Assembly: GCA_020641055.1 (NCBI GenBank)
Contig: CP067345.1
Location: forward strand, 3,403,317 to 3,467,316
Direction: 5' to 3'
DNA length: 64,000 nt
DNA from: Clostridioides sp. ES-S-0010-02
GTDB lineage: Bacteria; Bacillota; Clostridia; Peptostreptococcales; Peptostreptococcaceae
In this document: positions 1-64,000 of the stretch, one piece after another
Position numbering within the stretch: the stretch's first letter is position 1
How the letters are laid out: every line of letters begins with the position of its first letter
Notes under the pieces: model-generated
What the model was told of the DNA's origin: nothing
The model's input: only the letters and a program-made list of their open reading frames with translations
The model's database searches: none
Translations under genes and position numbers: made by a program

Positions 1-587
1 ATACAAGCACCACAGTTTAAACATTTATCTTCATGTATCATAGCTTTCATATTTTCTCTATCAAACCCTAAAGCATTAGTTGGACATACGCTCTTACATG
101 GTCTTACAACCTCTGAGATGGCATCATACTGACAAGCTTTTTTACACATTCCACAAGCCTTACATAATTCATGATTTATATAAGCCATTCCTCCAACATG
201 TGTAATAGCCCCAAATTTACAAGCTTCTTTACATCTATGTGCTAAACAACCTCTACAGATATCAGTTACTGTAAATTCATTTATTGGGCAACTATCACAT
301 GCTGCTTCTAAAATATATATTATTTGTTCATCTTCTCCTACATCCATTGTATCTAAATCTATTTTATCTTGACCTGGCAATAGTCCCATACTTACATTTA
401 CTCTTTCAGATATTATAGCTCTTTCTTTATAAACACAACATCTGTATGTAGGTTTCTCGCCTTTTATTATTTCATATTGAATATTATCCATTGCTTCTCT
501 TGTAAGGTTATCTTCTTTTCCAAGCCTAGCTATTGCAGTTAAAACATCATGTCTTAATTTGTGTATTTGTGTTTCAAATTGAAACAT
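1..587 (-). CDS. 4Fe-4S ferredoxin-domain protein, probably [FeFe] hydrogenase (N-terminal part only)
   Basis: Reading the minus strand from an ATG at 587 gives about 195 residues open to the window edge, so only the N-terminal part is present. A GGGGGTGG SD sits just upstream. After about 85 residues without clusters comes a cysteine-rich part: CDSC, CRGCLAHRCKEAC, then a classic 4Fe-4S set CKACGMCKKAC followed by a CxxxCP pair, and at the edge the beginning of a second set, CLNCGAC. This order fits the N-terminus of monomeric clostridial [FeFe] hydrogenases, which carry ferredoxin domains before the H-cluster domain. The H-cluster cysteines would lie outside the window, so the catalytic assignment is inference; another ferredoxin-domain oxidoreductase is possible. 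Confidence 0.6.
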   Translation of the reverse strand, partial: MFQFETQIHKLRHDVLTAIARLGKEDNLTREAMDNIQYEIIKGEKPTYRCCVYKERAIISERVNVSMGLLPGQDKIDLDTMDVGEDEQIIYILEAACDSCPINEFTVTDICRGCLAHRCKEACKFGAITHVGGMAYINHELCKACGMCKKACQYDAISEVVRPCKSVCPTNALGFDRENMKAMIHEDKCLNCGAC

Positions 588-964
588 GTTAATACCACCC
601 CCGTAAATAATTTTATACGGTATTATTATAGCATAATATTTCCTTTTATTAATATATATGTAAAATATTATATATTTAATTTTTATTTTATCGAATTCAT
701 ATATTGTTTTTTTATTTTATTATATAATAATAGTGATATTTCTGAAATTTCACTATTTTTAAATTTTATTTTTAACCTATTTTATAATATTTTTTATTAT
801 TTTTTTAAATTTTATTTTTTATTTTTCAATTTATATATTACATTTTTTGATATTAAATTTACCAGACTCTCTCAGATTTCTATTTTATTTTCTTTCATTA
901 TTAATATATTTTTTAATAAATTTTTTTAAATTATAAAATTGATTAACTTTTTTTAAAATTTCAA
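588..964. other. AT-rich intergenic region
   Basis: About 380 bases, almost only A and T, between two divergent genes. Reading frames here are low-complexity Phe/Tyr/Ile strings with no SD and I do not call a gene. It should hold the promoter of the hydrogenase-like gene on the minus strand, but I see no convincing -35/-10 pair. Confidence 0.5.
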
Positions 965-993
965 TTGCTTTTTTTTAAAATTTATGCTATATT
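965..993 (+). promoter_or_regulatory. Cold-shock gene promoter
   Basis: TTGCTT at 965-970, a 17-base spacer and TATATT at 988-993, with TGC directly before the -10 (extended -10). This predicts a leader of about 50 bases before the ATG at 1054, much shorter than the long thermosensor leader of E. coli cspA. Confidence 0.6.
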
Positions 994-1053
994 AATAGAA
1001 CAGACTTAATTTATTTAGTTTGTATTTTTTAATAAAGCGGAGGTTTTTTTATA

Positions 1054-1254
1054 ATGAAAAACGGAATAGTAAAATGGTTTAATAGTGAAAAAGGATTTGG
1101 ATTCATATCAGTAGAAGGAGAAGACGATGTTTTTGTACATTTCTCAGCTATACAAACTGATGGATACAAAACTTTAGAAGAAGGCGAAAAGGTTAGCTTT
1201 GATATAACTCAAGGTAATAGAGGACCTCAAGCTGAAAACGTAAATAGAATATAA
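1054..1254 (+). CDS. Cold-shock protein (CspA/CspB family)
   Basis: A 66-residue single cold-shock domain, the usual length for a complete Csp. It binds single-stranded RNA and DNA and acts as an RNA chaperone in the cytoplasm. Both nucleic-acid-binding motifs are present: RNP1 as KGFGFI (about residues 13-18) and RNP2 as VFVHF (about 26-30), and the N-terminus has the family's VKWFN. The start is supported by GCGGAGG 10 bases upstream. It is monocistronic, with its own extended -10 promoter and terminators downstream. No unusual residues. Family assignment is certain; which paralogue it is cannot be told from sequence alone. Confidence 0.95.
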
Positions 1255-1282
1255 TTATTTAATTTAAATATATATATTTTAG

Positions 1283-1310
1283 AAAAAGGAGCTACATAAG
1301 GCTCTTTTTT
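1283..1310 (+). terminator. Weak terminator after csp
   Basis: GAGC and GCTC arms, flanked by A and T runs that can extend the stem past a one-base bulge, followed by TTTTTT. It lies 28 bases after the csp stop. Confidence 0.5.
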
Positions 1311-1332
1311 ATTGTTTAAATTTATTGTTTAA

Positions 1333-1402
1333 AAAATAAAGAAGTTACCTTAAAAAAGTGCTAAGCTTAAAACAACTTATTTAAAGTAACTTCTTTATTT
1401 TA
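1333..1402. terminator. Bidirectional terminator between csp and speB
   Basis: Long inverted repeat: AAATAAAGAAGTTAC on the left and GTAACTTCTTTATTT on the right, with A and T runs at both ends. It can end transcripts from csp (plus) and from the spe operon (minus). Confidence 0.75.
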
Positions 1403-1427
1403 TAGTATATTATTTATACAGACTTCT

Positions 1428-2306
1428 CTACCTAAATTTACTTGATATTATTAAACATAATTCTCTCAATACTTTGCATGCTATAACTGTTGATACTCCT
1501 GTCGTATCATAATCAGGGCTAAGCTCTACAATATCACAACCAACTATATTTATATTAGATTTTTTTATAATCTTAAAAACATCTTGAAATTCTCTATAAT
1601 TTATACCACCAGGTTCTGGCGTGCCTGTGCCTGGAAATACAGATGCATCCAACACATCTAAATCTATAGTTAAATAAACATTTTTCCCATTCAATTTATT
1701 AATTATCTTTTCAAATGTATTTATTCCACCGACTTCCATATAGGTATGTTTTTGTTCTATTGCAAACTTAAATTCTTCTCTTGTTCCAGACCTTATTCCA
1801 AATTGAAATATTTTATCATCTCCAACAATATCCCATACTCTTTTAATTACTGTTGCATGAGAATTTTTACTGTTATTATATTCTTCTCTTAAATCTGTGT
1901 GAGCATCAAAATGAATTACATACACATCATTATACTTCTCATAAACTGCTTTAAAGGCTGGTAAAGTAACTAGATGTTCTCCACCAATCATAAATGGAAT
2001 CTTTAAATCTTCAACTATACTAGCAGTTTCATCATATATTTCTTTCAAAACTTGTTCTGTATCTCCAACACTAATTTCCAAATCTCCATAATCACATATA
2101 TTATAATCTTCTAAATCCAAGTCTAAAAAAGGACTATATGTCTCAAGACCATAAAATTCTTTTCTCATTGAGCTACTTGCAAATCTAGCTCCAGGTCTAT
2201 TTGAAGTAGTTCCATCAAACCCTACTCCAAACACTATCAGATTTGATTCTTCATAACTTTTATCCATACCCATAAATGTATTTATATGATAGAAATTACT
2301 CTTCAT
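1428..2306 (-). CDS. speB: Agmatinase
   Basis: Hydrolyses agmatine to putrescine and urea; cytoplasmic ureohydrolase with two Mn ions. 292 residues, normal for the arginase/agmatinase family. Metal-binding motifs are complete: GGEH (about 108-111), DAHTD (134-138), SHAT (149-152) and DLDVLD (215-220), followed by the family signature PGTGTPEPGG. The ATG at 2306 lies inside the last codons of speE (11-base overlap) and uses the SD AAAGGAGA within speE, so the two are probably translationally coupled. It is the last gene of the spe operon. With SpeA upstream the agmatine substrate is well supported; a plain arginase is less likely. Confidence 0.92.
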   Translation of the reverse strand: MKSNFYHINTFMGMDKSYEESNLIVFGVGFDGTTSNRPGARFASSSMRKEFYGLETYSPFLDLDLEDYNICDYGDLEISVGDTEQVLKEIYDETASIVEDLKIPFMIGGEHLVTLPAFKAVYEKYNDVYVIHFDAHTDLREEYNNSKNSHATVIKRVWDIVGDDKIFQFGIRSGTREEFKFAIEQKHTYMEVGGINTFEKIINKLNGKNVYLTIDLDVLDASVFPGTGTPEPGGINYREFQDVFKIIKKSNINIVGCDIVELSPDYDTTGVSTVIACKVLRELCLIISSKFR

Positions 2307-3147
2307 TTAGCATCTCCTTTACATATTGAGGTAACATAAATGAGCCTAAATGGATATCACTATTATAATACTTCGTTTTTAAATTTAATTTTTCCCAGCC
2401 ATCTCTATCTTGATTCTTTATTGGGTCTAGTTTTTTTGAAGCAAAGCCAAATAACCAGTGTCCAGATGGATATGTTGGTATATGTGCTTGATAAACTTTA
2501 GCTATTGGAAATATCCCTTTTAACTTATCGTTGGCTCTTTTCATTTCCTTAGCATTAAACTCAAAATAAGGACTTTCACTTTGATTTACTAAAATTCCAT
2601 CATCAGTTAGTATTCTATAACAATCTCTATAAAAATCATTTGAAAAAAGTCCTTCTCCTGGTCCTATTGGGTCAGTTGAATCTACTATTATCAGGTCATA
2701 AGATTTGTCATAAGCTTCCTTAACAAATTTAACTCCATCTTCAAAATATAAATTTACTCTTTCATCATCTAATTTACATGAACATATATCTATATACTCT
2801 TTAGACACATCCACAACCATTTTATCTATTTCAACCATATCAATTTTTTCTATTTTAGGATAACGACTTAACTCTCTTACTGTACCACCATCTCCACCAC
2901 CTATAACTAAGACTTTTTTAATATTTAGATTTGTAGCCATAGGAACATGAGTTATCATATCATGATATATAAACTCATCTTTATATGTCACCATCATTAA
3001 ACCATCTATTGTCAGAAACTTACCAAATTCCTCACTATCAAACACATCTATTCTTTGAAATTCAGATTTTCCTTCAAACAAATGTCTATCTACTTTTATA
3101 GAAAATCTTACATTTTTTGTCCATTCCTCTGTATACCAAAGTTCCAT
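2296..3147 (-). CDS. speE: Spermidine synthase
   Basis: Transfers the aminopropyl group of decarboxylated S-adenosylmethionine to putrescine, giving spermidine. 283 residues, typical length. The nucleotide-binding loop GGGDGGT is at about 83-89, the acidic VEID at about 105-108, the catalytic DSTDP at about 156-160, and the C-terminal YPSGHW substrate-binding segment is present. Starts at an ATG behind GTGAGG, 35 bases after speD, and overlaps speB by 11 bases. SpeD supplies the aminopropyl donor and SpeB the putrescine, so the operon encodes a complete arginine-to-spermidine route. Whether it accepts other diamines cannot be judged here. Confidence 0.93.
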   Translation of the reverse strand: MELWYTEEWTKNVRFSIKVDRHLFEGKSEFQRIDVFDSEEFGKFLTIDGLMMVTYKDEFIYHDMITHVPMATNLNIKKVLVIGGGDGGTVRELSRYPKIEKIDMVEIDKMVVDVSKEYIDICSCKLDDERVNLYFEDGVKFVKEAYDKSYDLIIVDSTDPIGPGEGLFSNDFYRDCYRILTDDGILVNQSESPYFEFNAKEMKRANDKLKGIFPIAKVYQAHIPTYPSGHWLFGFASKKLDPIKNQDRDGWEKLNLKTKYYNSDIHLGSFMLPQYVKEMLNEE

Positions 3148-3182
3148 ATAATAATCCTCACTTTCATTTATCTATTTTACGT

Positions 3183-3596
3183 TTATACTGCTTCAGGTTT
3201 ATGAGTGATTTTACCTAAATCTTTTTTTGAATATTTTTTTATTTTTGTTGTCAATCCTCTTGGAATTTCTGTGGACTCACTTCTTTCTGATTTTAGAAGC
3301 TGTTCCAATAATTCAAAACTTTTCCATGGGTCTATATCACCACAAGTGAAAAAATCCGCCGCTGCATAACCATATTCAGGCCAAGTATGTATTGTCAAAT
3401 GAGATTCAGCAATTATTACAGCACCTGAAACCCCCCAAGGATTAAAATGGTGAAATACAGAATCAACAATTGTAGCCTTTGCGTTTAATGCTGAATCATT
3501 CATAAAATTTTCTATAAGATGTGGGTCTTTAAGTATACTCTCATCACAGTTATAGTATTCTACTAGTATATGTCTTCCTAGTGTTTCAAATTTCAT
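3183..3596 (-). CDS. speD: S-adenosylmethionine decarboxylase proenzyme
   Basis: Pyruvoyl enzyme that decarboxylates S-adenosylmethionine to make the aminopropyl donor for SpeE. I place the start at the ATG at 3596 (137 residues, beginning MKFETLGRH) because bacterial class 1b enzymes begin just before the GRH motif and AAAGGAG lies upstream; a GTG at 3653 extends the frame by 19 residues but has no SD. Self-cleavage is expected between E64 and S65 in [12 protein letters not shown], making the pyruvoyl group from S65. H70 and C85 (FFTCGD) match the processing and catalytic residues of the family. It lies between speA and speE. Confidence 0.92.
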
Positions 3597-3656
3597 TTCA
3601 ATCCCAACTCCTTTTACATATTTATATGTACTATTGTATTTATCCAATAACACAAT

Positions 3657-5132
3657 TTATTTTATAACGAGTATTGTATCTAAGTTTTTATCTTGCATAT
3701 CAGTCAAATATGCATTACTCTTTTTTAAAAAAACAATATACTCCATAATTTCTTTTGTTATTAATTCTCCTGGAGTAACAATTGGTATGCCTGGTGGGTA
3801 TGCCATTATTGATTCTCCACAAATTCTACCTATGCATGACTTAATATCTATGCTTTCTTTAGATGCATAAAAAGCTTCTCGCGGATTAAGCTCAATAGTT
3901 GGATTTATTTGAATCATATTAAACTCATTTAACTTGGTTTCTTTTCTATAATTTTTTTCAATTATAGAAAGAGCCTTAACCAATCTGTCAATATCTGATT
4001 TGTTGGTTCCAATAGACACAAGTGCCAAGATATTGTACAAATCGCCTAGTTCTACTTGAATTGAAAACTTTTTATACAACAAATCATACACTTCAAAACC
4101 AGTTAAATTTAACCCTTTTACATTTATACATAATTTAGTTTCATCTATAAATTTAACACCTTTTCTTTTTAATATTTCGGTAGACAAAACATCTATTCCA
4201 TCTATTTTATTTAATCTAGCTTTTGCATATCTAGATAAATTTAATGCTTTTGATAATTGTTCTTCTCCATTTTCAACTAGGTTAACTCTTGCTCCATCTA
4301 TACTTGCCATAAGTAAATAAGATGCAGATGTAGACTGTAACATGTTGATTGACTGAAGTACTTTTTCAACTCTTATATTTTCTCTATTCAATAAAAGTGC
4401 TGAAGATTGTGTCAATGCTCCTCCAGTTTTATGTATACTTACAGCCACCATATCTGCTCCTAAACTTATTGCAGAAGGAGGTAAATCTAAATGAAATGGA
4501 AAATGAGCACCATGAGCTTCATCTACTAATACTAAAAGATTATTTTTATGACATAATTCTATGATGCTCTCAAGGTCTGCACAAGCACCATAATAAGTTG
4601 GATTAAGTAAAAATAAAGCTTTTATATCGCAGTTTTTTTCTATTTCCTCTTTAACTTTCTCAATAGTAATATTTAAACTTATACCTAATTGCTCATCAAA
4701 TTCTGGTTGTATAAATATTGGTATTCCTCCACAAAGTATTAAAGCATTTATTACTGACTTATGAATATTTCTTGGTAGCAATACTTTTTCTCCTGGATTT
4801 ATTACACTTAAAATCATTGCATGTATTGCTTGTGTAGTACCATTAGTTATAAAGAATGCTTCATCAGCCATATAAGCCTGTGCTAATAAATCTTGTGCAT
4901 TTTTTATGACTCCAGTTGGATTAGATACATTATCCATAGTGGGTGATGAGTTTATATCCATTTTCATGAGATTTTCACCTAGATATTTATTTAATATATC
5001 TACACCTCTATTTTTCACATGTCCAGGTACATCAAAGCAAGCTATATCTCTTTTTGAATATTCTTTTAATGATTCCAATAATGGAGCACATTCATAGCTC
5101 AATTCAACTGCATTTGCGAACTCACTGTCCAT
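3657..5132 (-). CDS. speA: Arginine decarboxylase (fold-type I, Orn/Lys/Arg decarboxylase family)
   Basis: PLP enzyme, 491 residues, first gene of the spe operon. Visible motifs: NGTTQ (about 97-101), DEAHGAH (204-210) and the Schiff-base lysine in SIHKTGG (K235), followed by the smaller C-terminal domain of the family, including the AYPPGIP segment. The family also decarboxylates lysine or ornithine. Arginine is inferred because agmatinase is encoded in the same operon and would otherwise have no substrate. The start at 5132 follows GAGGGGAT. A promoter with a perfect TATAAT lies about 100 bases upstream. The protein lacks the N-terminal receiver-like wing domain of the large inducible enzymes, as expected for the Gram-positive short form. 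Confidence 0.88.
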   Translation of the reverse strand: MDSEFANAVELSYECAPLLESLKEYSKRDIACFDVPGHVKNRGVDILNKYLGENLMKMDINSSPTMDNVSNPTGVIKNAQDLLAQAYMADEAFFITNGTTQAIHAMILSVINPGEKVLLPRNIHKSVINALILCGGIPIFIQPEFDEQLGISLNITIEKVKEEIEKNCDIKALFLLNPTYYGACADLESIIELCHKNNLLVLVDEAHGAHFPFHLDLPPSAISLGADMVAVSIHKTGGALTQSSALLLNRENIRVEKVLQSINMLQSTSASYLLMASIDGARVNLVENGEEQLSKALNLSRYAKARLNKIDGIDVLSTEILKRKGVKFIDETKLCINVKGLNLTGFEVYDLLYKKFSIQVELGDLYNILALVSIGTNKSDIDRLVKALSIIEKNYRKETKLNEFNMIQINPTIELNPREAFYASKESIDIKSCIGRICGESIMAYPPGIPIVTPGELITKEIMEYIVFLKKSNAYLTDMQDKNLDTILVIK

Positions 5133-5230
5133 GACTTTAAATTCATCCCCTCTCTATATTCTAATATTTTCATTGTTTTTATTTATTATTTCTATTTTTT
5201 ATTTTTACTTTTATTAAACTCATGATATTT

Positions 5231-5259
5231 ATTATATTAACAAACAAGTATTTTTACAA
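5231..5259 (-). promoter_or_regulatory. Promoter of the spe operon
   Basis: On the minus strand TTGTAA (5259-5254), a 17-base spacer and TATAAT (5236-5231). It predicts a leader of about 90 bases before speA. The spacer contains the second copy of a TACTTG repeat, which could be an operator half-site. Confidence 0.6.
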
Positions 5260-5606
5260 GTATTTTTTTATTTCATATCAAAAACCTATACCTTAGTGTT
5301 ATCAATATTTATAAACTTTTATATTTTTTATTGTTTATATTAATTTTTTTTAGAATTAGTATTTGTAAACTTTCTTATTTTTAGTCAATTTCTTATTTTT
5401 ATTTTTTTCAAGTTTTACTAACGCTTTAAGTTTAATATTTTTAATTAGTATGTATTCTATTACTAAACTTTTATACTATTTTTATTTTATATATTAAAAT
5501 CCATAGTTTAGTGTAACTAAATAATTTTCATATTTGTAGATTTAAATTTTTTATAAAAATTATTAAAATTTAATCTAATACTATAGAATAAATTCTATTT
5601 GTACAA
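5260..5606. other. AT-rich intergenic region upstream of spe
   Basis: About 350 bases between the spe promoter and the MATE-gene terminator. It is almost pure A and T, with no coding frame and no strong dyad that I can see. Confidence 0.5.
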
Positions 5607-5641
5607 ACAAAAATAGAGTAGTAAATAAATTCACTACTCTA
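5607..5641 (-). terminator. Terminator of the MATE gene
   Basis: Perfect 9-bp inverted repeat TAGAGTAGT / ACTACTCTA (5614-5622 and 5633-5641), followed on the minus strand by TTTTTG. Confidence 0.85.
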
Positions 5642-5660
5642 GATTTATAGTATCATAACA

Positions 5661-6965
5661 TTATAGACTTATAGCATTTTTTGTACATTCCTTTATATTT
5701 GCTACTTTACTCATAATTATAACTGTTAAAAGTTCTGAAACAGCCATACTTACCCATATTCCATTTACTCCAAATAACTTAGAAAAAACAAGTAGTATAA
5801 TTGGCAACAGTAGGATTGAACGTAAAACGCCTATAATATTAGAATGTACTGGCATTTCTATCGCCTGATAATACATCATAGTTGTCAAATTCTTCCCAAT
5901 CATAAGATAGGCTAAATTAGCCATATTAAGTGCAACATAGGCCATTAAAATAATTTCTCTATCACTTGTAAATATTTTTATAATTTCTTTTCCAAATAAA
6001 AAACATATTACTGTAAACATTATAGATACAAAGAAACTCATTTTTGTTGCCATATTATAATAGCCTAACATTTTTTTACTTTCTTTAGAACCAAAATTAT
6101 AGCTTATAAGTGGTTGAACACCTAAAGTTATACCCATTAAGAGATTATAAATATTAGTAGTTACATAGTTTACTACAGCATAAGCAGAAAGACCTACATC
6201 TCCAACAACTCTTGTCAAAACTATATTATGTGCAAGTATAATTATTGAAAAAGCACTCTCTGCAAAGAATGAGGGAAATCCTATATTAAATAATTCTTTT
6301 AAAACATCCTTTTCTATCTTTGCTGAACCAAAAGATAACTTACCTTTTTTAAACATAAAATGAGGTAACATTATTATAAGTGTAGATAGTTGACCTAAGC
6401 CACTTGCAATTGCTGCACTTTTTACACCAAATCCAAGCTTAAATATAAATAGATAATTTAAAGTTATATGAAATATTGTTCCTGACACAGTAGCTATCAT
6501 AGCAAGTTTTGGTCTTCCATCATTTCTTAAAAAACTACAAAAAACAAGACCTAGCAAATTTGGTAAACAGAAAATAGCATAAAATGTTAAATATTCAGAA
6601 GATAATCCTACTAAATTTTCTGTTGCTCCCATAATTCTAACTATATGCTCTGAAAAAAGTATACAAATTATTGTAAGAGATAAACTACCTATTATTAAGA
6701 TTTTTATCACTTGTCTAAATATATTTACAGCCCTTTCATCATCTCTAGAACCAAATTTTTTGGAAACCAGTACTCCTCCTCCAACTGCCATTAAACTGGA
6801 TAATCCTAAAAATACCATTACAAGAGGCATTACTATACTAACAGCTGTAAGTGCTGAATCGCCTAGTCCTTTTCCCAAAAATATTCCATCTAATATTGTA
6901 TTAAATGATGATACAAACATAGCAAGAGCTGATGGTATAGCATACTCTAAAAATTTTTTTGCCAT
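5661..6965 (-). CDS. MATE-family multidrug/cation exporter
   Basis: A 434-residue integral membrane protein with about 12 hydrophobic segments, the normal MATE size, in two similar halves (LGKGLGDSALTAV in the first; SAYAVVNY and QPLISYNFG in the second). These exporters expel organic cations and drugs against a Na or H gradient. I use the ATG at 6965 (MAKKFLEYAIPSA); an in-frame ATG at 6983 lies within the SD GGGAGGGAG itself. Its promoter just upstream has the 19-base spacer and central dyad typical of MerR activation, and the next gene upstream encodes a MerR regulator. Substrate unknown. Confidence 0.9.
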   Translation of the reverse strand: MAKKFLEYAIPSALAMFVSSFNTILDGIFLGKGLGDSALTAVSIVMPLVMVFLGLSSLMAVGGGVLVSKKFGSRDDERAVNIFRQVIKILIIGSLSLTIICILFSEHIVRIMGATENLVGLSSEYLTFYAIFCLPNLLGLVFCSFLRNDGRPKLAMIATVSGTIFHITLNYLFIFKLGFGVKSAAIASGLGQLSTLIIMLPHFMFKKGKLSFGSAKIEKDVLKELFNIGFPSFFAESAFSIIILAHNIVLTRVVGDVGLSAYAVVNYVTTNIYNLLMGITLGVQPLISYNFGSKESKKMLGYYNMATKMSFFVSIMFTVICFLFGKEIIKIFTSDREIILMAYVALNMANLAYLMIGKNLTTMMYYQAIEMPVHSNIIGVLRSILLLPIILLVFSKLFGVNGIWVSMAVSELLTVIIMSKVANIKECTKNAISL

Positions 6966-7018
6966 TAAAAATCTCCCTCCCATAGATTATTATAATAAAT
7001 ATTATTTCACTATATAAA

Positions 7019-7049
7019 ATACTAATCTATCCTCTGAGGGTAGAGTCAA
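7019..7049 (-). promoter_or_regulatory. MerR-type promoter and operator for the MATE gene
   Basis: On the minus strand TTGACT (7049-7044), exactly 19 bases, then TAGTAT (7024-7019). The spacer holds a near-perfect dyad, CTACCCTC-A-GAGGATAG. Over-long spacers with a central dyad are the hallmark of promoters that MerR-family proteins activate by twisting DNA. It lies between the merR-type gene and the exporter, so the exporter has its own inducible promoter. Confidence 0.85.
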
Positions 7050-7062
7050 GTTTTTTTGTATA

Positions 7063-7875
7063 CTATTTTTTTCTTATTTCTAATTGAACCAATGTCTTTT
7101 CTTTTGTATCTGAATCTACTCTGGAAAGCATCCATATTTCATTAAAATTTCCAACAAGTTCTATATTATTATTCTTTGCATAATCTATTATTTTTTGATA
7201 ATAATCATAGGCATTATTCCAATTATCATCATATATAATTGTTAAATATTCACCTGCTGGTAAAATATGCTCATTCTCATATTCTTCTCTTTCTTTAAAA
7301 TCTACTATATCATCATATAATAATGCTTTACCTTCTTTGATTACTTTCTCATATGAAATACTACCTGAGATTATAGGATATACATCATTATACTTATCTT
7401 GAATGTGTAAAATAATATGTCTCAGATACATCTCAAGTTCCACTTCATCCTTTGAATTACATTTATATACATTTACTTTTCTTTCTTTATTGTATTTTAT
7501 AAATACATTATTTAAATCATATTTTAACAGTTCATTTACTTTAAATTCTATATCATTTAGATAATTTTTCACATCTGATAGTTCTTTTATTTTATTTTCT
7601 ATCATTTTACTTTGTCTATCAATTGTATTCATCATAGAATCAATTGAACTGTCTGAATCAATTAATTTTTTTATATCTTCAAGAGCCATACCCATAATCT
7701 TACAGTACTTAATTACATCTATACTCATAAATTGTTCTCTTGAATAATACCTATATTTATTTTCTTGATTTACATATGCTGGTTTTAATATACCTACTTT
7801 ATCGTAGTATCTTAGAGTTTTTATTGATAAATCAAAAAGTCTAGACACTTCTCCTATTGAAAAATATGTTTTTAT
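7063..7875 (-). CDS. MerR-family regulator with effector-binding domain (BmrR-like)
   Basis: N-terminal MerR winged helix (FSIGEVSRLFDLSIKTLRYY), then KVGILKP and the YRYYSREQF wing, a coiled-coil dimer helix (about residues 75-115) and a C-terminal GyrI/BmrR-like ligand-binding domain. It probably activates the adjacent MATE exporter on drug binding. The start is unusual. The only upstream ATG (7902) coincides with the predicted transcription start, and the strong SD AAGGGAGGGG (7890-7881) lies inside that frame, five bases before an in-frame ATA at 7875. I place the start at this ATA (270 residues, beginning KTYFSIGEV). If wrong, the protein starts at 7902 with 279 residues. Confidence 0.85.
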   Translation of the reverse strand: MKTYFSIGEVSRLFDLSIKTLRYYDKVGILKPAYVNQENKYRYYSREQFMSIDVIKYCKIMGMALEDIKKLIDSDSSIDSMMNTIDRQSKMIENKIKELSDVKNYLNDIEFKVNELLKYDLNNVFIKYNKERKVNVYKCNSKDEVELEMYLRHIILHIQDKYNDVYPIISGSISYEKVIKEGKALLYDDIVDFKEREEYENEHILPAGEYLTIIYDDNWNNAYDYYQKIIDYAKNNNIELVGNFNEIWMLSRVDSDTKEKTLVQLEIRKK

Positions 7876-7906
7876 ATTATCCCCTCCCTTTATATTTTGC
7901 ATTAAA

Positions 7907-7935
7907 ATAGTACTACATTAACCTATAAATATCAA
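7907..7935 (-). promoter_or_regulatory. Promoter of the MerR-type gene
   Basis: On the minus strand TTGATA (7935-7930), 17 bases, TACTAT (7912-7907). The predicted start point is about 7900, so the ATG at 7902 would not be on the message, which supports translation from the downstream SD at 7890-7881. Confidence 0.55.
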
Positions 7936-7981
7936 TATAAAATTAATTGTATTTTTAATTAATTTTATATTGATATTTATA
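7924..7981. repeat. Perfect 25-bp inverted repeat upstream of the MerR gene
   Basis: Arms 7924-7948 and 7957-7981 are exact reverse complements, with an 8-base loop. There is no T run on either side, so it is not an ordinary terminator. The left arm contains the -35 of the merR promoter, so an operator or a cruciform-forming site is possible. Confidence 0.8.
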
Positions 7982-8013
7982 TATTAAAAATAATAAAATA
8001 ATGATAGAATTAT

Positions 8014-8049
8014 AAAAAAATAAGAGAAGCTTTTAAAAGCTTCTCTTAT
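8014..8049 (-). terminator. Terminator of the GntR gene
   Basis: Perfect 30-base palindrome (8020-8049) followed on the minus strand by seven T. The gene's TAA stop lies within the stem. Confidence 0.85.
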
Positions 8050-8684
8050 TCCATCTCTGCTATAGGTATCGTTTTCCAATGTTTTCTTAAAATTGCTTCA
8101 ACATTTTCTGAATCCTTTGCTCTCATAAACTTCACTGCCTCAATATGTTGATTATTGCTGTAAGTTAGCATTTTATACAATTCTTCTTCATTGTCGCTAG
8201 TATATGACTTTGACATAAAATTATATCTAAGAGAGTTCAACATATTTATTAACACCTGATTATCTGATTTTGCTATGTATATATCGTGAAATTCATTGCT
8301 TAGTTTTAAGTAGTTATTGTAATTTTTATACTTTATAGAGATAGCCATCATTTCTGTTAACTCGTCCATTTTTATTAAATCTGATTCAGTTAAATTTTCT
8401 AAAGATGAAGAGCCTGCTAACGCATCTAACATACCAATTACAGAGTATGTGTCTAGTTTTTCCTTTTCCTGAAACTCTTTTACCACAAATCCCTTATTAG
8501 GTATCTTTTCTAGTAAATTTTCACCTGCCAACCTCGTTAGTGCTTCCCTTGCTGGTGTTCTACTAACTCCAATAGAGTTACAAATTTCAGATTCAGTAAT
8601 TCTCTGATTAGCTTCATACTCTCCATTTTGGATTTTTTTTGATATATAGTCATAGACTTGAGTTGTAAGTGGATCTACTTTCAT
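8046..8684 (-). CDS. GntR-family regulator, FCD (FadR-type) subfamily
   Basis: 212 residues from the ATG at 8684, chosen because GGAGGAGTG precedes it (an in-frame ATG at 8699 is part of that SD). The N-terminal winged helix is complete, with ITESEICNSIGVSRTPAREALTRL as recognition region; the C-terminal half (about 85-205) is an all-helical FCD ligand domain with conserved histidines typical of metal/carboxylate binding. Such proteins repress genes of sugar-acid, amino-acid or fatty-acid metabolism, but no adjacent catabolic operon identifies the ligand. It lies between the glycogen operon and the MATE locus, with its own terminator. An imperfect inverted repeat (8722-8744) upstream of its start might be an autoregulatory site. 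Confidence 0.88.
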   Translation of the reverse strand: MKVDPLTTQVYDYISKKIQNGEYEANQRITESEICNSIGVSRTPAREALTRLAGENLLEKIPNKGFVVKEFQEKEKLDTYSVIGMLDALAGSSSLENLTESDLIKMDELTEMMAISIKYKNYNNYLKLSNEFHDIYIAKSDNQVLINMLNSLRYNFMSKSYTSDNEEELYKMLTYSNNQHIEAVKFMRAKDSENVEAILRKHWKTIPIAEME

Positions 8685-8721
8685 AAGACACTCCTCCATA
8701 TTAAGATTATAAAAGTTAAAT

Positions 8722-8744
8722 CTCCCTACAACTTCAGTAGAGAG
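8722..8744. promoter_or_regulatory. Inverted repeat upstream of the GntR gene
   Basis: CTCCCTAC and GTAGAGAG arms with one mismatch and a 7-base centre, 38 bases before the GntR start. Candidate autoregulatory operator or leader hairpin; no independent support. Confidence 0.3.
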
Positions 8745-8846
8745 GTTTTGTTTTATCTTACTTATCTATATAATATCATAACTTCTATATTTTTTACACT
8801 TCTTTGTATATTTTGAAATACTAAAATTTTTATGATAATTTAAAAC

Positions 8847-8900
8847 AAAAATGTAGCAAAACCTTTGATAAATCAAAATTTTTGCTACATTTTTATTTTT
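8847..8900. terminator. Terminator of the glg operon (bidirectional)
   Basis: Inverted repeat AAAATGTAGCAAAA / TTTTGCTACATTTT with flanking A and T runs, just after the last gene of the glycogen operon. Confidence 0.8.
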
Positions 8901-8917
8901 AACTTAAATTATTATAC

Positions 8918-10783
8918 TTAAAATACACTAAAAATAATAAATGATTTAGAATCCATATGGATTTTTAATTCATTGTTTTCTATCTGTATATTTTTATTTA
9001 TATTTTTAAGATTATACTTTATAGGTATTTCCTCTATAAAGTTACCTTCTATATTTAATGATATATTTTCAGGATTGTTACTTCTATTTATTAAAATCAG
9101 TATCCTATCATTATATTCATTAAATCTTATAAATGCAAACACATTGTCATTTTTAGTATATATGAATTCTGTTTCTCCAGAACTTAAAATTTTATTTTTA
9201 TTTCTGATTTTTATAATATTTTTATAAAAATTTAACATATCTTCATCTTCATTTTTCCATGGATATGTTCTTCTATTGTCTGGGTCTACATCTCCACAAA
9301 GACCTGCCTCATCTCCATAGTATATATATGGTACTCCTTCAAATGTCATCTGCGTAGCTACAGCAAGTTTCATCAAATCTATATCATTATTTAATTCAGT
9401 TTTAGCTCTTGTGACATCATGTGTTCCAATTAAATTTAAATTAGACTTAAATGATTCTTCTGGATAATTTTCTTTAATTTGCATATATTTATTGCTAAGT
9501 TCATATGAATTAATTTCTCCTTTTAAAAATGAAAACATATTATTTCTAAATGGATATCCCATAACAGAATCTAATTCTTCACCTAATAAATAGCTTCTTC
9601 TTTGACCATAACTAATCTTATTTGAGGCATCTTCCCATACTTCCCCTATAAGTATAGAGTCATTATCAGCTTCTTTTAGTTGCTTTCTCAGCTCTCTTAT
9701 AAACTCAGTTGGCAGTTCATCTGCAACATCCAATCGCCATCCTTTAATCCCCATATTCATCCATTTGTTTATGACACTATCCTTGTCATATATTATATAA
9801 TCCATATAGCTTTTTTCTAATTCATTTGTATTTGGCAAGGTCTTTATATCCCACCAACTTTTATATTTATGAGGAAATTCTTCAAACACATACCATGAAT
9901 AATATGGTGATTCTTTTGATTGATATGCACCTAAACTATCATAATTTCCATACATATTAAAATACTTACTATCTGCTCCAGTGTGACTAAAAACACCATC
10001 AAGTACTATTGATATATCTTTTTCTTTTGCTTTATCAATTAATTCTTTAAATGTATCTTCATCTCCAAACATAGGGTCAATCTTTTTATAATTTCCTGTG
10101 TCATACTTGTGATTACTAGAAGCTTCAAATATAGGACTCAGATATAATATACTCACTCCTAATTTTTTTAGATACCCAAGTTTATTAATTATTCCCCTTA
10201 AATTTCCACCATGAAAATCCCATCTTATAATATCCCCTCTATTGTCCTTTATGTACATAGGTATATCGTCCCAATTGCCATATATAAAGCTGTTTTTTTT
10301 AGGATTATCAACCTTCCCATTACGATTTCCATTGTTAAATCTATCTACAAATATATGGTAAAGTACTCCTTCTTTGTACCAGTTTGGCACTTTAAAGTCT
10401 CTATAAACAGTAATTTGATATTTATTGATATCATTATAATTATATTCACAAGTGTATCCATTTTCTCTATTCTTTCCATAGAATACAGTCTTTTTCTCAC
10501 CATTTATTTCAGCAATCACTTTAAAATAATAAAAATAAACACCAGTTGTATCAAATTTTCCAACCTTACAATAAAAATACTTTCTAAGTGTATTATTGTT
10601 TAATTCTTCATTTAAAATTATTGTTTTTGATTCATCTTCTTTGTTTATTTCTAGGGAAATAGACTCAACATTATATCCTTCATTTACTTTGACATTAATC
10701 ATCAATTCTTCATCAAATTTTAAAGCTCCAAACGGAGCCTTAAAATTTTTATCCCAAGAGTTATATTCTATTATGTTTTGCAT
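8918..10783 (-). CDS. GH13 alpha-glucan hydrolase (neopullulanase/cyclomaltodextrinase-like)
   Basis: 621 residues. An N-terminal beta-sandwich of about 125 residues (starch-binding CBM34-like) precedes the GH13 barrel. All four conserved regions are visible: DGVFSHTG, GWRLDVADE with the nucleophile Asp, LIGEVWEDA with the acid/base Glu, and LIGTHDVTR with the transition-state Asp. No signal peptide, so it acts in the cytoplasm. It is the last gene of the glg operon, six bases after glgP, which fits a role in trimming or debranching stored polymer, or degrading limit dextrins that phosphorylase cannot use. Exact specificity (alpha-1,4, alpha-1,6 or cyclic dextrins) cannot be fixed by motifs. 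Confidence 0.85.
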   Translation of the reverse strand: MQNIIEYNSWDKNFKAPFGALKFDEELMINVKVNEGYNVESISLEINKEDESKTIILNEELNNNTLRKYFYCKVGKFDTTGVYFYYFKVIAEINGEKKTVFYGKNRENGYTCEYNYNDINKYQITVYRDFKVPNWYKEGVLYHIFVDRFNNGNRNGKVDNPKKNSFIYGNWDDIPMYIKDNRGDIIRWDFHGGNLRGIINKLGYLKKLGVSILYLSPIFEASSNHKYDTGNYKKIDPMFGDEDTFKELIDKAKEKDISIVLDGVFSHTGADSKYFNMYGNYDSLGAYQSKESPYYSWYVFEEFPHKYKSWWDIKTLPNTNELEKSYMDYIIYDKDSVINKWMNMGIKGWRLDVADELPTEFIRELRKQLKEADNDSILIGEVWEDASNKISYGQRRSYLLGEELDSVMGYPFRNNMFSFLKGEINSYELSNKYMQIKENYPEESFKSNLNLIGTHDVTRAKTELNNDIDLMKLAVATQMTFEGVPYIYYGDEAGLCGDVDPDNRRTYPWKNEDEDMLNFYKNIIKIRNKNKILSSGETEFIYTKNDNVFAFIRFNEYNDRILILINRSNNPENISLNIEGNFIEEIPIKYNLKNINKNIQIENNELKIHMDSKSFIIFSVF

Positions 10784-10789
10784 TTATAA

Positions 10790-13210
10790 TCACACCCTTT
10801 TAAACCAAATGTCTTTTGCATATTCAGAAATTGTTCTATCAGAAGAAAAAAATCCTGAATTAGCTATATTAACCAAAGACATTGTATTCCATTTTTCTTT
10901 ATCACGATATAGTTTGTTTATATTTGCTTGAGCTTGCCCATAATTTTCAAAATCCCTCAATACAAAGTATTCATCATTGTAAGTGGTAAGTGAATTATAA
11001 ATACTTCTACCTTCTTCACCTAGGTTAGGAATAAATCCATTTATTAAGTCATCTACTACTCTTTTTATATCTATGTTAGAATGATACAAGTCAAGTGAAG
11101 AATATCCACCAAACTTATTATAATTAAGTACTTGCTCTGCACTAAGTCCAAATAAAAACATATTTTCTTTTCCTACTTGTTCACATATTTCTACATTTGC
11201 ACCATCTAATGTTGCTAAAGTTATAGCACCATTCATCATAAACTTCATATTACTTGTTCCTGATGCTTCTTTTGTTGTCGTTGAAATTTGTTCACTCACA
11301 TTTGCTGCTGGTATTATTATCTCTGCTAATGATACACCATAATTCTCTATAAATACGACTTTTAACTTGTCCTTTACTCTAACATCATTATTTATAGTAC
11401 TTGCAACTGAATTTATAAATTTAATTATGCACTTGGCTAAATAATATCCTGGTGCAGCTTTTGCTCCAAATATAAAAGTTCTTGGGTCAATATTTAAATT
11501 AGGATTGTCAAGTAATTCATGATACATATGGAGTACATTAAAAATATTCAATAGCTGCCTTTTATAAGCATGCAACCTCTTAACCTGAACATCAAATATA
11601 GAATTAGGGTCGATATTTAAATCGTATTTATCATTTATAAAATTTGCTAAATTTACTTTATTATTGTATTTTATATCATCAAGTCTTTTTAAAACAGAAG
11701 AATCATTTTTAAATTTTTCAATATTCTTTAGCTGTAAAGTATCTGTTTTCCATGAATCACCAATTAAATCTGTTATTAAATTGCTAAGTTGCGGATTTGA
11801 ACTTATAAGCCATCTTCTATGTGCAATTCCATTAGTTTTATTGTTAAATTTATTTGGTTCGTCTTGATAAAAATCTTTTAAAACTTCTGTTTCAAGAATT
11901 TGAGTATGAAGCTTAGCAACTCCATTTACACTGTGACTTGTTACAATACATAAATTTGCCATATTTATGTTGTCCCAGTCTATTATACTCATTCTTCTTA
12001 TTTTGTCTTGGTCATATCCTTTATTATTTAATTCTTCTACATACCTTCTGTTTATTTCTTCTATTATCATATAAATTCTTGGTAATAACTCTTTTATCAT
12101 ACTTACAGGCCACTTTTCCATTGCTTCTGACATTATAGTATGATTAGTATAAGATACTGTTTTTTTAGTTATCTGCCATGCTTCATCCCAAGATAAGCCT
12201 TCTTCATCAAGTAAAATTCTCATAAGTTCTGGTATACACAAGGTAGGATGTGTATCATTTATATGAATTGCCACCTTATCAAATAAATTACTGATGTTTA
12301 GTTTATTCTTTTTATACTTCCTTATTATATCTTGTACACCTGCACTTACAAAGAAATACTCTTGCTTCAGTCTCAATAATTTTCCTGCATAATTTGAATC
12401 ATCAGGATACAACACCTGTGAAATTTCTTCAGTATAGTACTTGTGTTTTAGAGCCTCTTCATAACTTCCTGAATAATTTAGAGCATTTGAAGTAAGTTCT
12501 CCAAAGTCTCTTTTTGGTATCTCACTTTTAAATAATCTTAAAGTATTGATACACTGATTTTGGTATCCGATTATTGGTATATCATAAGGCATTGCCATTA
12601 CAGGAAGATAGTTTTTATGGACTACTTTTAAATGGTTTCCCTCCTTAATCAACTCTACTTCTCCACCAAACTTTACCATCGTCGCTTCATTTGGTCTTAC
12701 AGTTTCCCATGCATAACGTCCTTCTGTAAGCCAGTTATCAGGTACTTCGACCTGATAACCATTTACAAATTTTTGTTCAAATAAACCGTATTTATATCTA
12801 ATTCCATATCCTTGGCCACTTATGTTCAAAGATGCCATAGAATCTAAAAAACATGCTGCTAATCTTCCAAGACCACCATTCCCTATGGCTGGGTCTACCT
12901 CAGCTTTGATTAAATCATCTAAGTTAATTCCTAATTCTAGTAATCCTTCTCTAACTTCTTCTTCAATATTTAAATTTAGTAAATTAGATTTTAATTGTCT
13001 TCCTATTAAAAACTCTAGACTAAAATAATAAACCTCTTTTTTCTTATCTAATTTCGTAGCAACCCATTTTTTTGCTATTTCATCTTTCAGTAGACTACAT
13101 AATACATTTAACAATTGTTCATCAGTAGCTTCCTTGATAGACTGTGCATATAAGCTATACATTTTCACTTCAAATTTTTGCTTGAATTTCTTTTTGCTTA
13201 TTGTTACCAA
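10790..13210 (-). CDS. glgP: Glycogen/maltodextrin phosphorylase
   Basis: GT35 phosphorylase, 806 residues, full length. It releases glucose-1-phosphate from alpha-1,4-glucan ends with phosphate and PLP. The family's PLP-lysine region (EASGTSNMKF, about residue 655) and the N-terminal EFLIGRQL and GNGGLGRLAACFLDS motifs are intact. I place the start at TTG 13210, eight bases after AAAGGAG; a GTG at 13231 overlaps the end of glgA and lies upstream of that SD. It is the fourth gene of the operon: synthesis (glgC, D, A) and breakdown (glgP, GH13) genes are transcribed together, as in many Firmicutes. Confidence 0.93.
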   Translation of the reverse strand: MVTISKKKFKQKFEVKMYSLYAQSIKEATDEQLLNVLCSLLKDEIAKKWVATKLDKKKEVYYFSLEFLIGRQLKSNLLNLNIEEEVREGLLELGINLDDLIKAEVDPAIGNGGLGRLAACFLDSMASLNISGQGYGIRYKYGLFEQKFVNGYQVEVPDNWLTEGRYAWETVRPNEATMVKFGGEVELIKEGNHLKVVHKNYLPVMAMPYDIPIIGYQNQCINTLRLFKSEIPKRDFGELTSNALNYSGSYEEALKHKYYTEEISQVLYPDDSNYAGKLLRLKQEYFFVSAGVQDIIRKYKKNKLNISNLFDKVAIHINDTHPTLCIPELMRILLDEEGLSWDEAWQITKKTVSYTNHTIMSEAMEKWPVSMIKELLPRIYMIIEEINRRYVEELNNKGYDQDKIRRMSIIDWDNINMANLCIVTSHSVNGVAKLHTQILETEVLKDFYQDEPNKFNNKTNGIAHRRWLISSNPQLSNLITDLIGDSWKTDTLQLKNIEKFKNDSSVLKRLDDIKYNNKVNLANFINDKYDLNIDPNSIFDVQVKRLHAYKRQLLNIFNVLHMYHELLDNPNLNIDPRTFIFGAKAAPGYYLAKCIIKFINSVASTINNDVRVKDKLKVVFIENYGVSLAEIIIPAANVSEQISTTTKEASGTSNMKFMMNGAITLATLDGANVEICEQVGKENMFLFGLSAEQVLNYNKFGGYSSLDLYHSNIDIKRVVDDLINGFIPNLGEEGRSIYNSLTTYNDEYFVLRDFENYGQAQANINKLYRDKEKWNTMSLVNIANSGFFSSDRTISEYAKDIWFKRV

Positions 13211-13223
13211 AAAAACCACTCCT

Positions 13224-14666
13224 TTAATCACATATGTCTCTATATGTTTCTATATACTCCTTAGCTGATTTTTTCCAACTATTATCAGTATTCATTGCAT
13301 TCTCAACTACTTTAATCCATTTTTCTTTATCTTTAAAAACTTTAATTGCATTTTGCAAACAGAAAAACATCTCATGAGCATTGTAATTTTTAAAACTAAA
13401 TCCATTACCTTCTCCAGTAAATTGATTGTAAGGTATTACAGTATCTTTAAGTCCTCCAGTTTCTCTAACTACTGGTAAAGAACCATATCTCATAGCTAGC
13501 ATTTGACCTATACCACAAGGTTCAAATAGTGATGGCATCAAGAATATATCACTTGCAGCATAAATTTGTTGAGCCAACGATGCATTGAATGTAATTCTAG
13601 CAGATACTTTATCTGAAAAATTAGAATCATAATAATTAAACATTGATTGATATTGATGTTCCCCAGTTCCTAAAATGACAATTTGTAAATCTTCCCTCAT
13701 AAGCTCAGGCATCATATAGGCTATTAAATCAAATCCTTTTTGAGAAACTAGTCTTGAAACTATCCCTATTAATGGAATAGATGAATCCTTTTTTAATCCT
13801 AATATATCTTGTAATCTTAATTTATTTTCCAATTTTTTCTCAATAGAATTTACATTGTAATTGACAAATATATCCTTATCTTTCTCAGGGTTATTCAGGT
13901 CATAATCTATGCCATTTAATATTCCTTTTAATTTGCCTGATTCCTTTCTAAGTAAACCATCTAATTGTTCTCCATAAAAAGATGTTTGTATCTCATTTGC
14001 ATAAGTAGGACTAACAGTTATAACTTTATCTGCAAAATTTATTCCAGCTTTCATAAAATTTATTGAACCATAATACTCTATATCTCCATTATCAAAATAT
14101 TTTTCAGGTAAATCTAATATATCATTTAAGACATACTTATCAAATACACCTTGATATTGTAGATTATGTATAGTATACATAGTTTTTATATTTTTATACC
14201 CCTCAAGGGTTGCATATCTCTCTTTTAAAATTAATGGTAACATACCTGTGTGCCAATCATTTATATGTATTACATCTGGATAAAAGTCAATTCTACTTAT
14301 AGCTTCTAATACAGCATCTGTAAAGAATGTATATCTTTCTGCATCATCTCCATACCCATAAATACTCTTTCTCTCATCTTCTCTTCTAAAATAAAATTCA
14401 TTGTCTATAAAATAAAATTTAACACCATCTAGTTCCATTTCTAAAAGACCACAATATTGATTTCTCCATCCAACGCGTACACTAAAAACGGCTATTTCTT
14501 TTAATTGATCTTTTAAATAACTTGGTATAGTTGAATATTTAGGCATTATTACCCTTACATCTACACCTTCTTTTTTTAATTCTTTAGGCAATGCATAAGA
14601 TACATCTCCTAATCCTCCAGTTTTAGCAAAGGGCCAACACTCTGCTGTTACATAAAAAACCTTCAC
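13224..14666 (-). CDS. glgA: Glycogen synthase (ADP-glucose type)
   Basis: GT5 glucosyltransferase, 480 residues, the usual bacterial length; elongates alpha-1,4-glucan with ADP-glucose. The N-terminal KTGGLGDV loop (K15) that binds the nucleotide sugar is present, as are INDWHTG in the acceptor domain and the C-terminal catalytic motif SLFEPCGIGQ followed by the TGGL motif of GT-B enzymes. It begins with GTG behind GAAGGGGG, 28 bases after glgD. The end overlaps the in-frame extension of glgP. No changes in key residues are apparent. Confidence 0.95.
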   Translation of the reverse strand: MKVFYVTAECWPFAKTGGLGDVSYALPKELKKEGVDVRVIMPKYSTIPSYLKDQLKEIAVFSVRVGWRNQYCGLLEMELDGVKFYFIDNEFYFRREDERKSIYGYGDDAERYTFFTDAVLEAISRIDFYPDVIHINDWHTGMLPLILKERYATLEGYKNIKTMYTIHNLQYQGVFDKYVLNDILDLPEKYFDNGDIEYYGSINFMKAGINFADKVITVSPTYANEIQTSFYGEQLDGLLRKESGKLKGILNGIDYDLNNPEKDKDIFVNYNVNSIEKKLENKLRLQDILGLKKDSSIPLIGIVSRLVSQKGFDLIAYMMPELMREDLQIVILGTGEHQYQSMFNYYDSNFSDKVSARITFNASLAQQIYAASDIFLMPSLFEPCGIGQMLAMRYGSLPVVRETGGLKDTVIPYNQFTGEGNGFSFKNYNAHEMFFCLQNAIKVFKDKEKWIKVVENAMNTDNSWKKSAKEYIETYRDICD

Positions 14667-14694
14667 TAGCTATTCCCCCTTCTAAAAAATATTT

Positions 14695-15825
14695 TTATAT
14701 ATTCGTATTTTTTTCTACTACAATAGGATATTTTTCATCTCCTTTTAACTCTTTTCCTTTTGATACACTTGTATTTTTATCTAGTATTGCATTATATAGT
14801 TTTGCATTTGACTTTATTACACAATTTTGCATTACTATTGAGTTTTCTATAACTGTTCCTTTTTCAACATTAACTTTTCTAAATATAATGCTATCTTTTA
14901 CAGTACCTTCTATTAAGCAACCTGATGCTATAAAACTATTTTCTACCTTTGCACTATCTGTGTAAATTGTAGGTGACTCATTCTTTTCTTTAGTAAATAT
15001 TTTTCTTTCAGAATACAGTAATTCATCAGCCACTTCTATTTCTAATAAATCTTTGCTCATTTGAAAATATGATTCAACAGAATTTACACATTTCAAATAT
15101 CCTGTATACTCATAAGCTCCTATTTTCATATTTTCTGCTTCTTCAACAATGAACTCTTCTAAATAACAATAATTCCCTTTATTTACAATATTATATATAC
15201 ATTCTACAAAATCTTCACGTTTCATAATATATGTTTCCATACATATATTTGCTCTAGGGAATTTTCCTAAATTATTTCCTACATTTATTACTCTGTTATT
15301 ACTATCTAAGTTTAAGGTTAGATTACCAGCAAAATCTTTATTTGCATTGTTTACATTTTTATATATTATAGTTATATCATTATGAGATTTTTTATGGTAC
15401 TCCAAAGCCTGAGAGTAATCTAGGTTACATAACATATAACTTGGAGCTATTAAAATGTATTCTTCTTCACTTTTCTCTATATAATCAAGATTAGCTAGTA
15501 TTGTGTATATATCTCCTTCTCTATGTGAGTAAGTATTTCTATACTTAGTATTTTCTGGGCTAAAAATTGATAAACCGCCCTTTTTTCTACTTAAATCCCA
15601 ATCTTTTCCACTACCTATATGGTCTGTCAATGATCTATACTTTTCTTTTGCGAATATTCCAACTTTTGTGATTCCTGAATTTATCATATTAGATAGAGCA
15701 AAGTCTATTATTCTATATCTTCCAGCTATTGGTGTAGAAGCTATCGGTCTTCCATAATTAAGTTTATTTATTGCAGGGTCTCCTTTTTTGTTTAAATTTA
15801 TTATACCTAAACATTCATTTCTCAT
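14695..15825 (-). CDS. glgD: Glucose-1-phosphate adenylyltransferase, GlgD subunit
   Basis: 376 residues, related to GlgC but with a degenerate nucleotide-binding N-terminus: the position of the GlgC loop AGGQGSRL is replaced by LNKKGDPAINKL, so it is likely non-catalytic. In Firmicutes GlgD pairs with GlgC and raises or tunes activity. The RPIASTPIAGRYRIIDFALSN segment and the C-terminal left-handed beta-helix repeats (about 280-370) are kept. The ATG is one base after the glgC stop and its SD GAAGGAGG lies in the last glgC codons, so the two subunits are translationally coupled. Confidence 0.92.
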   Translation of the reverse strand: MRNECLGIINLNKKGDPAINKLNYGRPIASTPIAGRYRIIDFALSNMINSGITKVGIFAKEKYRSLTDHIGSGKDWDLSRKKGGLSIFSPENTKYRNTYSHREGDIYTILANLDYIEKSEEEYILIAPSYMLCNLDYSQALEYHKKSHNDITIIYKNVNNANKDFAGNLTLNLDSNNRVINVGNNLGKFPRANICMETYIMKREDFVECIYNIVNKGNYCYLEEFIVEEAENMKIGAYEYTGYLKCVNSVESYFQMSKDLLEIEVADELLYSERKIFTKEKNESPTIYTDSAKVENSFIASGCLIEGTVKDSIIFRKVNVEKGTVIENSIVMQNCVIKSNAKLYNAILDKNTSVSKGKELKGDEKYPIVVEKNTNI

Positions 15826-15826
15826 C

Positions 15827-16987
15827 TTAAAGACCTCCTTCTATTAATACGCATCTAGGCTCTATATTTTCATATTCAGAAACTACATTTATCTCATTAT
15901 TTACATTTTTTATCTGAACATTGTCATTTATAGTTGCACATTCACCTATCATAGCTTTTTCTATAGTTACATTTTCTCCTATTACAACATTTGGCATGAT
16001 TACTGAATCAATTACTTTACTTCCTTTTCCAACAACAACTCCATGTGATAATACAGAGTTTCCTACTTCTCCTAAAATTCTACAACCATCAGCTATCATT
16101 GATCTATGAACATTTGCACTTTTGCCTATATATTGAGGAGGCATTGCCATTGTATTTGTATATATCTTCCATTTAGGGTCTGATAAATCCAGTGTTTCTG
16201 GAGATTTAATTATATCCATATTTGCATCCCATAAACTTTGTATAGTTCCTACGTCTCTCCAATACCCCTTAAATGGATATGCATACATTCCAACATTATC
16301 CTCTAACATTTTAGGTATTAAATTCTTTCCAAAATCATCATAATTTATATCTGAATTTTTTTCTGCTTCTTTAAAATAACTTCTCAACATTTTCCAATCA
16401 AATATGTATACTCCCATAGATGCCAAATTACTTTTAGGTTCACCTGGCTTTTCTTCAAATTCATAAATACTTGAATTTTCATTTGTATTCATTATGCCAA
16501 ATCTAGAAGCTTCATCCCAAGGTACTTCAATTACTGCAATCGTAGCCTTAGAGCCTTTTTCTTTATGAAATTTTAGCATTTTACTATAATCCATCTTATA
16601 TATATGGTCACCAGATAATATTAATACATATTCTGGATTATAGGTATCTACAAAATCCATATTCTGATATATAGCATGTGCTGTACCATTATACCAATTT
16701 CCCTCTTTTTCATTCATAAATGGTTGTAATACATATACTCCACCATTTATTCTGTCTAAATCCCAATGACTTCCCATACCTATATGAGAATTTAATATCA
16801 GTGGTCTATATTGAGTTAAAACACCTACAGTATCTATACCAGAATTTGAACAATTACTTAAAACAAAGTCAATAATTCTGTACTTTCCTCCAAATGATAC
16901 AGCTGGTTTTGCAATTCTCTTTGTGAAAACTCCAAGTCTTGAACCTTGCCCCCCTGCCAAAATCATAGCTAACATCTCTTTTTTCAT
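15827..16987 (-). CDS. glgC: Glucose-1-phosphate adenylyltransferase, catalytic subunit
   Basis: Makes ADP-glucose from glucose-1-phosphate and ATP, the committed step of glycogen synthesis. 386 residues. The nucleotide-binding loop AGGQGSRLG is at about 11-19, the [15 protein letters not shown] segment follows, GDHIYKMDY binds metal, and [11 protein letters not shown] leads into the C-terminal beta-helix domain. It is the first gene of the glg operon; the SD is GAGGGGAG. The long upstream region (16988-17624) should carry the operon's control signals. Confidence 0.95.
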
Positions 16988-17624
16988 TTAATGACACTCC
17001 CCTCATCTAGTAATTAATATTTATAATTGCATTTTTACCTTTATAAACTTTTAGTCAATAAATGTTGTGTATAAATTTTGCCCAAATGATAATGTAATAA
17101 GAGTAAAATAATATAAACTATACAATTTCTATAATGTATACCCCATAATTACTTTATTGAAGTATACATTATTTTCCATAAGTGCTATAGTACTTATAAT
17201 ATTCAATTCCTAGTTAGAAAATAATATAAACATTTATTTTATAGATATAAAAAATATTTTTTATAAATCAATTTATATCATACAAACGTACTTAAATTTT
17301 TATGCTTTTTTGATTTGATAATAATAGAACATAATATGACATGATTATCTAAAAATCTTTAAATAATTACTAGCTAATTTTATTTTTTGTTATTTGCTCA
17401 TCTATGATTAAATCATTGAATTATAAAATTTTAGTTCTATTGTTAGACATATTCATTATGTTTGATATTTTTATAACTATATATGTTATCAATATAAATA
17501 TCCAAATTAAAGTTACTTTCTTTTCCTATATGTTTTATTTAATATTATATAACACTTTTTACATTAGTAAAGGGTAAATTGTATAAAAATTCTGTTAATT
17601 TATTTTTAAAATCGCGTTTTATAA
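16988..17624. other. Long intergenic region upstream of glgC with two palindromes
   Basis: About 640 bases without a coding frame. It contains TTGACT at 17058-17053 on the minus strand, a possible glg -35 with only weak -10 candidates. It also has two adjacent inverted repeats: ATAATGTATAC / GTATACATTAT (17131-17141, 17162-17172) and ATAAGT / ACTTAT (17178-17183 and 17192-17197). I see nothing else. Confidence 0.5.
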
Positions 17625-17670
17625 ATAAAAACAAAGAAGAAGACCTAAAAAACTATAAGTCTTCTTCTTT
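17625..17670 (-). terminator. Terminator of the slipin-NfeD operon
   Basis: Perfect 12-bp inverted repeat AAAGAAGAAGAC / GTCTTCTTCTTT (17633-17644 and 17659-17670), followed on the minus strand by a T-rich tail. Confidence 0.8.
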
Positions 17671-17746
17671 TCAATGTGCATTCTATACTATATTTAATTA
17701 ATTCGACATTTAATTTCCATTTCCTTCCTACTATAAAAAAACTCTT

Positions 17747-18790
17747 TTATTTTTTTAATGAATCATTTCCACTAAATGCATCTTTTACATCTAATATATC
17801 ATTTTTATCATCACTCATGACTTCTTTTATTCCTTTGAATGTTCCTAAGAAATTAACTGCTTCTGAAGGTAAAACCAATTTTGTTGACTTACCTTCAGCC
17901 ATTTTTTCAAGTGCTTCCATAGATTTTAATGCTAAGATATTATTGTCAATGTCAGACTCTTTCATAGCTGAAAATACTAATTTCAAACCTTCTGCAGTAG
18001 CCATTTGAGTTCTTTTAATCATTTCAGCTTCACCTTGTGCTTTAGCAATAGCTGTTTGTCTTATAGCCTCAGCTTCACCTTCTGCTACCAATATAGCAGA
18101 CTCTTTTTCTCCTTCTGCTACACGTACCATAGCTTCTTTTCTTGCTTCTGCTGTTAATATAGCAGATTGTTTTTCTCCTTCTGCTTGTAATATAGCAGCT
18201 GACTTATTACCTTCTGCTTGAAGTATTGCTTCTCTTCTTTCTCTTTCCGCTCTCATTTGCTTTTCCATCGCAACTTGAATATCATGAGGAGGCATTATGT
18301 TCTTTAACTCTACTCTATTTACTTTTATTCCCCATTTATCTGTTGCTTCATCAAGGATTGTTCTCATTTTTACATTTATTATATCTCTTGATGTTAGTGT
18401 TTCATCTAAATCAAGTTCACCAATTATATTTCTTAAAGTTGTAGCTGTTAGATTTTCAATAGCAGCTATTGGATTTGCTATTTCAAATACATATCTAACT
18501 GGGTCTGTAACTTTATAATATACAACTGTATCAATCTGCATAGTTACATTATCTTTAGTTATAACTGGCTGAGGTGGGAAATCTATTACAATTTCTCTCA
18601 AGTCAATCACATATGCCATTTTATCTAAAAATGGTATCAAGAAATGTACTCCTGTTTCAGCCACTTTTTGAAACTTACCAAGTCGCATTATTATACCTAC
18701 TTTAGATTGTTTTATTACTCTTATACAAGTTAAACTTATTGCTACTACTACTATTATTAATACAATACTTAAAACAACTTTCATGCCCAT
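17747..18790 (-). CDS. SPFH/stomatin-family protein (slipin, paraslipin type)
   Basis: 347 residues. One N-terminal membrane segment (about 4-24), an SPFH domain (about 25-180) and a long Ala/Glu-rich coiled coil (about 180-265) with repeated QAEGEKQSAIL-like units, then a short charged tail. SPFH proteins form large ring or cage oligomers at the membrane that organise lipids and proteases. The partner NfeD is encoded just upstream and ends 20 bases before this start, the classic slipin-NfeD pair. Start ATG 18790 with GGAGGAT. Biochemical function in this organism is not known to me. Confidence 0.92.
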   Translation of the reverse strand: MGMKVVLSIVLIIVVVAISLTCIRVIKQSKVGIIMRLGKFQKVAETGVHFLIPFLDKMAYVIDLREIVIDFPPQPVITKDNVTMQIDTVVYYKVTDPVRYVFEIANPIAAIENLTATTLRNIIGELDLDETLTSRDIINVKMRTILDEATDKWGIKVNRVELKNIMPPHDIQVAMEKQMRAERERREAILQAEGNKSAAILQAEGEKQSAILTAEARKEAMVRVAEGEKESAILVAEGEAEAIRQTAIAKAQGEAEMIKRTQMATAEGLKLVFSAMKESDIDNNILALKSMEALEKMAEGKSTKLVLPSEAVNFLGTFKGIKEVMSDDKNDILDVKDAFSGNDSLKK

Positions 18791-18810
18791 AAATATATCC
18801 TCCTTTTATT

Positions 18811-19257
18811 TTATTGATTCGTCACACTAGTTGCAGAATTTACTTTTTTAACAACTAGTTTTACCCCTTCTATTTTTAATACTTCTACTGTAGAACCCTT
18901 ATCAATCTTTTCATCATCTATAGAAATAGCAGTCCATGTTTCATGTTCAACTACAACTAAACCAGTTTGATTTGGAGAAATTTCCTCTGTAACAACACCT
19001 TTTTTAGATATCATTGCTTGTAAATTGGTGTTAGATTTATAAGTTTTATCTTTTTTTACAATTTTCTTAGTAGCTACAACTAACATAGCTATAGAAATTA
19101 CAGCAAATATTAAAACTTGTAAAAATATACTCTTTATAAAAGTACTTAAAAATATAAGTATTACTGCTCCCACACTAAACCATATTAGTGTTAAGCTTGG
19201 AGTCAACATTTCTGCTATTCCAAATAAGACTGCTACTATTAACCATATCAACTTCAT
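18811..19257 (-). CDS. NfeD-family membrane protein (short form)
   Basis: 148 residues from the ATG at 19257 (MKLIWLIVAV), chosen over an ATG 48 bases upstream because AAAGAGGGT precedes it. About three hydrophobic segments occupy residues 1-75; the rest (about 85-145) is a soluble OB-fold with the GLVVVEHETW motif. It lacks the ClpP-like protease domain of long NfeD proteins. It pairs with the slipin encoded directly downstream, probably in the same membrane complex. Confidence 0.88.
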   Translation of the reverse strand: MKLIWLIVAVLFGIAEMLTPSLTLIWFSVGAVILIFLSTFIKSIFLQVLIFAVISIAMLVVATKKIVKKDKTYKSNTNLQAMISKKGVVTEEISPNQTGLVVVEHETWTAISIDDEKIDKGSTVEVLKIEGVKLVVKKVNSATSVTNQ

Positions 19258-19446
19258 ACTATCTACCCTCTTTTCATATGAATTATCAAACACTATATAA
19301 ATCATATTCTTTATACAATATATTTGAATATGATTTTAAACAATCAACCAAAAACCAATAAAATAAGTCAATTTGAGATTAATTTAATAGTATTATATCA
19401 GCATACTTTGTTAAAGTTGTTACAAAGTAGTATCAAATATTAGTAA

Positions 19447-21033
19447 TTAAATAATCAAAAACTTGTTCATTGTTAACGAAATGTTACTTATTAAATCTGT
19501 TGCATTTACTGTATACATACTTTTTCCTAACTTATCTCCTATATAACCATGTACATATGCTCCACTCACTGTAGCTTCAAGTATATCCATACCTTGACCT
19601 ACAAAAGAAGTAATCATACCAAGTAAACAGTCTCCCATTCCACCAGTTGCCATACAACTATTTCCTGTAGGATTTATATATGTTTCTTTACCATCTGTTA
19701 TGATAGTTTGATATCCTTTTAAAAGGACAACTACATTGTATTTTTGAGCAAATTCTTTTGCGACATCTACTCTATGTTCTCTTATATACCCAATTGAGTC
19801 ACCTGTCAACCTGGCCATTTCTCCCAGATGTGGAGTAATTACAAACTTATTTTTCCACTCTAAAAACTTATAGCATCTATCCTTCATAACATTTAATCCA
19901 TCTGCATCCAATATTATTGGACAACTAGAGTTTTCTACTACTCTAAGTAATCTCTCAAAAGTTTTGTGATTATCTCCCATTCCTGGACCAAAACCAATTG
20001 CATTGCTAGAGCTCAATAGTTTATCAACTCTCTCTTCTTCAAAATTTACAGTCATTGCTTCAGTGAGTCTAATAGATACTTTTTCTTGTACATCTTTACT
20101 ACTAATCAAAGTTACAAGACCACTTCCACTTTTAACAGCAGATTCAGTTGCTATGAAACTAGCCCCATAAAATCCTTTTGAGCCTGCAACTATAGATACT
20201 TTTCCAAAATCACTTTTAAATCCATTCTTATCTCTTCTTCTAATATTATTTTTTACAAAACTCTCATCAGTTATGAATTCATCATTATGGTATTTTCTTG
20301 TAATAAAATCTGGAATACCTATTTTTTCTACAATTACATCCCCAATAAGTGAGTTTACATCATAATTTAAAAAACCTCTTTTATAAAACTCAAAACTAAT
20401 TGTTTTTTTTGCTTTAATACAAATTCCAAGTATACTTCCTTTGTCACTATCTATACCAGATGGTATATCTATAGAATATGTATTTTTGCTGTTATCATTT
20501 ACTATATCAATTACTTCTTTAAAAATACCAGTTATTTCTCTCTTTAGTCCTGTTCCAAATATTGCATCTATTACAACATCACTTTTAGATACTGCTTCCT
20601 TAAACATTGTTAAATTTTTATTTTTAATTATACTCTGTTTTTCTGTTTCAATAATTTTATCTACTTTATTTTTATTTATATAGTCATTATATTCCTCGCT
20701 TAAATCATTTTTATCAATATTTATAATATTAATCCCCATATTTAAAAGTATATTATAATTGATTTTAGAACATTCACTTAGTTTCTTGATATTACCAATT
20801 AAAAAGACATTTACATTTTTTTCTTTTAGCTTTAAATGTCTTGCTATTCCAAGACCATCTCCACCATTATTTCCAACACCACATACAATTGTATAATCAT
20901 TATATATATCTATATCCATGTTTCTCATTGCAGATATTACTGCATTTTCCATCAATACAATCATTGGAATTCCCAATTCTTCTACGCATGCATTATCAAC
21001 ACTTCTACTTAAATTCGCTGTACCTATCAACAC
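19447..21033 (-). CDS. nnr: Bifunctional NAD(P)H-hydrate repair enzyme (epimerase and ADP-dependent dehydratase)
   Basis: 528 residues with two domains. The N-terminal YjeF_N epimerase (about 1-220) has GNNGGDGLGIARHL and the IPSGIDSDKG loop and interconverts R- and S-NAD(P)HX. The C-terminal ribokinase-like dehydratase (about 240-525) has GFGPGMGDN and the catalytic NSCMATGGMGDCL and restores NAD(P)H from damaged hydrates using ADP or ATP. Starts with GTG after TAGGAGTG. It is transcribed away from the aromatic ABC operon and sits upstream of nfeD and slipin with a gap of 189 bases, so it may have separate control. Confidence 0.93.
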   Translation of the reverse strand: MLIGTANLSRSVDNACVEELGIPMIVLMENAVISAMRNMDIDIYNDYTIVCGVGNNGGDGLGIARHLKLKEKNVNVFLIGNIKKLSECSKINYNILLNMGINIINIDKNDLSEEYNDYINKNKVDKIIETEKQSIIKNKNLTMFKEAVSKSDVVIDAIFGTGLKREITGIFKEVIDIVNDNSKNTYSIDIPSGIDSDKGSILGICIKAKKTISFEFYKRGFLNYDVNSLIGDVIVEKIGIPDFITRKYHNDEFITDESFVKNNIRRRDKNGFKSDFGKVSIVAGSKGFYGASFIATESAVKSGSGLVTLISSKDVQEKVSIRLTEAMTVNFEEERVDKLLSSSNAIGFGPGMGDNHKTFERLLRVVENSSCPIILDADGLNVMKDRCYKFLEWKNKFVITPHLGEMARLTGDSIGYIREHRVDVAKEFAQKYNVVVLLKGYQTIITDGKETYINPTGNSCMATGGMGDCLLGMITSFVGQGMDILEATVSGAYVHGYIGDKLGKSMYTVNATDLISNISLTMNKFLII

Positions 21034-21389
21034 ATATCATCACTCCTATAAAATTAAATACTTCCTAAAATATTTAAATAAAAACATATAAATATCTACT
21101 GAAGTCTTTTTAATCTTGTAAACATCTTGAATAAAAACATCAAAAATAAGATTCCTAAAAATAATTAAAAAAATAATAAAAATTCTGAATTGAAATAATC
21201 ATTCAATTTATTATATCATATAATTTTGGTCATTATATTACTTCAAAATCTATTTTCATTAATTCTATAAAAAGTTTACCTTTTGCTCAATTTGTTTCTA
21301 AAATCCAAATGAATTTTAATTTTTATTTATAAATTAAAATTTAAGAAAACTACCCAATCCTATACATAAAACTTTTTTTATTCGAACTC
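21034..21389. other. Divergent intergenic region nnr / ABC operon 1
   Basis: About 355 AT-rich bases. It should carry the nnr promoter on the minus strand; I could not pick a convincing one. No coding frame. Confidence 0.4.
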
Positions 21390-21404
21390 AATTTTCTGAC
21401 AATT
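21390..21404. promoter_or_regulatory. CodY-box-like site upstream of ABC operon 1
   Basis: AATTTTCTGACAATT matches the published CodY consensus AATTTTCWGAAAATT at 14 of 15 positions and ends 23 bases before the -35. CodY is the branched-chain amino acid/GTP sensor that represses amino-acid uptake in rich conditions, so the site makes sense here. Binding is inference. Confidence 0.5.
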
Positions 21405-21427
21405 TAATAATTTTTCAAAATTTATTG

Positions 21428-21456
21428 TTGACTTTTATTTTTTACTGTATTAAACT
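21428..21456 (+). promoter_or_regulatory. Promoter of ABC operon 1
   Basis: TTGACT (21428-21433), 17 bases, TAAACT (21451-21456). It is placed about 60 bases before the leader-peptide ATG. Confidence 0.5.
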
Positions 21457-21518
21457 AATTACTATACAAAATATAAAACAAAATTTTCAAAATTATTAAA
21501 TTAAAAGGAGAGGTAAAT

Positions 21519-21572
21519 ATGAAGACTTTATTAAACAAACAAGTACGATTTTTTAGTAGCCAATTTAGTTAG
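21519..21572 (+). CDS. Leader peptide 1, Phe-rich (MKTLLNKQVRFFSSQFS)
   Basis: 17-codon frame with a strong SD AAAAGGAGAGG five bases before the ATG and a TAG stop. It contains consecutive Phe codons (11 and 12) and a third Phe (16). It resembles leader 2 upstream of the second transporter (shared start M-x-T-L-L-N, same SD, same position before a conserved hairpin chain). The stop codon touches segment 1 of the hairpin chain. Both position and composition fit a ribosome-stalling sensor of charged tRNA-Phe. Translation has not been shown; the prediction rests on SD, codon content and conservation between the two copies. Confidence 0.75.
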   Translation: MKTLLNKQVRFFSSQFS

Positions 21573-21778
21573 GGTTTGTAGCTAAGTTAAGACAAATTGT
21601 CATAACATAGATACAGACCCCTTAGGATTACCATTTTTAAGGATTGTATCTATGTTGGCTATAGTGATTGTTGTTAAAGTTTTTATTTTATCATCATATT
21701 ATAGAGAGCCACATGGATTATACTGTGTGGCTCATTCGTGTTTTTGCCATACAGTTATATGTACTGTGTGGTTTTTTT
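21557..21778 (+). promoter_or_regulatory. Transcription attenuator of ABC operon 1
   Basis: Chain of competing RNA segments. Segment 1 (21572-21580) pairs with segment 2 (21612-21620, 9 bp). Segment 2 (21604-21615) pairs with segment 3 (21645-21656, 12 bp perfect). Segment 3 can pair with 5' arm A (21708-21718) across one bulge; arm A pairs with 3' arm A (21726-21733). The 9-mer ACTGTGTGG occurs twice (21722-21730 and 21763-21771), so CCATACAGT (21747-21755) can form either an anti-terminator with the first copy or the terminator with the second, which is followed by seven T. 21557-21563 can also pair with 21655-21661. Confidence 0.75.
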
Positions 21779-21849
21779 ATATCCAAAATTTAATTTTCAA
21801 TTATATTTAAAAAATTATTTTAAAATATTTTCAAAGGGGTGTTTTATTT

Positions 21850-22752
21850 ATGTCAGGTATTATATCTGTAATGACGCAAAGTTTAATTTTATCAATCATG
21901 GCACTGGGGGTTTATATAACTTACAAAATCTTAGATTTTCCCGATATGTCTGCTGATGGTAGCTACACAATGGGAGCTTCTATTGTAGCATTTTCTCTTA
22001 CTAATGGGATTTCTCCTATAGTAGCAACTTTAATGGCTATTTTATGTGGTTGTATTGCTGGTCTTGTAACTGGTATACTTCACATTAAATTTAAAATATC
22101 TAACTTACTTTCTGGTATTTTAGTTATGGGAATGCTCTACTCTATCAACCTAAGAATAATGGGAAAATCAAATATCCCACTATTTAGTTTTAAACATTTA
22201 TTCAATGGAGAAATATCTCCTATAGTTTTAGCTCTAGCATTTGTACTTATCTGTAAAGTACTTTTGGATTTATTCTTAAAGACAGGTCTTGGATACACTC
22301 TAAAAGGTGTTGGTGACAACTCTCAAATGATTAAATCTTTGGGTATAAACATCGGTTCTATAAAAATATTAGGGCTTATGATTTCAAATGGACTTATAGC
22401 TTTATCTGGTAGTTTGATGGCTCAATTCTTAGGATTCTCAGACGTAAATATGGGTATCGGAACTTTAGTACTTGGAATTGCATCTATCATAATTGGTATT
22501 ACATTATTTAAGAAATTTACTTTTATTAAAAATACTACTGCAATAATTGTTGGTTCTTTCATATACCAATTCACTATATACTTTGCAATGAGTTTAGGTA
22601 TGTTATCAACTGATTTAAAACTAATAACTGCCATAGTTATAATAGCTTTCTTAGCTACTGGTAACTTAAATATCTCACTAAAAAAAAACAAGTGCAAGGC
22701 TAGTACCAAAAATAAATCTGAAAAAAGAGGTGTTATAGATGTTACAAATTAA
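21850..22752 (+). CDS. ABC transporter permease, aromatic amino acid importer 1
   Basis: 300 residues with about eight hydrophobic segments. It belongs to the BPD_transp_2 type permeases related to the branched-chain/ribose group that work with ABC_sub_bind (TrpX-like) lipoproteins. The signature near the N-terminus is ITYKILDFPDMSADGSYTMG. Start ATG with AAAGGGGTG. It overlaps the ATPase gene by 14 bases. The nucleotide sequence differs from the second permease (25485-26387) at only four positions that I could find, giving one amino-acid change (Cys to Tyr in the C-terminal basic tail). The preceding Phe-rich leader suggests phenylalanine or a mixed aromatic substrate; this is inference. Confidence 0.9.
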   Translation: MSGIISVMTQSLILSIMALGVYITYKILDFPDMSADGSYTMGASIVAFSLTNGISPIVATLMAILCGCIAGLVTGILHIKFKISNLLSGILVMGMLYSINLRIMGKSNIPLFSFKHLFNGEISPIVLALAFVLICKVLLDLFLKTGLGYTLKGVGDNSQMIKSLGINIGSIKILGLMISNGLIALSGSLMAQFLGFSDVNMGIGTLVLGIASIIIGITLFKKFTFIKNTTAIIVGSFIYQFTIYFAMSLGMLSTDLKLITAIVIIAFLATGNLNISLKKNKCKASTKNKSEKRGVIDVTN

Positions 22753-23494
22753 AAATATTTCAAAGAGTTTCCCAAATCCATATGGTCAACCTAATACTAT
22801 ATTTGAAAATTTATCCCTTAGTATAGAAGACGGTGAATTTGTAAGTATCATAGGTAGTAATGGAACTGGTAAATCTACTTTATTAAATATAATATCGGGA
22901 TTATTAAAAGAATCCTCTGGTGAAATCACTCTAGATAATACTAATATAACAAATTTAGCTGAACACAAAAGAACTCAAATAGTAAGTAGAGTTTTTCAAG
23001 ACCCAAGCTTAGGAACTTGTCCTTCTATGACAGTTAGAGAAAATTTATCTTTGGCTCTTAATAAGGGGAAATTGCTAAATTTAAAGAGATGTCTTCGTCA
23101 TAAAACAAATGACTTAGAGCACTTACTTGAAGGAATTTCTCTAGATTTAAAAAAATACTTAGATATCAAAGTACAATATCTTTCAGGAGGTCAAAGACAA
23201 TCACTTTCACTAATTATGTCTAGTTTAGCAAGCCCTAAGGTTCTATTATTAGATGAGCATACAGCAGCACTTGACCCAAAGACATCAAATGAAGTAATTG
23301 AATTAACTGATAAAATTATAAGAGAAAAAAATATAACTACACTTATGGTAACTCACAACTTAAAGCATGCACTTCAATATGGAGATAGATTGATAATGCT
23401 CCATAAAGGTGAAGTGGTCTTAGATGTAAAGGGAAAAGAAAAAGAAGAATTAACAGTTGAAGAAATCTTAGAAAAATTTGAATATGCTGTTTAA
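22739..23494 (+). CDS. ABC transporter ATPase, aromatic amino acid importer 1
   Basis: 251 residues. Walker A GSNGTGKST (about 38-46), Q-loop in RVFQDP, signature LSGGQRQ, Walker B VLLLDEHTAALDP with an H rather than P after DE, and the switch histidine in VTHNLKHAL. Energises the importer formed with the permease encoded in the overlapping upstream gene. SD AGAGGTG lies inside the permease end. The central part differs from the second-copy ATPase, but the last 70 residues are the same except for one Ile/Val, in line with partial homogenisation of the two operons. Confidence 0.93.
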   Translation: MLQIKNISKSFPNPYGQPNTIFENLSLSIEDGEFVSIIGSNGTGKSTLLNIISGLLKESSGEITLDNTNITNLAEHKRTQIVSRVFQDPSLGTCPSMTVRENLSLALNKGKLLNLKRCLRHKTNDLEHLLEGISLDLKKYLDIKVQYLSGGQRQSLSLIMSSLASPKVLLLDEHTAALDPKTSNEVIELTDKIIREKNITTLMVTHNLKHALQYGDRLIMLHKGEVVLDVKGKEKEELTVEEILEKFEYAV

Positions 23495-23647
23495 AAGTAT
23501 GTATTATGATAATTTAATTTTAGCTTAGTTACAAATTAGTTTATTTATAAAATAATTGTAAAATCATAATATTTTTAGCAATACTACAATAATTCATATG
23601 AATATATGAACATATATAATAATAAAATTTTTGAGGGGGATATAAAA

Positions 23648-24685
23648 ATGATTAATAAAAAAAGATTGGTAAGTTTAATTTTAGCTGGTACTCTTGGAAT
23701 ATCTATGCTCACTGGATGTTCTCAAAATGGAGGCTCAGATGCTTCAAAAGACAATGAAAAAACAGACAAGAAAGAAATAAAAAATATAGGAATCACTCAA
23801 TTAGTAGAACATCCATCTTTAGATAAGGCAAAACAGGGATTCATAAAAGCACTAGAAGATAAAGGTTATAAGGATGGAGATAATATAAAAATAGACTTCC
23901 AAAATGCACAAAATGATATGCCTACTACACAAAGTATTGCAAGTAAATTCGTATCTGATAAAAAAGATTTGATATATGCTATATCTACACCTTCAGCTCA
24001 AGCAGCTTATAATGCTACTAAAGATATACCTATAATCATGACTGCTGTTACAGACCCTGTAGAGGCTGGCTTGGTTAAATCTCTTGAAAAACCAGGTGGA
24101 AACGTTTCAGGTACATCAGATTATCTTTCAATTGATAAAACACTTGAATTGGTTAAAACTTTAACTCCAAAAGCAAAGAAAATAGGCGTTATATACAATA
24201 CTAGTGAAGTTAATTCAAAAATACAAGTTGATTCTCTACATGATTATGCTAAGAAAAATAATTATGAAGTTGTTGAAAAAGGAATCAGTTCTTCAAGTGA
24301 AGTTAACCAAGCTATTTCTAGTTTAGTTGGCAAAATAGATGTTTTATATGTTCCTACTGATAATTTAATAGTTTCTTCTATGCCTATAGTTTCTAAAGTA
24401 GCTAACGAAAACAAAATACCTATAATAGCTTCTGAAGAAGGCTCTGTATCATCTGGTGCTTTAGCTTGTTGTGGAATAGACTATGAAAAACTAGGTTACA
24501 AGGCTGGAGAACTTGCTATTGAAGTGTTAGAGGGTAAACCTGTTGGTGATATACCTGTTGCTATGTTAGATGAAACTGAAATAATAATCAATGAAGATAC
24601 ACTAAAAGCACTTGACATGCAAAAGCTATCAGCAGATAATATAAAGTATATAAAGTCAGATAAAAATGCAAAATCTGCAGAGTAA
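23648..24685 (+). CDS. Substrate-binding lipoprotein of aromatic amino acid importer 1
   Basis: 345 residues from the ATG at 23648 (GAGGGGGAT upstream; an ATG at 23606 precedes the SD and is not used). Lipoprotein signal with lipobox LTGC (Cys24), a Ser/Asp/Lys-rich linker, then an ABC_sub_bind (TrpX/YtpQ-like) two-lobe domain beginning IGITQLVEHPSLD. Conserved pocket-region motifs NAQNDMPTTQSIA and STPSAQAAYNATKDIP are shared by all three lipoproteins in this window. It is anchored on the outer face of the membrane and delivers substrate to the permease. The family includes the published C. difficile CD0873 protein, reported to bind tyrosine; this copy follows a Phe-rich leader. Confidence 0.9.
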   Translation: MINKKRLVSLILAGTLGISMLTGCSQNGGSDASKDNEKTDKKEIKNIGITQLVEHPSLDKAKQGFIKALEDKGYKDGDNIKIDFQNAQNDMPTTQSIASKFVSDKKDLIYAISTPSAQAAYNATKDIPIIMTAVTDPVEAGLVKSLEKPGGNVSGTSDYLSIDKTLELVKTLTPKAKKIGVIYNTSEVNSKIQVDSLHDYAKKNNYEVVEKGISSSSEVNQAISSLVGKIDVLYVPTDNLIVSSMPIVSKVANENKIPIIASEEGSVSSGALACCGIDYEKLGYKAGELAIEVLEGKPVGDIPVAMLDETEIIINEDTLKALDMQKLSADNIKYIKSDKNAKSAE

Positions 24686-24714
24686 AATGTAGTAAATTCA
24701 AAAAAGTAGGTAAT

Positions 24715-24753
24715 ATGAAAACTTTATATAGTAAGTACTCTTATCCACCCTAA
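24715..24753 (+). CDS. Orphan leader peptide 3, Tyr-rich (MKTLYSKYSYPP)
   Basis: 12 codons with three Tyr, beginning MKTL like leader 1 and preceded by AAGTAGGTAAT, which resembles the leader 1 SD region but is weaker. It starts 30 bases after the first lipoprotein gene and is followed by hairpins and a strong terminator, yet no transporter gene follows before the promoter of operon 2. It may be a relic of a lost copy, or it may control read-through from operon 1 into operon 2 by tyrosine supply. The Pro-Pro end before the stop could slow ribosomes. Not shown to be translated. Confidence 0.5.
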   Translation: MKTLYSKYSYPP

Positions 24754-25091
24754 CCCTTTGAAAATTGTACTTATTGTAGCAATTTATTGCATATAAAGTT
24801 ATTCATTTTCCATAAAGTCGTCTATTTTGACGACAGATTATGAAAGTTATATAACTTTCTAATCATTATTTGAGCTGTCTAAATAGAAATTTAAATTTCT
24901 TAGACAGCTTTTTTTTATAAATTTTAATATCTACAGCTTTATCTTCATTCCACATTTTTCTTTAATTAAATATTTTTTCACAAAATTCCCATTCAATTTA
25001 TAAGTTTAGGATAACGTTTTTTCCAATTGATACATTCTCTTTTAAAAATTCCAAGTATACACTATGTAGTATCTTAATTAAATTTAGCAGT
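24754..25091. other. Region between the orphan leader and the operon 2 promoter
   Basis: About 340 bases without a gene. The first half holds the attenuator-like hairpins and terminator described separately; the second half is AT-rich and contains TTTAGGATAACGTT at 25005-25018, a 14-mer also found at the treB promoter. Confidence 0.5.
24795..24917 (+). terminator. Attenuator-like hairpins and terminator after leader 3
   Basis: GTCGTC / GACGAC hairpin (24817-24834), palindrome GAAAGTTATATAACTTTC (24842-24859), and a strong terminator AGCTGTCTAA / TTAGACAGCT (24873-24882, 24900-24909) followed by T. AAAGTTAT (24795-24802) can pair with ATAACTTT (24851-24858), so alternative folds are possible, as in the other leaders. 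It also serves as the terminator of operon 1. Confidence 0.7.
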
Positions 25092-25120
25092 TGACTTTTA
25101 TTATTGTATAATTTATAATT
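25092..25120 (+). promoter_or_regulatory. Promoter of ABC operon 2
   Basis: TTGACT (25092-25097), 17 bases, TATAAT (25115-25120): near-consensus sigma-A promoter. The leader peptide starts about 58 bases after the expected transcription start. Confidence 0.85.
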
Positions 25121-25143
25121 TATAACAAGTCAAGAATACATAT

Positions 25144-25158
25144 AATTTTCTGACTAAT
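25144..25158. promoter_or_regulatory. CodY-box-like site in the operon 2 leader
   Basis: AATTTTCTGACTAAT matches the CodY consensus at 12 of 15 positions, with the left half perfect. It lies downstream of the promoter, where bound protein would block elongation. Weaker than the copy at operon 1. Confidence 0.35.
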
Positions 25159-25184
25159 TAAAATATTAAAAGGGAGAGATAATT

Positions 25185-25241
25185 ATGAATACTTTATTAA
25201 ACAATAAAAAATATTATTATTACTATAGCCACTATTTCTAG
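25185..25241 (+). CDS. Leader peptide 2, Tyr-rich (MNTLLNNKKYYYYYSHYF)
   Basis: 18-codon frame with SD AAAAGGGAGAG before the ATG and a TAG stop. Five consecutive Tyr codons (four TAT, one TAC, codons 10-14) are followed by Ser-His-Tyr-Phe, so six of 18 residues are Tyr. Such runs are the signature of attenuation leader peptides, compare His in his and Phe in phe leaders of enterobacteria. The stop codon touches segment 1 (25241-25249) of the hairpin chain. With leader 1 it shares start, SD and position, but the codon run has changed from Phe to Tyr, which suggests the two operons sense different aromatic amino acids. Confidence 0.85.
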   Translation: MNTLLNNKKYYYYYSHYF

Positions 25242-25424
25242 GGTTTGTACCTACGTTTTAACATAGATACAGACCCCTTAAGACTAGCAAAACTTTGGGA
25301 TTGTATCTATGTAGGCTATATTGTTTATAGAGTTTTCATTTAACTATATAAGAGCCACATAGATTATACTATGTGGCTTATTCGTGTTTTTACCACATAG
25401 TTGTGTATACTATGTGGTTTTTTT
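25224..25424 (+). promoter_or_regulatory. Transcription attenuator of ABC operon 2
   Basis: Same chain as in operon 1. Segment 1 GGGTTTGTA (25241-25249) pairs with TACAGACCC (25268-25276). Segment 2 ACATAGATACA (25261-25271) pairs with TGTATCTATGT (25302-25312). Segment 3 (25305-25317) pairs with 5' arm A AGCCACATAGAT (25353-25364) through one bulge. Arm A pairs with CTATGTGGCT (25369-25378). CCACATAGT (25393-25401) pairs either with the first CTATGTGG or with ACTATGTGG (25409-25417), which has a seven-T tail. TATAGCC (25224-25230), inside the Tyr codons, can also pair with GGCTATA (25314-25320). Base changes relative to operon 1 largely keep these pairings. Confidence 0.8.
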
Positions 25425-25484
25425 ATATACAAAATTAACAAATAATTAAAATTATAAAAATATTTTTAAAGGAGTGTTTTATTT

Positions 25485-26387
25485 ATGTCAGGTATTATAT
25501 CTGTAATGACGCAAAGTTTAATTTTATCAATCATGGCACTGGGGGTTTATATAACTTACAAAATCTTAGATTTTCCCGATATGTCTGCTGATGGTAGCTA
25601 CACAATGGGAGCTTCTATTGTAGCATTTTCTCTTACTAATGGGATTTCTCCTATAGTAGCAACTTTAATGGCTATTTTATGTGGTTGTATTGCTGGTCTT
25701 GTAACTGGTATACTTCACATTAAATTTAAAATATCTAACTTACTTTCTGGTATTTTAGTTATGGGAATGCTCTACTCTATCAACCTAAGAATAATGGGAA
25801 AATCAAATATCCCACTATTTAGTTTTAAGCATTTATTCAATGGAGAAATATCTCCTATAGTTTTAGCTCTAGCATTTGTACTTATCTGTAAAGTACTTTT
25901 GGATTTATTCTTAAAGACAGGTCTTGGATACACTCTAAAAGGTGTTGGTGACAACTCTCAAATGATTAAATCTTTGGGTATAAACATCGGTTCTATAAAA
26001 ATATTAGGGCTTATGATTTCAAATGGACTTATAGCTTTATCTGGTAGTTTGATGGCTCAATTCTTAGGATTCTCAGACGTAAATATGGGTATCGGAACTT
26101 TAGTACTTGGAATTGCATCTATCATAATTGGTATTACATTATTTAAGAAATTCACTTTTATTAAAAATACTACTGCAATAATTGTTGGTTCTTTCATATA
26201 CCAATTCACTATATACTTTGCAATGAGTTTAGGTATGTTATCAACTGATTTAAAACTGATAACTGCCATAGTTATAATAGCTTTCTTAGCTACTGGTAAC
26301 TTAAATATCTCACTAAAAAAAAACAAGTACAAGGCTAGTACCAAAAATAAATCTGAAAAAAGAGGTGTTATAGATGTTACAAATTAA
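25485..26387 (+). CDS. ABC transporter permease, aromatic amino acid importer 2
   Basis: 300 residues, identical to the first permease except for one residue in the basic C-terminal tail. About eight membrane segments, BPD_transp_2 type. Start ATG with AAAGGAGTG; overlaps the ATPase gene by 14 bases. The Tyr-rich leader in front, and the CD0873-type lipoprotein at the end of the operon, point to tyrosine as substrate. Because the permeases are practically the same protein, any difference in specificity between the two importers should come from the lipoproteins. Confidence 0.9.
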   Translation: MSGIISVMTQSLILSIMALGVYITYKILDFPDMSADGSYTMGASIVAFSLTNGISPIVATLMAILCGCIAGLVTGILHIKFKISNLLSGILVMGMLYSINLRIMGKSNIPLFSFKHLFNGEISPIVLALAFVLICKVLLDLFLKTGLGYTLKGVGDNSQMIKSLGINIGSIKILGLMISNGLIALSGSLMAQFLGFSDVNMGIGTLVLGIASIIIGITLFKKFTFIKNTTAIIVGSFIYQFTIYFAMSLGMLSTDLKLITAIVIIAFLATGNLNISLKKNKYKASTKNKSEKRGVIDVTN

Positions 26388-27129
26388 AAATCTTTCAAAG
26401 AGTTTCCCAAATCCATACGGTCAACCTAATACTATATTTGAAAATTTATCAATTGACATAGAAGACGGTGAATTTGTAAGTATCATAGGTAGCAATGGAA
26501 CTGGTAAATCCACTTTATTAAATATAATATCGGGTCTTATAAAAGAATCTTCTGGCCAAGTATTATTAAATAAACACAATTTATCTAATTTGGCTGAACA
26601 TAGAAGAACTCAAATAGTAAGTAGAGTTTTTCAAGACCCAAGTTTAGGAACTTGTCCCTCTATGACAGTTAGAGAAAATTTATCTTTGGCTCTTAATAAA
26701 GGTAAGTTATTAAATCTAAAAAAATGTCTTCGTTATAAAAGAGATTTTCTAGAAAATTTATTAGAAGGAGTTTCTCTAGATTTAAAAAAATACCTAGACG
26801 TACAAGTACAATTTTTATCAGGAGGTCAAAGACAATCACTTTCACTAATTATGTCATGCTTAACAAGTCCTTCAGTTTTATTACTTGATGAGCATACAGC
26901 AGCTCTTGACCCAAAAACATCAAATGAGGTAATTGAATTAACCGATAAAATTGTAAGAGAAAAAAATATAACTACACTTATGGTAACTCACAACTTAAAG
27001 CATGCTCTTCAATATGGAGATAGATTAATTATGCTCCATAAAGGTGAAGTTGTCTTAGATGTAAAGGGAAAAGAAAAAGAAGAATTAACAGTTGAAGAAA
27101 TCTTAGAAAAATTTGAATATGCTGTTTAA
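26374..27129 (+). CDS. ABC transporter ATPase, aromatic amino acid importer 2
   Basis: 251 residues with Walker A GSNGTGKST, signature LSGGQRQ, Walker B LLLDEHTAALDP and the VTHNLKHAL switch. Paralogue of the ATPase at 22739-23494; differences cluster between about residues 28 and 160 (for example the segment after SSG and around CLRYKRDFLENLLEG), while both ends are the same. Translated from an ATG inside the end of the permease gene. Partner of the permease upstream and of the two lipoproteins downstream. Confidence 0.93.
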   Translation: MLQIKNLSKSFPNPYGQPNTIFENLSIDIEDGEFVSIIGSNGTGKSTLLNIISGLIKESSGQVLLNKHNLSNLAEHRRTQIVSRVFQDPSLGTCPSMTVRENLSLALNKGKLLNLKKCLRYKRDFLENLLEGVSLDLKKYLDVQVQFLSGGQRQSLSLIMSCLTSPSVLLLDEHTAALDPKTSNEVIELTDKIVREKNITTLMVTHNLKHALQYGDRLIMLHKGEVVLDVKGKEKEELTVEEILEKFEYAV

Positions 27130-27282
27130 AAGTATATATTATGATAATTTAATTTTAGCTTAGTTACAAATTAGTTTATTTATAAAATAATTTTAAAGTC
27201 ATAATATTTTTAGCAATACTACGACCATTTATATGAATATATGAACATATATAATAATAAAATTTTCGAGGGGGATATAAAA

Positions 27283-28305
27283 ATGATTAATAAAAAAAGA
27301 TTGGTAAGTTTAATTTTAGCTGGTGCTCTTGGAATATCTATGCTTACAGGATGTTCACAAGGTGGAGACTCTAGCAATTCTAAACAAGAAAATAACTCTA
27401 AAGACAAAGAAGTTAAAAAAATTGGTATAACTCAATTGGTTGAACATCCAGCATTGGATGCTACTAAAACAGGATTTGTAAAAGCCTTAGAAAAAAATGG
27501 ATTTAAAGATGGAGAAAATATTGATATAGATTTCCAAAATGCTCAAAATGATATGCCTACTACACAAAGTATTGCAAGTAAATTTGCATCTGATAAAAAG
27601 GACTTAATATTTGCAATATCTACTCCATCTGCTCAAGCAGCTTATAATGCAACTAAGGATATACCTATACTTATAACTGCTGTCAGTGACCCTGTCGCTG
27701 CTGGCTTAGTTAAATCAATTGAAAAACCAGGTGGAAATGTATCTGGAACATCAGACTTTGTTTCTGTAGAAAAAGGATTAGAACTACTTAAAATATTTGC
27801 TCCTAAAGCAAAGACTATAGGAGTTATGTACAATACTAGTGAAGTTAATTCAAAAGTTCAAGTTGATGCTTTAAAAGAATATGCTTCTAAAAATGGTTTT
27901 AAAGTTGTTGAAAAAGGAATAACTACTTCAAATGAAGTCAATCAGGGAATTTCTAGCTTAGTTGGTAAGATAGATGTTTTATATGTTCCTACTGACAACT
28001 TAGTAGCTTCTTCTATGCCAATAGTTTCTAAAATAGCTACTGAAAATAAGATTCCAGTTATAGCAGCTGAATCTGGTCCAGTTGAAAAAGGTGCTCTTGC
28101 TTGTCAAGGTATAAACTATGAAAAACTTGGTTACAAAACAGGTGAAATGGCTGTTAAAATTTTAAATGGTGAATCAGTTTCTGATATGCCTGTAGCTACA
28201 TCAGATGATACAGATATCATTGTTAATGAAGATATACTAAAAGCTTTAGGTATGGAAAAACCTTCTAATGAAAATATTTCTTATGTAAAAACTAAACAAG
28301 AATAA
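27283..28305 (+). CDS. Substrate-binding lipoprotein A of aromatic amino acid importer 2
   Basis: 340 residues from the ATG at 27283 (SD GAGGGGGAT). Lipobox LTGC at Cys24, then an ABC_sub_bind domain starting IGITQLVEHPALD. It has the shared motifs NAQNDMPTTQSIA, STPSAQAAYNATKDIP and GKIDVLYVPTDN. The 150 bases before it and its signal peptide are nearly the same as those of the first-operon lipoprotein, whereas the mature domain has diverged. A second lipoprotein follows 32 bases later, so this importer may use two receptors. Ligand inferred as an aromatic amino acid. Confidence 0.9.
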   Translation: MINKKRLVSLILAGALGISMLTGCSQGGDSSNSKQENNSKDKEVKKIGITQLVEHPALDATKTGFVKALEKNGFKDGENIDIDFQNAQNDMPTTQSIASKFASDKKDLIFAISTPSAQAAYNATKDIPILITAVSDPVAAGLVKSIEKPGGNVSGTSDFVSVEKGLELLKIFAPKAKTIGVMYNTSEVNSKVQVDALKEYASKNGFKVVEKGITTSNEVNQGISSLVGKIDVLYVPTDNLVASSMPIVSKIATENKIPVIAAESGPVEKGALACQGINYEKLGYKTGEMAVKILNGESVSDMPVATSDDTDIIVNEDILKALGMEKPSNENISYVKTKQE

Positions 28306-28337
28306 ATATAATAGATTTTTATGAGGGAGTGGTCAAA

Positions 28338-29354
28338 ATGAAGTCCAGTAAGTTGATAAATTTAATTTTAATTGGTGTTCTTAGTGTATCTACCATTACA
28401 GGTTGTTCTAAAAATAATGAAGGTGAGTCAAATAAATCATCTGATAAAAATAATGAAATTAAAAAAATTGGTATTACTCAGTTAGTTGAGCATCAAGCTT
28501 TAGATGCATCCAGAGAAGGATTCATTAAAGCTCTAGAAGATAATGGATTTAAAGATGGTAAAAATATAGAAATAGATTATCAAAATGCTCAAAATGATAT
28601 GCCTACTACACAAACTATAGCTAGTAAATTTGTTTCTGATAAAAAAGATTTGATATTTGCTATATCTACTCCATCTGCTCAGGCATCATACAATGCTACT
28701 AAAGATATACCTATACTTATAACTGCTGTAACTGACCCTGTTTCAGCTGGATTTGCAGATTCTTTAGATAAACCAGGTAAAAATGTTTCTGGAACTTCTA
28801 ATTTTACACCTATTGATAAGAGTTTAAAGGCTCTTGATATACTAATCCCACAAGCAAAGACTATAGGTGTTATATATAATACTAGTGAGGTAAATTCTAA
28901 AGTTCAAGTTGATAACTTGAAGAAATATGCAAATGATAAAGGTCTTAAAGTTGTTGAAAAAGGAATTAGTTCTTCTAGTGAAATAAATCAAGCTGCTTCT
29001 AGTTTAATGGGTAGCGTAGATGTTATTTATGCTCCTACAGATAATTTACTTGCATCTTCTATGCCTATCGTTTCTCAACTTGCTACTAAAAATAAAATAC
29101 CTATAATAGCTGCAGAGGAAGGTATGGTAAAAGGTGGAGCATTAGCTTGCCAAGGTATAGATTATGAAAAATTAGGTTATAAGACTGGTGAGATGGCTGT
29201 TAAGGTCCTAAAAGGAGAATCTAAAGTTTCAGATATGCCTATAACAAGTTTAGAAGAAACTAATTTAATTATTAATGAAGATACTCTAAAGGCACTTTCT
29301 CTAGATAAACCTTCTGACAAGAACATAGTTTATATTAAAACTGAAAATAAATAA
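28338..29354 (+). CDS. Substrate-binding lipoprotein B, CD0873-type
   Basis: 338 residues from the ATG at 28338; GAGGGAGTG is the SD and an in-frame GTG at 28329 lies within it. Lipobox ITGC at Cys23. ABC_sub_bind domain beginning IGITQLVEHQALD. By position (last gene of the cluster, next to a convergent maa) it corresponds, from memory, to C. difficile CD0873, described as a surface lipoprotein adhesin that binds tyrosine. The Tyr-rich leader of its operon is independent sequence support for a tyrosine role. It could also be transcribed separately, but I see no promoter in the 32-base gap. Confidence 0.88.
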   Translation: MKSSKLINLILIGVLSVSTITGCSKNNEGESNKSSDKNNEIKKIGITQLVEHQALDASREGFIKALEDNGFKDGKNIEIDYQNAQNDMPTTQTIASKFVSDKKDLIFAISTPSAQASYNATKDIPILITAVTDPVSAGFADSLDKPGKNVSGTSNFTPIDKSLKALDILIPQAKTIGVIYNTSEVNSKVQVDNLKKYANDKGLKVVEKGISSSSEINQAASSLMGSVDVIYAPTDNLLASSMPIVSQLATKNKIPIIAAEEGMVKGGALACQGIDYEKLGYKTGEMAVKVLKGESKVSDMPITSLEETNLIINEDTLKALSLDKPSDKNIVYIKTENK

Positions 29355-29424
29355 TTTGACCACTCTAATTAATATAAAACATGAAAATAAAGTAAAATTT
29401 AATGATATTTTTATATACAATCAA

Positions 29425-29480
29425 TATGCCTGTTTCTATGAATCTTTCCAAACATAAAAACAGGCATATATTTTTATTTT
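29425..29480 (+). terminator. Terminator of ABC operon 2
   Basis: TATGCCTGTTT / AAACAGGCATA (29425-29435, 29458-29468), followed by a T-rich run. Confidence 0.8.
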
Positions 29481-29567
29481 AATATATTGTCTATTCAATT
29501 TTACATTGATATATTTCTTATCCAAAGATAATATATTAATAATCTTAACTTATTTATATAAATAAAA

Positions 29568-30125
29568 TTATTCTTCTATATGTTTTATTACTCTACATGG
29601 ATTTCCAACGGCTACAGTATTTGATGGTATATCTTTTGTCACTACACTTCCTGCACCTATTACCACATTATCACCTATAGTAACTCCTGGAGTTATAATC
29701 ACGCCTCCACCTATCCATGCATTATCTCCTATCTTTACAGGTGAACCATACTCTATTCCTGAAATTCTAAGCTGTGCCTCAATTGGATGATAAGCTGTAT
29801 AAATTTGAACATTTGGAGCTAACATTACATTATCACCAATTTCAATTTTACATACATCTAAAAAAATACAGTCATAGTTTGCAAAGAAATTTTCACCTAC
29901 ATGTATATTATATCCATAGTCACACCTTATATTTTGTTCAACATTTATTTGATTCCCAACTGAACCAAATAGTTTTTTTAAAATATCCACTCTTTTTTCA
30001 TATTCATCTTCCAAAGAGTTATTAAACAACCTAGTTAATTTTTTACAATACTCTCTTTCTTTTACTAGCAATTCATCATTTGCATAGTAACCTTTCCCTG
30101 ACAACATTTTTTCTTTTTCAGTCAT
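29568..30125 (-). CDS. maa: Maltose/galactoside O-acetyltransferase family protein
   Basis: 185 residues from the ATG at 30125 (SD AAAGGAG). Left-handed beta-helix acetyltransferase of the LacA/Maa type: N-terminal KMLSGKGYYANDELL (Mac domain), then hexapeptide repeats from about residue 60 with NANYDC-like FFANYDCIFLD, YTAYHPIE carrying the catalytic His, and WIGGGVIITPGVTIGDN. It transfers acetyl from acetyl-CoA to a sugar hydroxyl. It follows modC by five bases on the same strand and is probably co-transcribed with the molybdate genes, but the functional link is not obvious. The true acceptor sugar is unknown. Confidence 0.88.
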   Translation of the reverse strand: MTEKEKMLSGKGYYANDELLVKEREYCKKLTRLFNNSLEDEYEKRVDILKKLFGSVGNQINVEQNIRCDYGYNIHVGENFFANYDCIFLDVCKIEIGDNVMLAPNVQIYTAYHPIEAQLRISGIEYGSPVKIGDNAWIGGGVIITPGVTIGDNVVIGAGSVVTKDIPSNTVAVGNPCRVIKHIEE

Positions 30126-30130
30126 ATAAA

Positions 30131-31207
30131 TTACTCCTTTTCTTTGCAATTGTACTTAAAGCAAAATAAATATTCCTGTGGAAAATCTAAATAAATGCTG
30201 TCTCCCTTATCAAATTTCATTTTGTTTTTTTCTAATTCTATCTGAATAGGCATACTTTTGCTAGATAAATTATTGTTTATAGCATATATAGTGTATGTAA
30301 ATGGATTTTCTATAATGTTAATTAGTCTAAAACATAACTTGCCATCTAAATTTTCACTAGAATCTAAAACCTTAATATGATGCTCTCTGATTCCCACATA
30401 TTCTATATTATCACCTATGTTTCCAGTTAATGTCAACTTACATCCCCAATCTGTAGCATAAATAGTATTGTTATCTATTCTATTTAATCGAGATATATTT
30501 TTACATCCTGTTATTTTTGCTTCTATAAGATATTTTGGAGACTCAAATAGTTCTTTTTTAGGTCTTTTTGGAAGACCTTCTCCTTTATTATAAACCATAA
30601 TATCATCACAAACTCGGTAAGCTTCTTCAATATCATGAGTAACAAACAATATATCTCCCTTATAATCTTTTAACATATTCATAAGTTCTTTTTCCATATT
30701 ACTTCTCAAATGATGGTCTAATGCAGAAAAAGGTTCATCTAAAAGTAGTATATCTGGAGATGTAGCTAAGGCTCTAGCTAGTGCTACTCTTTGTTGCTGA
30801 CCACCAGATAATTGCCAAGGGTATCGACCCTCAAATCCATTTAATTTAAGTATTTCTAAATATTTCATTATTATTTCCTTTTTTTCATCTTTACTTAACT
30901 TTGAAAGACCAAGTTCGATATTTTGGCTTACAGTCATGTGAGGAAATAATGCATAGTTTTGAAATAAAAAACCAATGTTTCTTTCTTGTGTTGATAAATT
31001 TATCTTTTTTTCAGAATCAAACAATACTCTTTCATTTAATATAATCTTACCTCTTGTAGGTTTTTCAAGTCCTGCTATACATTTTAATGTCATACTTTTT
31101 CCAGAACCAGATTCACCTAAAAATCCTAAAATTCCTTTTTCCTGTTCAATTTTTACTTTTAATTTAAAAGAGGATAAATCTTTTTCAATATCTACATATA
31201 AACTCAA
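30131..31207 (-). CDS. modC: Molybdate/tungstate ABC transporter ATPase
   Basis: 358 residues. Walker A GESGSGKS (about 32-39), signature LSGGQQQRVALARAL, Walker B LLLDEPFSALD and the switch VTHDIEE; the C-terminal part (about 230-355) resembles the regulatory TOBE/MOP region of ModC. Starts with TTG directly after the modB stop, with AGAGGTG as SD inside the modB end, so translation is probably coupled. Works with ModB (permease) and ModA (binding lipoprotein). Molybdate is the family default; tungstate cannot be excluded. Confidence 0.88.
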   Translation of the reverse strand: MSLYVDIEKDLSSFKLKVKIEQEKGILGFLGESGSGKSMTLKCIAGLEKPTRGKIILNERVLFDSEKKINLSTQERNIGFLFQNYALFPHMTVSQNIELGLSKLSKDEKKEIIMKYLEILKLNGFEGRYPWQLSGGQQQRVALARALATSPDILLLDEPFSALDHHLRSNMEKELMNMLKDYKGDILFVTHDIEEAYRVCDDIMVYNKGEGLPKRPKKELFESPKYLIEAKITGCKNISRLNRIDNNTIYATDWGCKLTLTGNIGDNIEYVGIREHHIKVLDSSENLDGKLCFRLINIIENPFTYTIYAINNNLSSKSMPIQIELEKNKMKFDKGDSIYLDFPQEYLFCFKYNCKEKE

Positions 31208-31891
31208 CTATCTGCACCTCTTTCCTATTATTTTCTGCTGGAATTCTGACCAATAATTTAATAATAAAATCATTGCTATAGATATCGCTACAATAATCAT
31301 AACCCACATCATAGCTTTATTCATATCTCCACCTTCAACTGCAAAAAATATAGCGATTGGCATAGTTTGAGTTTTTCCAGGTATATTTCCAGCTATCATA
31401 AGTGTAGCACCAAATTCTCCAAGTGCTCTAGCAAACGACAACACAAGTCCACCTATTATCCCAGGCCAAGCTAATGGTACTGCAATCTTTAAAAAAACTT
31501 TCCATTCATTAAGACCTAAGGTTCTAGCAGCAGACAACATGTTGCTATCAATTTGTTCAAAAGCTGACCTTGAAGTTCTATACATCATAGGAAAAGATAC
31601 TACTACTGCTGAGATTACAGTTGCTGTCCAGCTAAATATTAAGGTTTTATCAAAATTCAGTAAAAATTTACCTACAAAGCCATTTTTCCCACATAACAAC
31701 AATAAAAAGAATCCAACAACTGTGGGTGGCAAAATTAATGGAAGTGTAAAGATACCATCTATAATACCTTTCCACTTACCTCTATAGTTAGCCATAATAT
31801 ATGACACAAATATTCCTATTATAAAAGTTATTATCGTTGACAAAAAAGCTGTCTTAAGTGATATCCATAAAGGTGACCAATCTGTCCCCAT
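31208..31891 (-). CDS. modB: Molybdate ABC transporter permease
   Basis: 227 residues from the ATG at 31891 (AAGGAGGG seven bases upstream); an ATG at 31984 gives 31 extra residues that lie across a palindrome and are unlikely to be translated. About five to six membrane segments. The cytoplasmic EAA loop (SAARTLGLNEWKVFLKIAVPLAWPGI) contacts ModC, and ALGEFGATLMIAGNIPGKTQTMP is the ModB/CysU-type signature. The 150-base gap to modA contains its own promoter-like sequence and a perfect palindrome. Confidence 0.9.
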   Translation of the reverse strand: MGTDWSPLWISLKTAFLSTIITFIIGIFVSYIMANYRGKWKGIIDGIFTLPLILPPTVVGFFLLLLCGKNGFVGKFLLNFDKTLIFSWTATVISAVVVSFPMMYRTSRSAFEQIDSNMLSAARTLGLNEWKVFLKIAVPLAWPGIIGGLVLSFARALGEFGATLMIAGNIPGKTQTMPIAIFFAVEGGDMNKAMMWVMIIVAISIAMILLLNYWSEFQQKIIGKRCR

Positions 31892-31909
31892 TTTTTCCCT
31901 CCTTAATTT

Positions 31910-31984
31910 AAATGGAAATAGTGAAATTAATAAATATATTAATTTCACTATTTCCATTTTATTATAATATACAATTATTTTCAA
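31910..31984 (-). promoter_or_regulatory. Promoter and perfect 23-bp palindrome upstream of modB
   Basis: On the minus strand TTGAAA (31984-31979), 17 bases, TAAAAT (31961-31956). A perfect inverted repeat (31910-31932 and 31937-31959, loop of four) begins at the -10 and covers the start point. No T run follows, so I read it as an operator or a leader hairpin rather than a terminator. Confidence 0.55.
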
Positions 31985-32039
31985 TTTTCATTTATTTATA
32001 TACAACTTCTTTTTAATTACATATAAATTATTTGTAAGC

Positions 32040-32852
32040 TTATTCTACTTTTTTATATCCAAATTCCTCAAAAATCTTTTGTCCTGCATCACTCAACAGG
32101 AATTCTTCAAATTTCTTAGCAGCATCTGCATTTTTACTAGCTTCAATTACTGCAACTGGATATGTAATAGGTGAATGAGTTTTTTCATCTGTTTTCTCAA
32201 CTACTTTTATTTTATCATTATTCACAGTGTCACTAAAATAAACGAATCCAACATCTGCATTACCTGATTGCACCCATGCTAAAACCTCTTTTACATCTTT
32301 CGCAAACACCAATTTATCTTTTAATGTATCTTTTAAATTTAAATTAGTTAATACTTCATCTGCATATTTACCTGCTGGAACACTTTCAGCTTCTCCAACT
32401 GCAATTTTCTTTACTTTATCTGTAGTTAAGTCTTTCATACTAGATACATCACTATCAGCTGAAGAAATAAGAACTAAATCATTTTTAACTAAATCTTTCA
32501 TAGTATCAGAAACCAATAACTTTTCTTCATCTAAAGCTTTCATTTGTTTCTGACCTGCTGAAATAAATAAATCACATGGTGCACCTTGTTCTATTTGCTG
32601 TTGAAGTGAACCTGATGCTCCATAGTTAACTGTAAGCTTTACATTGGAATCAACTTTTTTGTATTCTTCTTCAATTTTTGCCATTGCTTCTTTTAAACTT
32701 GCAGCAGCAGATATGTTTAGTTCTACTGTCTCACTGCTTTTATTTGTTTTTTCTTCTTTACCATCATCTTTTGGACTTTCTTTACTACTACATCCAACTG
32801 TCCCCAAAGTTAAACATGCAACTAATCCTAATATTCCCAATATTTTTTTCAT
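32040..32852 (-). CDS. modA: Molybdate-binding lipoprotein
   Basis: 270 residues from the ATG at 32852 (SD AAGGGAGAG). Lipoprotein signal with lipobox VGC at Cys21, then a PBP fold starting LNISAAASLKEAMAKIEEEY with the ModA motifs NYGASGSLQQQIEQGAPCDLFISA and VGEAESVPAGKYADE. It captures molybdate outside the membrane for ModB-ModC. The gene lies divergent from a regulator that itself has a ModA-like ligand domain. Confidence 0.92.
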   Translation of the reverse strand: MKKILGILGLVACLTLGTVGCSSKESPKDDGKEEKTNKSSETVELNISAAASLKEAMAKIEEEYKKVDSNVKLTVNYGASGSLQQQIEQGAPCDLFISAGQKQMKALDEEKLLVSDTMKDLVKNDLVLISSADSDVSSMKDLTTDKVKKIAVGEAESVPAGKYADEVLTNLNLKDTLKDKLVFAKDVKEVLAWVQSGNADVGFVYFSDTVNNDKIKVVEKTDEKTHSPITYPVAVIEASKNADAAKKFEEFLLSDAGQKIFEEFGYKKVE

Positions 32853-32893
32853 AATACTCTCCCTTTTTGTAAATTTGATACATATTTTAATTC

Positions 32894-32923
32894 GTTTTAT
32901 CATGTTTTATCATGTTTTGTTAT
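32894..32923. promoter_or_regulatory. Three tandem 10-bp repeats upstream of modA
   Basis: GTTTTATCAT, GTTTTATCAT and GTTTTGTTAT in direct succession (one helical turn each), in the divergent modA/regulator region. In-phase repeats suggest binding sites for the neighbouring regulator. Confidence 0.5.
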
Positions 32924-33044
32924 GTATAACTTAATTATATATACCTGCTAATAAATTTTCAAGTAAATTATTTATATTACTTTTAAATATTTTTCTACAT
33001 TTTTCTTTTTTTAATGTTAAAATAACCTTATATGGAGGTGGATT

Positions 33045-33974
33045 ATGGACTCATTATCATCTTTGACACCTGTTGAAGTAGCTGAATTATTAAAGATAAC
33101 AAAAAATACTGTATATGAATTAATCAAAAGAGGTGAACTTCCTTCTTACAAAGTAGGTAAAAAAATAAGAGTTGATATTAAAGATGTCGAAGAATATATC
33201 AACAATCAAAAAACTGGTAAAATTAAAGATACACATTTTAACAATAAAAATATAGATATTGATAATAATCGTAAAATTATTATTTCTGGTCAAGATGTAA
33301 TATTAGACATTTTAGCTAGGTCTGTTGAAAAAAGATTAGATAGAGTAAATACATTTCGCTCTTATATAGGAAGTTATAATGCTTTATATGAATTATATAA
33401 TGGCAGGGTTTCTATAGCATCATCCCATCTATGGGATTTTGAAACAGACGAATATAATAGTACTTTTGTTAAAAAACTATTGCCAGGAATCCCATGTGTA
33501 CTTATAAATCTAGCATATAGAATGCAAGGTTTTTATGTTGCTAAAGGAAATCCTAAGGAAATAAAAGGTTGGAATGATTTAACCAGACCAAATATAACAC
33601 TTGTAAATCGAGAAAAAGGGGCTGGAACTAGAGTTTTGCTTGATGGCAAACTTAGACTTTTAAATTTTAATGGCAATGATATAAATGGTTATTATAATGA
33701 AGAATTATCGCATTTAGGTGTAGCAAGCAAGGTTTCTCGTGGTATAGCTGATGTTGGATTAGGCAATGAAAAAGCTGCTCTACAAGTAAACAATATTGAC
33801 TTTATTCCTCTTCACAAGGAACGTTATGATTTGGTTATTAAAAAAGAAGACTTGAAAAACCCTGTCTACCAAACTATAATTAGTATAATTAATTCAGCTG
33901 AATTTAAGGCCGAACTTCAAGGTCTTGGTGGATATGATTTGATTGACACAGGCAAAATCATAGCAGAAGTTTAA
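33045..33974 (+). CDS. One-component regulator: excisionase-type HTH fused to a molybdate-type binding domain
   Basis: 309 residues. The N-terminal HTH_17 domain (about 5-55: LTPVEVAELLKITKNTVYELIKRGELPSYKVGKKIRV) is fused to a PBP-like domain (about 75-305) of the PF12727 type, with NVREKGAGTR-like NREKGAGTRVLLDG and SRGIADVGLGNEKAA. Such fusions sense molybdate or tungstate directly and control mod genes. It is divergent from modA, has a strong SD (GGAGGTGG), and the 190-base gap between them holds in-phase repeats that may be its sites. Whether it represses or activates is not visible. Confidence 0.88.
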   Translation: MDSLSSLTPVEVAELLKITKNTVYELIKRGELPSYKVGKKIRVDIKDVEEYINNQKTGKIKDTHFNNKNIDIDNNRKIIISGQDVILDILARSVEKRLDRVNTFRSYIGSYNALYELYNGRVSIASSHLWDFETDEYNSTFVKKLLPGIPCVLINLAYRMQGFYVAKGNPKEIKGWNDLTRPNITLVNREKGAGTRVLLDGKLRLLNFNGNDINGYYNEELSHLGVASKVSRGIADVGLGNEKAALQVNNIDFIPLHKERYDLVIKKEDLKNPVYQTIISIINSAEFKAELQGLGGYDLIDTGKIIAEV

Positions 33975-33978
33975 AAAT

Positions 33979-34039
33979 AAAAATCGCAATCTATTTTTAC
34001 ATGATTTATAAATTAATTGTAAAGTAAATTGCGATTTTT
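33979..34039. terminator. Bidirectional terminator after the mod regulator
   Basis: Perfect 12-bp arms AAAAATCGCAAT / ATTGCGATTTTT between convergent genes. Confidence 0.85.
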
Positions 34040-34145
34040 ATGTATGCCAAAAACGTACATCAAAAAACTCAGTCTATCATAAAAACTTATATTGTTCATC
34101 TTGGTAGCTACATATAAAATTCAATATACTAAATAGTTAAATATA

Positions 34146-34595
34146 TTAATATATATTTACATAATAGTAATTTTCCTTAATGTAGATTAACATATTATGT
34201 GTTTTTGATATGAATAATTTTCCTATCTTGTATACATGCGGTAAAATAAATGAGTTTAATAGGTTATATACAAAGTTGCTTTCTTCTTGTATCTTCTCAA
34301 CTAATAAATTATTAATAAAATTATCTTTTTCATTTTCAATAACTTCACTCCAATTTATTTTAACTTTTAATATGTATCTTCCAACTAAGTATACACATTC
34401 TGTAACAAATAACAATAATACTATATAATCAGCTCCTCCTGATTGATATAAACTTCCTGATACTAAGGGTTTAGCAAAAAAGTTATAAAAATTTAAAGTA
34501 TCTCCTGTATAGTCAAAAAATATTAATAGTAATCCCAAAACTCTTAATACTCTCATATTCAACATGCCTTTTTCTTTATTATTTTTGTTTTTCAT
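34146..34595 (-). CDS. Small membrane protein of unknown function
   Basis: 149 residues, start ATG with AGAGAGGT. One or two hydrophobic segments (about 16-35 and 55-75), then a charged soluble part with ENEKDNFINNLLVEKIQEE and an aromatic C-terminus ending YYYVNIY. I recognise no domain. It lies alone between the mod regulator (convergent) and an alpha/beta hydrolase. Its codon use and SD look like those of its neighbours, so I think it is a real gene. Confidence 0.6.
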   Translation of the reverse strand: MKNKNNKEKGMLNMRVLRVLGLLLIFFDYTGDTLNFYNFFAKPLVSGSLYQSGGADYIVLLLFVTECVYLVGRYILKVKINWSEVIENEKDNFINNLLVEKIQEESNFVYNLLNSFILPHVYKIGKLFISKTHNMLIYIKENYYYVNIY

Positions 34596-34706
34596 ATATA
34601 CTACCTCTCTTTTCGTTAGATTTTATTGTATATAATACTAACTCTTTTATTTGAGGTACAGGTGAATTTAATTGGTAGTTATTTTCATTTTCATAATCAA
34701 TTAATT

Positions 34707-34732
34707 CATATTAAATATTTATATTTAATATG
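34707..34732. repeat. Palindrome upstream of the small membrane protein gene
   Basis: 12-bp perfect arms CATATTAAATAT / ATATTTAATATG with a 2-base centre. It has no T tail and stands next to the hydrolase terminator. Confidence 0.5.
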
Positions 34733-34770
34733 AAAAATAGCTTATTTATTTTGTAATAAAATAAGCTATT
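34733..34770 (-). terminator. Terminator of the alpha/beta hydrolase gene
   Basis: AATAGCTTATTT / AAATAAGCTATT (34736-34747, 34759-34770), with five T following on the minus strand. Confidence 0.75.
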
Positions 34771-34791
34771 AAAATATACAACTAATTTCTA

Positions 34792-35763
34792 TTAATTGAT
34801 AATACTACTATCTATAAACCTAAAAATTCTATTGAAATATGCTCTACTATCAGAGTCATATCCAGCAACATGTTCAATACCTTCTATGAGCCATAGCTCT
34901 TTTTTATTATGCTTGACTAAGTCATACATGGTTTGGCTATTTTGATAATTACAAACAGTGTCTTTTGTTCCATGTATAAATAGTATAGGAACATTACTCT
35001 TTTCGATTGCCTTATATGGTTCTACATCACTATACCAAAATCCAGATTTAAATTTATTATACACATCCCCACATGCTACGACATAATTTACTAATACATT
35101 TGGTATATGTTTTTCTATTACTCCCATTCTAATGGCATCCTTCATTTCAGAATATGGAGAATCCAATATATAAAAATCGACCTCTTGACTTTCTGAGTTT
35201 ATAGCTGTATGCATAGCAGCTGTTCCTGCACCCATAGAAAATCCATGGATTCCCAATTTACCATCTGGGAATTTATTTTTTACAAACTTAACTATACTAT
35301 CTAAATCATATCTCTCATAAAGACCAAATGTATAATTGTCGCCTCCACTATTACCAGTATTTCTTTGATTGTAAATCAATACATTATAACCTTTATCTAA
35401 GTATTCATATGCTATTTTTAGCATTTCATAGTGATTACTTCCCATTCCATGAACAATTATAATAGTATTTTTTGTTTTTATATTTGAATTCATAAAAAGA
35501 CTTTCAAGTTTGTAATTATTAGAGCTTTGTATCATCAGCTCATCTGTCTTGTAGTTTTTCAATTTATCTAAGGGCTTATCTTTCCTCTTAGAAAATACTT
35601 TTAATACATCTTCTTTTTTTATTAACTGTTCTGAGCCAACTGAGCTATCGTACACCAATTTGCCAAATATATACGATATGATTAAGGGTATTAACAGAAA
35701 TACAACTGATACAATTATTACCTTATTTCTTAAACTAATATAATTCTTAAAACTATTTTTCAT
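34792..35763 (-). CDS. Membrane-anchored alpha/beta hydrolase
   Basis: 323 residues. One N-terminal membrane segment (about 14-34), then an alpha/beta hydrolase domain. Oxyanion region IIVHGMGSN (about 102-110), YNQRNTGNSGG, nucleophile elbow GFSMGAG with Ser176, Asp in HGTKD, and the His in EGIEHVAG complete the triad. Similar Firmicutes proteins are called YqkD/BAAT-like serine hydrolases. The active site would face outside the cell given a single N-terminal anchor with basic residues before it. Substrate unknown. Monocistronic with its own terminator. Confidence 0.85.
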   Translation of the reverse strand: MKNSFKNYISLRNKVIIVSVVFLLIPLIISYIFGKLVYDSSVGSEQLIKKEDVLKVFSKRKDKPLDKLKNYKTDELMIQSSNNYKLESLFMNSNIKTKNTIIIVHGMGSNHYEMLKIAYEYLDKGYNVLIYNQRNTGNSGGDNYTFGLYERYDLDSIVKFVKNKFPDGKLGIHGFSMGAGTAAMHTAINSESQEVDFYILDSPYSEMKDAIRMGVIEKHIPNVLVNYVVACGDVYNKFKSGFWYSDVEPYKAIEKSNVPILFIHGTKDTVCNYQNSQTMYDLVKHNKKELWLIEGIEHVAGYDSDSRAYFNRIFRFIDSSIIN

Positions 35764-35952
35764 ATTTATTTACCATTTAATTTTCCTATATTTTGTTTTT
35801 TAAAAGTAATACAATCGCTACTTATACTACTCTTATGATTTCTATTATACCTATTAATCTACTAAAATTACAAATTATATTTTATCAATCATTAATATTT
35901 ATAAGCTATTGCCTTATCTAATAAATATTACTAGATACTTTATTGGCAAGTG

Positions 35953-36807
35953 CTATCTAAATATTCTTCTATATTTTTCTTCTTCCTCTTCTGTGAATAC
36001 ATTAAATACAACTTTTAAATTTTTCTCAGGATTTTCTTTTAGCCATAATCTCACTCTATTTACAGCAAGATTAGCTGCTTCTTTTTTTGGATATCCAAAT
36101 ACCCCTGTAGAAATACCACAAAAAACGATATTCTTTATTTCATCAATTTCTCTTATAGTATTTAGAGATGATTTGTAGCAATGTAGTAATTGTTTTTCCT
36201 GTTCTTTGCTTGGCTGACCACCAGATACAATAGGTCCAACAGTGTGTACTACAAATTTTGCAGGTAGACAATAACCTCTAGTTATTTTAGCATCTCCTGT
36301 ATATTCTAAATGTCCTTGTTTTTTTATTATTTTATCACAATCTTCTCTAAGTCTAGGACCTGCGCATGAATGTATCTCATTATCTACACATAAATGTAAT
36401 GGTTGTAAACATCCTAATAGCTTATTGTTTGCAGCATTTACTATTGCATCTGCTTTTAAATTAGTTATATTGCCTCTCCATATAGCAATGCCTTCCTCAA
36501 CTTCTTCTATATCATTTACATCTACTAACTCTCTTTCTTCACATTCAATTAACAATAAGTTATGTAACATACTAAGTATCTCTGGAGCAATTTCTTTTGG
36601 TGGATATACATTAAGAAGTCCTCTAAGTATATCTCTAGGCTTGATTTCATCATTTGATAAATTGTATATTTTAGAAGGAACTTCTTTTGAAAAATATGCA
36701 ATTAAAGTGTTTATATTTTTCTTTCTTTGTTCGTCAGTTAGAGGTTTGATACTTCTATCAAAATCCTCAAATAAGTTTACATCATCAGCATAATCTCTCC
36801 ACTTCAT
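35953..36807 (-). CDS. Zinc macrodomain protein-ADP-ribose hydrolase
   Basis: 284 residues. An N-terminal helical extension (about 1-100) precedes a macrodomain (about 105-280) with WRGNITNLKADAIVNAANN, the zinc-site pattern LGCLQPLHLC (C133, H138, C140), the IHSCAGPRLR segment and GVFGYP. Zinc macrodomains remove ADP-ribose from protein side chains. In several Firmicutes and fungi the gene sits with a SirTM sirtuin and a lipoylated GcvH-L carrier; here neither is adjacent, so it is an orphan of that system or acts more generally. Start ATG 36807 with GGAGAGATAGC. Confidence 0.9.
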   Translation of the reverse strand: MKWRDYADDVNLFEDFDRSIKPLTDEQRKKNINTLIAYFSKEVPSKIYNLSNDEIKPRDILRGLLNVYPPKEIAPEILSMLHNLLLIECEERELVDVNDIEEVEEGIAIWRGNITNLKADAIVNAANNKLLGCLQPLHLCVDNEIHSCAGPRLREDCDKIIKKQGHLEYTGDAKITRGYCLPAKFVVHTVGPIVSGGQPSKEQEKQLLHCYKSSLNTIREIDEIKNIVFCGISTGVFGYPKKEAANLAVNRVRLWLKENPEKNLKVVFNVFTEEEEEKYRRIFR

Positions 36808-37088
36808 AGCTATCTCTCCATTCTTTTATTTTAGAATTATAAAAAATAATTATGTATTATGTACATACTTATTTATTTCTATAAACACTTACATAAATCC
36901 TGTTAAAAGTGTAAATTTTTTAATATTAATATATTTAAAGACAAAATATAGAACAATTTTAAGTATTTTATATAAACCTTTATAAAATAATATGCTACTT
37001 GCTAACACTTTAATCATAAAATTTTTAAATATAATAATTAAAGGGAACGTTCTAAAGCTTACACTTTTACACATAAATTTACATACAT
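36808..37088. other. Intergenic region between the macrodomain gene and the opp terminator
   Basis: About 280 bases of AT-rich sequence. It contains an open minus-strand frame of 61 codons without an SD, which I do not call. The motif AAGTGTAA occurs in inverted form near both ends (36908-36915 and on the minus strand near 37059-37067). Nothing else found. Confidence 0.4.
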
Positions 37089-37131
37089 AAAAACCACTCT
37101 AAATAAGCAACTCTTACCTAGAATGGTTTTT
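37089..37131 (-). terminator. Terminator of the opp operon
   Basis: AAAAACCACTCTA / TAGAATGGTTTTT; the single mismatch is a G-U pair in the minus-strand RNA, followed by a U run. Confidence 0.75.
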
Positions 37132-37134
37132 ACA

Positions 37135-38079
37135 CTAAACAACTTTTAAATTTTGTTGGTATTTATTTATATCTGATTTAGAAGCATATACAAAATGACC
37201 ATCTGAAACCTCAATCCAACTTGATAACTCATCACTTGAACAATTATACATACTATAATTATATTCCACTCTATTTCTTACCTTAGCATATCTTGGGTCA
37301 GGAATAGGAATTGCAGAAAGTAAAGACTTTGTATATGGATGTATAGGATTATTATACAACTCTTCTGAATTCGCTAATTCTACTAATTTTCCATTATGCA
37401 TAACTCCTATACGGTCACTAATATGTCTCACCATAGATAAATCATGCGCTATAAACAAACAAGTTAAATTCTTTTCTTTCTGTAATTTTTTAAATAAATT
37501 TACTATTTGTGCTTGTATAGACACATCTAAAGAGGCTATCGGTTCATCAGCTATTATAAACTCTGGGTCTACTGAAAGAGCTCGAGCTATACCAATACGT
37601 TGTCTTTGCCCACCTGAAAAGTCAGAAGGATATTTATTTGCATAGCTTCTATCAAGTCCCACTAAATTTAACATCTCATAGACTTTATCCAGTCTTTCTG
37701 CTTTATTTTTACAGACACCCTGAATTTTAAGTGGCTCTGAAATTATATCTCCAATTGTCATACGAGGATTTAATGATGAGGTAGAATCTTGAAAAATAAT
37801 CTGCATACTTTTATTTACATCTTTTTTTACAAATTTATATGATTTTTTATCTGAGATACAATTTCCCTTATAAATTACGTCTCCACCAGTAGGCTCATGT
37901 AACTTTATTATAGTTTTACCAGTTGTAGATTTTCCTGAACCAGATTCTCCTACTAAACCAAATATTTCTCCTTTATATATATCAAAACTTATATCATCAA
38001 CTGCTTTTACAATAGTACTTTTATCCAAATGAAAATATTGTTTTAAATTTTTTATTTCTAGTATTTTTTCTTTATTCAT
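37135..38079 (-). CDS. oppF: Oligopeptide ABC transporter ATPase OppF
   Basis: 314 residues, OppF type: Walker A GESGSGKST (about 41-49), FSGGQRQRIGIARAL, IADEPIASLDVS, and the C-terminal SAIPIPDP segment. The usual conserved cysteines of the OppD/F C-terminal region are partly retained in YNCSSDELSSWIEVSDGHFV. Forms the second half of the ATPase pair with OppD, whose gene overlaps by eight bases. The operon imports short peptides as amino-acid and nitrogen source; peptide uptake also affects sporulation in clostridia. Confidence 0.93.
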   Translation of the reverse strand: MNKEKILEIKNLKQYFHLDKSTIVKAVDDISFDIYKGEIFGLVGESGSGKSTTGKTIIKLHEPTGGDVIYKGNCISDKKSYKFVKKDVNKSMQIIFQDSTSSLNPRMTIGDIISEPLKIQGVCKNKAERLDKVYEMLNLVGLDRSYANKYPSDFSGGQRQRIGIARALSVDPEFIIADEPIASLDVSIQAQIVNLFKKLQKEKNLTCLFIAHDLSMVRHISDRIGVMHNGKLVELANSEELYNNPIHPYTKSLLSAIPIPDPRYAKVRNRVEYNYSMYNCSSDELSSWIEVSDGHFVYASKSDINKYQQNLKVV

Positions 38080-39097
38080 TAGAAATCACCCTTCCACCAT
38101 TTACCCTAACTGGTATATTTATTTTAGGTGCATCTGGATGCAATAACCAAGTTGCTGCACTGTGTGTATCATTAATTTTAAACATTGGTGGCTCCTTTTC
38201 ATAATCTATCCTAAGAGCATTTTTATTTCTTACTGCAAATGCATCCCCCTTTGGAGGATTTAATAAATTTGGAGGCATTCCAGGTATATTATACAAATAA
38301 TCTTCTTGTGAATCTAAAGTAGGTAATGAACCTAATAATCCCCAAGTATATGGATGTCTAGGGTCATAAAATATATCTTCTACTGTTCCTATTTCTACAA
38401 TCTTACCTGCATACATAACTGCTATCCTATCAGCCATAGTTGCAACTACACCTAAATCATGAGTTATAAATATTATTGATAAGCCTATTTTATTTTGTAG
38501 TTCTTTTATTAAGTCAATTATTTGAGCTTGTATAGTCACATCCAAGGCTGTTGTAGGCTCATCAGCAATCAATACTTCTGGATTACAAGCTAGTGCTATA
38601 GCAATTACTATACGTTGCCTCATTCCTCCTGAAAAATGATGCGGAAATTGTTTAAATCTTTTTTCAGGATTATCTATCCCAACTAATTCAATAAGCTCTA
38701 TAGCTCTTTTCTTAGCTTCACTTTTACTTATGCCTTGATGGATTACTATAGCTTCAGTTATTTGCTTTCCTATTGATATGGTTGGATTCAAAGATGTCAT
38801 AGGGTCTTGAAATATCATTGATATATCTCTTCCTCTAATATCTTCCATTTCTTTCTCAGATTTTTTAACTAAGTCCTTTGATTTAAATAGAACCTCTCCA
38901 CTTTTGATATATCCATTATATGGAAGTATCTTTATCAAACTTTTGCATAATACAGATTTTCCACAACCAGATTCTCCAACTATAGCTAGTGTTTCACCCC
39001 TTTTTAGGGTAAAGGACACATCTCTCACAGCCTGTACTTCGCCTTCTTCTATTTTAAAGCTTACAGATAGATTATTAACCTCCAATAAATGTTCCAA
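38072..39097 (-). CDS. oppD: Oligopeptide ABC transporter ATPase OppD
   Basis: 341 residues. Walker A GESGCGKS (about 38-45), FSGGMRQRIVIAIALA, LIADEPTTALDVT, and the C-terminal GLLGSLP and YNIPGMPPNLLNPPKGDAFAVRN region typical of OppD. Start ATG at 39097, 73 bases after oppA. It pairs with OppF, overlapping its start. Confidence 0.93.
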   Translation of the reverse strand: MEHLLEVNNLSVSFKIEEGEVQAVRDVSFTLKRGETLAIVGESGCGKSVLCKSLIKILPYNGYIKSGEVLFKSKDLVKKSEKEMEDIRGRDISMIFQDPMTSLNPTISIGKQITEAIVIHQGISKSEAKKRAIELIELVGIDNPEKRFKQFPHHFSGGMRQRIVIAIALACNPEVLIADEPTTALDVTIQAQIIDLIKELQNKIGLSIIFITHDLGVVATMADRIAVMYAGKIVEIGTVEDIFYDPRHPYTWGLLGSLPTLDSQEDYLYNIPGMPPNLLNPPKGDAFAVRNKNALRIDYEKEPPMFKINDTHSAATWLLHPDAPKINIPVRVNGGRVISNE

Positions 39098-39170
39098 AAA
39101 CCATCAACCCCTATGCTATTCAAACCTTAGGGATATATTTCATCCCTAAGGTTTCTAATTAATCTAACTA

Positions 39171-40739
39171 TTATTCTATTGTCCAATCAGCTATGTTCCA
39201 GAATATCCCTACACCATGATGACCTAAAACTGTATCAGGTGTTAAACCTTTTATATTTGGTTTTCCAACATATATAGCATCTATATAAGCAATAAATGTA
39301 TATGGCATATCTTTAGTCATCTCTACTTGGAATTGTTTATATAACTTTAATTTTTCATCTTTATTTTCTGTTTCTCTTGCTTGTTGAAGTATTTTGTCTA
39401 TAGTAGGATTAGAATAAGCACTGTAGTTTGCACCTTTATCTGTTCCAAATACTTTATATGTATGGTCATCTGGGTCAAATGGACTTCCCCAACCGATTAA
39501 GTGCGCATCTTGATTAGCCCAATCTGTTTCAGTTACAACTACAGCTTTAGCATCAACACCTATTTCTTTTAGCTGTTGTGCACATATTTTAGCCATATCA
39601 ACTCTAACTTGGTCACTTTCGCCAGCTGTTATTTCAAAAGCTAATTTAGTACCTTCTTTTTCATATATTCCATCAGAACCTAACTTCCAACCTAATTTTT
39701 CAATTTCTTGCTTAGCCTTTTCTGGATTATATTCAAATTTCTCTATATCAGGATTATTATATGGTCCCATTTGTAAAGGTGAATATGCGGCTACACCATG
39801 ACCCAATAATACACTATCAACTATTGCTTTTCTATCTATTGCATAACTTAAAGCATTTGGTAATCCTTTAGTCTTTTCATCTTTAAAGAATTTAGAATTG
39901 AAGTTATATAGTATACCTCTATAATCTGCAGTTTTCATTATATTTACTTTAAAATTCTTTTCGTCTTTCTCAAAATTAGACATATCTTTAGGAGTTACTT
40001 GCGCTAAATCTAATTCACCTGATTTTAATTGCATTGCTTTAGCTTTGTCATCTGGTACAATCTTAAATACTACTTTATCCAGTCCTGGCTCTTTTACAAA
40101 ATAATCACTATTTTTAACAAGTGTTATACTTTGCCCTTTATCCCATTTTTCAAGTTTGAATGGTCCAGTACCTATTGGTTTTTGATTAAATCCATCAGTA
40201 GTTATATCTTTACCTTCTAATGCATGTTTTGGTAATATTCCAACTGTTAAATAATCAAGCATTGCTGTATTTGGTGCTTTTAAAGCAATTTTTATAGTAG
40301 TATCATTAATTACATCAATTTTTGTTATATCTTCATAATTTGATGCTATTTCAGAAGCATTGTCTGGATTCATTATAGTTTCCATTGTGAATTTAACATC
40401 ATTTGCTGTAAATTTCTCTCCATCATGCCACTTAACATCATCTCTTAAATTAAAAGTATATGTATTTGTTGCTTCATCAAATTTCCAATCTTTTGCTAGA
40501 CAAGGAACTACTTTATTATTTTCATCATGAGCTGTTAATCCATTAAATATCAATGAATTTATTTCGCCATGTTCATATAGTGCTGGATTTATACTTGTAT
40601 AGTCATTACTTCCATAAACAAGTACTTTACCATCTTTAGGTTTATCTGTTTTTTTGTCCCCATTTCCTGCACTCGAACAGCCTGCCATTAGACTAAGTAT
40701 CATTACTAGACTTAAAACTTTTAATTTTTTTAATTTCAT
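39171..40739 (-). CDS. oppA: Oligopeptide-binding lipoprotein OppA
   Basis: 522 residues. Lipoprotein signal with AGC at Cys21, short Gly/Asp/Lys linker, then an SBP_bac_5 domain starting VLVYGSNDYTSINPALYEHGEINSLIF and containing YTFNLRDDVKWHDGEKFTANDVKFT. It has the length of dipeptide/oligopeptide receptors. Encoded in the middle of the operon, after the permeases. Substrate range (peptide, or nickel as some relatives) cannot be fixed; the neighbouring OppD/F types favour peptides. Confidence 0.92.
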   Translation of the reverse strand: MKLKKLKVLSLVMILSLMAGCSSAGNGDKKTDKPKDGKVLVYGSNDYTSINPALYEHGEINSLIFNGLTAHDENNKVVPCLAKDWKFDEATNTYTFNLRDDVKWHDGEKFTANDVKFTMETIMNPDNASEIASNYEDITKIDVINDTTIKIALKAPNTAMLDYLTVGILPKHALEGKDITTDGFNQKPIGTGPFKLEKWDKGQSITLVKNSDYFVKEPGLDKVVFKIVPDDKAKAMQLKSGELDLAQVTPKDMSNFEKDEKNFKVNIMKTADYRGILYNFNSKFFKDEKTKGLPNALSYAIDRKAIVDSVLLGHGVAAYSPLQMGPYNNPDIEKFEYNPEKAKQEIEKLGWKLGSDGIYEKEGTKLAFEITAGESDQVRVDMAKICAQQLKEIGVDAKAVVVTETDWANQDAHLIGWGSPFDPDDHTYKVFGTDKGANYSAYSNPTIDKILQQARETENKDEKLKLYKQFQVEMTKDMPYTFIAYIDAIYVGKPNIKGLTPDTVLGHHGVGIFWNIADWTIE

Positions 40740-40854
40740 GATGCTCCCCCTTTTGCTTTTAATAATAAATATTTTTTAAAGCTTTGACCCCATTTATTTA
40801 AATAGATATTTCAAATACCTTAGTATTTGCTTATTTAACACTTAAAACGCTGAT

Positions 40855-41766
40855 TTATAAATTACTTGATTTTTTATTATTGCTCTTTCTTATATAATTA
40901 CCAATATTAGTTATACAGACCAATGTAGTAACTAAAAATATACCTGGAATTAGGATAATCCACCATCTATTTGAAAGAAGTGCTTCTTCTGATAAAGATA
41001 GCATACTTCCCCAAGAAACAATTTCTATTGGCAAACCAATTCCTAAAAAACTTAGTGTTGACTCAGTTCCAATAGCTGCACCTATATTTGTTACTACCAT
41101 AAACATTATTGATGCGACAAAGTTTGGAAGTAAGTGCTGTTTTAATATATATAAAAATCCTCCACCCATACTTTTAGCTGCTAGTATGTACTCACTATTT
41201 CTTATTTGTCTAACTTCAGTCCTTACAATCTTAGATATATTCATCCAACTTGTTATCCCTATTACTATGGACATAGATATTGGATTTGAATTCCCAAGTA
41301 TCGCTTGTACAAATATTATAATTAATATTGATGGTATACTAAGTATGATTTCTGTAAATCTCATCATTGCATCATCTACAAGCTCAGATGCTGAACCGCT
41401 TATGCTACCATAAACAATTCCTATAATAGTTGATATTATTGTCGAAAATATTCCTATAAATAAAGATATTTTTCCTCCATACCATATCATAGAATATATA
41501 TCTCTTCCCATTGAATCTGTTCCAAAGAAAAAATCTTTACTTGGAGCTAAATTAGAACTTACTAAATCCATATATGTTGGCTCATGTGTCATTATCAAAG
41601 ATGAAAATACACTTCCAATAACTATAATGGATAAAATTATGATTGATATATATGGTAACTGTTTAAATTTTTCAAACAGAGTTTTTTTTATTTCTATTTG
41701 TTCATCTTTTACTACTGAAATATAATTTTCTCCTACAATCTCAAAATCACTACATTGCGGCTTCAT
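40855..41766 (-). CDS. oppC: Oligopeptide ABC transporter permease OppC
   Basis: 303 residues from the ATG at 41766 (SD AGAGGTGA; a GTG at 41775 lies upstream within the SD region). N-terminal OppC_N segment (about 30-85: PTYMDLVSSNLAPSKDFFFGTDSMGRDIYS), then six membrane segments and the EAA-type loop AAKSMGGGFLYILKQHLLPN. The gene overlaps the end of oppB by 17 bases. Forms the membrane channel with OppB. Confidence 0.92.
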   Translation of the reverse strand: MKPQCSDFEIVGENYISVVKDEQIEIKKTLFEKFKQLPYISIIILSIIVIGSVFSSLIMTHEPTYMDLVSSNLAPSKDFFFGTDSMGRDIYSMIWYGGKISLFIGIFSTIISTIIGIVYGSISGSASELVDDAMMRFTEIILSIPSILIIIFVQAILGNSNPISMSIVIGITSWMNISKIVRTEVRQIRNSEYILAAKSMGGGFLYILKQHLLPNFVASIMFMVVTNIGAAIGTESTLSFLGIGLPIEIVSWGSMLSLSEEALLSNRWWIILIPGIFLVTTLVCITNIGNYIRKSNNKKSSNL

Positions 41767-42736
41767 TGTTATCACCTCTATCGTACTTCATTCTAGGGTC
41801 TATTTTATTGTTTATAATTTGAGCTAGCATATTTCCAAATACCACTAAAGCTCCTGTTATTAGACATAAAACTAATAGCATATTATAATCGTGATACTTT
41901 GCACTCTCAAAACAAAGAGTTCCTAACCCTGGATAAGAAAAAACCTTTTCAACTACATAAGTTCCTCCTAATATATGAGGTATTGAAATAGCCATGATAC
42001 TTATATATGATGGCATTATATTTCTCAGGCAATGCTTAAAAACAATGGTTCTATTGTTTAAACCTTTTGCTTTACATAGCAATACATAATCTTCTCTTAT
42101 TTCTTCTAGCAATTTATTTCTTATCATATATGTGTAATACCATAAATGGCTCAATATAAGTACTGTAAGAGGTAATATTAAATGAGATATCCTACTTGAT
42201 ATACTATATTCCTCTCCCATTGAATAAGCTCCACTACTTGGAAGTATACTTAGATTTATACTGAATATAAGTATAAGTACTAAAGCAACCCAGAATGATG
42301 GAATACAATTGGTTATCGTACCTAGTTTACATATAACCCTATCTATAAGCTTATCTTCATGCAATGTACAAAAAATTCCTAAAAGTAATGCTAGAACAAA
42401 GGTAAGTATGTATCCTGAACCACCTAATATGATAGTATTTATATAAACATCATTTATAACAGAAGTAACATTTTGCTTATATTTAAATGAAATCCCAAAT
42501 TCTCCTTTTGATGCATCTGAAATCCATTTTATATATTGACTGTATATTGGTTCGTTTAGACCAAGTTTTTTCATAGCATTTTCTTTTTCTTGAGTACTCA
42601 TTCTTTCTACACCATCTCCATAGTAAGAAATTAATGGGTCTCCTGGAGCAAGTCTTGCCATATAAAAAACCACAAAAGATAATAAAAACATTACTAAAAT
42701 AAACTGCAACAACTTTTTAACTATATCCTTTAACAA
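41750..42736 (-). CDS. oppB: Oligopeptide ABC transporter permease OppB
   Basis: 328 residues from a TTG at 42736, preceded by AAAGGGGGAATAGGGG. A TTG at 42760 would extend it by eight residues but lies in the U run of the leader terminator. Six membrane segments; ARLAPGDP near the N-terminus and the EAA loop LCKAKGLNNRTIVFKHCLRNIMPSYIS are typical. First gene of the operon, so its leader controls all five. Confidence 0.9.
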   Translation of the reverse strand: MLKDIVKKLLQFILVMFLLSFVVFYMARLAPGDPLISYYGDGVERMSTQEKENAMKKLGLNEPIYSQYIKWISDASKGEFGISFKYKQNVTSVINDVYINTIILGGSGYILTFVLALLLGIFCTLHEDKLIDRVICKLGTITNCIPSFWVALVLILIFSINLSILPSSGAYSMGEEYSISSRISHLILPLTVLILSHLWYYTYMIRNKLLEEIREDYVLLCKAKGLNNRTIVFKHCLRNIMPSYISIMAISIPHILGGTYVVEKVFSYPGLGTLCFESAKYHDYNMLLVLCLITGALVVFGNMLAQIINNKIDPRMKYDRGDNNEAAM

Positions 42737-42761
42737 ACCCCTATTCCCCCTTTGTTGCAAT

Positions 42762-42812
42762 AAAAAAAACCACCAAAAGCAAGCGTCAATCGACGTTTAA
42801 ACCTTCGTGGTT
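42762..42812 (-). terminator. Attenuator terminator in the opp leader
   Basis: Minus-strand hairpin with outer arms AACCAC / GTGGTT (42812-42807, 42773-42768) and inner stem CGTC / GACG (42784-42787, 42792-42795), followed by eight U (42769-42762) and then the oppB SD. The only promoter upstream on this strand is that of opp itself, so it must act on opp transcripts. Confidence 0.75.
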
Positions 42813-42861
42813 TTATTATCATTAAATAAAAATTAAATTTTAAATATTTATCTATAAACCA

Positions 42862-42890
42862 ATTTTAGCATCATTTATGTTGTGTGTAAA
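42862..42890 (-). promoter_or_regulatory. Promoter of the opp operon
   Basis: On the minus strand TTTACA (42890-42885), 17 bases, TAAAAT (42867-42862), with TGC before the -10. Predicted leader of about 120 bases that includes the terminator hairpin. Confidence 0.65.
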
Positions 42891-43002
42891 CAAACTTTTG
42901 AAAAATTGTTAAAATTTCATCAAATTGTTTTATTTTTACCTAAAATTAAATTTTTATGATATTACTAATCTCTTATTTATTACATAATTATTAAATTTTA
43001 TA

Positions 43003-43037
43003 TTGACTATTTACTGAAACTATATTATATTAGTTTC
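43003..43037 (+). promoter_or_regulatory. Promoter and operator of the MarR gene
   Basis: TTGACT (43003-43008), 17 bases, TATATT (43026-43031). A dyad GAAACTA / TAGTTTC (43016-43022, 43031-43037) spans the -10, the expected place for MarR autorepression. Confidence 0.7.
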
Positions 43038-43065
43038 TATGCAAACTATCTAAGAGGTGATTTTA

Positions 43066-43500
43066 TTGAAAACTAATTATGATTGTTTTAGAATAGCTAT
43101 GCTTCTAAAAGAACTCTATTCTAAAACAATGTACACAGTAGAGGAAAATTTTAAGGAAAATGGATTAACACATCAACAGATTATAGTTATAAAGCTAATA
43201 GCTCATAATCAAGAACTAACAATTTCACAACTATGCGATGAGATGTCTTTAGCTAAAGGAACAGTATCAGGTATAATCAGTAGATTAGAGCAATTTGGAT
43301 ATGTAGAAAAGTTCAAAAAATATGATGATAAGAGAAATACATATGTTAAATTTACAGAGGATGGACTTGAATTCGCCACAAATTTTAAAAGTAAAATGCA
43401 AGAAAGCTTTGATGGTATTTTTAAAAATTGTGATGAAAAAGAATTAAATGAATTAGTAAAAAATCTTAGAAATATATTAGCAAAAATAAAGGAGAGATAA
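43066..43500 (+). CDS. MarR-family transcriptional regulator
   Basis: 144 residues from a TTG at 43066 (SD AGAGGTGA; the GTG at 43057 is within the SD). Winged-helix core about 45-105: LTISQLCDEMSLAKGTVSGIISRLEQFGYVEKFKKYDDKRNTYVKFT, with the DDKR wing. It is followed after two bases by an HsmA-like membrane protein gene, so both form one operon under a promoter with a palindromic operator. By analogy with C. difficile HsmR it may respond to haem, but this is a different locus and the ligand is unknown. Confidence 0.88.
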   Translation: MKTNYDCFRIAMLLKELYSKTMYTVEENFKENGLTHQQIIVIKLIAHNQELTISQLCDEMSLAKGTVSGIISRLEQFGYVEKFKKYDDKRNTYVKFTEDGLEFATNFKSKMQESFDGIFKNCDEKELNELVKNLRNILAKIKER

Positions 43501-43502
43501 TT

Positions 43503-43901
43503 ATGAGTTCTAAATTAATACTTGCAATAGTGTTTATAACATCAGCTTTAATTTTTTACACTATAGGTGTATTTGGAGAAAGAAAAGCTAAAATTTTAAA
43601 AAAGAAACATGTAATTATATTTTGGCTTGGTTTAATATTTGATACTTTAGGAACATTTACAATGAGTAATATAGCTAATAGCCACGCTTTTGAAGTGAAG
43701 TCTGTATTGTCCCAAAATCTTCATAGTATAACTGGTCTCCTAGCAATTGTGCTTATGCTTTTTCATGCAGGCTGGGCTACTTTTGTTTTGTATAAGGACG
43801 ATGAAGATAAGAAAAAATTCTTCCATAAGTTTAGTATAGTTGTATGGACTATCTGGTTAATTCCATACTTTATAGGTATGTTTATTGGTATGGCTGGATA
43901 A
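43503..43901 (+). CDS. HsmA-family (TIGR03987-like) membrane protein
   Basis: 132 residues, four hydrophobic segments. Conserved features of the HsmA group: IFWLGLIFDTLGTFTMS, HSITGLLAIVLMLFHAGWA and FHKFSIVVWTIWLIPYFIGM. Several His residues (in LHSITG, FHAGWA, FFHKFS) lie at membrane ends and could ligate haem. The published HsmA of C. difficile binds haem and protects from oxidative stress under control of a MarR repressor; this pair has the same architecture. The function here is inferred from family only. Confidence 0.8.
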   Translation: MSSKLILAIVFITSALIFYTIGVFGERKAKILKKKHVIIFWLGLIFDTLGTFTMSNIANSHAFEVKSVLSQNLHSITGLLAIVLMLFHAGWATFVLYKDDEDKKKFFHKFSIVVWTIWLIPYFIGMFIGMAG

Positions 43902-43909
43902 TAAATAAA

Positions 43910-43951
43910 AAAAAGTGTGTAGGAAAATGAATATACACTTACACACTTTTT
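43910..43951. terminator. Bidirectional terminator between hsmA-like and nfu genes
   Basis: Perfect arms AAAAAGTGTGTA / TACACACTTTTT (43910-43921, 43940-43951), with A and T runs on both sides. Confidence 0.85.
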
Positions 43952-44022
43952 CATATATATCTATAATGTTTTACTTACTCTTTTACACAGCTTAATAAAT
44001 CCTTATGTATAATTTAAATTTA

Positions 44023-44247
44023 TTAAACACCTAACACTTGAGTTACTCCTGGAACTTCGCTTACCAAAACATTTTCAATAACAGCTTTTATTGTCATAGT
44101 TGCTCCTGGACATCCACTACAAGCACCTTGTAATCTAACTAAAACTACACCATTCTCATTTACATCTATAAGCTCTACATCTCCACCATCTCTTTGTAAT
44201 ACAGGTTTTATCTTTTGTTCAAGTACTTTTTCAACTTGTTCTCTCAT
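44023..44247 (-). CDS. NifU C-terminal domain protein (Nfu-type Fe-S scaffold/carrier)
   Basis: 74 residues comprising only the Nfu domain: IKPVLQRDGGDVEL and the cluster-binding CSGCPGA (C43, C46), which binds one 4Fe-4S per dimer and passes it to apo-proteins. The size is that of stand-alone Firmicutes proteins. Very strong SD (GGGGGGG) before the ATG. It lies 36 bases after the M20 gene and may be co-transcribed. Confidence 0.93.
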   Translation of the reverse strand: MREQVEKVLEQKIKPVLQRDGGDVELIDVNENGVVLVRLQGACSGCPGATMTIKAVIENVLVSEVPGVTQVLGV

Positions 44248-44283
44248 AGTTATTCCCCCCCAGAAATATTTTTATTACCAAGA

Positions 44284-45651
44284 TTATACCAATGGTTTAA
44301 ATTTTTGTCCATCTAATGATTTTTCAAACTCTATATTTGCCTCATCAATAATCTTAGTATTCATAAATACATCATAAGCACTACAAGCCAATACCTTAGC
44401 TGAATTTATCATAGCTGAAAATCCTATACTTGAACCAGCTGATGCACATGACTGCCATGTGTGGCTTGCCACACCAACAGGCCATGCTGCCATTGCAAAT
44501 TGAGCTACTGGTATCACATAACTTACATCTCCAACATCAGTAGAACCAGCTAATCCCTTATCTTCTGCTCCATCAGCTATACCATGATGTATATAACTGT
44601 CCACAATAGATTTATCGTCTTGGAATGCTGTAGCTACACCTAGTCTCTCATCCTTAGTAAGAGTAGCACATAATTTTTTTGCAAATTCTTCTTCTTCAGG
44701 AGTAGTTTTAGGAGTTCCAACAAGAATCATATTATCGTATACTAAATCAGTTAAACACTGATTTGGTATATAATCATAAATCCCATCAGTAATTACATAC
44801 TCCATTTCAGTCTCTGTCATCATAGCTGCTCCTTGTGCCACTTTTATTAGCCTATCAAGAACATTCTCTGCATCCTTTGCTTTTTTACCTCTTATAAAAT
44901 ACCAACTTTCCGCAAAACCAGGAACTACATTAGGTCTTCCTCCACCATTAGTTATAACATAATGCATTCTTATAGAGTCAATTACATGTTCTCTTAAATA
45001 ATTTGCTCCTACATTCATAAGTTCAACAGCATCTAATGCACTTCTACCATTATGAGGGGCTTGAGCTGCATGTGCTGTTATTCCCTTAAACTTAAATCTA
45101 GCAGATAAATTTGCCAGACTTCCACCTCTCCATGTGCCATTTATATCAAAAGGATGCCATGTAAATGCGCAATCTACATTATCAAAACATCCATTTACAC
45201 ACATTACAGTCTTTCCTCCACCTTCTTCTTCAGCAGGACAACCGAAATATTTTATTGTTCCATTAAATTTATTTTTTTCCATAAGTTCTTTGATAGAAAC
45301 GACTGCTCCTACACCTGCTACACCCAATAAATTATGACCACATCCATGTCCAGATTCTCCCTCTACCAATGGATTTTTTTCTGTACTCACAGATTGTGAT
45401 AGTTCTGGCAAAGCATCATATTCGCCAAGTATTCCAATTACGGGCTTACCTTCTCCAAAACTCGCTATAAATCCAGTTGGTAAATTGTCTACTTCTTCAA
45501 TTTCAAATCCTTTTGACTTTAGATATTCCTTTTGAATACTGCTTGCATACTTTTCTTCAAAAGCTAATTCTGGATTTTCCCATATTTTTTTAGATAAATC
45601 AATTAATTCTTCTCTTATCTCCTCAATATTATTTATAATATATTCTTTCAT
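44284..45651 (-). CDS. M20-family amidohydrolase (AbgB-like)
   Basis: 455 residues from the ATG at 45651 (GGAGGAG upstream; an in-frame start at 45711 has no SD). Zinc peptidase-fold: GEYDALPEL, SGHGCGHNLLG with metal ligands, CPAEEEGGG with the catalytic Glu, AHAAQAPHNGRSALDAVEL in the dimerisation lid and SHTWQSC near the end. Closest named relative is AbgB, which hydrolyses p-aminobenzoyl-glutamate; related proteins cleave other acyl-amino acids. No AbgA or AbgT gene is adjacent, so the substrate is open. Confidence 0.88.
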   Translation of the reverse strand: MKEYIINNIEEIREELIDLSKKIWENPELAFEEKYASSIQKEYLKSKGFEIEEVDNLPTGFIASFGEGKPVIGILGEYDALPELSQSVSTEKNPLVEGESGHGCGHNLLGVAGVGAVVSIKELMEKNKFNGTIKYFGCPAEEEGGGKTVMCVNGCFDNVDCAFTWHPFDINGTWRGGSLANLSARFKFKGITAHAAQAPHNGRSALDAVELMNVGANYLREHVIDSIRMHYVITNGGGRPNVVPGFAESWYFIRGKKAKDAENVLDRLIKVAQGAAMMTETEMEYVITDGIYDYIPNQCLTDLVYDNMILVGTPKTTPEEEEFAKKLCATLTKDERLGVATAFQDDKSIVDSYIHHGIADGAEDKGLAGSTDVGDVSYVIPVAQFAMAAWPVGVASHTWQSCASAGSSIGFSAMINSAKVLACSAYDVFMNTKIIDEANIEFEKSLDGQKFKPLV

Positions 45652-45733
45652 AGTCTCCTCCACAGATATGTATTTTTGATATACTTTACAAATTATATTA
45701 TATACTAACATTCTATTTATTCACAATTTTTTG

Positions 45734-47248
45734 TTAATTAATTTGATTTATATATTCTTCTATACAATGTATTTTTTCCTTATTTTTTTTCTTCATAAAT
45801 TCAATGTACTCTCTTTTCCATGGTGTAGTTTTATTATTTTTGTTTAGTAATAGTTCTAATAAATTAATTTCTTCCATTCTCATATCTTCATAAAATACTA
45901 CACTTCCTAGTATTGCCAATTCAAATTCACTTAATGAAGCAAATAGCATTAGATAATCATCCCCAAATAAGCACTCAGATTCAAGAATATCAATAAAGTC
46001 TTTTTTTGCATTGATATTTTCCTTTATTATTTTTATTTTTTCAATTATAGAAGTACTCTCTAGTACAGCATTGAATATCGCTCTAAATGACTTATCATCT
46101 AATTTATTTTCATCATCAACAATATACTTTTCTAAAGGTTCACTTTCATTCTTACTTACAGTTATCATACTTTTAAAAGTGCCACTTTTTATTGAACTTA
46201 GTACAGACTCAATAAATATCTTCTCATATGCTTTTATGTATTTTATCATGGCTTCATCTTCTATATTTAATCTTTCTATCAAAACATCAATTGCTTCTTC
46301 AAGCAATAAAACTATTTTTTCATTTATTATACTTTCTTTATTGAGCTCTTCAGAATTATTAAAATCAAAACTATTACTTTCTTCAATAAATTCAACTACA
46401 TTATTTTCCTCATATTGCTTAATTTCATCTTCAAAAGTATGATTGTATATGTTTTTAAATTGTTTTTCTAAAAATTCATATTCATATTCTGAAATCTTCA
46501 AATTAGTTGATTCATTACCTAAAATTGTAGAGAAAATAGAGTTATTTATAATAAGTTCAAATAAATTTATAAGTATAACATCACAATCTATTTTATAAGT
46601 TATTCCATAATCATAAAATAATTTTTCTCTATCTTTCTTTCTAAATAAATTACAAAATCTATTTTCTATATCCATACTCTCAATATAATTTTTCACATAA
46701 TAAATTCCTTGAATATCCATATCATCTAATGCCAATGGATAATCTATACTCACTGGAATATCATATGCTTCAAATTTTATACTATAGTTTTTAAAGAAAC
46801 CAGACAGTTCCATTAAAGTATCATTATACGCCATTAAATTAGTGTCTAATTTTCTACTTTTCATTACTTCATAAAATTTTTCTAACTCAAGTAAATCATA
46901 TTCAAGAATTTTAATGCCTTCTAAGTATACATACTTAATATTTTTAGACGTCAATTCTGCAACTCTTTTTTCTATACTTTCAAGTTTACTTACATATGCA
47001 TCAATAGAATACCAAATTGAAAGCAATAATTTTTCAGCAACTTCAGTCTTTACTGATGTACTTTGACCATTTGTATATTTTTTAATTAAATCTATAAGAA
47101 TTAAGGATATTTCCTGTTGTATGTTATATACTTCTCTCTCATTTATTACTTTACAATCCATACATTCTTTAAGTAGAGATATTGCATATTGATTTTTTAT
47201 TAGATTATTTTCATTTATATTGATGTTGGTTAGATTATTATTTGACAT
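45734..47248 (-). CDS. Protein of unknown function (DUF6179-like)
   Basis: 504 residues, acidic, largely alpha-helical, no signal peptide or membrane segment. I recognise no catalytic motif. From memory the pair with the upstream 144-residue protein matches the clostridial families DUF6179 and DUF6323, which usually occur together; this naming is tentative. The gap to the upstream gene is 23 bases, so they form one operon. A high content of Ile, Asn, Glu and long helices suggests a scaffold or regulatory role, but that is only impression. Confidence 0.6.
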   Translation of the reverse strand: MSNNNLTNININENNLIKNQYAISLLKECMDCKVINEREVYNIQQEISLILIDLIKKYTNGQSTSVKTEVAEKLLLSIWYSIDAYVSKLESIEKRVAELTSKNIKYVYLEGIKILEYDLLELEKFYEVMKSRKLDTNLMAYNDTLMELSGFFKNYSIKFEAYDIPVSIDYPLALDDMDIQGIYYVKNYIESMDIENRFCNLFRKKDREKLFYDYGITYKIDCDVILINLFELIINNSIFSTILGNESTNLKISEYEYEFLEKQFKNIYNHTFEDEIKQYEENNVVEFIEESNSFDFNNSEELNKESIINEKIVLLLEEAIDVLIERLNIEDEAMIKYIKAYEKIFIESVLSSIKSGTFKSMITVSKNESEPLEKYIVDDENKLDDKSFRAIFNAVLESTSIIEKIKIIKENINAKKDFIDILESECLFGDDYLMLFASLSEFELAILGSVVFYEDMRMEEINLLELLLNKNNKTTPWKREYIEFMKKKNKEKIHCIEEYINQIN

Positions 47249-47271
47249 AGTAAGTTTCCCCTCTCATTAGA

Positions 47272-47706
47272 TTAAACTTCTCCAAATTTAAACTTTTTTG
47301 CAAATTCCTCTGCTTCTCCCCTTACATTATCCATATTCCCTGTAAATTTTTCATAAAGTTCATCAAGTATTTCTATAATTTCATCATCACAAATTTTATC
47401 ATCTGTTTCATTTTTTAAGTAATAAAAGATTTCTTGCATATCATTAATAATTTCTAAATAATCATCCATATTCGTAAACTGTGATGTATATATGTTTTCT
47501 ATTAATTGTTTTGTAACTTTTATATCTAATTCTATTCTTCCATATCCCTTTAAAGTATCATTTCTTGAAGTTATTATATCTTTTACATCCGCTTCGGAAA
47601 GTACTAGACCATAACACTTAGATTCTTTATTAGTTTCAAGCAATTCATTTCTTTCTATTTCCTTTAAATTTTGATGCATAGAACTCAAAATAATAGGTGA
47701 TATCAT
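47272..47706 (-). CDS. Protein of unknown function (DUF6323-like)
   Basis: 144 residues, helical and acidic, with SEADVKDIITSRNDTLKGYGRIELD as its most distinctive stretch. SD AAAGGAG. It precedes the 504-residue unknown protein in the same operon, under a promoter overlaid by a perfect 32-base palindrome, so expression is probably tightly controlled. No known domain other than the tentative DUF name. Confidence 0.6.
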   Translation of the reverse strand: MISPIILSSMHQNLKEIERNELLETNKESKCYGLVLSEADVKDIITSRNDTLKGYGRIELDIKVTKQLIENIYTSQFTNMDDYLEIINDMQEIFYYLKNETDDKICDDEIIEILDELYEKFTGNMDNVRGEAEEFAKKFKFGEV

Positions 47707-47791
47707 TTTAAAATTCTCCTTTTTTATTTTTTCTATTGACTTTTAATTCATTTTATGTTATATTTAAATTAGTATATTTATTAACTTATAG

Positions 47792-47831
47792 AACTACTTA
47801 TAATAATATTATTATAAGTAGTTTTTGTCAA
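47792..47831 (-). promoter_or_regulatory. Promoter overlaid by a 32-base perfect palindrome (DUF6323 operon)
   Basis: On the minus strand TTGACA (47831-47826), 17 bases, TATTAT (47808-47803). The palindrome 47792-47823, with no loop, covers the -10 and nearly all of the spacer, an ideal repressor operator. The start codon lies about 90 bases downstream. Confidence 0.75.
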
Positions 47832-47866
47832 CTCAAAATTACTATTTTAATTAAATTTTTCAATAA

Positions 47867-47898
47867 AAAAAATATATCATTACTCAGATATATTTTTT
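47867..47898. terminator. Terminator of the zinc-ribbon protein gene
   Basis: AAAAAATATATC / GATATATTTTTT, perfect 12-bp arms with an 8-base loop, 60 bases after the stop of the gene on the minus strand. Confidence 0.65.
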
Positions 47899-47958
47899 AT
47901 AACTATTCATCAATTTAATAGTTATTTATAATTAAAATCTAAAGAATGATATATTAAT

Positions 47959-48870
47959 TTACTTATCTTTTTTAGCTCTACTTCTGCTTTTCTTTACATT
48001 TGAGCAATTTCTACAGGAAGGTGAACAGTATTGAGATTTAGAATTTGTAGGTATATAAATCTTTCCACAATACTTACATTTATTTAAAGATGCAGGTTCA
48101 CTTGTAATTGCAAATGCATATATAGTTTCAATAGCTGTTTTTAAAGAATTAAATTCCCATGCAATTGTGGGTTTATCTAATTGACTTATAGAAAATCCAA
48201 TCTTTTGAGGGTTAAACCCTCCAGACATAATAGTCACACTTTCAGTTAGTAGGTTAGACATGTTTTTATAGACACAAATTTGATTAAAATGTCTACACAT
48301 ATCCTTAGCAAAATTTACAATCCAATCCAATTGTTCTGTATAAAACCTTGAAAATACTAAATCTAAAATCAATGGTCTTTTTCCAAAAAACTTGGGTGAT
48401 TCCTCTCGTTTTGATACATCTATACCTCGTTTATATTTTTTAAAGTATACATCTTCATCACTTGCAAATGGGATGAACATATTTACATACTCATCAGTAT
48501 TCAATATATTCTCTTTTGTAATATAATTCTTTTCAATCATCAGTACTCTTTCTTCACCAACAATATCCCTATTATATACACTTGAATAAATTAATCCTAA
48601 CAACCCATATTTCTTTACAAATTCAAGTACTTCTTTTTTTAATCTCATTTCTTTAGTTTCTTTTGATATCTCTTGTAATGCTTCTTGTCCTATGCGAATT
48701 ATATCTACTATAATTTCATCTGCAACATCAAATGGATTGTACATAGTAAATACAGCATCTTCTGTTGGTACTATATACAGTTCATCTTCTTCAGTAATTT
48801 TATATTCATAATCACTATAGCGAATCCAATCACTTGCAAAGTTTCCAATTAATTCTATATTTTTATTCAT
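47959..48870 (-). CDS. Zinc-ribbon (CGNR-like) protein of unknown function
   Basis: 303 residues. The first 255 residues are a soluble alpha/beta part with no motif I know; the C-terminus carries a zinc ribbon CKYCGKIYIPTNSKSQYCSPSC (about 264-285, C-x2-C and C-x3-C) and ends in a basic tail SRSRAKKDK. This arrangement resembles CGNR/DUF6076 proteins of Firmicutes, sometimes linked to abortive infection or regulation. SD AAAGGAGG. It is monocistronic. DNA or RNA binding by the tail is inference. Confidence 0.65.
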   Translation of the reverse strand: MNKNIELIGNFASDWIRYSDYEYKITEEDELYIVPTEDAVFTMYNPFDVADEIIVDIIRIGQEALQEISKETKEMRLKKEVLEFVKKYGLLGLIYSSVYNRDIVGEERVLMIEKNYITKENILNTDEYVNMFIPFASDEDVYFKKYKRGIDVSKREESPKFFGKRPLILDLVFSRFYTEQLDWIVNFAKDMCRHFNQICVYKNMSNLLTESVTIMSGGFNPQKIGFSISQLDKPTIAWEFNSLKTAIETIYAFAITSEPASLNKCKYCGKIYIPTNSKSQYCSPSCRNCSNVKKSRSRAKKDK

Positions 48871-49075
48871 AATAACAGCCTCCTTTGAATGTAATATTTA
48901 AGATTTATTAACTATTACATTTTTAGTTTATTCTATAATTTTCATCATGTCAACTCTTCTTTTAATTTTATATAATATTAAGTCATATAATAACTCTAAT
49001 TAGCCTAGATATTGATACTAAGTAATAGTAAACTTATAATTAATTTTATCAAAATCTATTTACATTTGAAATTAA

Positions 49076-49152
49076 TCTCTTTATAATAATATGTAATATA
49101 TAAATAATTTTACATATTACATATTACATATTACATATTAATTATAAAGAGA
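49076..49152 (+). promoter_or_regulatory. Leader hairpin with heptamer repeats before the GIY-YIG gene
   Basis: TCTCTTTATAAT (49076-49087) is an exact complement of ATTATAAAGAGA (49141-49152), which overlaps the SD AGAGAGG. The loop holds four tandem copies of TACATAT (49111-49138) and an ATATGTAATAT that can pair with them. Repeat number could change SD access. Confidence 0.5.
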
Positions 49153-49164
49153 GGTACTAAGAAA

Positions 49165-49518
49165 ATGGATAGAAAACGTGAATTAAAACAACTATATAAG
49201 GAAATGAAATTTGACATTGGTGTATTTATGATAAAAAGTGATACTACTAAAAAGATTTATCTTGGAAAGAGCAATGACATAAAAAGCAAGTTTAACTCCC
49301 TCAAATTTCAACTTGGTGCTGGGTCATGTATGGTAAGAGATTTAAACAATGATTGGAAAAAATATGGAGAAAAAACATTTACATTTGAAATTTTAGAACT
49401 TATAAAACATGATGATAACAAAACTAAAAAAGACTACTTAGAAGAATTAGATATTTTAGAAATGGTTTGGTTAGAAAAGCTAAAAGAAGATAACTCTTAT
49501 GAGATTTATTCTTTATAA
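49165..49518 (+). CDS. GIY-YIG-fold protein
   Basis: 117 residues. Short GIY-YIG domain: GVF (19-21) and YLG (32-34) stand for the two name motifs, followed by GKSNDIKSKF and the helix DLNNDWKKYGEKTFTFEIL with a Glu at about 75. The Arg that normally follows the YIG strand is replaced by Lys/Ser, so nuclease activity is doubtful. Similar small proteins are common in Firmicutes, without a known role. SD AGAGAGG, partly inside a hairpin. Stands alone on the plus strand. Confidence 0.7.
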   Translation: MDRKRELKQLYKEMKFDIGVFMIKSDTTKKIYLGKSNDIKSKFNSLKFQLGAGSCMVRDLNNDWKKYGEKTFTFEILELIKHDDNKTKKDYLEELDILEMVWLEKLKEDNSYEIYSL

Positions 49519-49706
49519 AAAATAGGCATCATATCTTCTTTTTTGATGTAAACGTGATAGGATGGAATTGTCATACAGTTTTGTGTATGACTCCATTCAC
49601 CTTTTCACTTATGAGGATAATTGATTCGTATATATGAATAGCTCACGTACTCTTTTTTAACATATACAATTCAATTTAGTATATAATTTTGATACATAAT
49701 TTTAAT
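49519..49706. other. Intergenic region with an extended hairpin
   Basis: About 190 bases after the GIY-YIG gene. It contains the hairpin ATGGA...TCATACA / TGTATGA...TCCAT (49562-49596), whose flanks GTGATAGG and CCTTTTCAC may extend the stem. It may be the 3' end of the message or a small RNA. No T run follows directly. Confidence 0.4.
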
Positions 49707-49751
49707 AAAAAAAACCTTCTAATTGATTTTTATCATAAAATCAACTAGAAG
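49707..49751 (-). terminator. Terminator of cwp25
   Basis: 15-base arms CTTCTAATTGATTTT / AAAATCAACTAGAAG with one mismatch, followed on the minus strand by eight T. Confidence 0.85.
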
Positions 49752-49852
49752 ATTCATATAGTTTAACATTTATATACTATATATCACTAAAATATAAGCA
49801 TTATACTGACTTTTACTATATATTATGTATTCATTTTACTAACAACATTTTA

Positions 49853-50791
49853 TTATTTTGTAGCTTCTAAACATTGCTCTATAACCTTATTATCATTTAT
49901 ACCTATTGCAGTAACTTTATTAGCATTATTTAATATACTCTTATCGCTTTTGTCTGAAACTAAAACAACAGGAGCGTTTTTAGCCATTGGTGAAGCAACT
50001 AAAGCATAAACTAAATCATCTCCACTTGCCACATAGAACTCTTTTGTTTCATTATAAAACTTCTTAATTACATTCTTATTAGTTTCATATCTATCACTAC
50101 CATCAATTCTAGTTGCTCTATATCTACTTACTATATAATCACTTAGTGTAGATTTTCCTCCAATAGCATATACTGGAACAGGTGAAACACCAAACCATGG
50201 GTCTAAATCTGTATCTTCTTCTGCTGAAGCTATATCCTTTGTCAATAAAATAGGAGCACCATCTCTGTATGCAACAGACGCAACACTCACTGCATCAGCC
50301 TCGTCTTTAAATCCATTTACTAAAAACGTCTTATCACTACTCTTTATCTTTTCTATTTCAGCTGCAATTTTATAACTTGTATCTACTCTATCTACTCCAT
50401 CAATTCTTATAACCTGCATTCTTCTCATAAGTAGCATTTTTTCTACATCTTTACTTATAGTATTTTCGCCACCTATTATATATATCTTAGTAACTCTATT
50501 AAGCCTTTGTAAAGTGGCTTCTGGTATATCATTCTTATTAGTTAATAAAATTGCTGCATTATTTACCCCTGCAAGACCACTAGCAGAAATACCATCGACC
50601 ATCGTAGAATCCGAGTTGATAAGTACAGCTGTTGTATAATCTTGCTTATCAGAAATAATACCAGCTGTTTCATATTTATCCGTTCCCTTGATATTTTCGA
50701 TTTTATCTAGTGCATTTGCTGATGTTGGAAAACTAACACTTAATAATAATGCTGAAATACCTAATGCTAATATTCTTTTACTAAACTTCAT
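49853..50791 (-). CDS. cwp25: Cell-wall protein with three CWB2 repeats (Cwp25-like)
   Basis: 312 residues. Sec signal peptide (about 1-27, ending SANA), then three CWB2 (PF04122) repeats and nothing else: about 35-125 (KGTDKYETAGIIS, IYIIGGENTIS), 128-220 (IDGVDRVDTSYKIA, YAIGGKSTLS) and 222-310 (IDGSDRYETNKNV). Three tandem CWB2 units anchor C. difficile S-layer-associated proteins to the anionic polymer PSII. Having no extra effector domain, it may be a structural filler of the S-layer. SD GGGAGGTAATTT. The symbol follows its position in C. difficile strain 630 as I remember it. Confidence 0.85.
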   Translation of the reverse strand: MKFSKRILALGISALLLSVSFPTSANALDKIENIKGTDKYETAGIISDKQDYTTAVLINSDSTMVDGISASGLAGVNNAAILLTNKNDIPEATLQRLNRVTKIYIIGGENTISKDVEKMLLMRRMQVIRIDGVDRVDTSYKIAAEIEKIKSSDKTFLVNGFKDEADAVSVASVAYRDGAPILLTKDIASAEEDTDLDPWFGVSPVPVYAIGGKSTLSDYIVSRYRATRIDGSDRYETNKNVIKKFYNETKEFYVASGDDLVYALVASPMAKNAPVVLVSDKSDKSILNNANKVTAIGINDNKVIEQCLEATK

Positions 50792-50893
50792 AAATTACCT
50801 CCCTCAAAATAAATATATTTAGTATTAGTATAATATAAATTCGCTTAAAAGTAGTGTAGAAATAGTTACACTTTTTTTATAATTTAAATCACT

Positions 50894-52129
50894 CTAAATT
50901 ACACACATCTCATCCATTAAAATAACTTCATTCATCCTATAAGCTAAAGCGTCCCATGTTTTTTTTGACATATCTGCAAATGACCTTTTCTCTAAATTGG
51001 ATAATAGATACTGTATTTTAGAGTCCATTGCATTATATAAATTCTTCTCAAATATAGATAACTCTTCTTCATTTGGAATACCTTCTCCATGCATAGAAGG
51101 TAGAGTTACATATTCTATCTTGCCAGAATCATTAATTTGGCTACCAATCCACTCTCTAACACCAGGAATATCAGTGGTAATTACATCTAACCCACATGAT
51201 AAAGCCTCTAAAACTACAACTGGTAACCCTTCATAAAACGATGGTAATACAAATATATGTGACTTATTAAATAACTCCGCTAAGTCACTTTGGTCTAATT
51301 TTCCTAGGAAATTCATTTTAAATGGAGATTGATTTGCAAGCTTAACAATCTCATTATAAGATTCAATATCACTTCCTGTACCTGCAAAATTGACTTCTAT
51401 TAAATCTTTACGATATATTAGTTCAGATATAGCTTTTATAAATGGAATCAACCCTTTTGACTTACATATCTTCCCTGCAAACACTATCCTTATCTTATCA
51501 CCTTGCATTTTATAATTTTTATCATAAAATACACTATCATTGTATCCACTGCCAATCACAACTACTTTACTTTCACTTACTCCAAAACTTTTTACAATAT
51601 CATCTTTTTGCTTTTTATGAAGAGCAAATATTAAATCCAATTTTTTTATATTTGATATTATATATTCTTTTTCTAAATCTATAGTATTTAACTGTCTTAA
51701 ACAAGTCCCATGACAAACAGACATAACTTTAATATCTTTCACAATCTCTCTGACAAATGCTGTTAAAAGATATAAATGATGACATATTATAATATCTGGC
51801 TTAAAATCTTCCATAGCTCTGTCTATATTTATTTTAAATTGATGTTTTAATCTATCTATCATTTCTACATTTAAATCTCTATATCTAGTACTTTCATATG
51901 GCATAGAATCACTCATTCCTACAACAGGAAAATTTAGTTCTCCACAATTATACTTTACTGGATAAAAACTTATATCACTTGAAAAACAGTTTACATTGTC
52001 ATTAACATCTATACCTGCAATTACAGCTTGCTCATGACCTATTTTTTCAAACCCTTTTATCATACCACACATGTATATTCCACTACCCGTACTATTTGGT
52101 TTTTGTGTTATTATATGAAGAATTTTCAC
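50894..52129 (-). CDS. GT4-family glycosyltransferase
   Basis: 411 residues from a GTG at 52129 (KILHIITQKPNSTGSGIY after the start), chosen because GT4 proteins begin at this strand; AGAGGGGCGG lies upstream, although the distance is long. An ATG at 52168 adds 13 residues and has no SD. GT-B fold: CHGTCLRQL, then the donor-binding domain with FAGKICKSKGL and SHIFVLPSFYEGLPVVVLEALSCG with the EX7E pattern. Acceptor and sugar are unknown. It follows the PP2C-like gene closely; with Cwp25 nearby a role in surface glycans is possible. Confidence 0.85.
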   Translation of the reverse strand: MKILHIITQKPNSTGSGIYMCGMIKGFEKIGHEQAVIAGIDVNDNVNCFSSDISFYPVKYNCGELNFPVVGMSDSMPYESTRYRDLNVEMIDRLKHQFKINIDRAMEDFKPDIIICHHLYLLTAFVREIVKDIKVMSVCHGTCLRQLNTIDLEKEYIISNIKKLDLIFALHKKQKDDIVKSFGVSESKVVVIGSGYNDSVFYDKNYKMQGDKIRIVFAGKICKSKGLIPFIKAISELIYRKDLIEVNFAGTGSDIESYNEIVKLANQSPFKMNFLGKLDQSDLAELFNKSHIFVLPSFYEGLPVVVLEALSCGLDVITTDIPGVREWIGSQINDSGKIEYVTLPSMHGEGIPNEEELSIFEKNLYNAMDSKIQYLLSNLEKRSFADMSKKTWDALAYRMNEVILMDEMCVI

Positions 52130-52173
52130 TTTTTTACTTACCGCCCCTCTAAAATTAAACAATTTCATATAAT

Positions 52174-53028
52174 CTAATCATTATATATATCTAGATACAA
52201 ACAGGATGAATCATCTTTTACTTTAAATCTTGGAACCTTAATTGCTTTATAGTCGTTATCCTCAAAGTCTCTAACTTTATTATGTATATATCCTATACCA
52301 AATTTTTCTGCTATACGTATCAATTCTTCTTCTTTTATGAGGTTATACCTATCACATGCACTTGTAAAGCCATCACTTGTTAACATCAATTGAAAATCTT
52401 TTTTTATTTCTAAGTATCCATATATTGAATTTTCCACAGCATCCTCATCAAAATCCAATATCCAGTATCCATCTTTGGTATTCTTTTTCAATCTATTGCT
52501 TACTATTGTATCCATGACACTTGACTTTATCTCATCAAAAGTCATTTCTTTTAAATTAGAAAACTTACTCATTTCATCAAACACAGCATTATCAAATTTA
52601 CAGATAGTTCTATCTTTTATGACTTTAGAATCTCCATTTTTAATAAACAAAGCACAATCTCCTAATAAAAAATACTCTACTTTATTTTCATGAAACTTAA
52701 CAATGACTATAGAACTTGATGGCAAATCTAATTTTTCGACCTTTATTCCATTTAATTTCATCTCATACTCTTTTTTAACTTCTTTTATCCCACTACTGAT
52801 AATACTCTTTAATGATTCTTCTCTATTCATATTTTTATATAAATACTTATTCCACCACTGAACATACCATCTTGCATCGCTTTCATTTGATACTAAGTTT
52901 TTTCCATTGAGCCCTGTCGCACCATCCAAAATCCACGCACCAAATGGGCTTATACCAACTACATCTTCATTAAATTTAGCTGTACCCTGACTACACAATA
53001 GGCTATAGTCTCTTATATTTAAAGCCAT
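52174..53028 (-). CDS. PP2C-like serine/threonine phosphatase
   Basis: 284 residues from the ATG at 53028 (GGAGGATGAT). PP2C signatures: SQGTAKFNEDVVG (first Asp/Glu metal motif), AWILDGATG, FLLGDCALF in place of GDSRAY, and LMLTSDGFTSAC. The central metal motifs look intact, though diverged from PrpC/Stp. The downstream glycosyltransferase gene starts 44 bases after its stop. It may dephosphorylate a surface-synthesis regulator, but there is no kinase gene nearby. Activity is plausible, not proven. Confidence 0.8.
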   Translation of the reverse strand: MALNIRDYSLLCSQGTAKFNEDVVGISPFGAWILDGATGLNGKNLVSNESDARWYVQWWNKYLYKNMNREESLKSIISSGIKEVKKEYEMKLNGIKVEKLDLPSSSIVIVKFHENKVEYFLLGDCALFIKNGDSKVIKDRTICKFDNAVFDEMSKFSNLKEMTFDEIKSSVMDTIVSNRLKKNTKDGYWILDFDEDAVENSIYGYLEIKKDFQLMLTSDGFTSACDRYNLIKEEELIRIAEKFGIGYIHNKVRDFEDNDYKAIKVPRFKVKDDSSCLYLDIYND

Positions 53029-53088
53029 ATCATCCTCCAAATTGAATATCTAAAAATAAAGTTCTATTTAAAATTATACAGCAAATAA

Positions 53089-53121
53089 AAAAATCTACAA
53101 CAAAACTTGTTGTAGATTTTT
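53089..53121. terminator. Terminator of the AICAR transformylase gene
   Basis: Perfect 15-bp arms AAAAATCTACAACAA / TTGTTGTAGATTTTT, loop of three, U run on both strands. Confidence 0.9.
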
Positions 53122-53156
53122 AATTTAATCAGTATTTAATTTATATTCTTTACACT

Positions 53157-54332
53157 TTAATGATGGAACAATCTATTTTTAGTAAATGCCATAACTATAT
53201 TGTACTTATTGCAAGTTAATATAACATTATCATCACGAATAGAGCCACCTGGTTGTGCTATAAAACTTACTCCACTTCTTTTAGCACGTTCTATATTATC
53301 TCCAAATGGGAAAAATGCATCAGAACCAAGAGCTACTCCTGTTAGAGTTTTAAGCCATGCTCTTTTACCTTCTCCAGTAAGAGGTTCTGGTTTTTCTTCA
53401 AAGAAATTTTGCCATATACCATCAGCAAGTACATCCATATAATCATCAGAAAGATATACATCAATAGTATTATCTCTATCTGGACGACCTATATCTTTTT
53501 TAAATTTTAAATTTAATACTTTAGGATGTTGGCGAAGATACCAAATATCAGCTTTATTACCTGCAAGTCTAGTACAGTGAATACGTGATTGTTGTCCTGC
53601 ACCTACTCCTATTACTTGTCCATCTTTAACATAACAAACTGAGTTTGATTGTGTATATTTTAATGTGATAAGAGCTATAATTAAATCACGCTTTGCGTTA
53701 TCTGTAAAGATTTTATTATCAGTTGGGATATCTTTTAACAGGTCTTCATTTATTAATATTTCATTTCTGCCTTGTTCAAAAGTAATTCCATAAACATCCT
53801 TTGTTTCAATAGGTTCAGGAGTATAATTTTCATCAATTTTTACAATATTGTAATTACCTTTACGCTTTCCTTTTAATATTTCAAGAGCCTCATCTGTATA
53901 TCCTGGGGCTATTACACCATCAGAAACCTCTCTCGCTATAATAGTTGCAGTTTCTTTATCACACACATCTGAAAGTGCTATAAAATCTCCATAAGAAGAC
54001 ATTCTATCTGCCCCTCTTGCCATTGCATAAGCACAAGCTAATGGAGAAAGCTCTAAATCATCAACAAAGTATATTTGCTTTAAAGTATCTGATAAAGGTA
54101 TACCTACTGCTGCACCTGCTGGACTTACATGTTTAAATGAAGTTGCTGCTGGAAGACCAGTAGCCTCTTTTAATTCTTTTACAAGTTGCCAACTATTAAA
54201 TGCATCCAAAAAATTTATGTATCCAGGCTTTCCATTTAATACTTCTATAGGAAGTTCTCCATTTTTCATATAAATCTTTGATGGTTTTTGGTTTGGATTA
54301 CAGCCATACTTTAGTTCTAGTTCTTTTGCCAT
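53157..54332 (-). CDS. AICAR formyltransferase without IMP cyclohydrolase domain (PurH-like)
   Basis: 391 residues containing only the AICARFT part of PurH: YGCNPNQKPS, the catalytic SFKHVSPAGAAVG, CYVKDGQVIGVGAGQQSRIHC and SDAFFPFGDNIERA, ending FTKNRLFHH. The N-terminal MGS-like cyclohydrolase domain (about 190 residues) is absent and the start with SD GAGAGGG is clear, so this is not a truncation. It formylates AICAR to FAICAR in purine synthesis. IMP closure would need a separate enzyme or the full PurH elsewhere. It is not next to other pur genes. Confidence 0.9.
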   Translation of the reverse strand: MAKELELKYGCNPNQKPSKIYMKNGELPIEVLNGKPGYINFLDAFNSWQLVKELKEATGLPAATSFKHVSPAGAAVGIPLSDTLKQIYFVDDLELSPLACAYAMARGADRMSSYGDFIALSDVCDKETATIIAREVSDGVIAPGYTDEALEILKGKRKGNYNIVKIDENYTPEPIETKDVYGITFEQGRNEILINEDLLKDIPTDNKIFTDNAKRDLIIALITLKYTQSNSVCYVKDGQVIGVGAGQQSRIHCTRLAGNKADIWYLRQHPKVLNLKFKKDIGRPDRDNTIDVYLSDDYMDVLADGIWQNFFEEKPEPLTGEGKRAWLKTLTGVALGSDAFFPFGDNIERAKRSGVSFIAQPGGSIRDDNVILTCNKYNIVMAFTKNRLFHH

Positions 54333-54430
54333 ATACTCATCCCTCTCTATAGTAAATTAATCTTAAATTTGACCAATCCCATATTAATTAAATTATTCGT
54401 ACTAATAAAATTATATGGCATATTTATCCA

Positions 54431-55315
54431 TTAATCAACTATATTTTTTAAAACTCCTATTCCTTCGACTTTACATTCAACCACATCACCATGTTTTAAA
54501 TATACTTGAGGATTCATTCCCATAGCAACACCTGCTGGAGTTCCAGTTGAAATTATATCTCCTGGTTTTAGAGTCATTCCTCTTGATAAATCACTTATTA
54601 CAGTAGGTATATCAAATATAAAATATTTTGTATTAGAATCTTGTCTTACTTCTCCATTTACCACACTACTTATATCCAGTTTTAAAGGATGCTCAAATTC
54701 TTCTTTATGTACTATGCAAGGCCCCATAGAGGTATGTGTATCTAAACTTTTTCCTCTATACCACTGCACATGTTTGTCTTGAAGTGCTCTTTCACTTATA
54801 TCATTCATTATTGTATATCCAAATATATATTCATAGGCATCTTCTTTTGATATATTTATACCTTCTTTTCCTATAATTACTGCCAGCTCTGATTCATAAT
54901 CCAGCTTTTCTACTAAATCTCCATGCAGACTTATCTTATCATCTACTCCAATTGCCTTATCTGCTCTTTTAGAGAAATAAATAGGATAGTCTGGCATAAC
55001 TACATTTTTTATAACACCATCTGGAATTTCATTGACATGGTCTTTATAGTTTAGACCTAAACATATAATATCTTTTTTAGGTCTTACAATTGGGGAACAT
55101 AATTTCACTTCTTCTAACTTATAACACTTTGCATTTTCAAATGAATTGTTTTTTATTTTTTCTAAATCACCTGTAGATACATTTTCAATAAAATCATTCA
55201 TATCTGTATATAATTTACTTAATCCCAAACTATTAATTTCATATATACTATTTGCTTCTGAGTTAAATACACCTATATTTTCTTCATTGCCAGTACAGAA
55301 AGTTACAAATTTCAT
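54431..55315 (-). CDS. Fumarylacetoacetate hydrolase (FAH) family protein
   Basis: 294 residues from the ATG at 55315 (GGAGG upstream). An N-terminal small domain (about 1-80) is followed by the FAH fold (about 85-294) with KDIICLGLNYKDH, the metal-binding ESELAVIIG and IMNDISERALQ, the KSLDTHTSMGP loop and GTPAGVAMG. Such enzymes cleave or decarboxylate acyl-pyruvates and oxo-diacids (fumarylpyruvate, oxaloacetate, 2-keto-3-deoxy acids). No pathway neighbour narrows the substrate. Preceded by its own strong promoter. Confidence 0.88.
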   Translation of the reverse strand: MKFVTFCTGNEENIGVFNSEANSIYEINSLGLSKLYTDMNDFIENVSTGDLEKIKNNSFENAKCYKLEEVKLCSPIVRPKKDIICLGLNYKDHVNEIPDGVIKNVVMPDYPIYFSKRADKAIGVDDKISLHGDLVEKLDYESELAVIIGKEGINISKEDAYEYIFGYTIMNDISERALQDKHVQWYRGKSLDTHTSMGPCIVHKEEFEHPLKLDISSVVNGEVRQDSNTKYFIFDIPTVISDLSRGMTLKPGDIISTGTPAGVAMGMNPQVYLKHGDVVECKVEGIGVLKNIVD

Positions 55316-55374
55316 TTCTATTCCTCCATTCAATAATTTGATTAATAATATTTTATTTTTATTAGTTTATATCA

Positions 55375-55402
55375 ATTGTAATAGATAATATATATATGTC
55401 AA
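55375..55402 (-). promoter_or_regulatory. Promoter of the FAH-family gene
   Basis: On the minus strand TTGACA (55402-55397), 16 bases, TACAAT (55380-55375), about 60 bases before the start codon. Confidence 0.6.
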
Positions 55403-55551
55403 TATATATTTAAAAATAGAGTTCTAAAAAGTATAACAATTCATAAATATCAGAAATTATTATAAGTAATATAATTAGTAAAAGTAAAATAATTATAAGA
55501 ATGGAGTTTTAAAAACTTTATTTATGCAGATAAATTTTCTATAAAACACAA
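55403..55551. other. AT-rich intergenic region
   Basis: About 150 bases between the FAH promoter and the EIIA terminator; part of a 355-base gap between genes. Nothing found. Confidence 0.4.
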
Positions 55552-55588
55552 TAAAAAAAAAGGTATCCTTAATAAAATAAGCATACCT
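55552..55588 (-). terminator. Terminator of the treA-sulfatase-EIIA operon
   Basis: AGGTATCCTTA / TAAGCATACCT arms with one mismatch, followed on the minus strand by nine or more T. Confidence 0.75.
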
Positions 55589-55670
55589 ACACTCTTTCAA
55601 TATTATTATATACAGCCATTTTATAGTTATAATATTTTTTATTTAGACAAAACCTCTTGGTAAAACCTAT

Positions 55671-56183
55671 TTACTTATAAACTTTCATTAAATCTTCTCC
55701 AATACATATATCTCCAGTTCTTAAAATTTCAACTCTATCTATGTCATAAGAATTGGTTATAACTATAGGAGTTATAACAGATTTAACGCTTTTTTTAATT
55801 TTTTCTAAATTAAATCTTATAAGTTTTTGCCCACAGTAAACTTTATCTCCTGCATTTACTAATACTTCAAATCCATCTCCATTCATCTTTACAGTATCTA
55901 ATCCGATATGTATTAGTATCTCCAAACCATCTTCACTCTTTATGCATATAGCATGTTTAGATGGCAAAAACACTTGAATCACCTCACCATCAACAGGAGA
56001 AGATACGACTCCTTCTTGTGGCTCTATAGCAATCCCATCACCTAGCATTTTACTAGAAAAAGCATCATCAGGAACATCAGTTATACTTAATACTTTCCCT
56101 GTAAGTGGCGATTGTAATATTCCTTTTATATAATTACTTTTTACTTCTTCATTTTTATTTTTTGAGAATAACTTTTTGAACAT
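55671..56183 (-). CDS. crr: Glucose-type PTS EIIA component
   Basis: 170 residues from the ATG at 56183 (TGAGGAG upstream). Single EIIA-Glc (PF00358) domain: SPLTGKVLSITDVPDDAFSSKMLGDG, H77 in PSKHAIC, the phosphorylated H92 in ILIHIGLDTV, and NAGDKV. It transfers phosphate from HPr to an EIIB. The trehalose-type permease encoded at the other side of the operon has EIIB and EIIC but no EIIA domain, so this is the obvious donor. Last gene of the operon that starts with treA. Confidence 0.9.
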   Translation of the reverse strand: MFKKLFSKNKNEEVKSNYIKGILQSPLTGKVLSITDVPDDAFSSKMLGDGIAIEPQEGVVSSPVDGEVIQVFLPSKHAICIKSEDGLEILIHIGLDTVKMNGDGFEVLVNAGDKVYCGQKLIRFNLEKIKKSVKSVITPIVITNSYDIDRVEILRTGDICIGEDLMKVYK

Positions 56184-56243
56184 ATTAAATCTCCTCATTC
56201 CAATAATTTAAATTAACTTCTCGTATTATCTACATTATACACT

Positions 56244-57026
56244 TTAATTCATAAAATATATTACCTGAAATATACTATATATATTTATTCCAGTAATAAT
56301 TATAGTCATATACGATAACATATATTTAACTCTTTTGTCATCCATATTTTTACTAATAGAGGAACCTATAATTCCTCCCAACACTGCTCCTATTATCATA
56401 AAAGGTAATCCAGATAAATCATATATACCAAACCCTGTATTTATGAAAACTGTAACTAACTTTGAAATATTAGAAAATAAAATAGTTATAATGGAATTAA
56501 ACGCAGCTTCTTTAGCTGATAATCCAAATAATATTGTAAACACGGCCACATTTATAGGACCTCCACCTATTCCTAAAAATGAAGATGTAACCCCTAAAAA
56601 AATGCCAACAATAAAATATGTAATGTTAGTATTAAACTTAACATTTAAACTTTTATCTCTATATAAATAAACCATTACTAACAAAATAATCATCATAATA
56701 TTTTGAGTTATTTTTATTATAGAAGGATTATTTACATATGAAATAGATAAATCTAATAACCTTTGACCTATAGTACCTCCTAATACTGATGCTACACCAA
56801 TTAAAATAAGTCTAAAGTTTATTTTAAAAAGTTTTGATTTAATTTGTTTATATACAGAAACAATTGCCATCGATAACACAGTAAAAGATGATAACACACT
56901 TATAGTTGAAACATCAAATATTCCAATCAAATCTAGTACTGGCTTTATTATTACACCTCCACCAATGCCTGTTATAGCTCCTATAGTTGTTGAAAGTACA
57001 GCTATTGCAAATAAAATTACATTCAT
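56244..57026 (-). CDS. TauE/SafE-family anion exporter
   Basis: 260 residues, eight hydrophobic segments in two halves, each starting with the family motif: ITGIGGGVIIKP (about 18-29) and FLGIGGGPINVAVF in the second half. Members export sulfite, sulfonates or related anions from the cytoplasm. Directly follows the sulfatase and its maturase, so it may release the sulfate or sulfite set free by desulfation. SD for the ATG at 57026 is weak. Direction and substrate are inferred. Confidence 0.87.
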   Translation of the reverse strand: MNVILFAIAVLSTTIGAITGIGGGVIIKPVLDLIGIFDVSTISVLSSFTVLSMAIVSVYKQIKSKLFKINFRLILIGVASVLGGTIGQRLLDLSISYVNNPSIIKITQNIMMIILLVMVYLYRDKSLNVKFNTNITYFIVGIFLGVTSSFLGIGGGPINVAVFTILFGLSAKEAAFNSIITILFSNISKLVTVFINTGFGIYDLSGLPFMIIGAVLGGIIGSSISKNMDDKRVKYMLSYMTIIITGINIYSIFQVIYFMN

Positions 57027-57118
57027 TTAAAACCATCCTAACTAAATTTACTCTGCTCAAAACCCTTTAATTATACATAATTTTTAATCACTTTAACTTA
57101 GAATGCTAAATACTAAAA

Positions 57119-58240
57119 TTATTTTGGTATTTGATTTTTATATACTAATACTGATATTTTTTCTAAATCACCAAAAGTAGACATTAAAAATTCTTTATAT
57201 CCACAGTAATTATTACTAGAATCAATATACATAGAATTTTTCATTCTTTTGCATCCACCACCACATATTTTGTGAAAATTACACTTTAAACAAATACTTT
57301 CTTTGTTTATATCTTTATGCAAAAATTCTTGCATTTTAGATTTTCTTAAAATATCCAATAAAGTGTTATCTTTTATATTACCTAAATTAAAGTTATCTAG
57401 TACATAAAAATCACATGGATATACACTTCCATCAGCCTCTATTACAAATTGCGGTTGGCATTTCCCAATTATCCCACAGGTACTAGGAATTCCTGTAATT
57501 AAAACGGATATAAGATTATCGAACAAATTAATACTTATATAATTTCCTTTATCAAACTCATTTTTCCAAAGCTTAAATATTATTTTATAAAAGTATGCAA
57601 AATATTTAGGTTCTAAAGAGTACTCTGACTTAGTTTTACAGTCTAAATCATCTAAACAAGGTATAAATTGTATATACTTCACATTGTTTAATTTTATAAA
57701 ATTAAAAACCTCTTTTGGATTAAGTGCAATCTGTTTTGTCAAAACACACAGTATGTTAAAGTTTATCTTGTGTGTTTCCAGTAGTTTTTTTGTATTTATT
57801 ACATCTATATAACTTCCCTTATTATCTGAATATACACGATTTTTATCATGCAAGTCTTCTAGTAAATCTAATGATAATCCTACTAAAAAATTATTTTTCT
57901 TTAAGAACTCACACCATTGATTATCAATAAGAGTTCCATTCGTTTGAATAGAGTAGTTTACTGTTATATTTTTTTTTATTTTACTAACATACTCAATAAA
58001 ATATTGGAAAAATCTTAATCCAGCTAAAGTAGGCTCTCCACCTTGAAAAGCAAATGTAACTATATCTCCATTATCCAAAATTTCAAATGTATTATTTACT
58101 ATGTTTTTTATAGTGTCTTCCTGCATAATACCATAGGATTTTACTTCTCTTAAATCACTCACATTTCCATAAAAACAATATCTACATCTCAAATTACATA
58201 ACGATGAAACAGGTTTAATTAAAACTGATATACTTTTCAT
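57119..58240 (-). CDS. Anaerobic sulfatase-maturating radical SAM enzyme (anSME)
   Basis: 373 residues. Radical SAM motif C15-x3-C19-x2-C22 (CNLRCRYCFY), then FAFQGGEPTL, and a C-terminal SPASM domain with CGIIGKCQPQFVIEADGSVYPCDFY and CLKCNFHKICGGGCKR for two auxiliary 4Fe-4S clusters. It oxidises the active-site Cys of sulfatases to formylglycine without oxygen. The sulfatase encoded just upstream has a Cys in its CSPSR motif, exactly its substrate type. 47 bases separate them. Confidence 0.93.
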   Translation of the reverse strand: MKSISVLIKPVSSLCNLRCRYCFYGNVSDLREVKSYGIMQEDTIKNIVNNTFEILDNGDIVTFAFQGGEPTLAGLRFFQYFIEYVSKIKKNITVNYSIQTNGTLIDNQWCEFLKKNNFLVGLSLDLLEDLHDKNRVYSDNKGSYIDVINTKKLLETHKINFNILCVLTKQIALNPKEVFNFIKLNNVKYIQFIPCLDDLDCKTKSEYSLEPKYFAYFYKIIFKLWKNEFDKGNYISINLFDNLISVLITGIPSTCGIIGKCQPQFVIEADGSVYPCDFYVLDNFNLGNIKDNTLLDILRKSKMQEFLHKDINKESICLKCNFHKICGGGCKRMKNSMYIDSSNNYCGYKEFLMSTFGDLEKISVLVYKNQIPK

Positions 58241-58287
58241 TATAAAAGACCTTCTTTATTAAATATTTTTTACTTGTTTAATATTTT

Positions 58288-59652
58288 CTACTTATCAGAT
58301 AATAGTCTATAATATTCGTTTCTTCCTGGATAAGCTCTACCCTCTTCTATTTCTGTTTTCCATCTACTTGAGCCTGTTCCTTTTACAGGTCCTTTTAAAA
58401 GTGGGTCATTCGTTTCTAACATCCAATTATCAACTTTCTTTCTCAATTCCTCTGCTATGTCTTGATAATCTGAATCATTTATCAGATTATTTTCTTCTAG
58501 TGGGTCTTTTCTTAAATCATAAAGTTCTTCTTTATCATTAGGAACATAAAATTTATCTCTAACAGCTTTACCTGATAAACTCAAATGTGAATCAACTGTA
58601 ATATATATTTTAGGCCCATCTTCAAAATTTTTAACATAGCTATATTCATTAGTCCTTATGCCTCTCATTGGTCTATATTGGTCATGCCATGTCATTTCTG
58701 TAAAGAATGAGTCTCTACCTATATCTTCATTAGTTTTTAATAAATTGGCAAAACTTTCTCCATCTATATTTTTAGGAATTTCAGCTTCAATTAAATCTAG
58801 TATCGTTGGCAATAAATCAACATTACATAATAATGCTTCTTTTTTTACATTTTTTTGAGAGGAATTAGGTAATAAAATTATAAGTGCTGTCTCTAATCCT
58901 GCTTCTTTTAACATTCCTTTAGCTCCTGGAAAAGCAACTCCATGGTCTGTTGTCAGTATAACAATTGTATTTTTATCTAATCCTGTTTCTTGTAATTTAT
59001 TATATATTTTGCCTATTGCCTTATCCAATACTTTTGCTGAACCATTATATAAAGCTATATCTTTTCTTACATCTTCTGTATCGGGTAAAAACTTAAATAC
59101 CTCTACTTCATCCAATTTATCTGCATAAGGTTTATATTCATCAAAATCTCTATGTGTTTCAAAAAATCCTATATTTAAATAAAATGGCTTTTCCTGATTT
59201 TCTTTATATTCCTCTAAAAATTTAACTGCCTCTTTAGCAACCTTAGGAGCTCTATCCCCTGGAACCGCTATAAAATTATCATATCCTAAGTCATAGGTTG
59301 AAGAAAATACTCTATCTTTTATTGGTGGTGCTTCATTTATTGTTTCATGGCTTAGTCCTATTAATGTTGTTTCATATCCGTTTTTTTGTAACTCCATAGG
59401 AAGTGTTGTATGTTTAGAATCTATACAAAATCCTAGATGTGCAAGTCCCATTAACCCATTATTGTGAGGGTATAATCCAGTTAGTATACTTCCTCTACTT
59501 GGACTGCATTGAGGTGCTGCACAAAAATAATTATCAAATTGAATTCCTTCTTGAGCTAATTTATTTATACATGGAGTTTCCACATTATATCCATAGTTAC
59601 TGAATTTTCTACCACTGTCATGAGAAATCATAAGTAAAATATTTGGTTTCAT
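58288..59652 (-). CDS. Cys-type sulfatase
   Basis: 454 residues, no signal peptide, so cytoplasmic. N-terminal metal residues in MISHDSGRKFSNYG, active-site motif CSPSR (C49-R53) whose Cys becomes formylglycine, ILTTDHGVAFPGAKG for metal and sulfate binding, and the C-terminal KEELYDLRKDPLEENNL signature. It lies between a trehalose-6-phosphate hydrolase-like gene and the maturase. A cytoplasmic sulfatase beside a PTS suggests that a sulfated sugar enters as phosphate ester and is desulfated inside. The substrate is not predictable from motifs. Confidence 0.92.
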   Translation of the reverse strand: MKPNILLMISHDSGRKFSNYGYNVETPCINKLAQEGIQFDNYFCAAPQCSPSRGSILTGLYPHNNGLMGLAHLGFCIDSKHTTLPMELQKNGYETTLIGLSHETINEAPPIKDRVFSSTYDLGYDNFIAVPGDRAPKVAKEAVKFLEEYKENQEKPFYLNIGFFETHRDFDEYKPYADKLDEVEVFKFLPDTEDVRKDIALYNGSAKVLDKAIGKIYNKLQETGLDKNTIVILTTDHGVAFPGAKGMLKEAGLETALIILLPNSSQKNVKKEALLCNVDLLPTILDLIEAEIPKNIDGESFANLLKTNEDIGRDSFFTEMTWHDQYRPMRGIRTNEYSYVKNFEDGPKIYITVDSHLSLSGKAVRDKFYVPNDKEELYDLRKDPLEENNLINDSDYQDIAEELRKKVDNWMLETNDPLLKGPVKGTGSSRWKTEIEEGRAYPGRNEYYRLLSDK

Positions 59653-59670
59653 TAATACTACCTCTTTCCA

Positions 59671-61329
59671 TTATTTTTTTATATCCTTACTATAAAATGC
59701 TACTGTTTCATAAGGTCTTAACTCTAACTTAGGTTCTAAATCTCGCTTTTCATAGTTCCCTATCAAATATGTAAATGATTTTCCTAAAAATTCCTCACTA
59801 ATCTCAACTTCAACTTCACAATCATAGAAGTTGTTAAATACTATTAATCTTTCATCTTCTAAGCCTCTAACATAAGCATAAACCTTATCATTATCTAGTA
59901 AAATTCCCTTATAGGAACCTTCAGATATAATATTTAATTGCTTTCTTAAAGATATTAACTTTTGATAGAAGTTAAAAATTGACCCTTCTTTAAGTTCCTT
60001 TTCAACATTTATCTCTTTATAATTTTCAGCTATTTTAATCCATGGCTTCCCATTTGTAAAACCTGCATTTAATTTATCTGACCACTGCATAGGTGTACGA
60101 CTATTATCTCTGGATTTGGACTTTATAATATTCATTATTGTTTCTTTTTCAATTTTATTTTTTAAAAATTCACTATACGCATTATGAGTTTCAACATCTA
60201 AATAATCATCTATTCTTTCAAAATTTGGATTTGTCATACCTATTTCTTCACCTTGATATATATATGGTGTTCCTCTTAATAGATGTATTGTAGCAGCTAA
60301 CATTTTTGATGCTTCAACTCTGTATTCTTCATTACAAAATCTACTAATAGCTCTTGGTTGGTCATGATTATTCCAAAATAGTGCATTCCAGCCACCGCCA
60401 CTTTCAATCTTTTCTTGCCATTCATTTAAGAGTTTTTTCAACATCATAAAGTCAAAAGGCATATCACTCCACTTTTCTCCATTTTCATAATCTACTTTTA
60501 GATGATGAAAATTAAATGTCATTGAAAGCTCTTTTTCTTTTGGAGAAGAATATAAGATACAATTTTCAATAGTTGTTGAAGACATTTCTCCAACAGTTGT
60601 TATGCCCTCAACTCTTCCAAAAGTTTCTTTATTCATTTCTTTAATAAATTCATGGACAATAGGTTTATCTGTATACATTTCTTTTCCTATATTATTTGTA
60701 GAGTCTTTCAATTCTTCATCTTTGCCAATTACATTTATTACATCAAACCTAAACCCCTTAACTCCTCTATCTATCCAAAAATTTACAACTTTATATAATT
60801 CTTCCCTAACCTCAGGATTACGCCAGTTGAGGTCGGCTTGTGTAACATCATATAAGTGTAAGTAGTACTTATCTGTATCCCCAAATTTTCCCCAAGCATC
60901 TCCACCAAATTTAGATTTCCAATTTGTTGGTAGTTGATTATTTTCTTTGCCATCTCTAATGAAGTAGAAATCTTGATACTTTTTATCTCCTGCCAAAGCT
61001 TTTTTAAACCATTTATGTTCTGTTGATGTGTGATTTAACACCATATCCAGCATCAACTCTATATTATATTTTTTACTTTCATCCACTAACTTTTCAAAAT
61101 CCTCCATAGTTCCAAACATAGAATCTATTGATGTATAGTCAGCAATATCATATCCATTATCCCTTTGTGGAGAAACAAAAAATGGGTTAATCCAAATTAT
61201 ATCTACACCTAATTTATATAAATAAGGTAATTTCTCTATAATTCCTTTTAAATCTCCTATCCCATCATTATTAGAATCATTAAATGATTTTGGATATATT
61301 TGATAAATAACTTTCTTCTTGAAATCCAT
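59671..61329 (-). CDS. treA: GH13 alpha-glucosidase, trehalose-6-phosphate hydrolase type
   Basis: 552 residues from the ATG at 61329 (a TTG at 61335 is nearer to the SD AAAGGA and may be used instead). N-terminal YQIYPKSFNDSNNDGIGDL is typical of TreA/oligo-1,6-glucosidases. Catalytic regions: DMVLNHTSTEH, GFRFDVINV (Asp), TTVGEMSS (Glu), WNNHDQPR (Asp). Cytoplasmic. Divergent treB encodes a trehalose-type PTS and treR is linked, so trehalose-6-phosphate (to glucose and glucose-6-phosphate) is likely. The following sulfatase hints that sulfated derivatives may be handled too. Confidence 0.85.
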   Translation of the reverse strand: MDFKKKVIYQIYPKSFNDSNNDGIGDLKGIIEKLPYLYKLGVDIIWINPFFVSPQRDNGYDIADYTSIDSMFGTMEDFEKLVDESKKYNIELMLDMVLNHTSTEHKWFKKALAGDKKYQDFYFIRDGKENNQLPTNWKSKFGGDAWGKFGDTDKYYLHLYDVTQADLNWRNPEVREELYKVVNFWIDRGVKGFRFDVINVIGKDEELKDSTNNIGKEMYTDKPIVHEFIKEMNKETFGRVEGITTVGEMSSTTIENCILYSSPKEKELSMTFNFHHLKVDYENGEKWSDMPFDFMMLKKLLNEWQEKIESGGGWNALFWNNHDQPRAISRFCNEEYRVEASKMLAATIHLLRGTPYIYQGEEIGMTNPNFERIDDYLDVETHNAYSEFLKNKIEKETIMNIIKSKSRDNSRTPMQWSDKLNAGFTNGKPWIKIAENYKEINVEKELKEGSIFNFYQKLISLRKQLNIISEGSYKGILLDNDKVYAYVRGLEDERLIVFNNFYDCEVEVEISEEFLGKSFTYLIGNYEKRDLEPKLELRPYETVAFYSKDIKK

Positions 61330-61351
61330 ACGCAAATTTTTCCTTTCATTT

Positions 61352-61363
61352 TTGTCTAGACAA
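61352..61363. promoter_or_regulatory. TreR-type operator before treA
   Basis: Perfect palindrome TTGTCTAGACAA, just downstream of the treA start point. Nearly the same sequence occurs at 61571-61582 in the same position relative to the treB promoter. Confidence 0.7.
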
Positions 61364-61376
61364 TTTTTATATTTTT

Positions 61377-61405
61377 ATAATAAACCTTTTTTTTGTTAAA
61401 ATCAA
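61377..61405 (-). promoter_or_regulatory. Promoter of the treA operon
   Basis: On the minus strand TTGATT (61405-61400), 17 bases, TATTAT (61382-61377). Confidence 0.65.
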
Positions 61406-61504
61406 TATTTACTCTAAATAAAAAAATATATTCCCTATACTCCTTCCAAATTTTCTCTTACTTTTCTGATTTTCCAATAATATACAATTTATATTTTAGT
61501 AATT

Positions 61505-61519
61505 AAATTTCAGAAAAAT
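61505..61519. promoter_or_regulatory. CodY-box-like site upstream of treB
   Basis: AAATTTCAGAAAAAT matches the CodY consensus at 13 of 15 positions and lies just upstream of the treB -35. Confidence 0.3.
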
Positions 61520-61530
61520 TTAGGATAACG

Positions 61531-61559
61531 TTGACATAAAAATTTCTCTATGGTATATT
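61531..61559 (+). promoter_or_regulatory. Promoter of treB
   Basis: TTGACA (61531-61536), 17 bases including TGG before the -10, TATATT (61554-61559). Near-consensus. Confidence 0.85.
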
Positions 61560-61570
61560 ATTTTCAAGAT

Positions 61571-61582
61571 TTGTCTATACAA
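61571..61582. promoter_or_regulatory. TreR-type operator before treB
   Basis: TTGTCTATACAA, one base from a perfect palindrome, directly after the treB start point; a bound repressor would block the promoter. Confidence 0.7.
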
Positions 61583-61610
61583 CATCACATTCTAAGGGGG
61601 AGGTAATTTT

Positions 61611-63049
61611 ATGAGTACATTAAAAGAAAATACATATCATAAAGAGCAGGTTGAACAAATCCTTGAAGCAATTGGGGGAGTAGAGAATATAATATCTGCA
61701 ACACACTGTATTACTAGATTAAGATTTGCTCTAAATTCAGAAAGTAAAGTTAATGTAAAGCAATTAGAACAAATAGATATAGTGAAAGGAAGCTTTACCT
61801 CAAATGGTCAATTTCAAGTTATTATAGGTCCAGGTCTTGTGAATAAAGTTTATGCTACATTAATAGAAATTACGGGGCTTAAGGAAGCAACAAAATCTGA
61901 GGTTAAAGAGATTTCTAATAAAAAATTAAATCCACTTCAAAAGCTATAAAGGTGTTGGCAGATATATTCATTCCTATATTACCTGCTATAGTTGCCTCTG
62001 GTTTATTGATGGGTATAAATAATCTACTTGCTAACCCAGGAATTTTCTATGAACAACCCTTTTTAGAAGTTCATAGCAATTGGGCTGGTATATCTAATAT
62101 GATTAATCTTATAGCAAATACTTCTTTTTCATTTTTACCTGCACTAATAGGTTGGTCAGCTGTTAAAAAGTTTGGAGGAAATCCTGTACTTGGTATTGTA
62201 TTAGGTCTTATTTTAATTAATCCAGATTTAATGCCTGGTGCACAATACTCTAAAACACCTGAAGCTGTTACTTACTGGAATATATTAGGTTTTAATATTG
62301 CTAAAATAGGCTATCAAGGACAAGTAATCCCTGTTTTATGTTCTTCTTATCTTCTAGCAACAATTGAAAAGTTCTTAACTAAAAAAATTCCTGAGATGGT
62401 TCAACTTATTTTTGTTGCTCCTCTTACATTATTAATAACTGGTTTCTTAACATTCTCTATCATAGGTCCTATAACAATGTCATTTGCAAACTTAATTACA
62501 AGTGGAATTCTTGGATTATTTGAAATTAATGCAGTCCTTGCAGGAGCACTTTTTGGATTCATATTATCTCCATTGGTTATAACAGGAATGCATCACTTAT
62601 TCTTAGGTATAAATTTACAAATGATAGGTACTTTAGGATTTGCTACATTATGGCCAATACAAGTTATGGCTAGCCTTGGTCAAGGTGCAGCAGCTTTGAC
62701 AATGTTCTTTATATTAAAAAATAAAAAAATCAAGGGTGTTGCATTAACAGCTTCAATTTCAGCTTGGTTAGGTATTACTGAACCTGCAATATTTGGTATA
62801 AACTTACGTTATCGTTTCCCATTCATAGCATCTATGATAGGTGCAGGTATAGCTGGAGGGGTTGTATCTTACTTTAATGTTAAAGCAAGTTCTATAGGTA
62901 TATCAGGGTTACCAGCGTTTTTATCTATATTTACAGACCAATGGGGTGTTTACTTCTTGGCAATGGGACTTTCTATAGCCATTACTTGTATCCTTACATA
63001 CATATTCTCAAAGAGCAAATACTTTAATAAAGAATTTATAGAAAATTAA
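61611..63049 (+). pseudogene. treB: Trehalose-type PTS permease EIIBC, split by a frameshift
   Basis: Two adjacent frames encode one EIIBC. 61611-61949 (112 residues) is the EIIB domain with the phosphorylation motif THCITRLRF and a strong SD (GGGGGAGG). 61952-63049 (365 residues) is the complete EIIC with about ten membrane segments and WLGITEPAIFGINLR. The first frame stops at TAA 61947-61949; adding one base after AAG 61941-61943 restores a single protein of about 478 residues, the normal TreB length, reading through KVLADIF. The EIIC frame could only start at GTG 61952, without its own SD. So the gene is probably inactive, unless coupling of separate domains works or the base loss is a sequencing error. 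Confidence 0.85.
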
Positions 63050-63068
63050 ATAATATATGGTCTAATAA

Positions 63069-63155
63069 AAAAAGAGTGTCTAAATATACTGAAACCCAAT
63101 CATTAGAATTTTGATTTAACAATTGAGGGTACAGTACAAAAAAGACACTCTTTTT
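63069..63155. terminator. Bidirectional terminator between treB and treR
   Basis: AAAAAGAGTGTCT / AGACACTCTTTTT (63069-63081, 63143-63155), with a 61-base centre, between convergent genes. Confidence 0.75.
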
Positions 63156-63161
63156 ATATAA

Positions 63162-63875
63162 TTAAAGATTTCTTCTTCTTGCAAAATCTACAAATCTAAA
63201 TGTATCAACTCTATGTCTAGATTCATGATACTGAAATAATCTTGTATCTTCTAAATAAACTTCACTTCGTATCACTACAACATGTGTGTCTGTTCCAACA
63301 TCTAGCAATATTTTATCTTCTTCTGTAACAGGAGCTACTGTTACTTCTTTATTTGCATAACCTATTTTTAGTTCTAAATTTTTCTCTATATAATTAAATA
63401 TTGAACTTTGAACCGCTGTTAATGGTATTTCTGGTATTATTTCAGATATAAAGTAATCTTTATCTAAAATAACAGCTTCTCCATTAATTTTTCTAAGCCT
63501 TTCAACTGCTATAATCTTAGTTTTTGTATCTATATCTAGTTTTTTACAAATTTCTAAAGGCATAATCTCCTTTTTATTTTTTAGTACACTTATTTCTGTA
63601 TCTAAATTTTTATTCTTTTGTAATTCATTGAAACTAATCAACCCTGACCCTTCTATTTCAAATTTATTTATATCTAAAACAATAGCCCCTTTACCTTGTT
63701 TTTTTTGTATAAACCCCTTCTCTAGTAAAAGCGACTGTGCTTTTCTAATAGTTTCTCTTGATACTCGATATTTTTGAGCAAGCTTTACTTCTGTTGGTAA
63801 AAGCTCTCCTACTTCATATACATTATTTCTTATATCTTTCTCTAAATCTAAATATATTTCATAAAATTTCTTCAA
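63162..63875 (-). CDS. treR: GntR/UTRA-family repressor, TreR type
   Basis: 237 residues from a TTG at 63875 (SD GAGAGTG; the ATG at 63890 precedes the SD). N-terminal winged helix KFYEIYLDLEKDIRNNVYEVGELLPTEVKLAQKYRVSRETIRKAQ, then a UTRA ligand domain with SGLISFNEL, VERLRKINGEAVILDKDYF and FQYHESRHRVDTFRFVDFARR, the C-terminal signature of TreR proteins. These sense trehalose-6-phosphate and release paired palindromic operators. It is convergent with treB. The palindromes at 61352 and 61571 are its likely targets. Confidence 0.9.
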   Translation of the reverse strand: MKKFYEIYLDLEKDIRNNVYEVGELLPTEVKLAQKYRVSRETIRKAQSLLLEKGFIQKKQGKGAIVLDINKFEIEGSGLISFNELQKNKNLDTEISVLKNKKEIMPLEICKKLDIDTKTKIIAVERLRKINGEAVILDKDYFISEIIPEIPLTAVQSSIFNYIEKNLELKIGYANKEVTVAPVTEEDKILLDVGTDTHVVVIRSEVYLEDTRLFQYHESRHRVDTFRFVDFARRRNL

Positions 63876-64000
63876 GTAAATCACTCTCATTCATAATTAG
63901 TTTTAGTTTGTACACTCATCTTATTTTATATAAATATCATATTATTGGCTAACCTGTCAAATAGTCTTCTTAATATTTAAAAAAATAAATTGTATAAGTA
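63876..64000. other. Upstream region of treR at window edge
   Basis: Contains TTGACA on the minus strand (63960-63955) with poor -10 candidates 16-18 bases later. No TreR-like palindrome is seen here, so treR may not be autoregulated. Confidence 0.4.

Follow-up and report, generated by a model that had tools for sequence, protein, structure and literature searches.

The window analysed here is a 64,000 nt stretch of the genome of Clostridioides sp. ES-S-0010-02; those of its features described below lie on the + strand. It carries an operon with genes for an ABC permease (PF02653, 25485..26387) and an ABC ATPase (PF00005, 26374..27129), both assigned by domain match, for the substrate-binding lipoprotein CD0873 (27241..28305; best match 6HNI, E 2.6e-194) and for a second substrate-binding protein, placed in the family of CD0873 by sequence comparison (28329..29354). 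The permease is 98% identical to one encoded at named C. difficile loci, and the crystal of CD0873 is reported to hold tyrosine (PMC6816091). A tandem paralogous operon, absent from an earlier note on this DNA, begins 3.7 kb upstream; sequence comparison identifies its permease, ATPase and binding protein genes (21850..24685). Its binding protein is 74% identical to CD0873 (27241-28305), and from gene order and similarity we infer that it is CD0876, which has been proposed as a tyrosine transporter (PMC6816091). Across the tandem operons (21519-29354) the permeases are nearly identical; convergent deletion of a binding-protein plus ATPase gene at such repeats has been described in unrelated strains, and where the neighbouring binding protein and ATPase had been lost naturally, an association with lower uptake of both tyrosine and phenylalanine was seen (both PMC5951980).

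Upstream of the permease gene lies a short leader ORF, MNTLLNNKKYYYYYSHYF* (25185..25241; ATG at 25185, TAG at 25239-25241), which has counterparts in relatives and is preceded by the Shine-Dalgarno sequence AGGGAG (25171..25176). As the earlier note had read it, MNTLLNNKKYYYYYSHYF has 18 codons with Tyr at codons 10-14 and a sixth Tyr at codon 17; the five consecutive codons, TAT TAT TAT TAC TAT (25212..25226), end 14 nt before RNA segment 1 described below. The near-consensus promoter of that note was also recovered (TTGACT-17-TATAAT, 25091..25119, 11/12 matches in a consensus scan), though such sites are common in A+T-rich DNA (32 within the window versus 23.1 expected; for terminator-like sites, 3 versus 1.0). 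A Tyr run of at least five appeared in 31 of 200,000 dinucleotide shuffles of the leader ORF, and among 56 ATG ORFs of 10-40 codons preceded by a Shine-Dalgarno sequence on both strands of the window, the Tyr leader is the only one with a run of at least four. As expected of an attenuator, an ORF with a ribosome-binding site lies between promoter and terminator, and its run of five Tyr codons matches tyrosine, the ligand of the operon's binding protein CD0873. The N-terminal MxTLLN stretch of the leader recurs in the paralogous leader (25185-25206 and 21519-21540); its RNA, TAAACAATA at 25198-25206, can pair with TATTGTTTA at 25319-25327 (helix I10), 3′ of the strand named 0′ below, and this pairing may add to the 0:0′ lock.

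The leader RNA is unusually stable (z = −5.7; none of 100 shuffles equally stable) and offers two mutually exclusive folds. Segment 2 (25261..25276) and segment 3 (25297..25312), delimited by the helix listing and by alignments of both folds, pair as 2:3 (helix I2). They are followed by hairpin A, a first terminator-like structure (25353..25378, with A5′ at 25353-25364 and A3′ at 25368-25378; helix I6), and by hairpin B with a T run (25392..25424; helix I7), which sequence pattern and covariation mark as an intrinsic terminator ahead of the first structural gene. In the alternative fold segment 1 (25241..25255) pairs with segment 2, segment 3 with A5′ (helix I15; 12 pairs with one bulge, 25305-25317 with 25353-25364) and A3′ with B5′ (helix I11). 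Helix 1:2 proved longer than in the earlier note: it joins 25241-25255 with 25262-25276 in 13 pairs with two mismatches. The stop codon, said to abut segment 1, overlaps it by one base, the G of the stop codon being the first base of the segment. A further strand inside the ORF, segment 0 (25224..25231, delimited in alignment A2 introduced below), can pair with 0′ (25313..25320), which lies just 3′ of segment 3; the GGCT of 0′ has two alternative partners, segment 0 and A5′. The terminating fold comprises 0:0′, 2:3, A and B, and the read-through fold 1:2, 3:A5′ and A3′:B5′.

The same RNA, with Phe codons, stands before the paralogous operon (21519-21778). Here a promoter-like sequence (TTGACT-17-TAAACT, 21428..21456) precedes a leader ORF with Phe codons, MKTLLNKQVRFFSSQFS* (21519..21572), which is followed by segments 1, 2 and 3 (21572..21656, by sequence and alignment) and by hairpins A and B with the T run (21707..21778), where base changes preserve pairing. 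The order of elements is common to both RNAs and Phe codons occupy the Tyr positions; the tandem leaders are a natural codon swap on one RNA design. A Phe leader does not obviously predict tyrosine transport by CD0876. The genome holds also a His copy at C1:2760358-2760487 (locus L116, E 0.15), which encodes MVRLNVEKLNIKLNHHHHHRLKGL before a hisZ-like gene. Two other, weak DNA matches in this genome (C1:1745602 and C1:751737) comprise only A+T-rich sequence past the terminator and were set aside.

To find relatives we used R1, a covariance model built on 15 leaders. Of the 71 family genomes searched with R1, 45 gave a match (E ≤ 0.01; these E-values are rough and the set includes the training sources); among 393 genomes from the order there were 43 with a match (E ≤ 0.001), 38 of the 43 belonging to the same family. 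Across relatives the RNA is conserved, but the amino acid encoded by the run is Tyr, Phe or His. Inspection of 72 leader loci gave 42 of an ABC class, 18 of a BrnQ/sodium symporter class and 12 of a His class; three loci from the order-wide search bring the ABC class to 45, a few of these being assigned by the leader alone (at a contig end, or where the picked ORF was not the gene). The gene behind the 18 Tyr/Phe-rich leaders encodes a BrnQ-family carrier or, in L131 and L143, a sodium symporter; the 12 leaders with His runs are followed by hisZ or by the gene of an amino-acid binding protein. Family models were applied to one or two members per class: the carrier of L108 matches TIGR00796 (325.8 bits, cut-off 243.4), L131 is SNF and L133 is SBP_bac_3; the genes of L109 and L116 have the hisZ model TIGR00443 as best match below its cut-off (218.6 and 222.2 bits versus 271.65), and that of L121 is of TrpX type, again below cut-off.

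Wherever the gene was identified, the codon run matches it. The Tyr run precedes the CD0873 operon and a His run precedes hisZ; Trp codons precede trpB (L167) and a TrpX-type binding protein gene (L160), and Tyr codons precede aroE (L224) and a DAHP synthase gene (L252), these four genes all scoring over curated cut-offs. Within runs TAT/TAC and CAT/CAC vary while the amino acid is constant, and these synonymous changes suggest that it is the amino acid that is conserved. In the hisZ-type leaders L123, L109 and L112 the run reads YYHHH, with Tyr codons directly before the His run. Outside the family, L018, L031, L158 and L159 keep the RNA and have isolated Phe codons with Val/Ile and no aromatic run. 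The BrnQ-family carriers found behind Tyr/Phe-rich leaders (L108, L111, L113, L114, L125-L127, L129, L130, L132, L134, L139, L142, L144, L146 and L147) were assigned by model in L108 and by eye in the remainder; annotated as branched-chain carriers, they may, judging from their leader codons, carry tyrosine. Leaders of the BrnQ class have a conserved TCCTAGG palindrome between hairpins A and B.

The earlier note had proposed a covariation check with homologous loci, and paired substitutions were found in both exclusive folds. Alignment A2, made without structural information, holds 25 of the 45 ABC-class leaders (nine C. difficile near-copies, four close relatives with extra terminators and seven divergent leaders were omitted). 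For the terminating fold, 93.6% of cells are paired, 14 of 44 pairs are changed on both sides, and the covariation score is 0.234 versus 0.179 in shuffles (reached by 0/500), with slid controls at most 0.097; within it, helix 0:0′ has 91.5% of cells paired and 3 of 8 pairs changed on both sides. For the read-through fold the corresponding values are 93.3%, 9 of 37 pairs, and 0.222 versus 0.183 (0/500), with slid controls at most 0.088. Both scores exceed any slid control more than 2-fold. The count of pair types in the read-through fold of A2 was not above shuffles (reached by 132/500), and the two distal pairs of 1:2 are poorly formed, with 40.5% of cells paired. In A3, which holds 15 of the 18 BrnQ/sodium symporter leaders (three near-copies omitted), covariation scores of both folds were above all shuffles; in its number of doubly changed pairs the read-through fold did not exceed them (194/500). 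The His group (12 leaders), analysed for the read-through fold only, has little variation and gives little covariation; 22/500 shuffles reach its score and 89/500 its percentage. The pairings of the earlier note (1:2, 3:A5′ and A3′:B5′ against 2:3, A and B) thus have comparative support in relatives, and mutually exclusive folds with paired substitutions are as expected of an attenuator.

We also folded the transcript with A5′ out and A3′ not yet out, holding the ribosome footprint single-stranded. For the Tyr element stalled on the run, 1:2 and 3:A5′ are predicted; with the ribosome at the stop codon, or with no ribosome, mainly 2:3 is predicted. Among relatives, a stall at the last codon of the run favours 1:2 over 2:3 in 24 of 25 leaders in A2 and 15 of 15 in A3, and a ribosome at the stop codon favours 2:3 over 1:2 in 40 of 40 leaders (25/25 in A2), a result that holds partly by construction because the stop state blocks segment 1. 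L007 and L128 deviate from the stall prediction (L128 keeps 2:3 when stalled), and L105, with the ribosome at the stop codon, is divided between 2:3 (9.5 pairs) and 3:A5′ (9.9). Among the 11 ABC leaders outside A2 other than the C. difficile near-copies, a stalled ribosome gives 1:2 and a ribosome at the stop codon gives 2:3 in 10; the transcript length taken was that with the greatest difference between states, which is a favourable choice; outside A2, 3:A5′ was not evident in L021 and L097. The geometry is conserved as well: among the 25 leaders of A2 the distance from the end of the run to segment 1 is 14 nt for 11 leaders, 17 nt for 12 and 23 nt for the other 2, and in all 15 leaders of A3 it is 14-16 nt. 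The stop codon begins 2 nt before segment 1 in 21 of 25 in A2. The stall/no-stall logic of the earlier note is supported, in relatives, by comparative data and by modelled ribosome states.

Since segment 0 and A5′ are rivals for the end of segment 3, the Tyr element without a ribosome is predicted to terminate; default termination without a ribosome was dropped as a general rule, as ribosome-free folding is mixed in relatives. In full-length equilibrium folding the terminator wins in every ribosome state tried. The decision must then be co-transcriptional, falling between the emergence of A5′ and that of A3′, and read-through would need kinetic trapping, given that the terminating fold is always the full-length minimum.

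Sequence, conservation, paired substitutions, geometry and predicted folds are the observations on which the following mechanism is built; translation of the leader, stalling, termination and the response to tyrosine are what we infer. With ample Tyr-tRNA the ribosome would reach the stop codon and cover segment 1; segment 2 would then pair with 3, hairpins A and B would form, and transcription would end near 25424. When Tyr-tRNA is short, the ribosome would stall at codons 10-14 and cover segment 0, leaving segment 1 free; 1:2 would form, segment 3 together with 0′ would capture A5′, and A3′ would capture B5′. Terminator B would thus be blocked and the tyrosine importer transcribed. If the leader were left untranslated, 0:0′ would hold the terminating fold.

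Enterobacterial trp, his and phe leaders work with the same components, a codon run, a stalled ribosome, exclusive hairpins and an intrinsic terminator; in those leaders the control codons are part of segment 1, and it is segment 2 that a stalled ribosome leaves free. The Tyr element is laid out differently. Its run lies not inside segment 1 but 14 nt before it, stalling would free segment 1, an extra pairing step restores the sign of the response, and two terminators act in relay.

The 3′ part of the Tyr element overlaps a published RNA, the trpB motif RF04312 (SRC-39-1). According to PMC11109978 this is a strong riboswitch candidate, ligand unknown, with >900 representatives, ranked as strong because of its covarying hairpin and terminator; it is found most often before an uncharacterised ABC transporter, and a classic attenuator was left open there. 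In a permissive scan the Tyr element scored 41.1 bits and the Phe element 38.8 bits against RF04312, both below the 59-bit cut-off. Structurally, both the Tyr element and RF04312 have the 2:3 hairpin and terminator A, with the antiterminator strand in the 3′ side of the first hairpin; the Tyr element differs in its second terminator, B, and in its Tyr codons (Trp or His in the 23 above-cut-off members of RF04312 found here). As the RF04312 model begins at segment 2 (25260), the leader ORF and segment 1 fall outside it.

We searched four sets of genomes with RF04312. Matches were found in 5 of 398 genomes of the phylum (1 over cut-off), 27 of 29 genomes of one family (12 over cut-off), 42 of 71 genomes of the own family (0 over cut-off) and 32 of 147 genomes of another family (9 over cut-off). 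In total 23 matches were above cut-off, 14 in the 29-genome family and 9 in the 147-genome family, the single one from the phylum search being among them. All 23 are preceded by a short leader ORF whose end lies ∼20 nt upstream of the model; in 22 of them this ORF has paired Trp codons (W-Q-x-W), in one a His run. In the 29-genome family a W..W leader precedes 14 of 14 matches versus 4 of 4200 shuffled upstream sequences; the above-cut-off matches are mutually related and so not independent.

In a first set of 35 RF04312 matches, a filter for codon-rich leaders retained 27. Reading the failures by eye revealed leaders in L161 (Phe), L184 (Tyr), L186 and L191 (Trp and Tyr), and in L179 a Trp leader without an ATG start; no leader was found in L163, L164 and L180. 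In a second set of 30 matches the filter missed L234 (above cut-off) and L238, both with Trp leaders by eye, and no leader was found in L250 and L256. The five leaderless matches score 37.9-48.3 bits, all below cut-off; in the four that were read (L163, L180, L250 and L256) the core is absent, and they were set aside as looking like chance hairpins. Among lower-scoring matches, Tyr leaders stand before aroE-like genes (L184, L190) and the DAHP synthase gene (L252), genes for APC-type permeases follow Phe/Tyr leaders, and permease genes follow His leaders; in an NCBIfam scan of L231, L237, L248 and L252 from among these loci, only L252 was over its cut-off.

Alignment A5 holds 21 of the 24 Trp elements. 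Covariation scores of both folds were above all shuffles. In the read-through fold, helix 3:A5′ reaches 85.4% pairing, and the number of doubly changed pairs does not exceed shuffles (450/500). In the ribosome test 1:2 prevails over 2:3 in 20 of 21 with the ribosome at the first Trp codon and in 16 of 21 at the last, and 2:3 prevails at the stop codon in 21 of 21. Leader-peptide attenuation probably explains the published motif.

The published reading of the trpB motif, in which the 2:3 region would bind an amino acid or related ligand and so control terminator A, has in its favour the ranking of RF04312 by its covarying hairpin and terminator (PMC11109978), a model that the window matches with 41.1 bits, below its cut-off of 59. 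Against a metabolite-binding riboswitch stand the leader ORFs at all 23 above-cut-off matches (Trp pair in 22, His run in one), the 14 of 14 W..W leaders against 4 of 4200 shuffles, and a codon run that changes with the gene while the RNA core stays constant; we regard this reading as improbable. It is less credible still that the ORF encodes a Tyr-rich small protein with its own function and that the hairpins are plain terminators of an upstream RNA. Recurrence of the MxTLLN-like N-terminus across many leaders might suggest such a protein, yet the C-terminal Ser-His/Gln is accounted for by RNA pairing (segment 0), the run switches to Phe or His with the operon, and a plain terminator would not need the read-through pairings, which are conserved. 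Attenuation without amino-acid specificity, through general translation speed or antibiotic stalling (erm-type), is equally remote: the read-through fold would result wherever the leader ribosome was halted ahead of segment 1, but the codon run tracks the downstream gene. A T-box or other known riboswitch was rejected, as a scan of the window at Rfam gathering cut-offs gave 0 matches and RF00230 was not matched permissively.

We therefore consider it highly probable that the Tyr element is a ribosome-mediated attenuator reporting tyrosyl-tRNA charging, and that it belongs to a modular class with swappable Tyr, Phe, His or Trp codons that includes RF04312.

A second published RNA appears related. 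RF02863 derives from E. faecium sRNA_2410, seen as a 195 nt RNA by RNA-seq and as two bands on Northern blots (PMC5593968). Its segments follow the order of the Tyr element, the start of its consensus can be read as S-Y-F-R-stop, and in its curated structure the position of 0:0′ is already occupied by a helix and that of 1:2 by a hairpin; RF02863 was published as a small RNA, unlike our reading of the Tyr element as a leader attenuator. Two BrnQ-class relatives score over its cut-off of 61 (L127 with 78.2, L125 with 61.3), as does L224, which has a Tyr leader before aroE (TIGR00507 over its cut-off); the leaders in the window fall below that cut-off (Tyr 18.1 bits, Phe 25.3 bits). As a guess, the two sRNA_2410 bands could be products of terminators A and B.

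For histidine, attenuation of this kind has been predicted before. Before his operons of Peptostreptococcaceae, C. difficile included, a His-codon leader, attenuator, antiterminator and terminator were predicted (PMC9413887); what is described there concerns histidine only, and the text available mentions neither leaders with Tyr, Phe or Trp codons nor a shared RNA core. A His leader peptide has been described before hisZ and hisS paralogues in bacilli (PMC2965389), a leader-peptide attenuation with a His codon stretch in Bacillota, as in the present class; the main text of that paper treats histidine only, the words difficile, tyrosine and aromatic being absent from it. A T-box was described for trpX in Streptococcus suis (PMC9382623). 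In the open-licence PMC literature we found no description of a Tyr or Phe leader for the present operons and no paper joining a leader peptide with tyrosine codons; the available text of PMC7438776 (TSS), PMC11477304 (riboswitch review), PMC3649979 (regulatory RNA) and PMC8632094 does not contain the Tyr leader. The earlier note knew of no published description; this holds for the Tyr leader but not for the whole system, given the overlap of its 3′ part with RF04312 (PMC11109978) and the predicted His leaders (PMC9413887). Attenuation as a mechanism is already known and parts of the class have appeared in print under different names; what seems new, within the open-licence literature searched, is the shared architecture with swappable codons, together with the reassignment of RF04312.

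More broadly, it is likely, if somewhat less so than the reading of the Tyr element itself, that a single class, in which the RNA relay stays fixed and the Trp/Tyr/Phe/His window is exchanged, spans several families of Bacillota, explains RF04312 and RF02863 as leader-peptide attenuators or terminated transcripts, and has codons that report substrates. The trpB motif, with its >900 members, may then have no ligand because its sensor would be the translating ribosome, and its leader codons indicate which codons to test. In C. difficile the tandem Tyr and Phe leaders would provide a natural codon-swap experiment before transporters feeding p-cresol production. If the codon window reports substrate, it would yield substrate predictions for poorly assigned amino-acid carriers; a BrnQ-family carrier behind a Tyr leader in Peptostreptococcaceae is predicted to move tyrosine. 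For aromatic amino acids and histidine in Bacillota, leader-peptide attenuation would be an alternative to T-boxes that is commoner than the cited papers describe.
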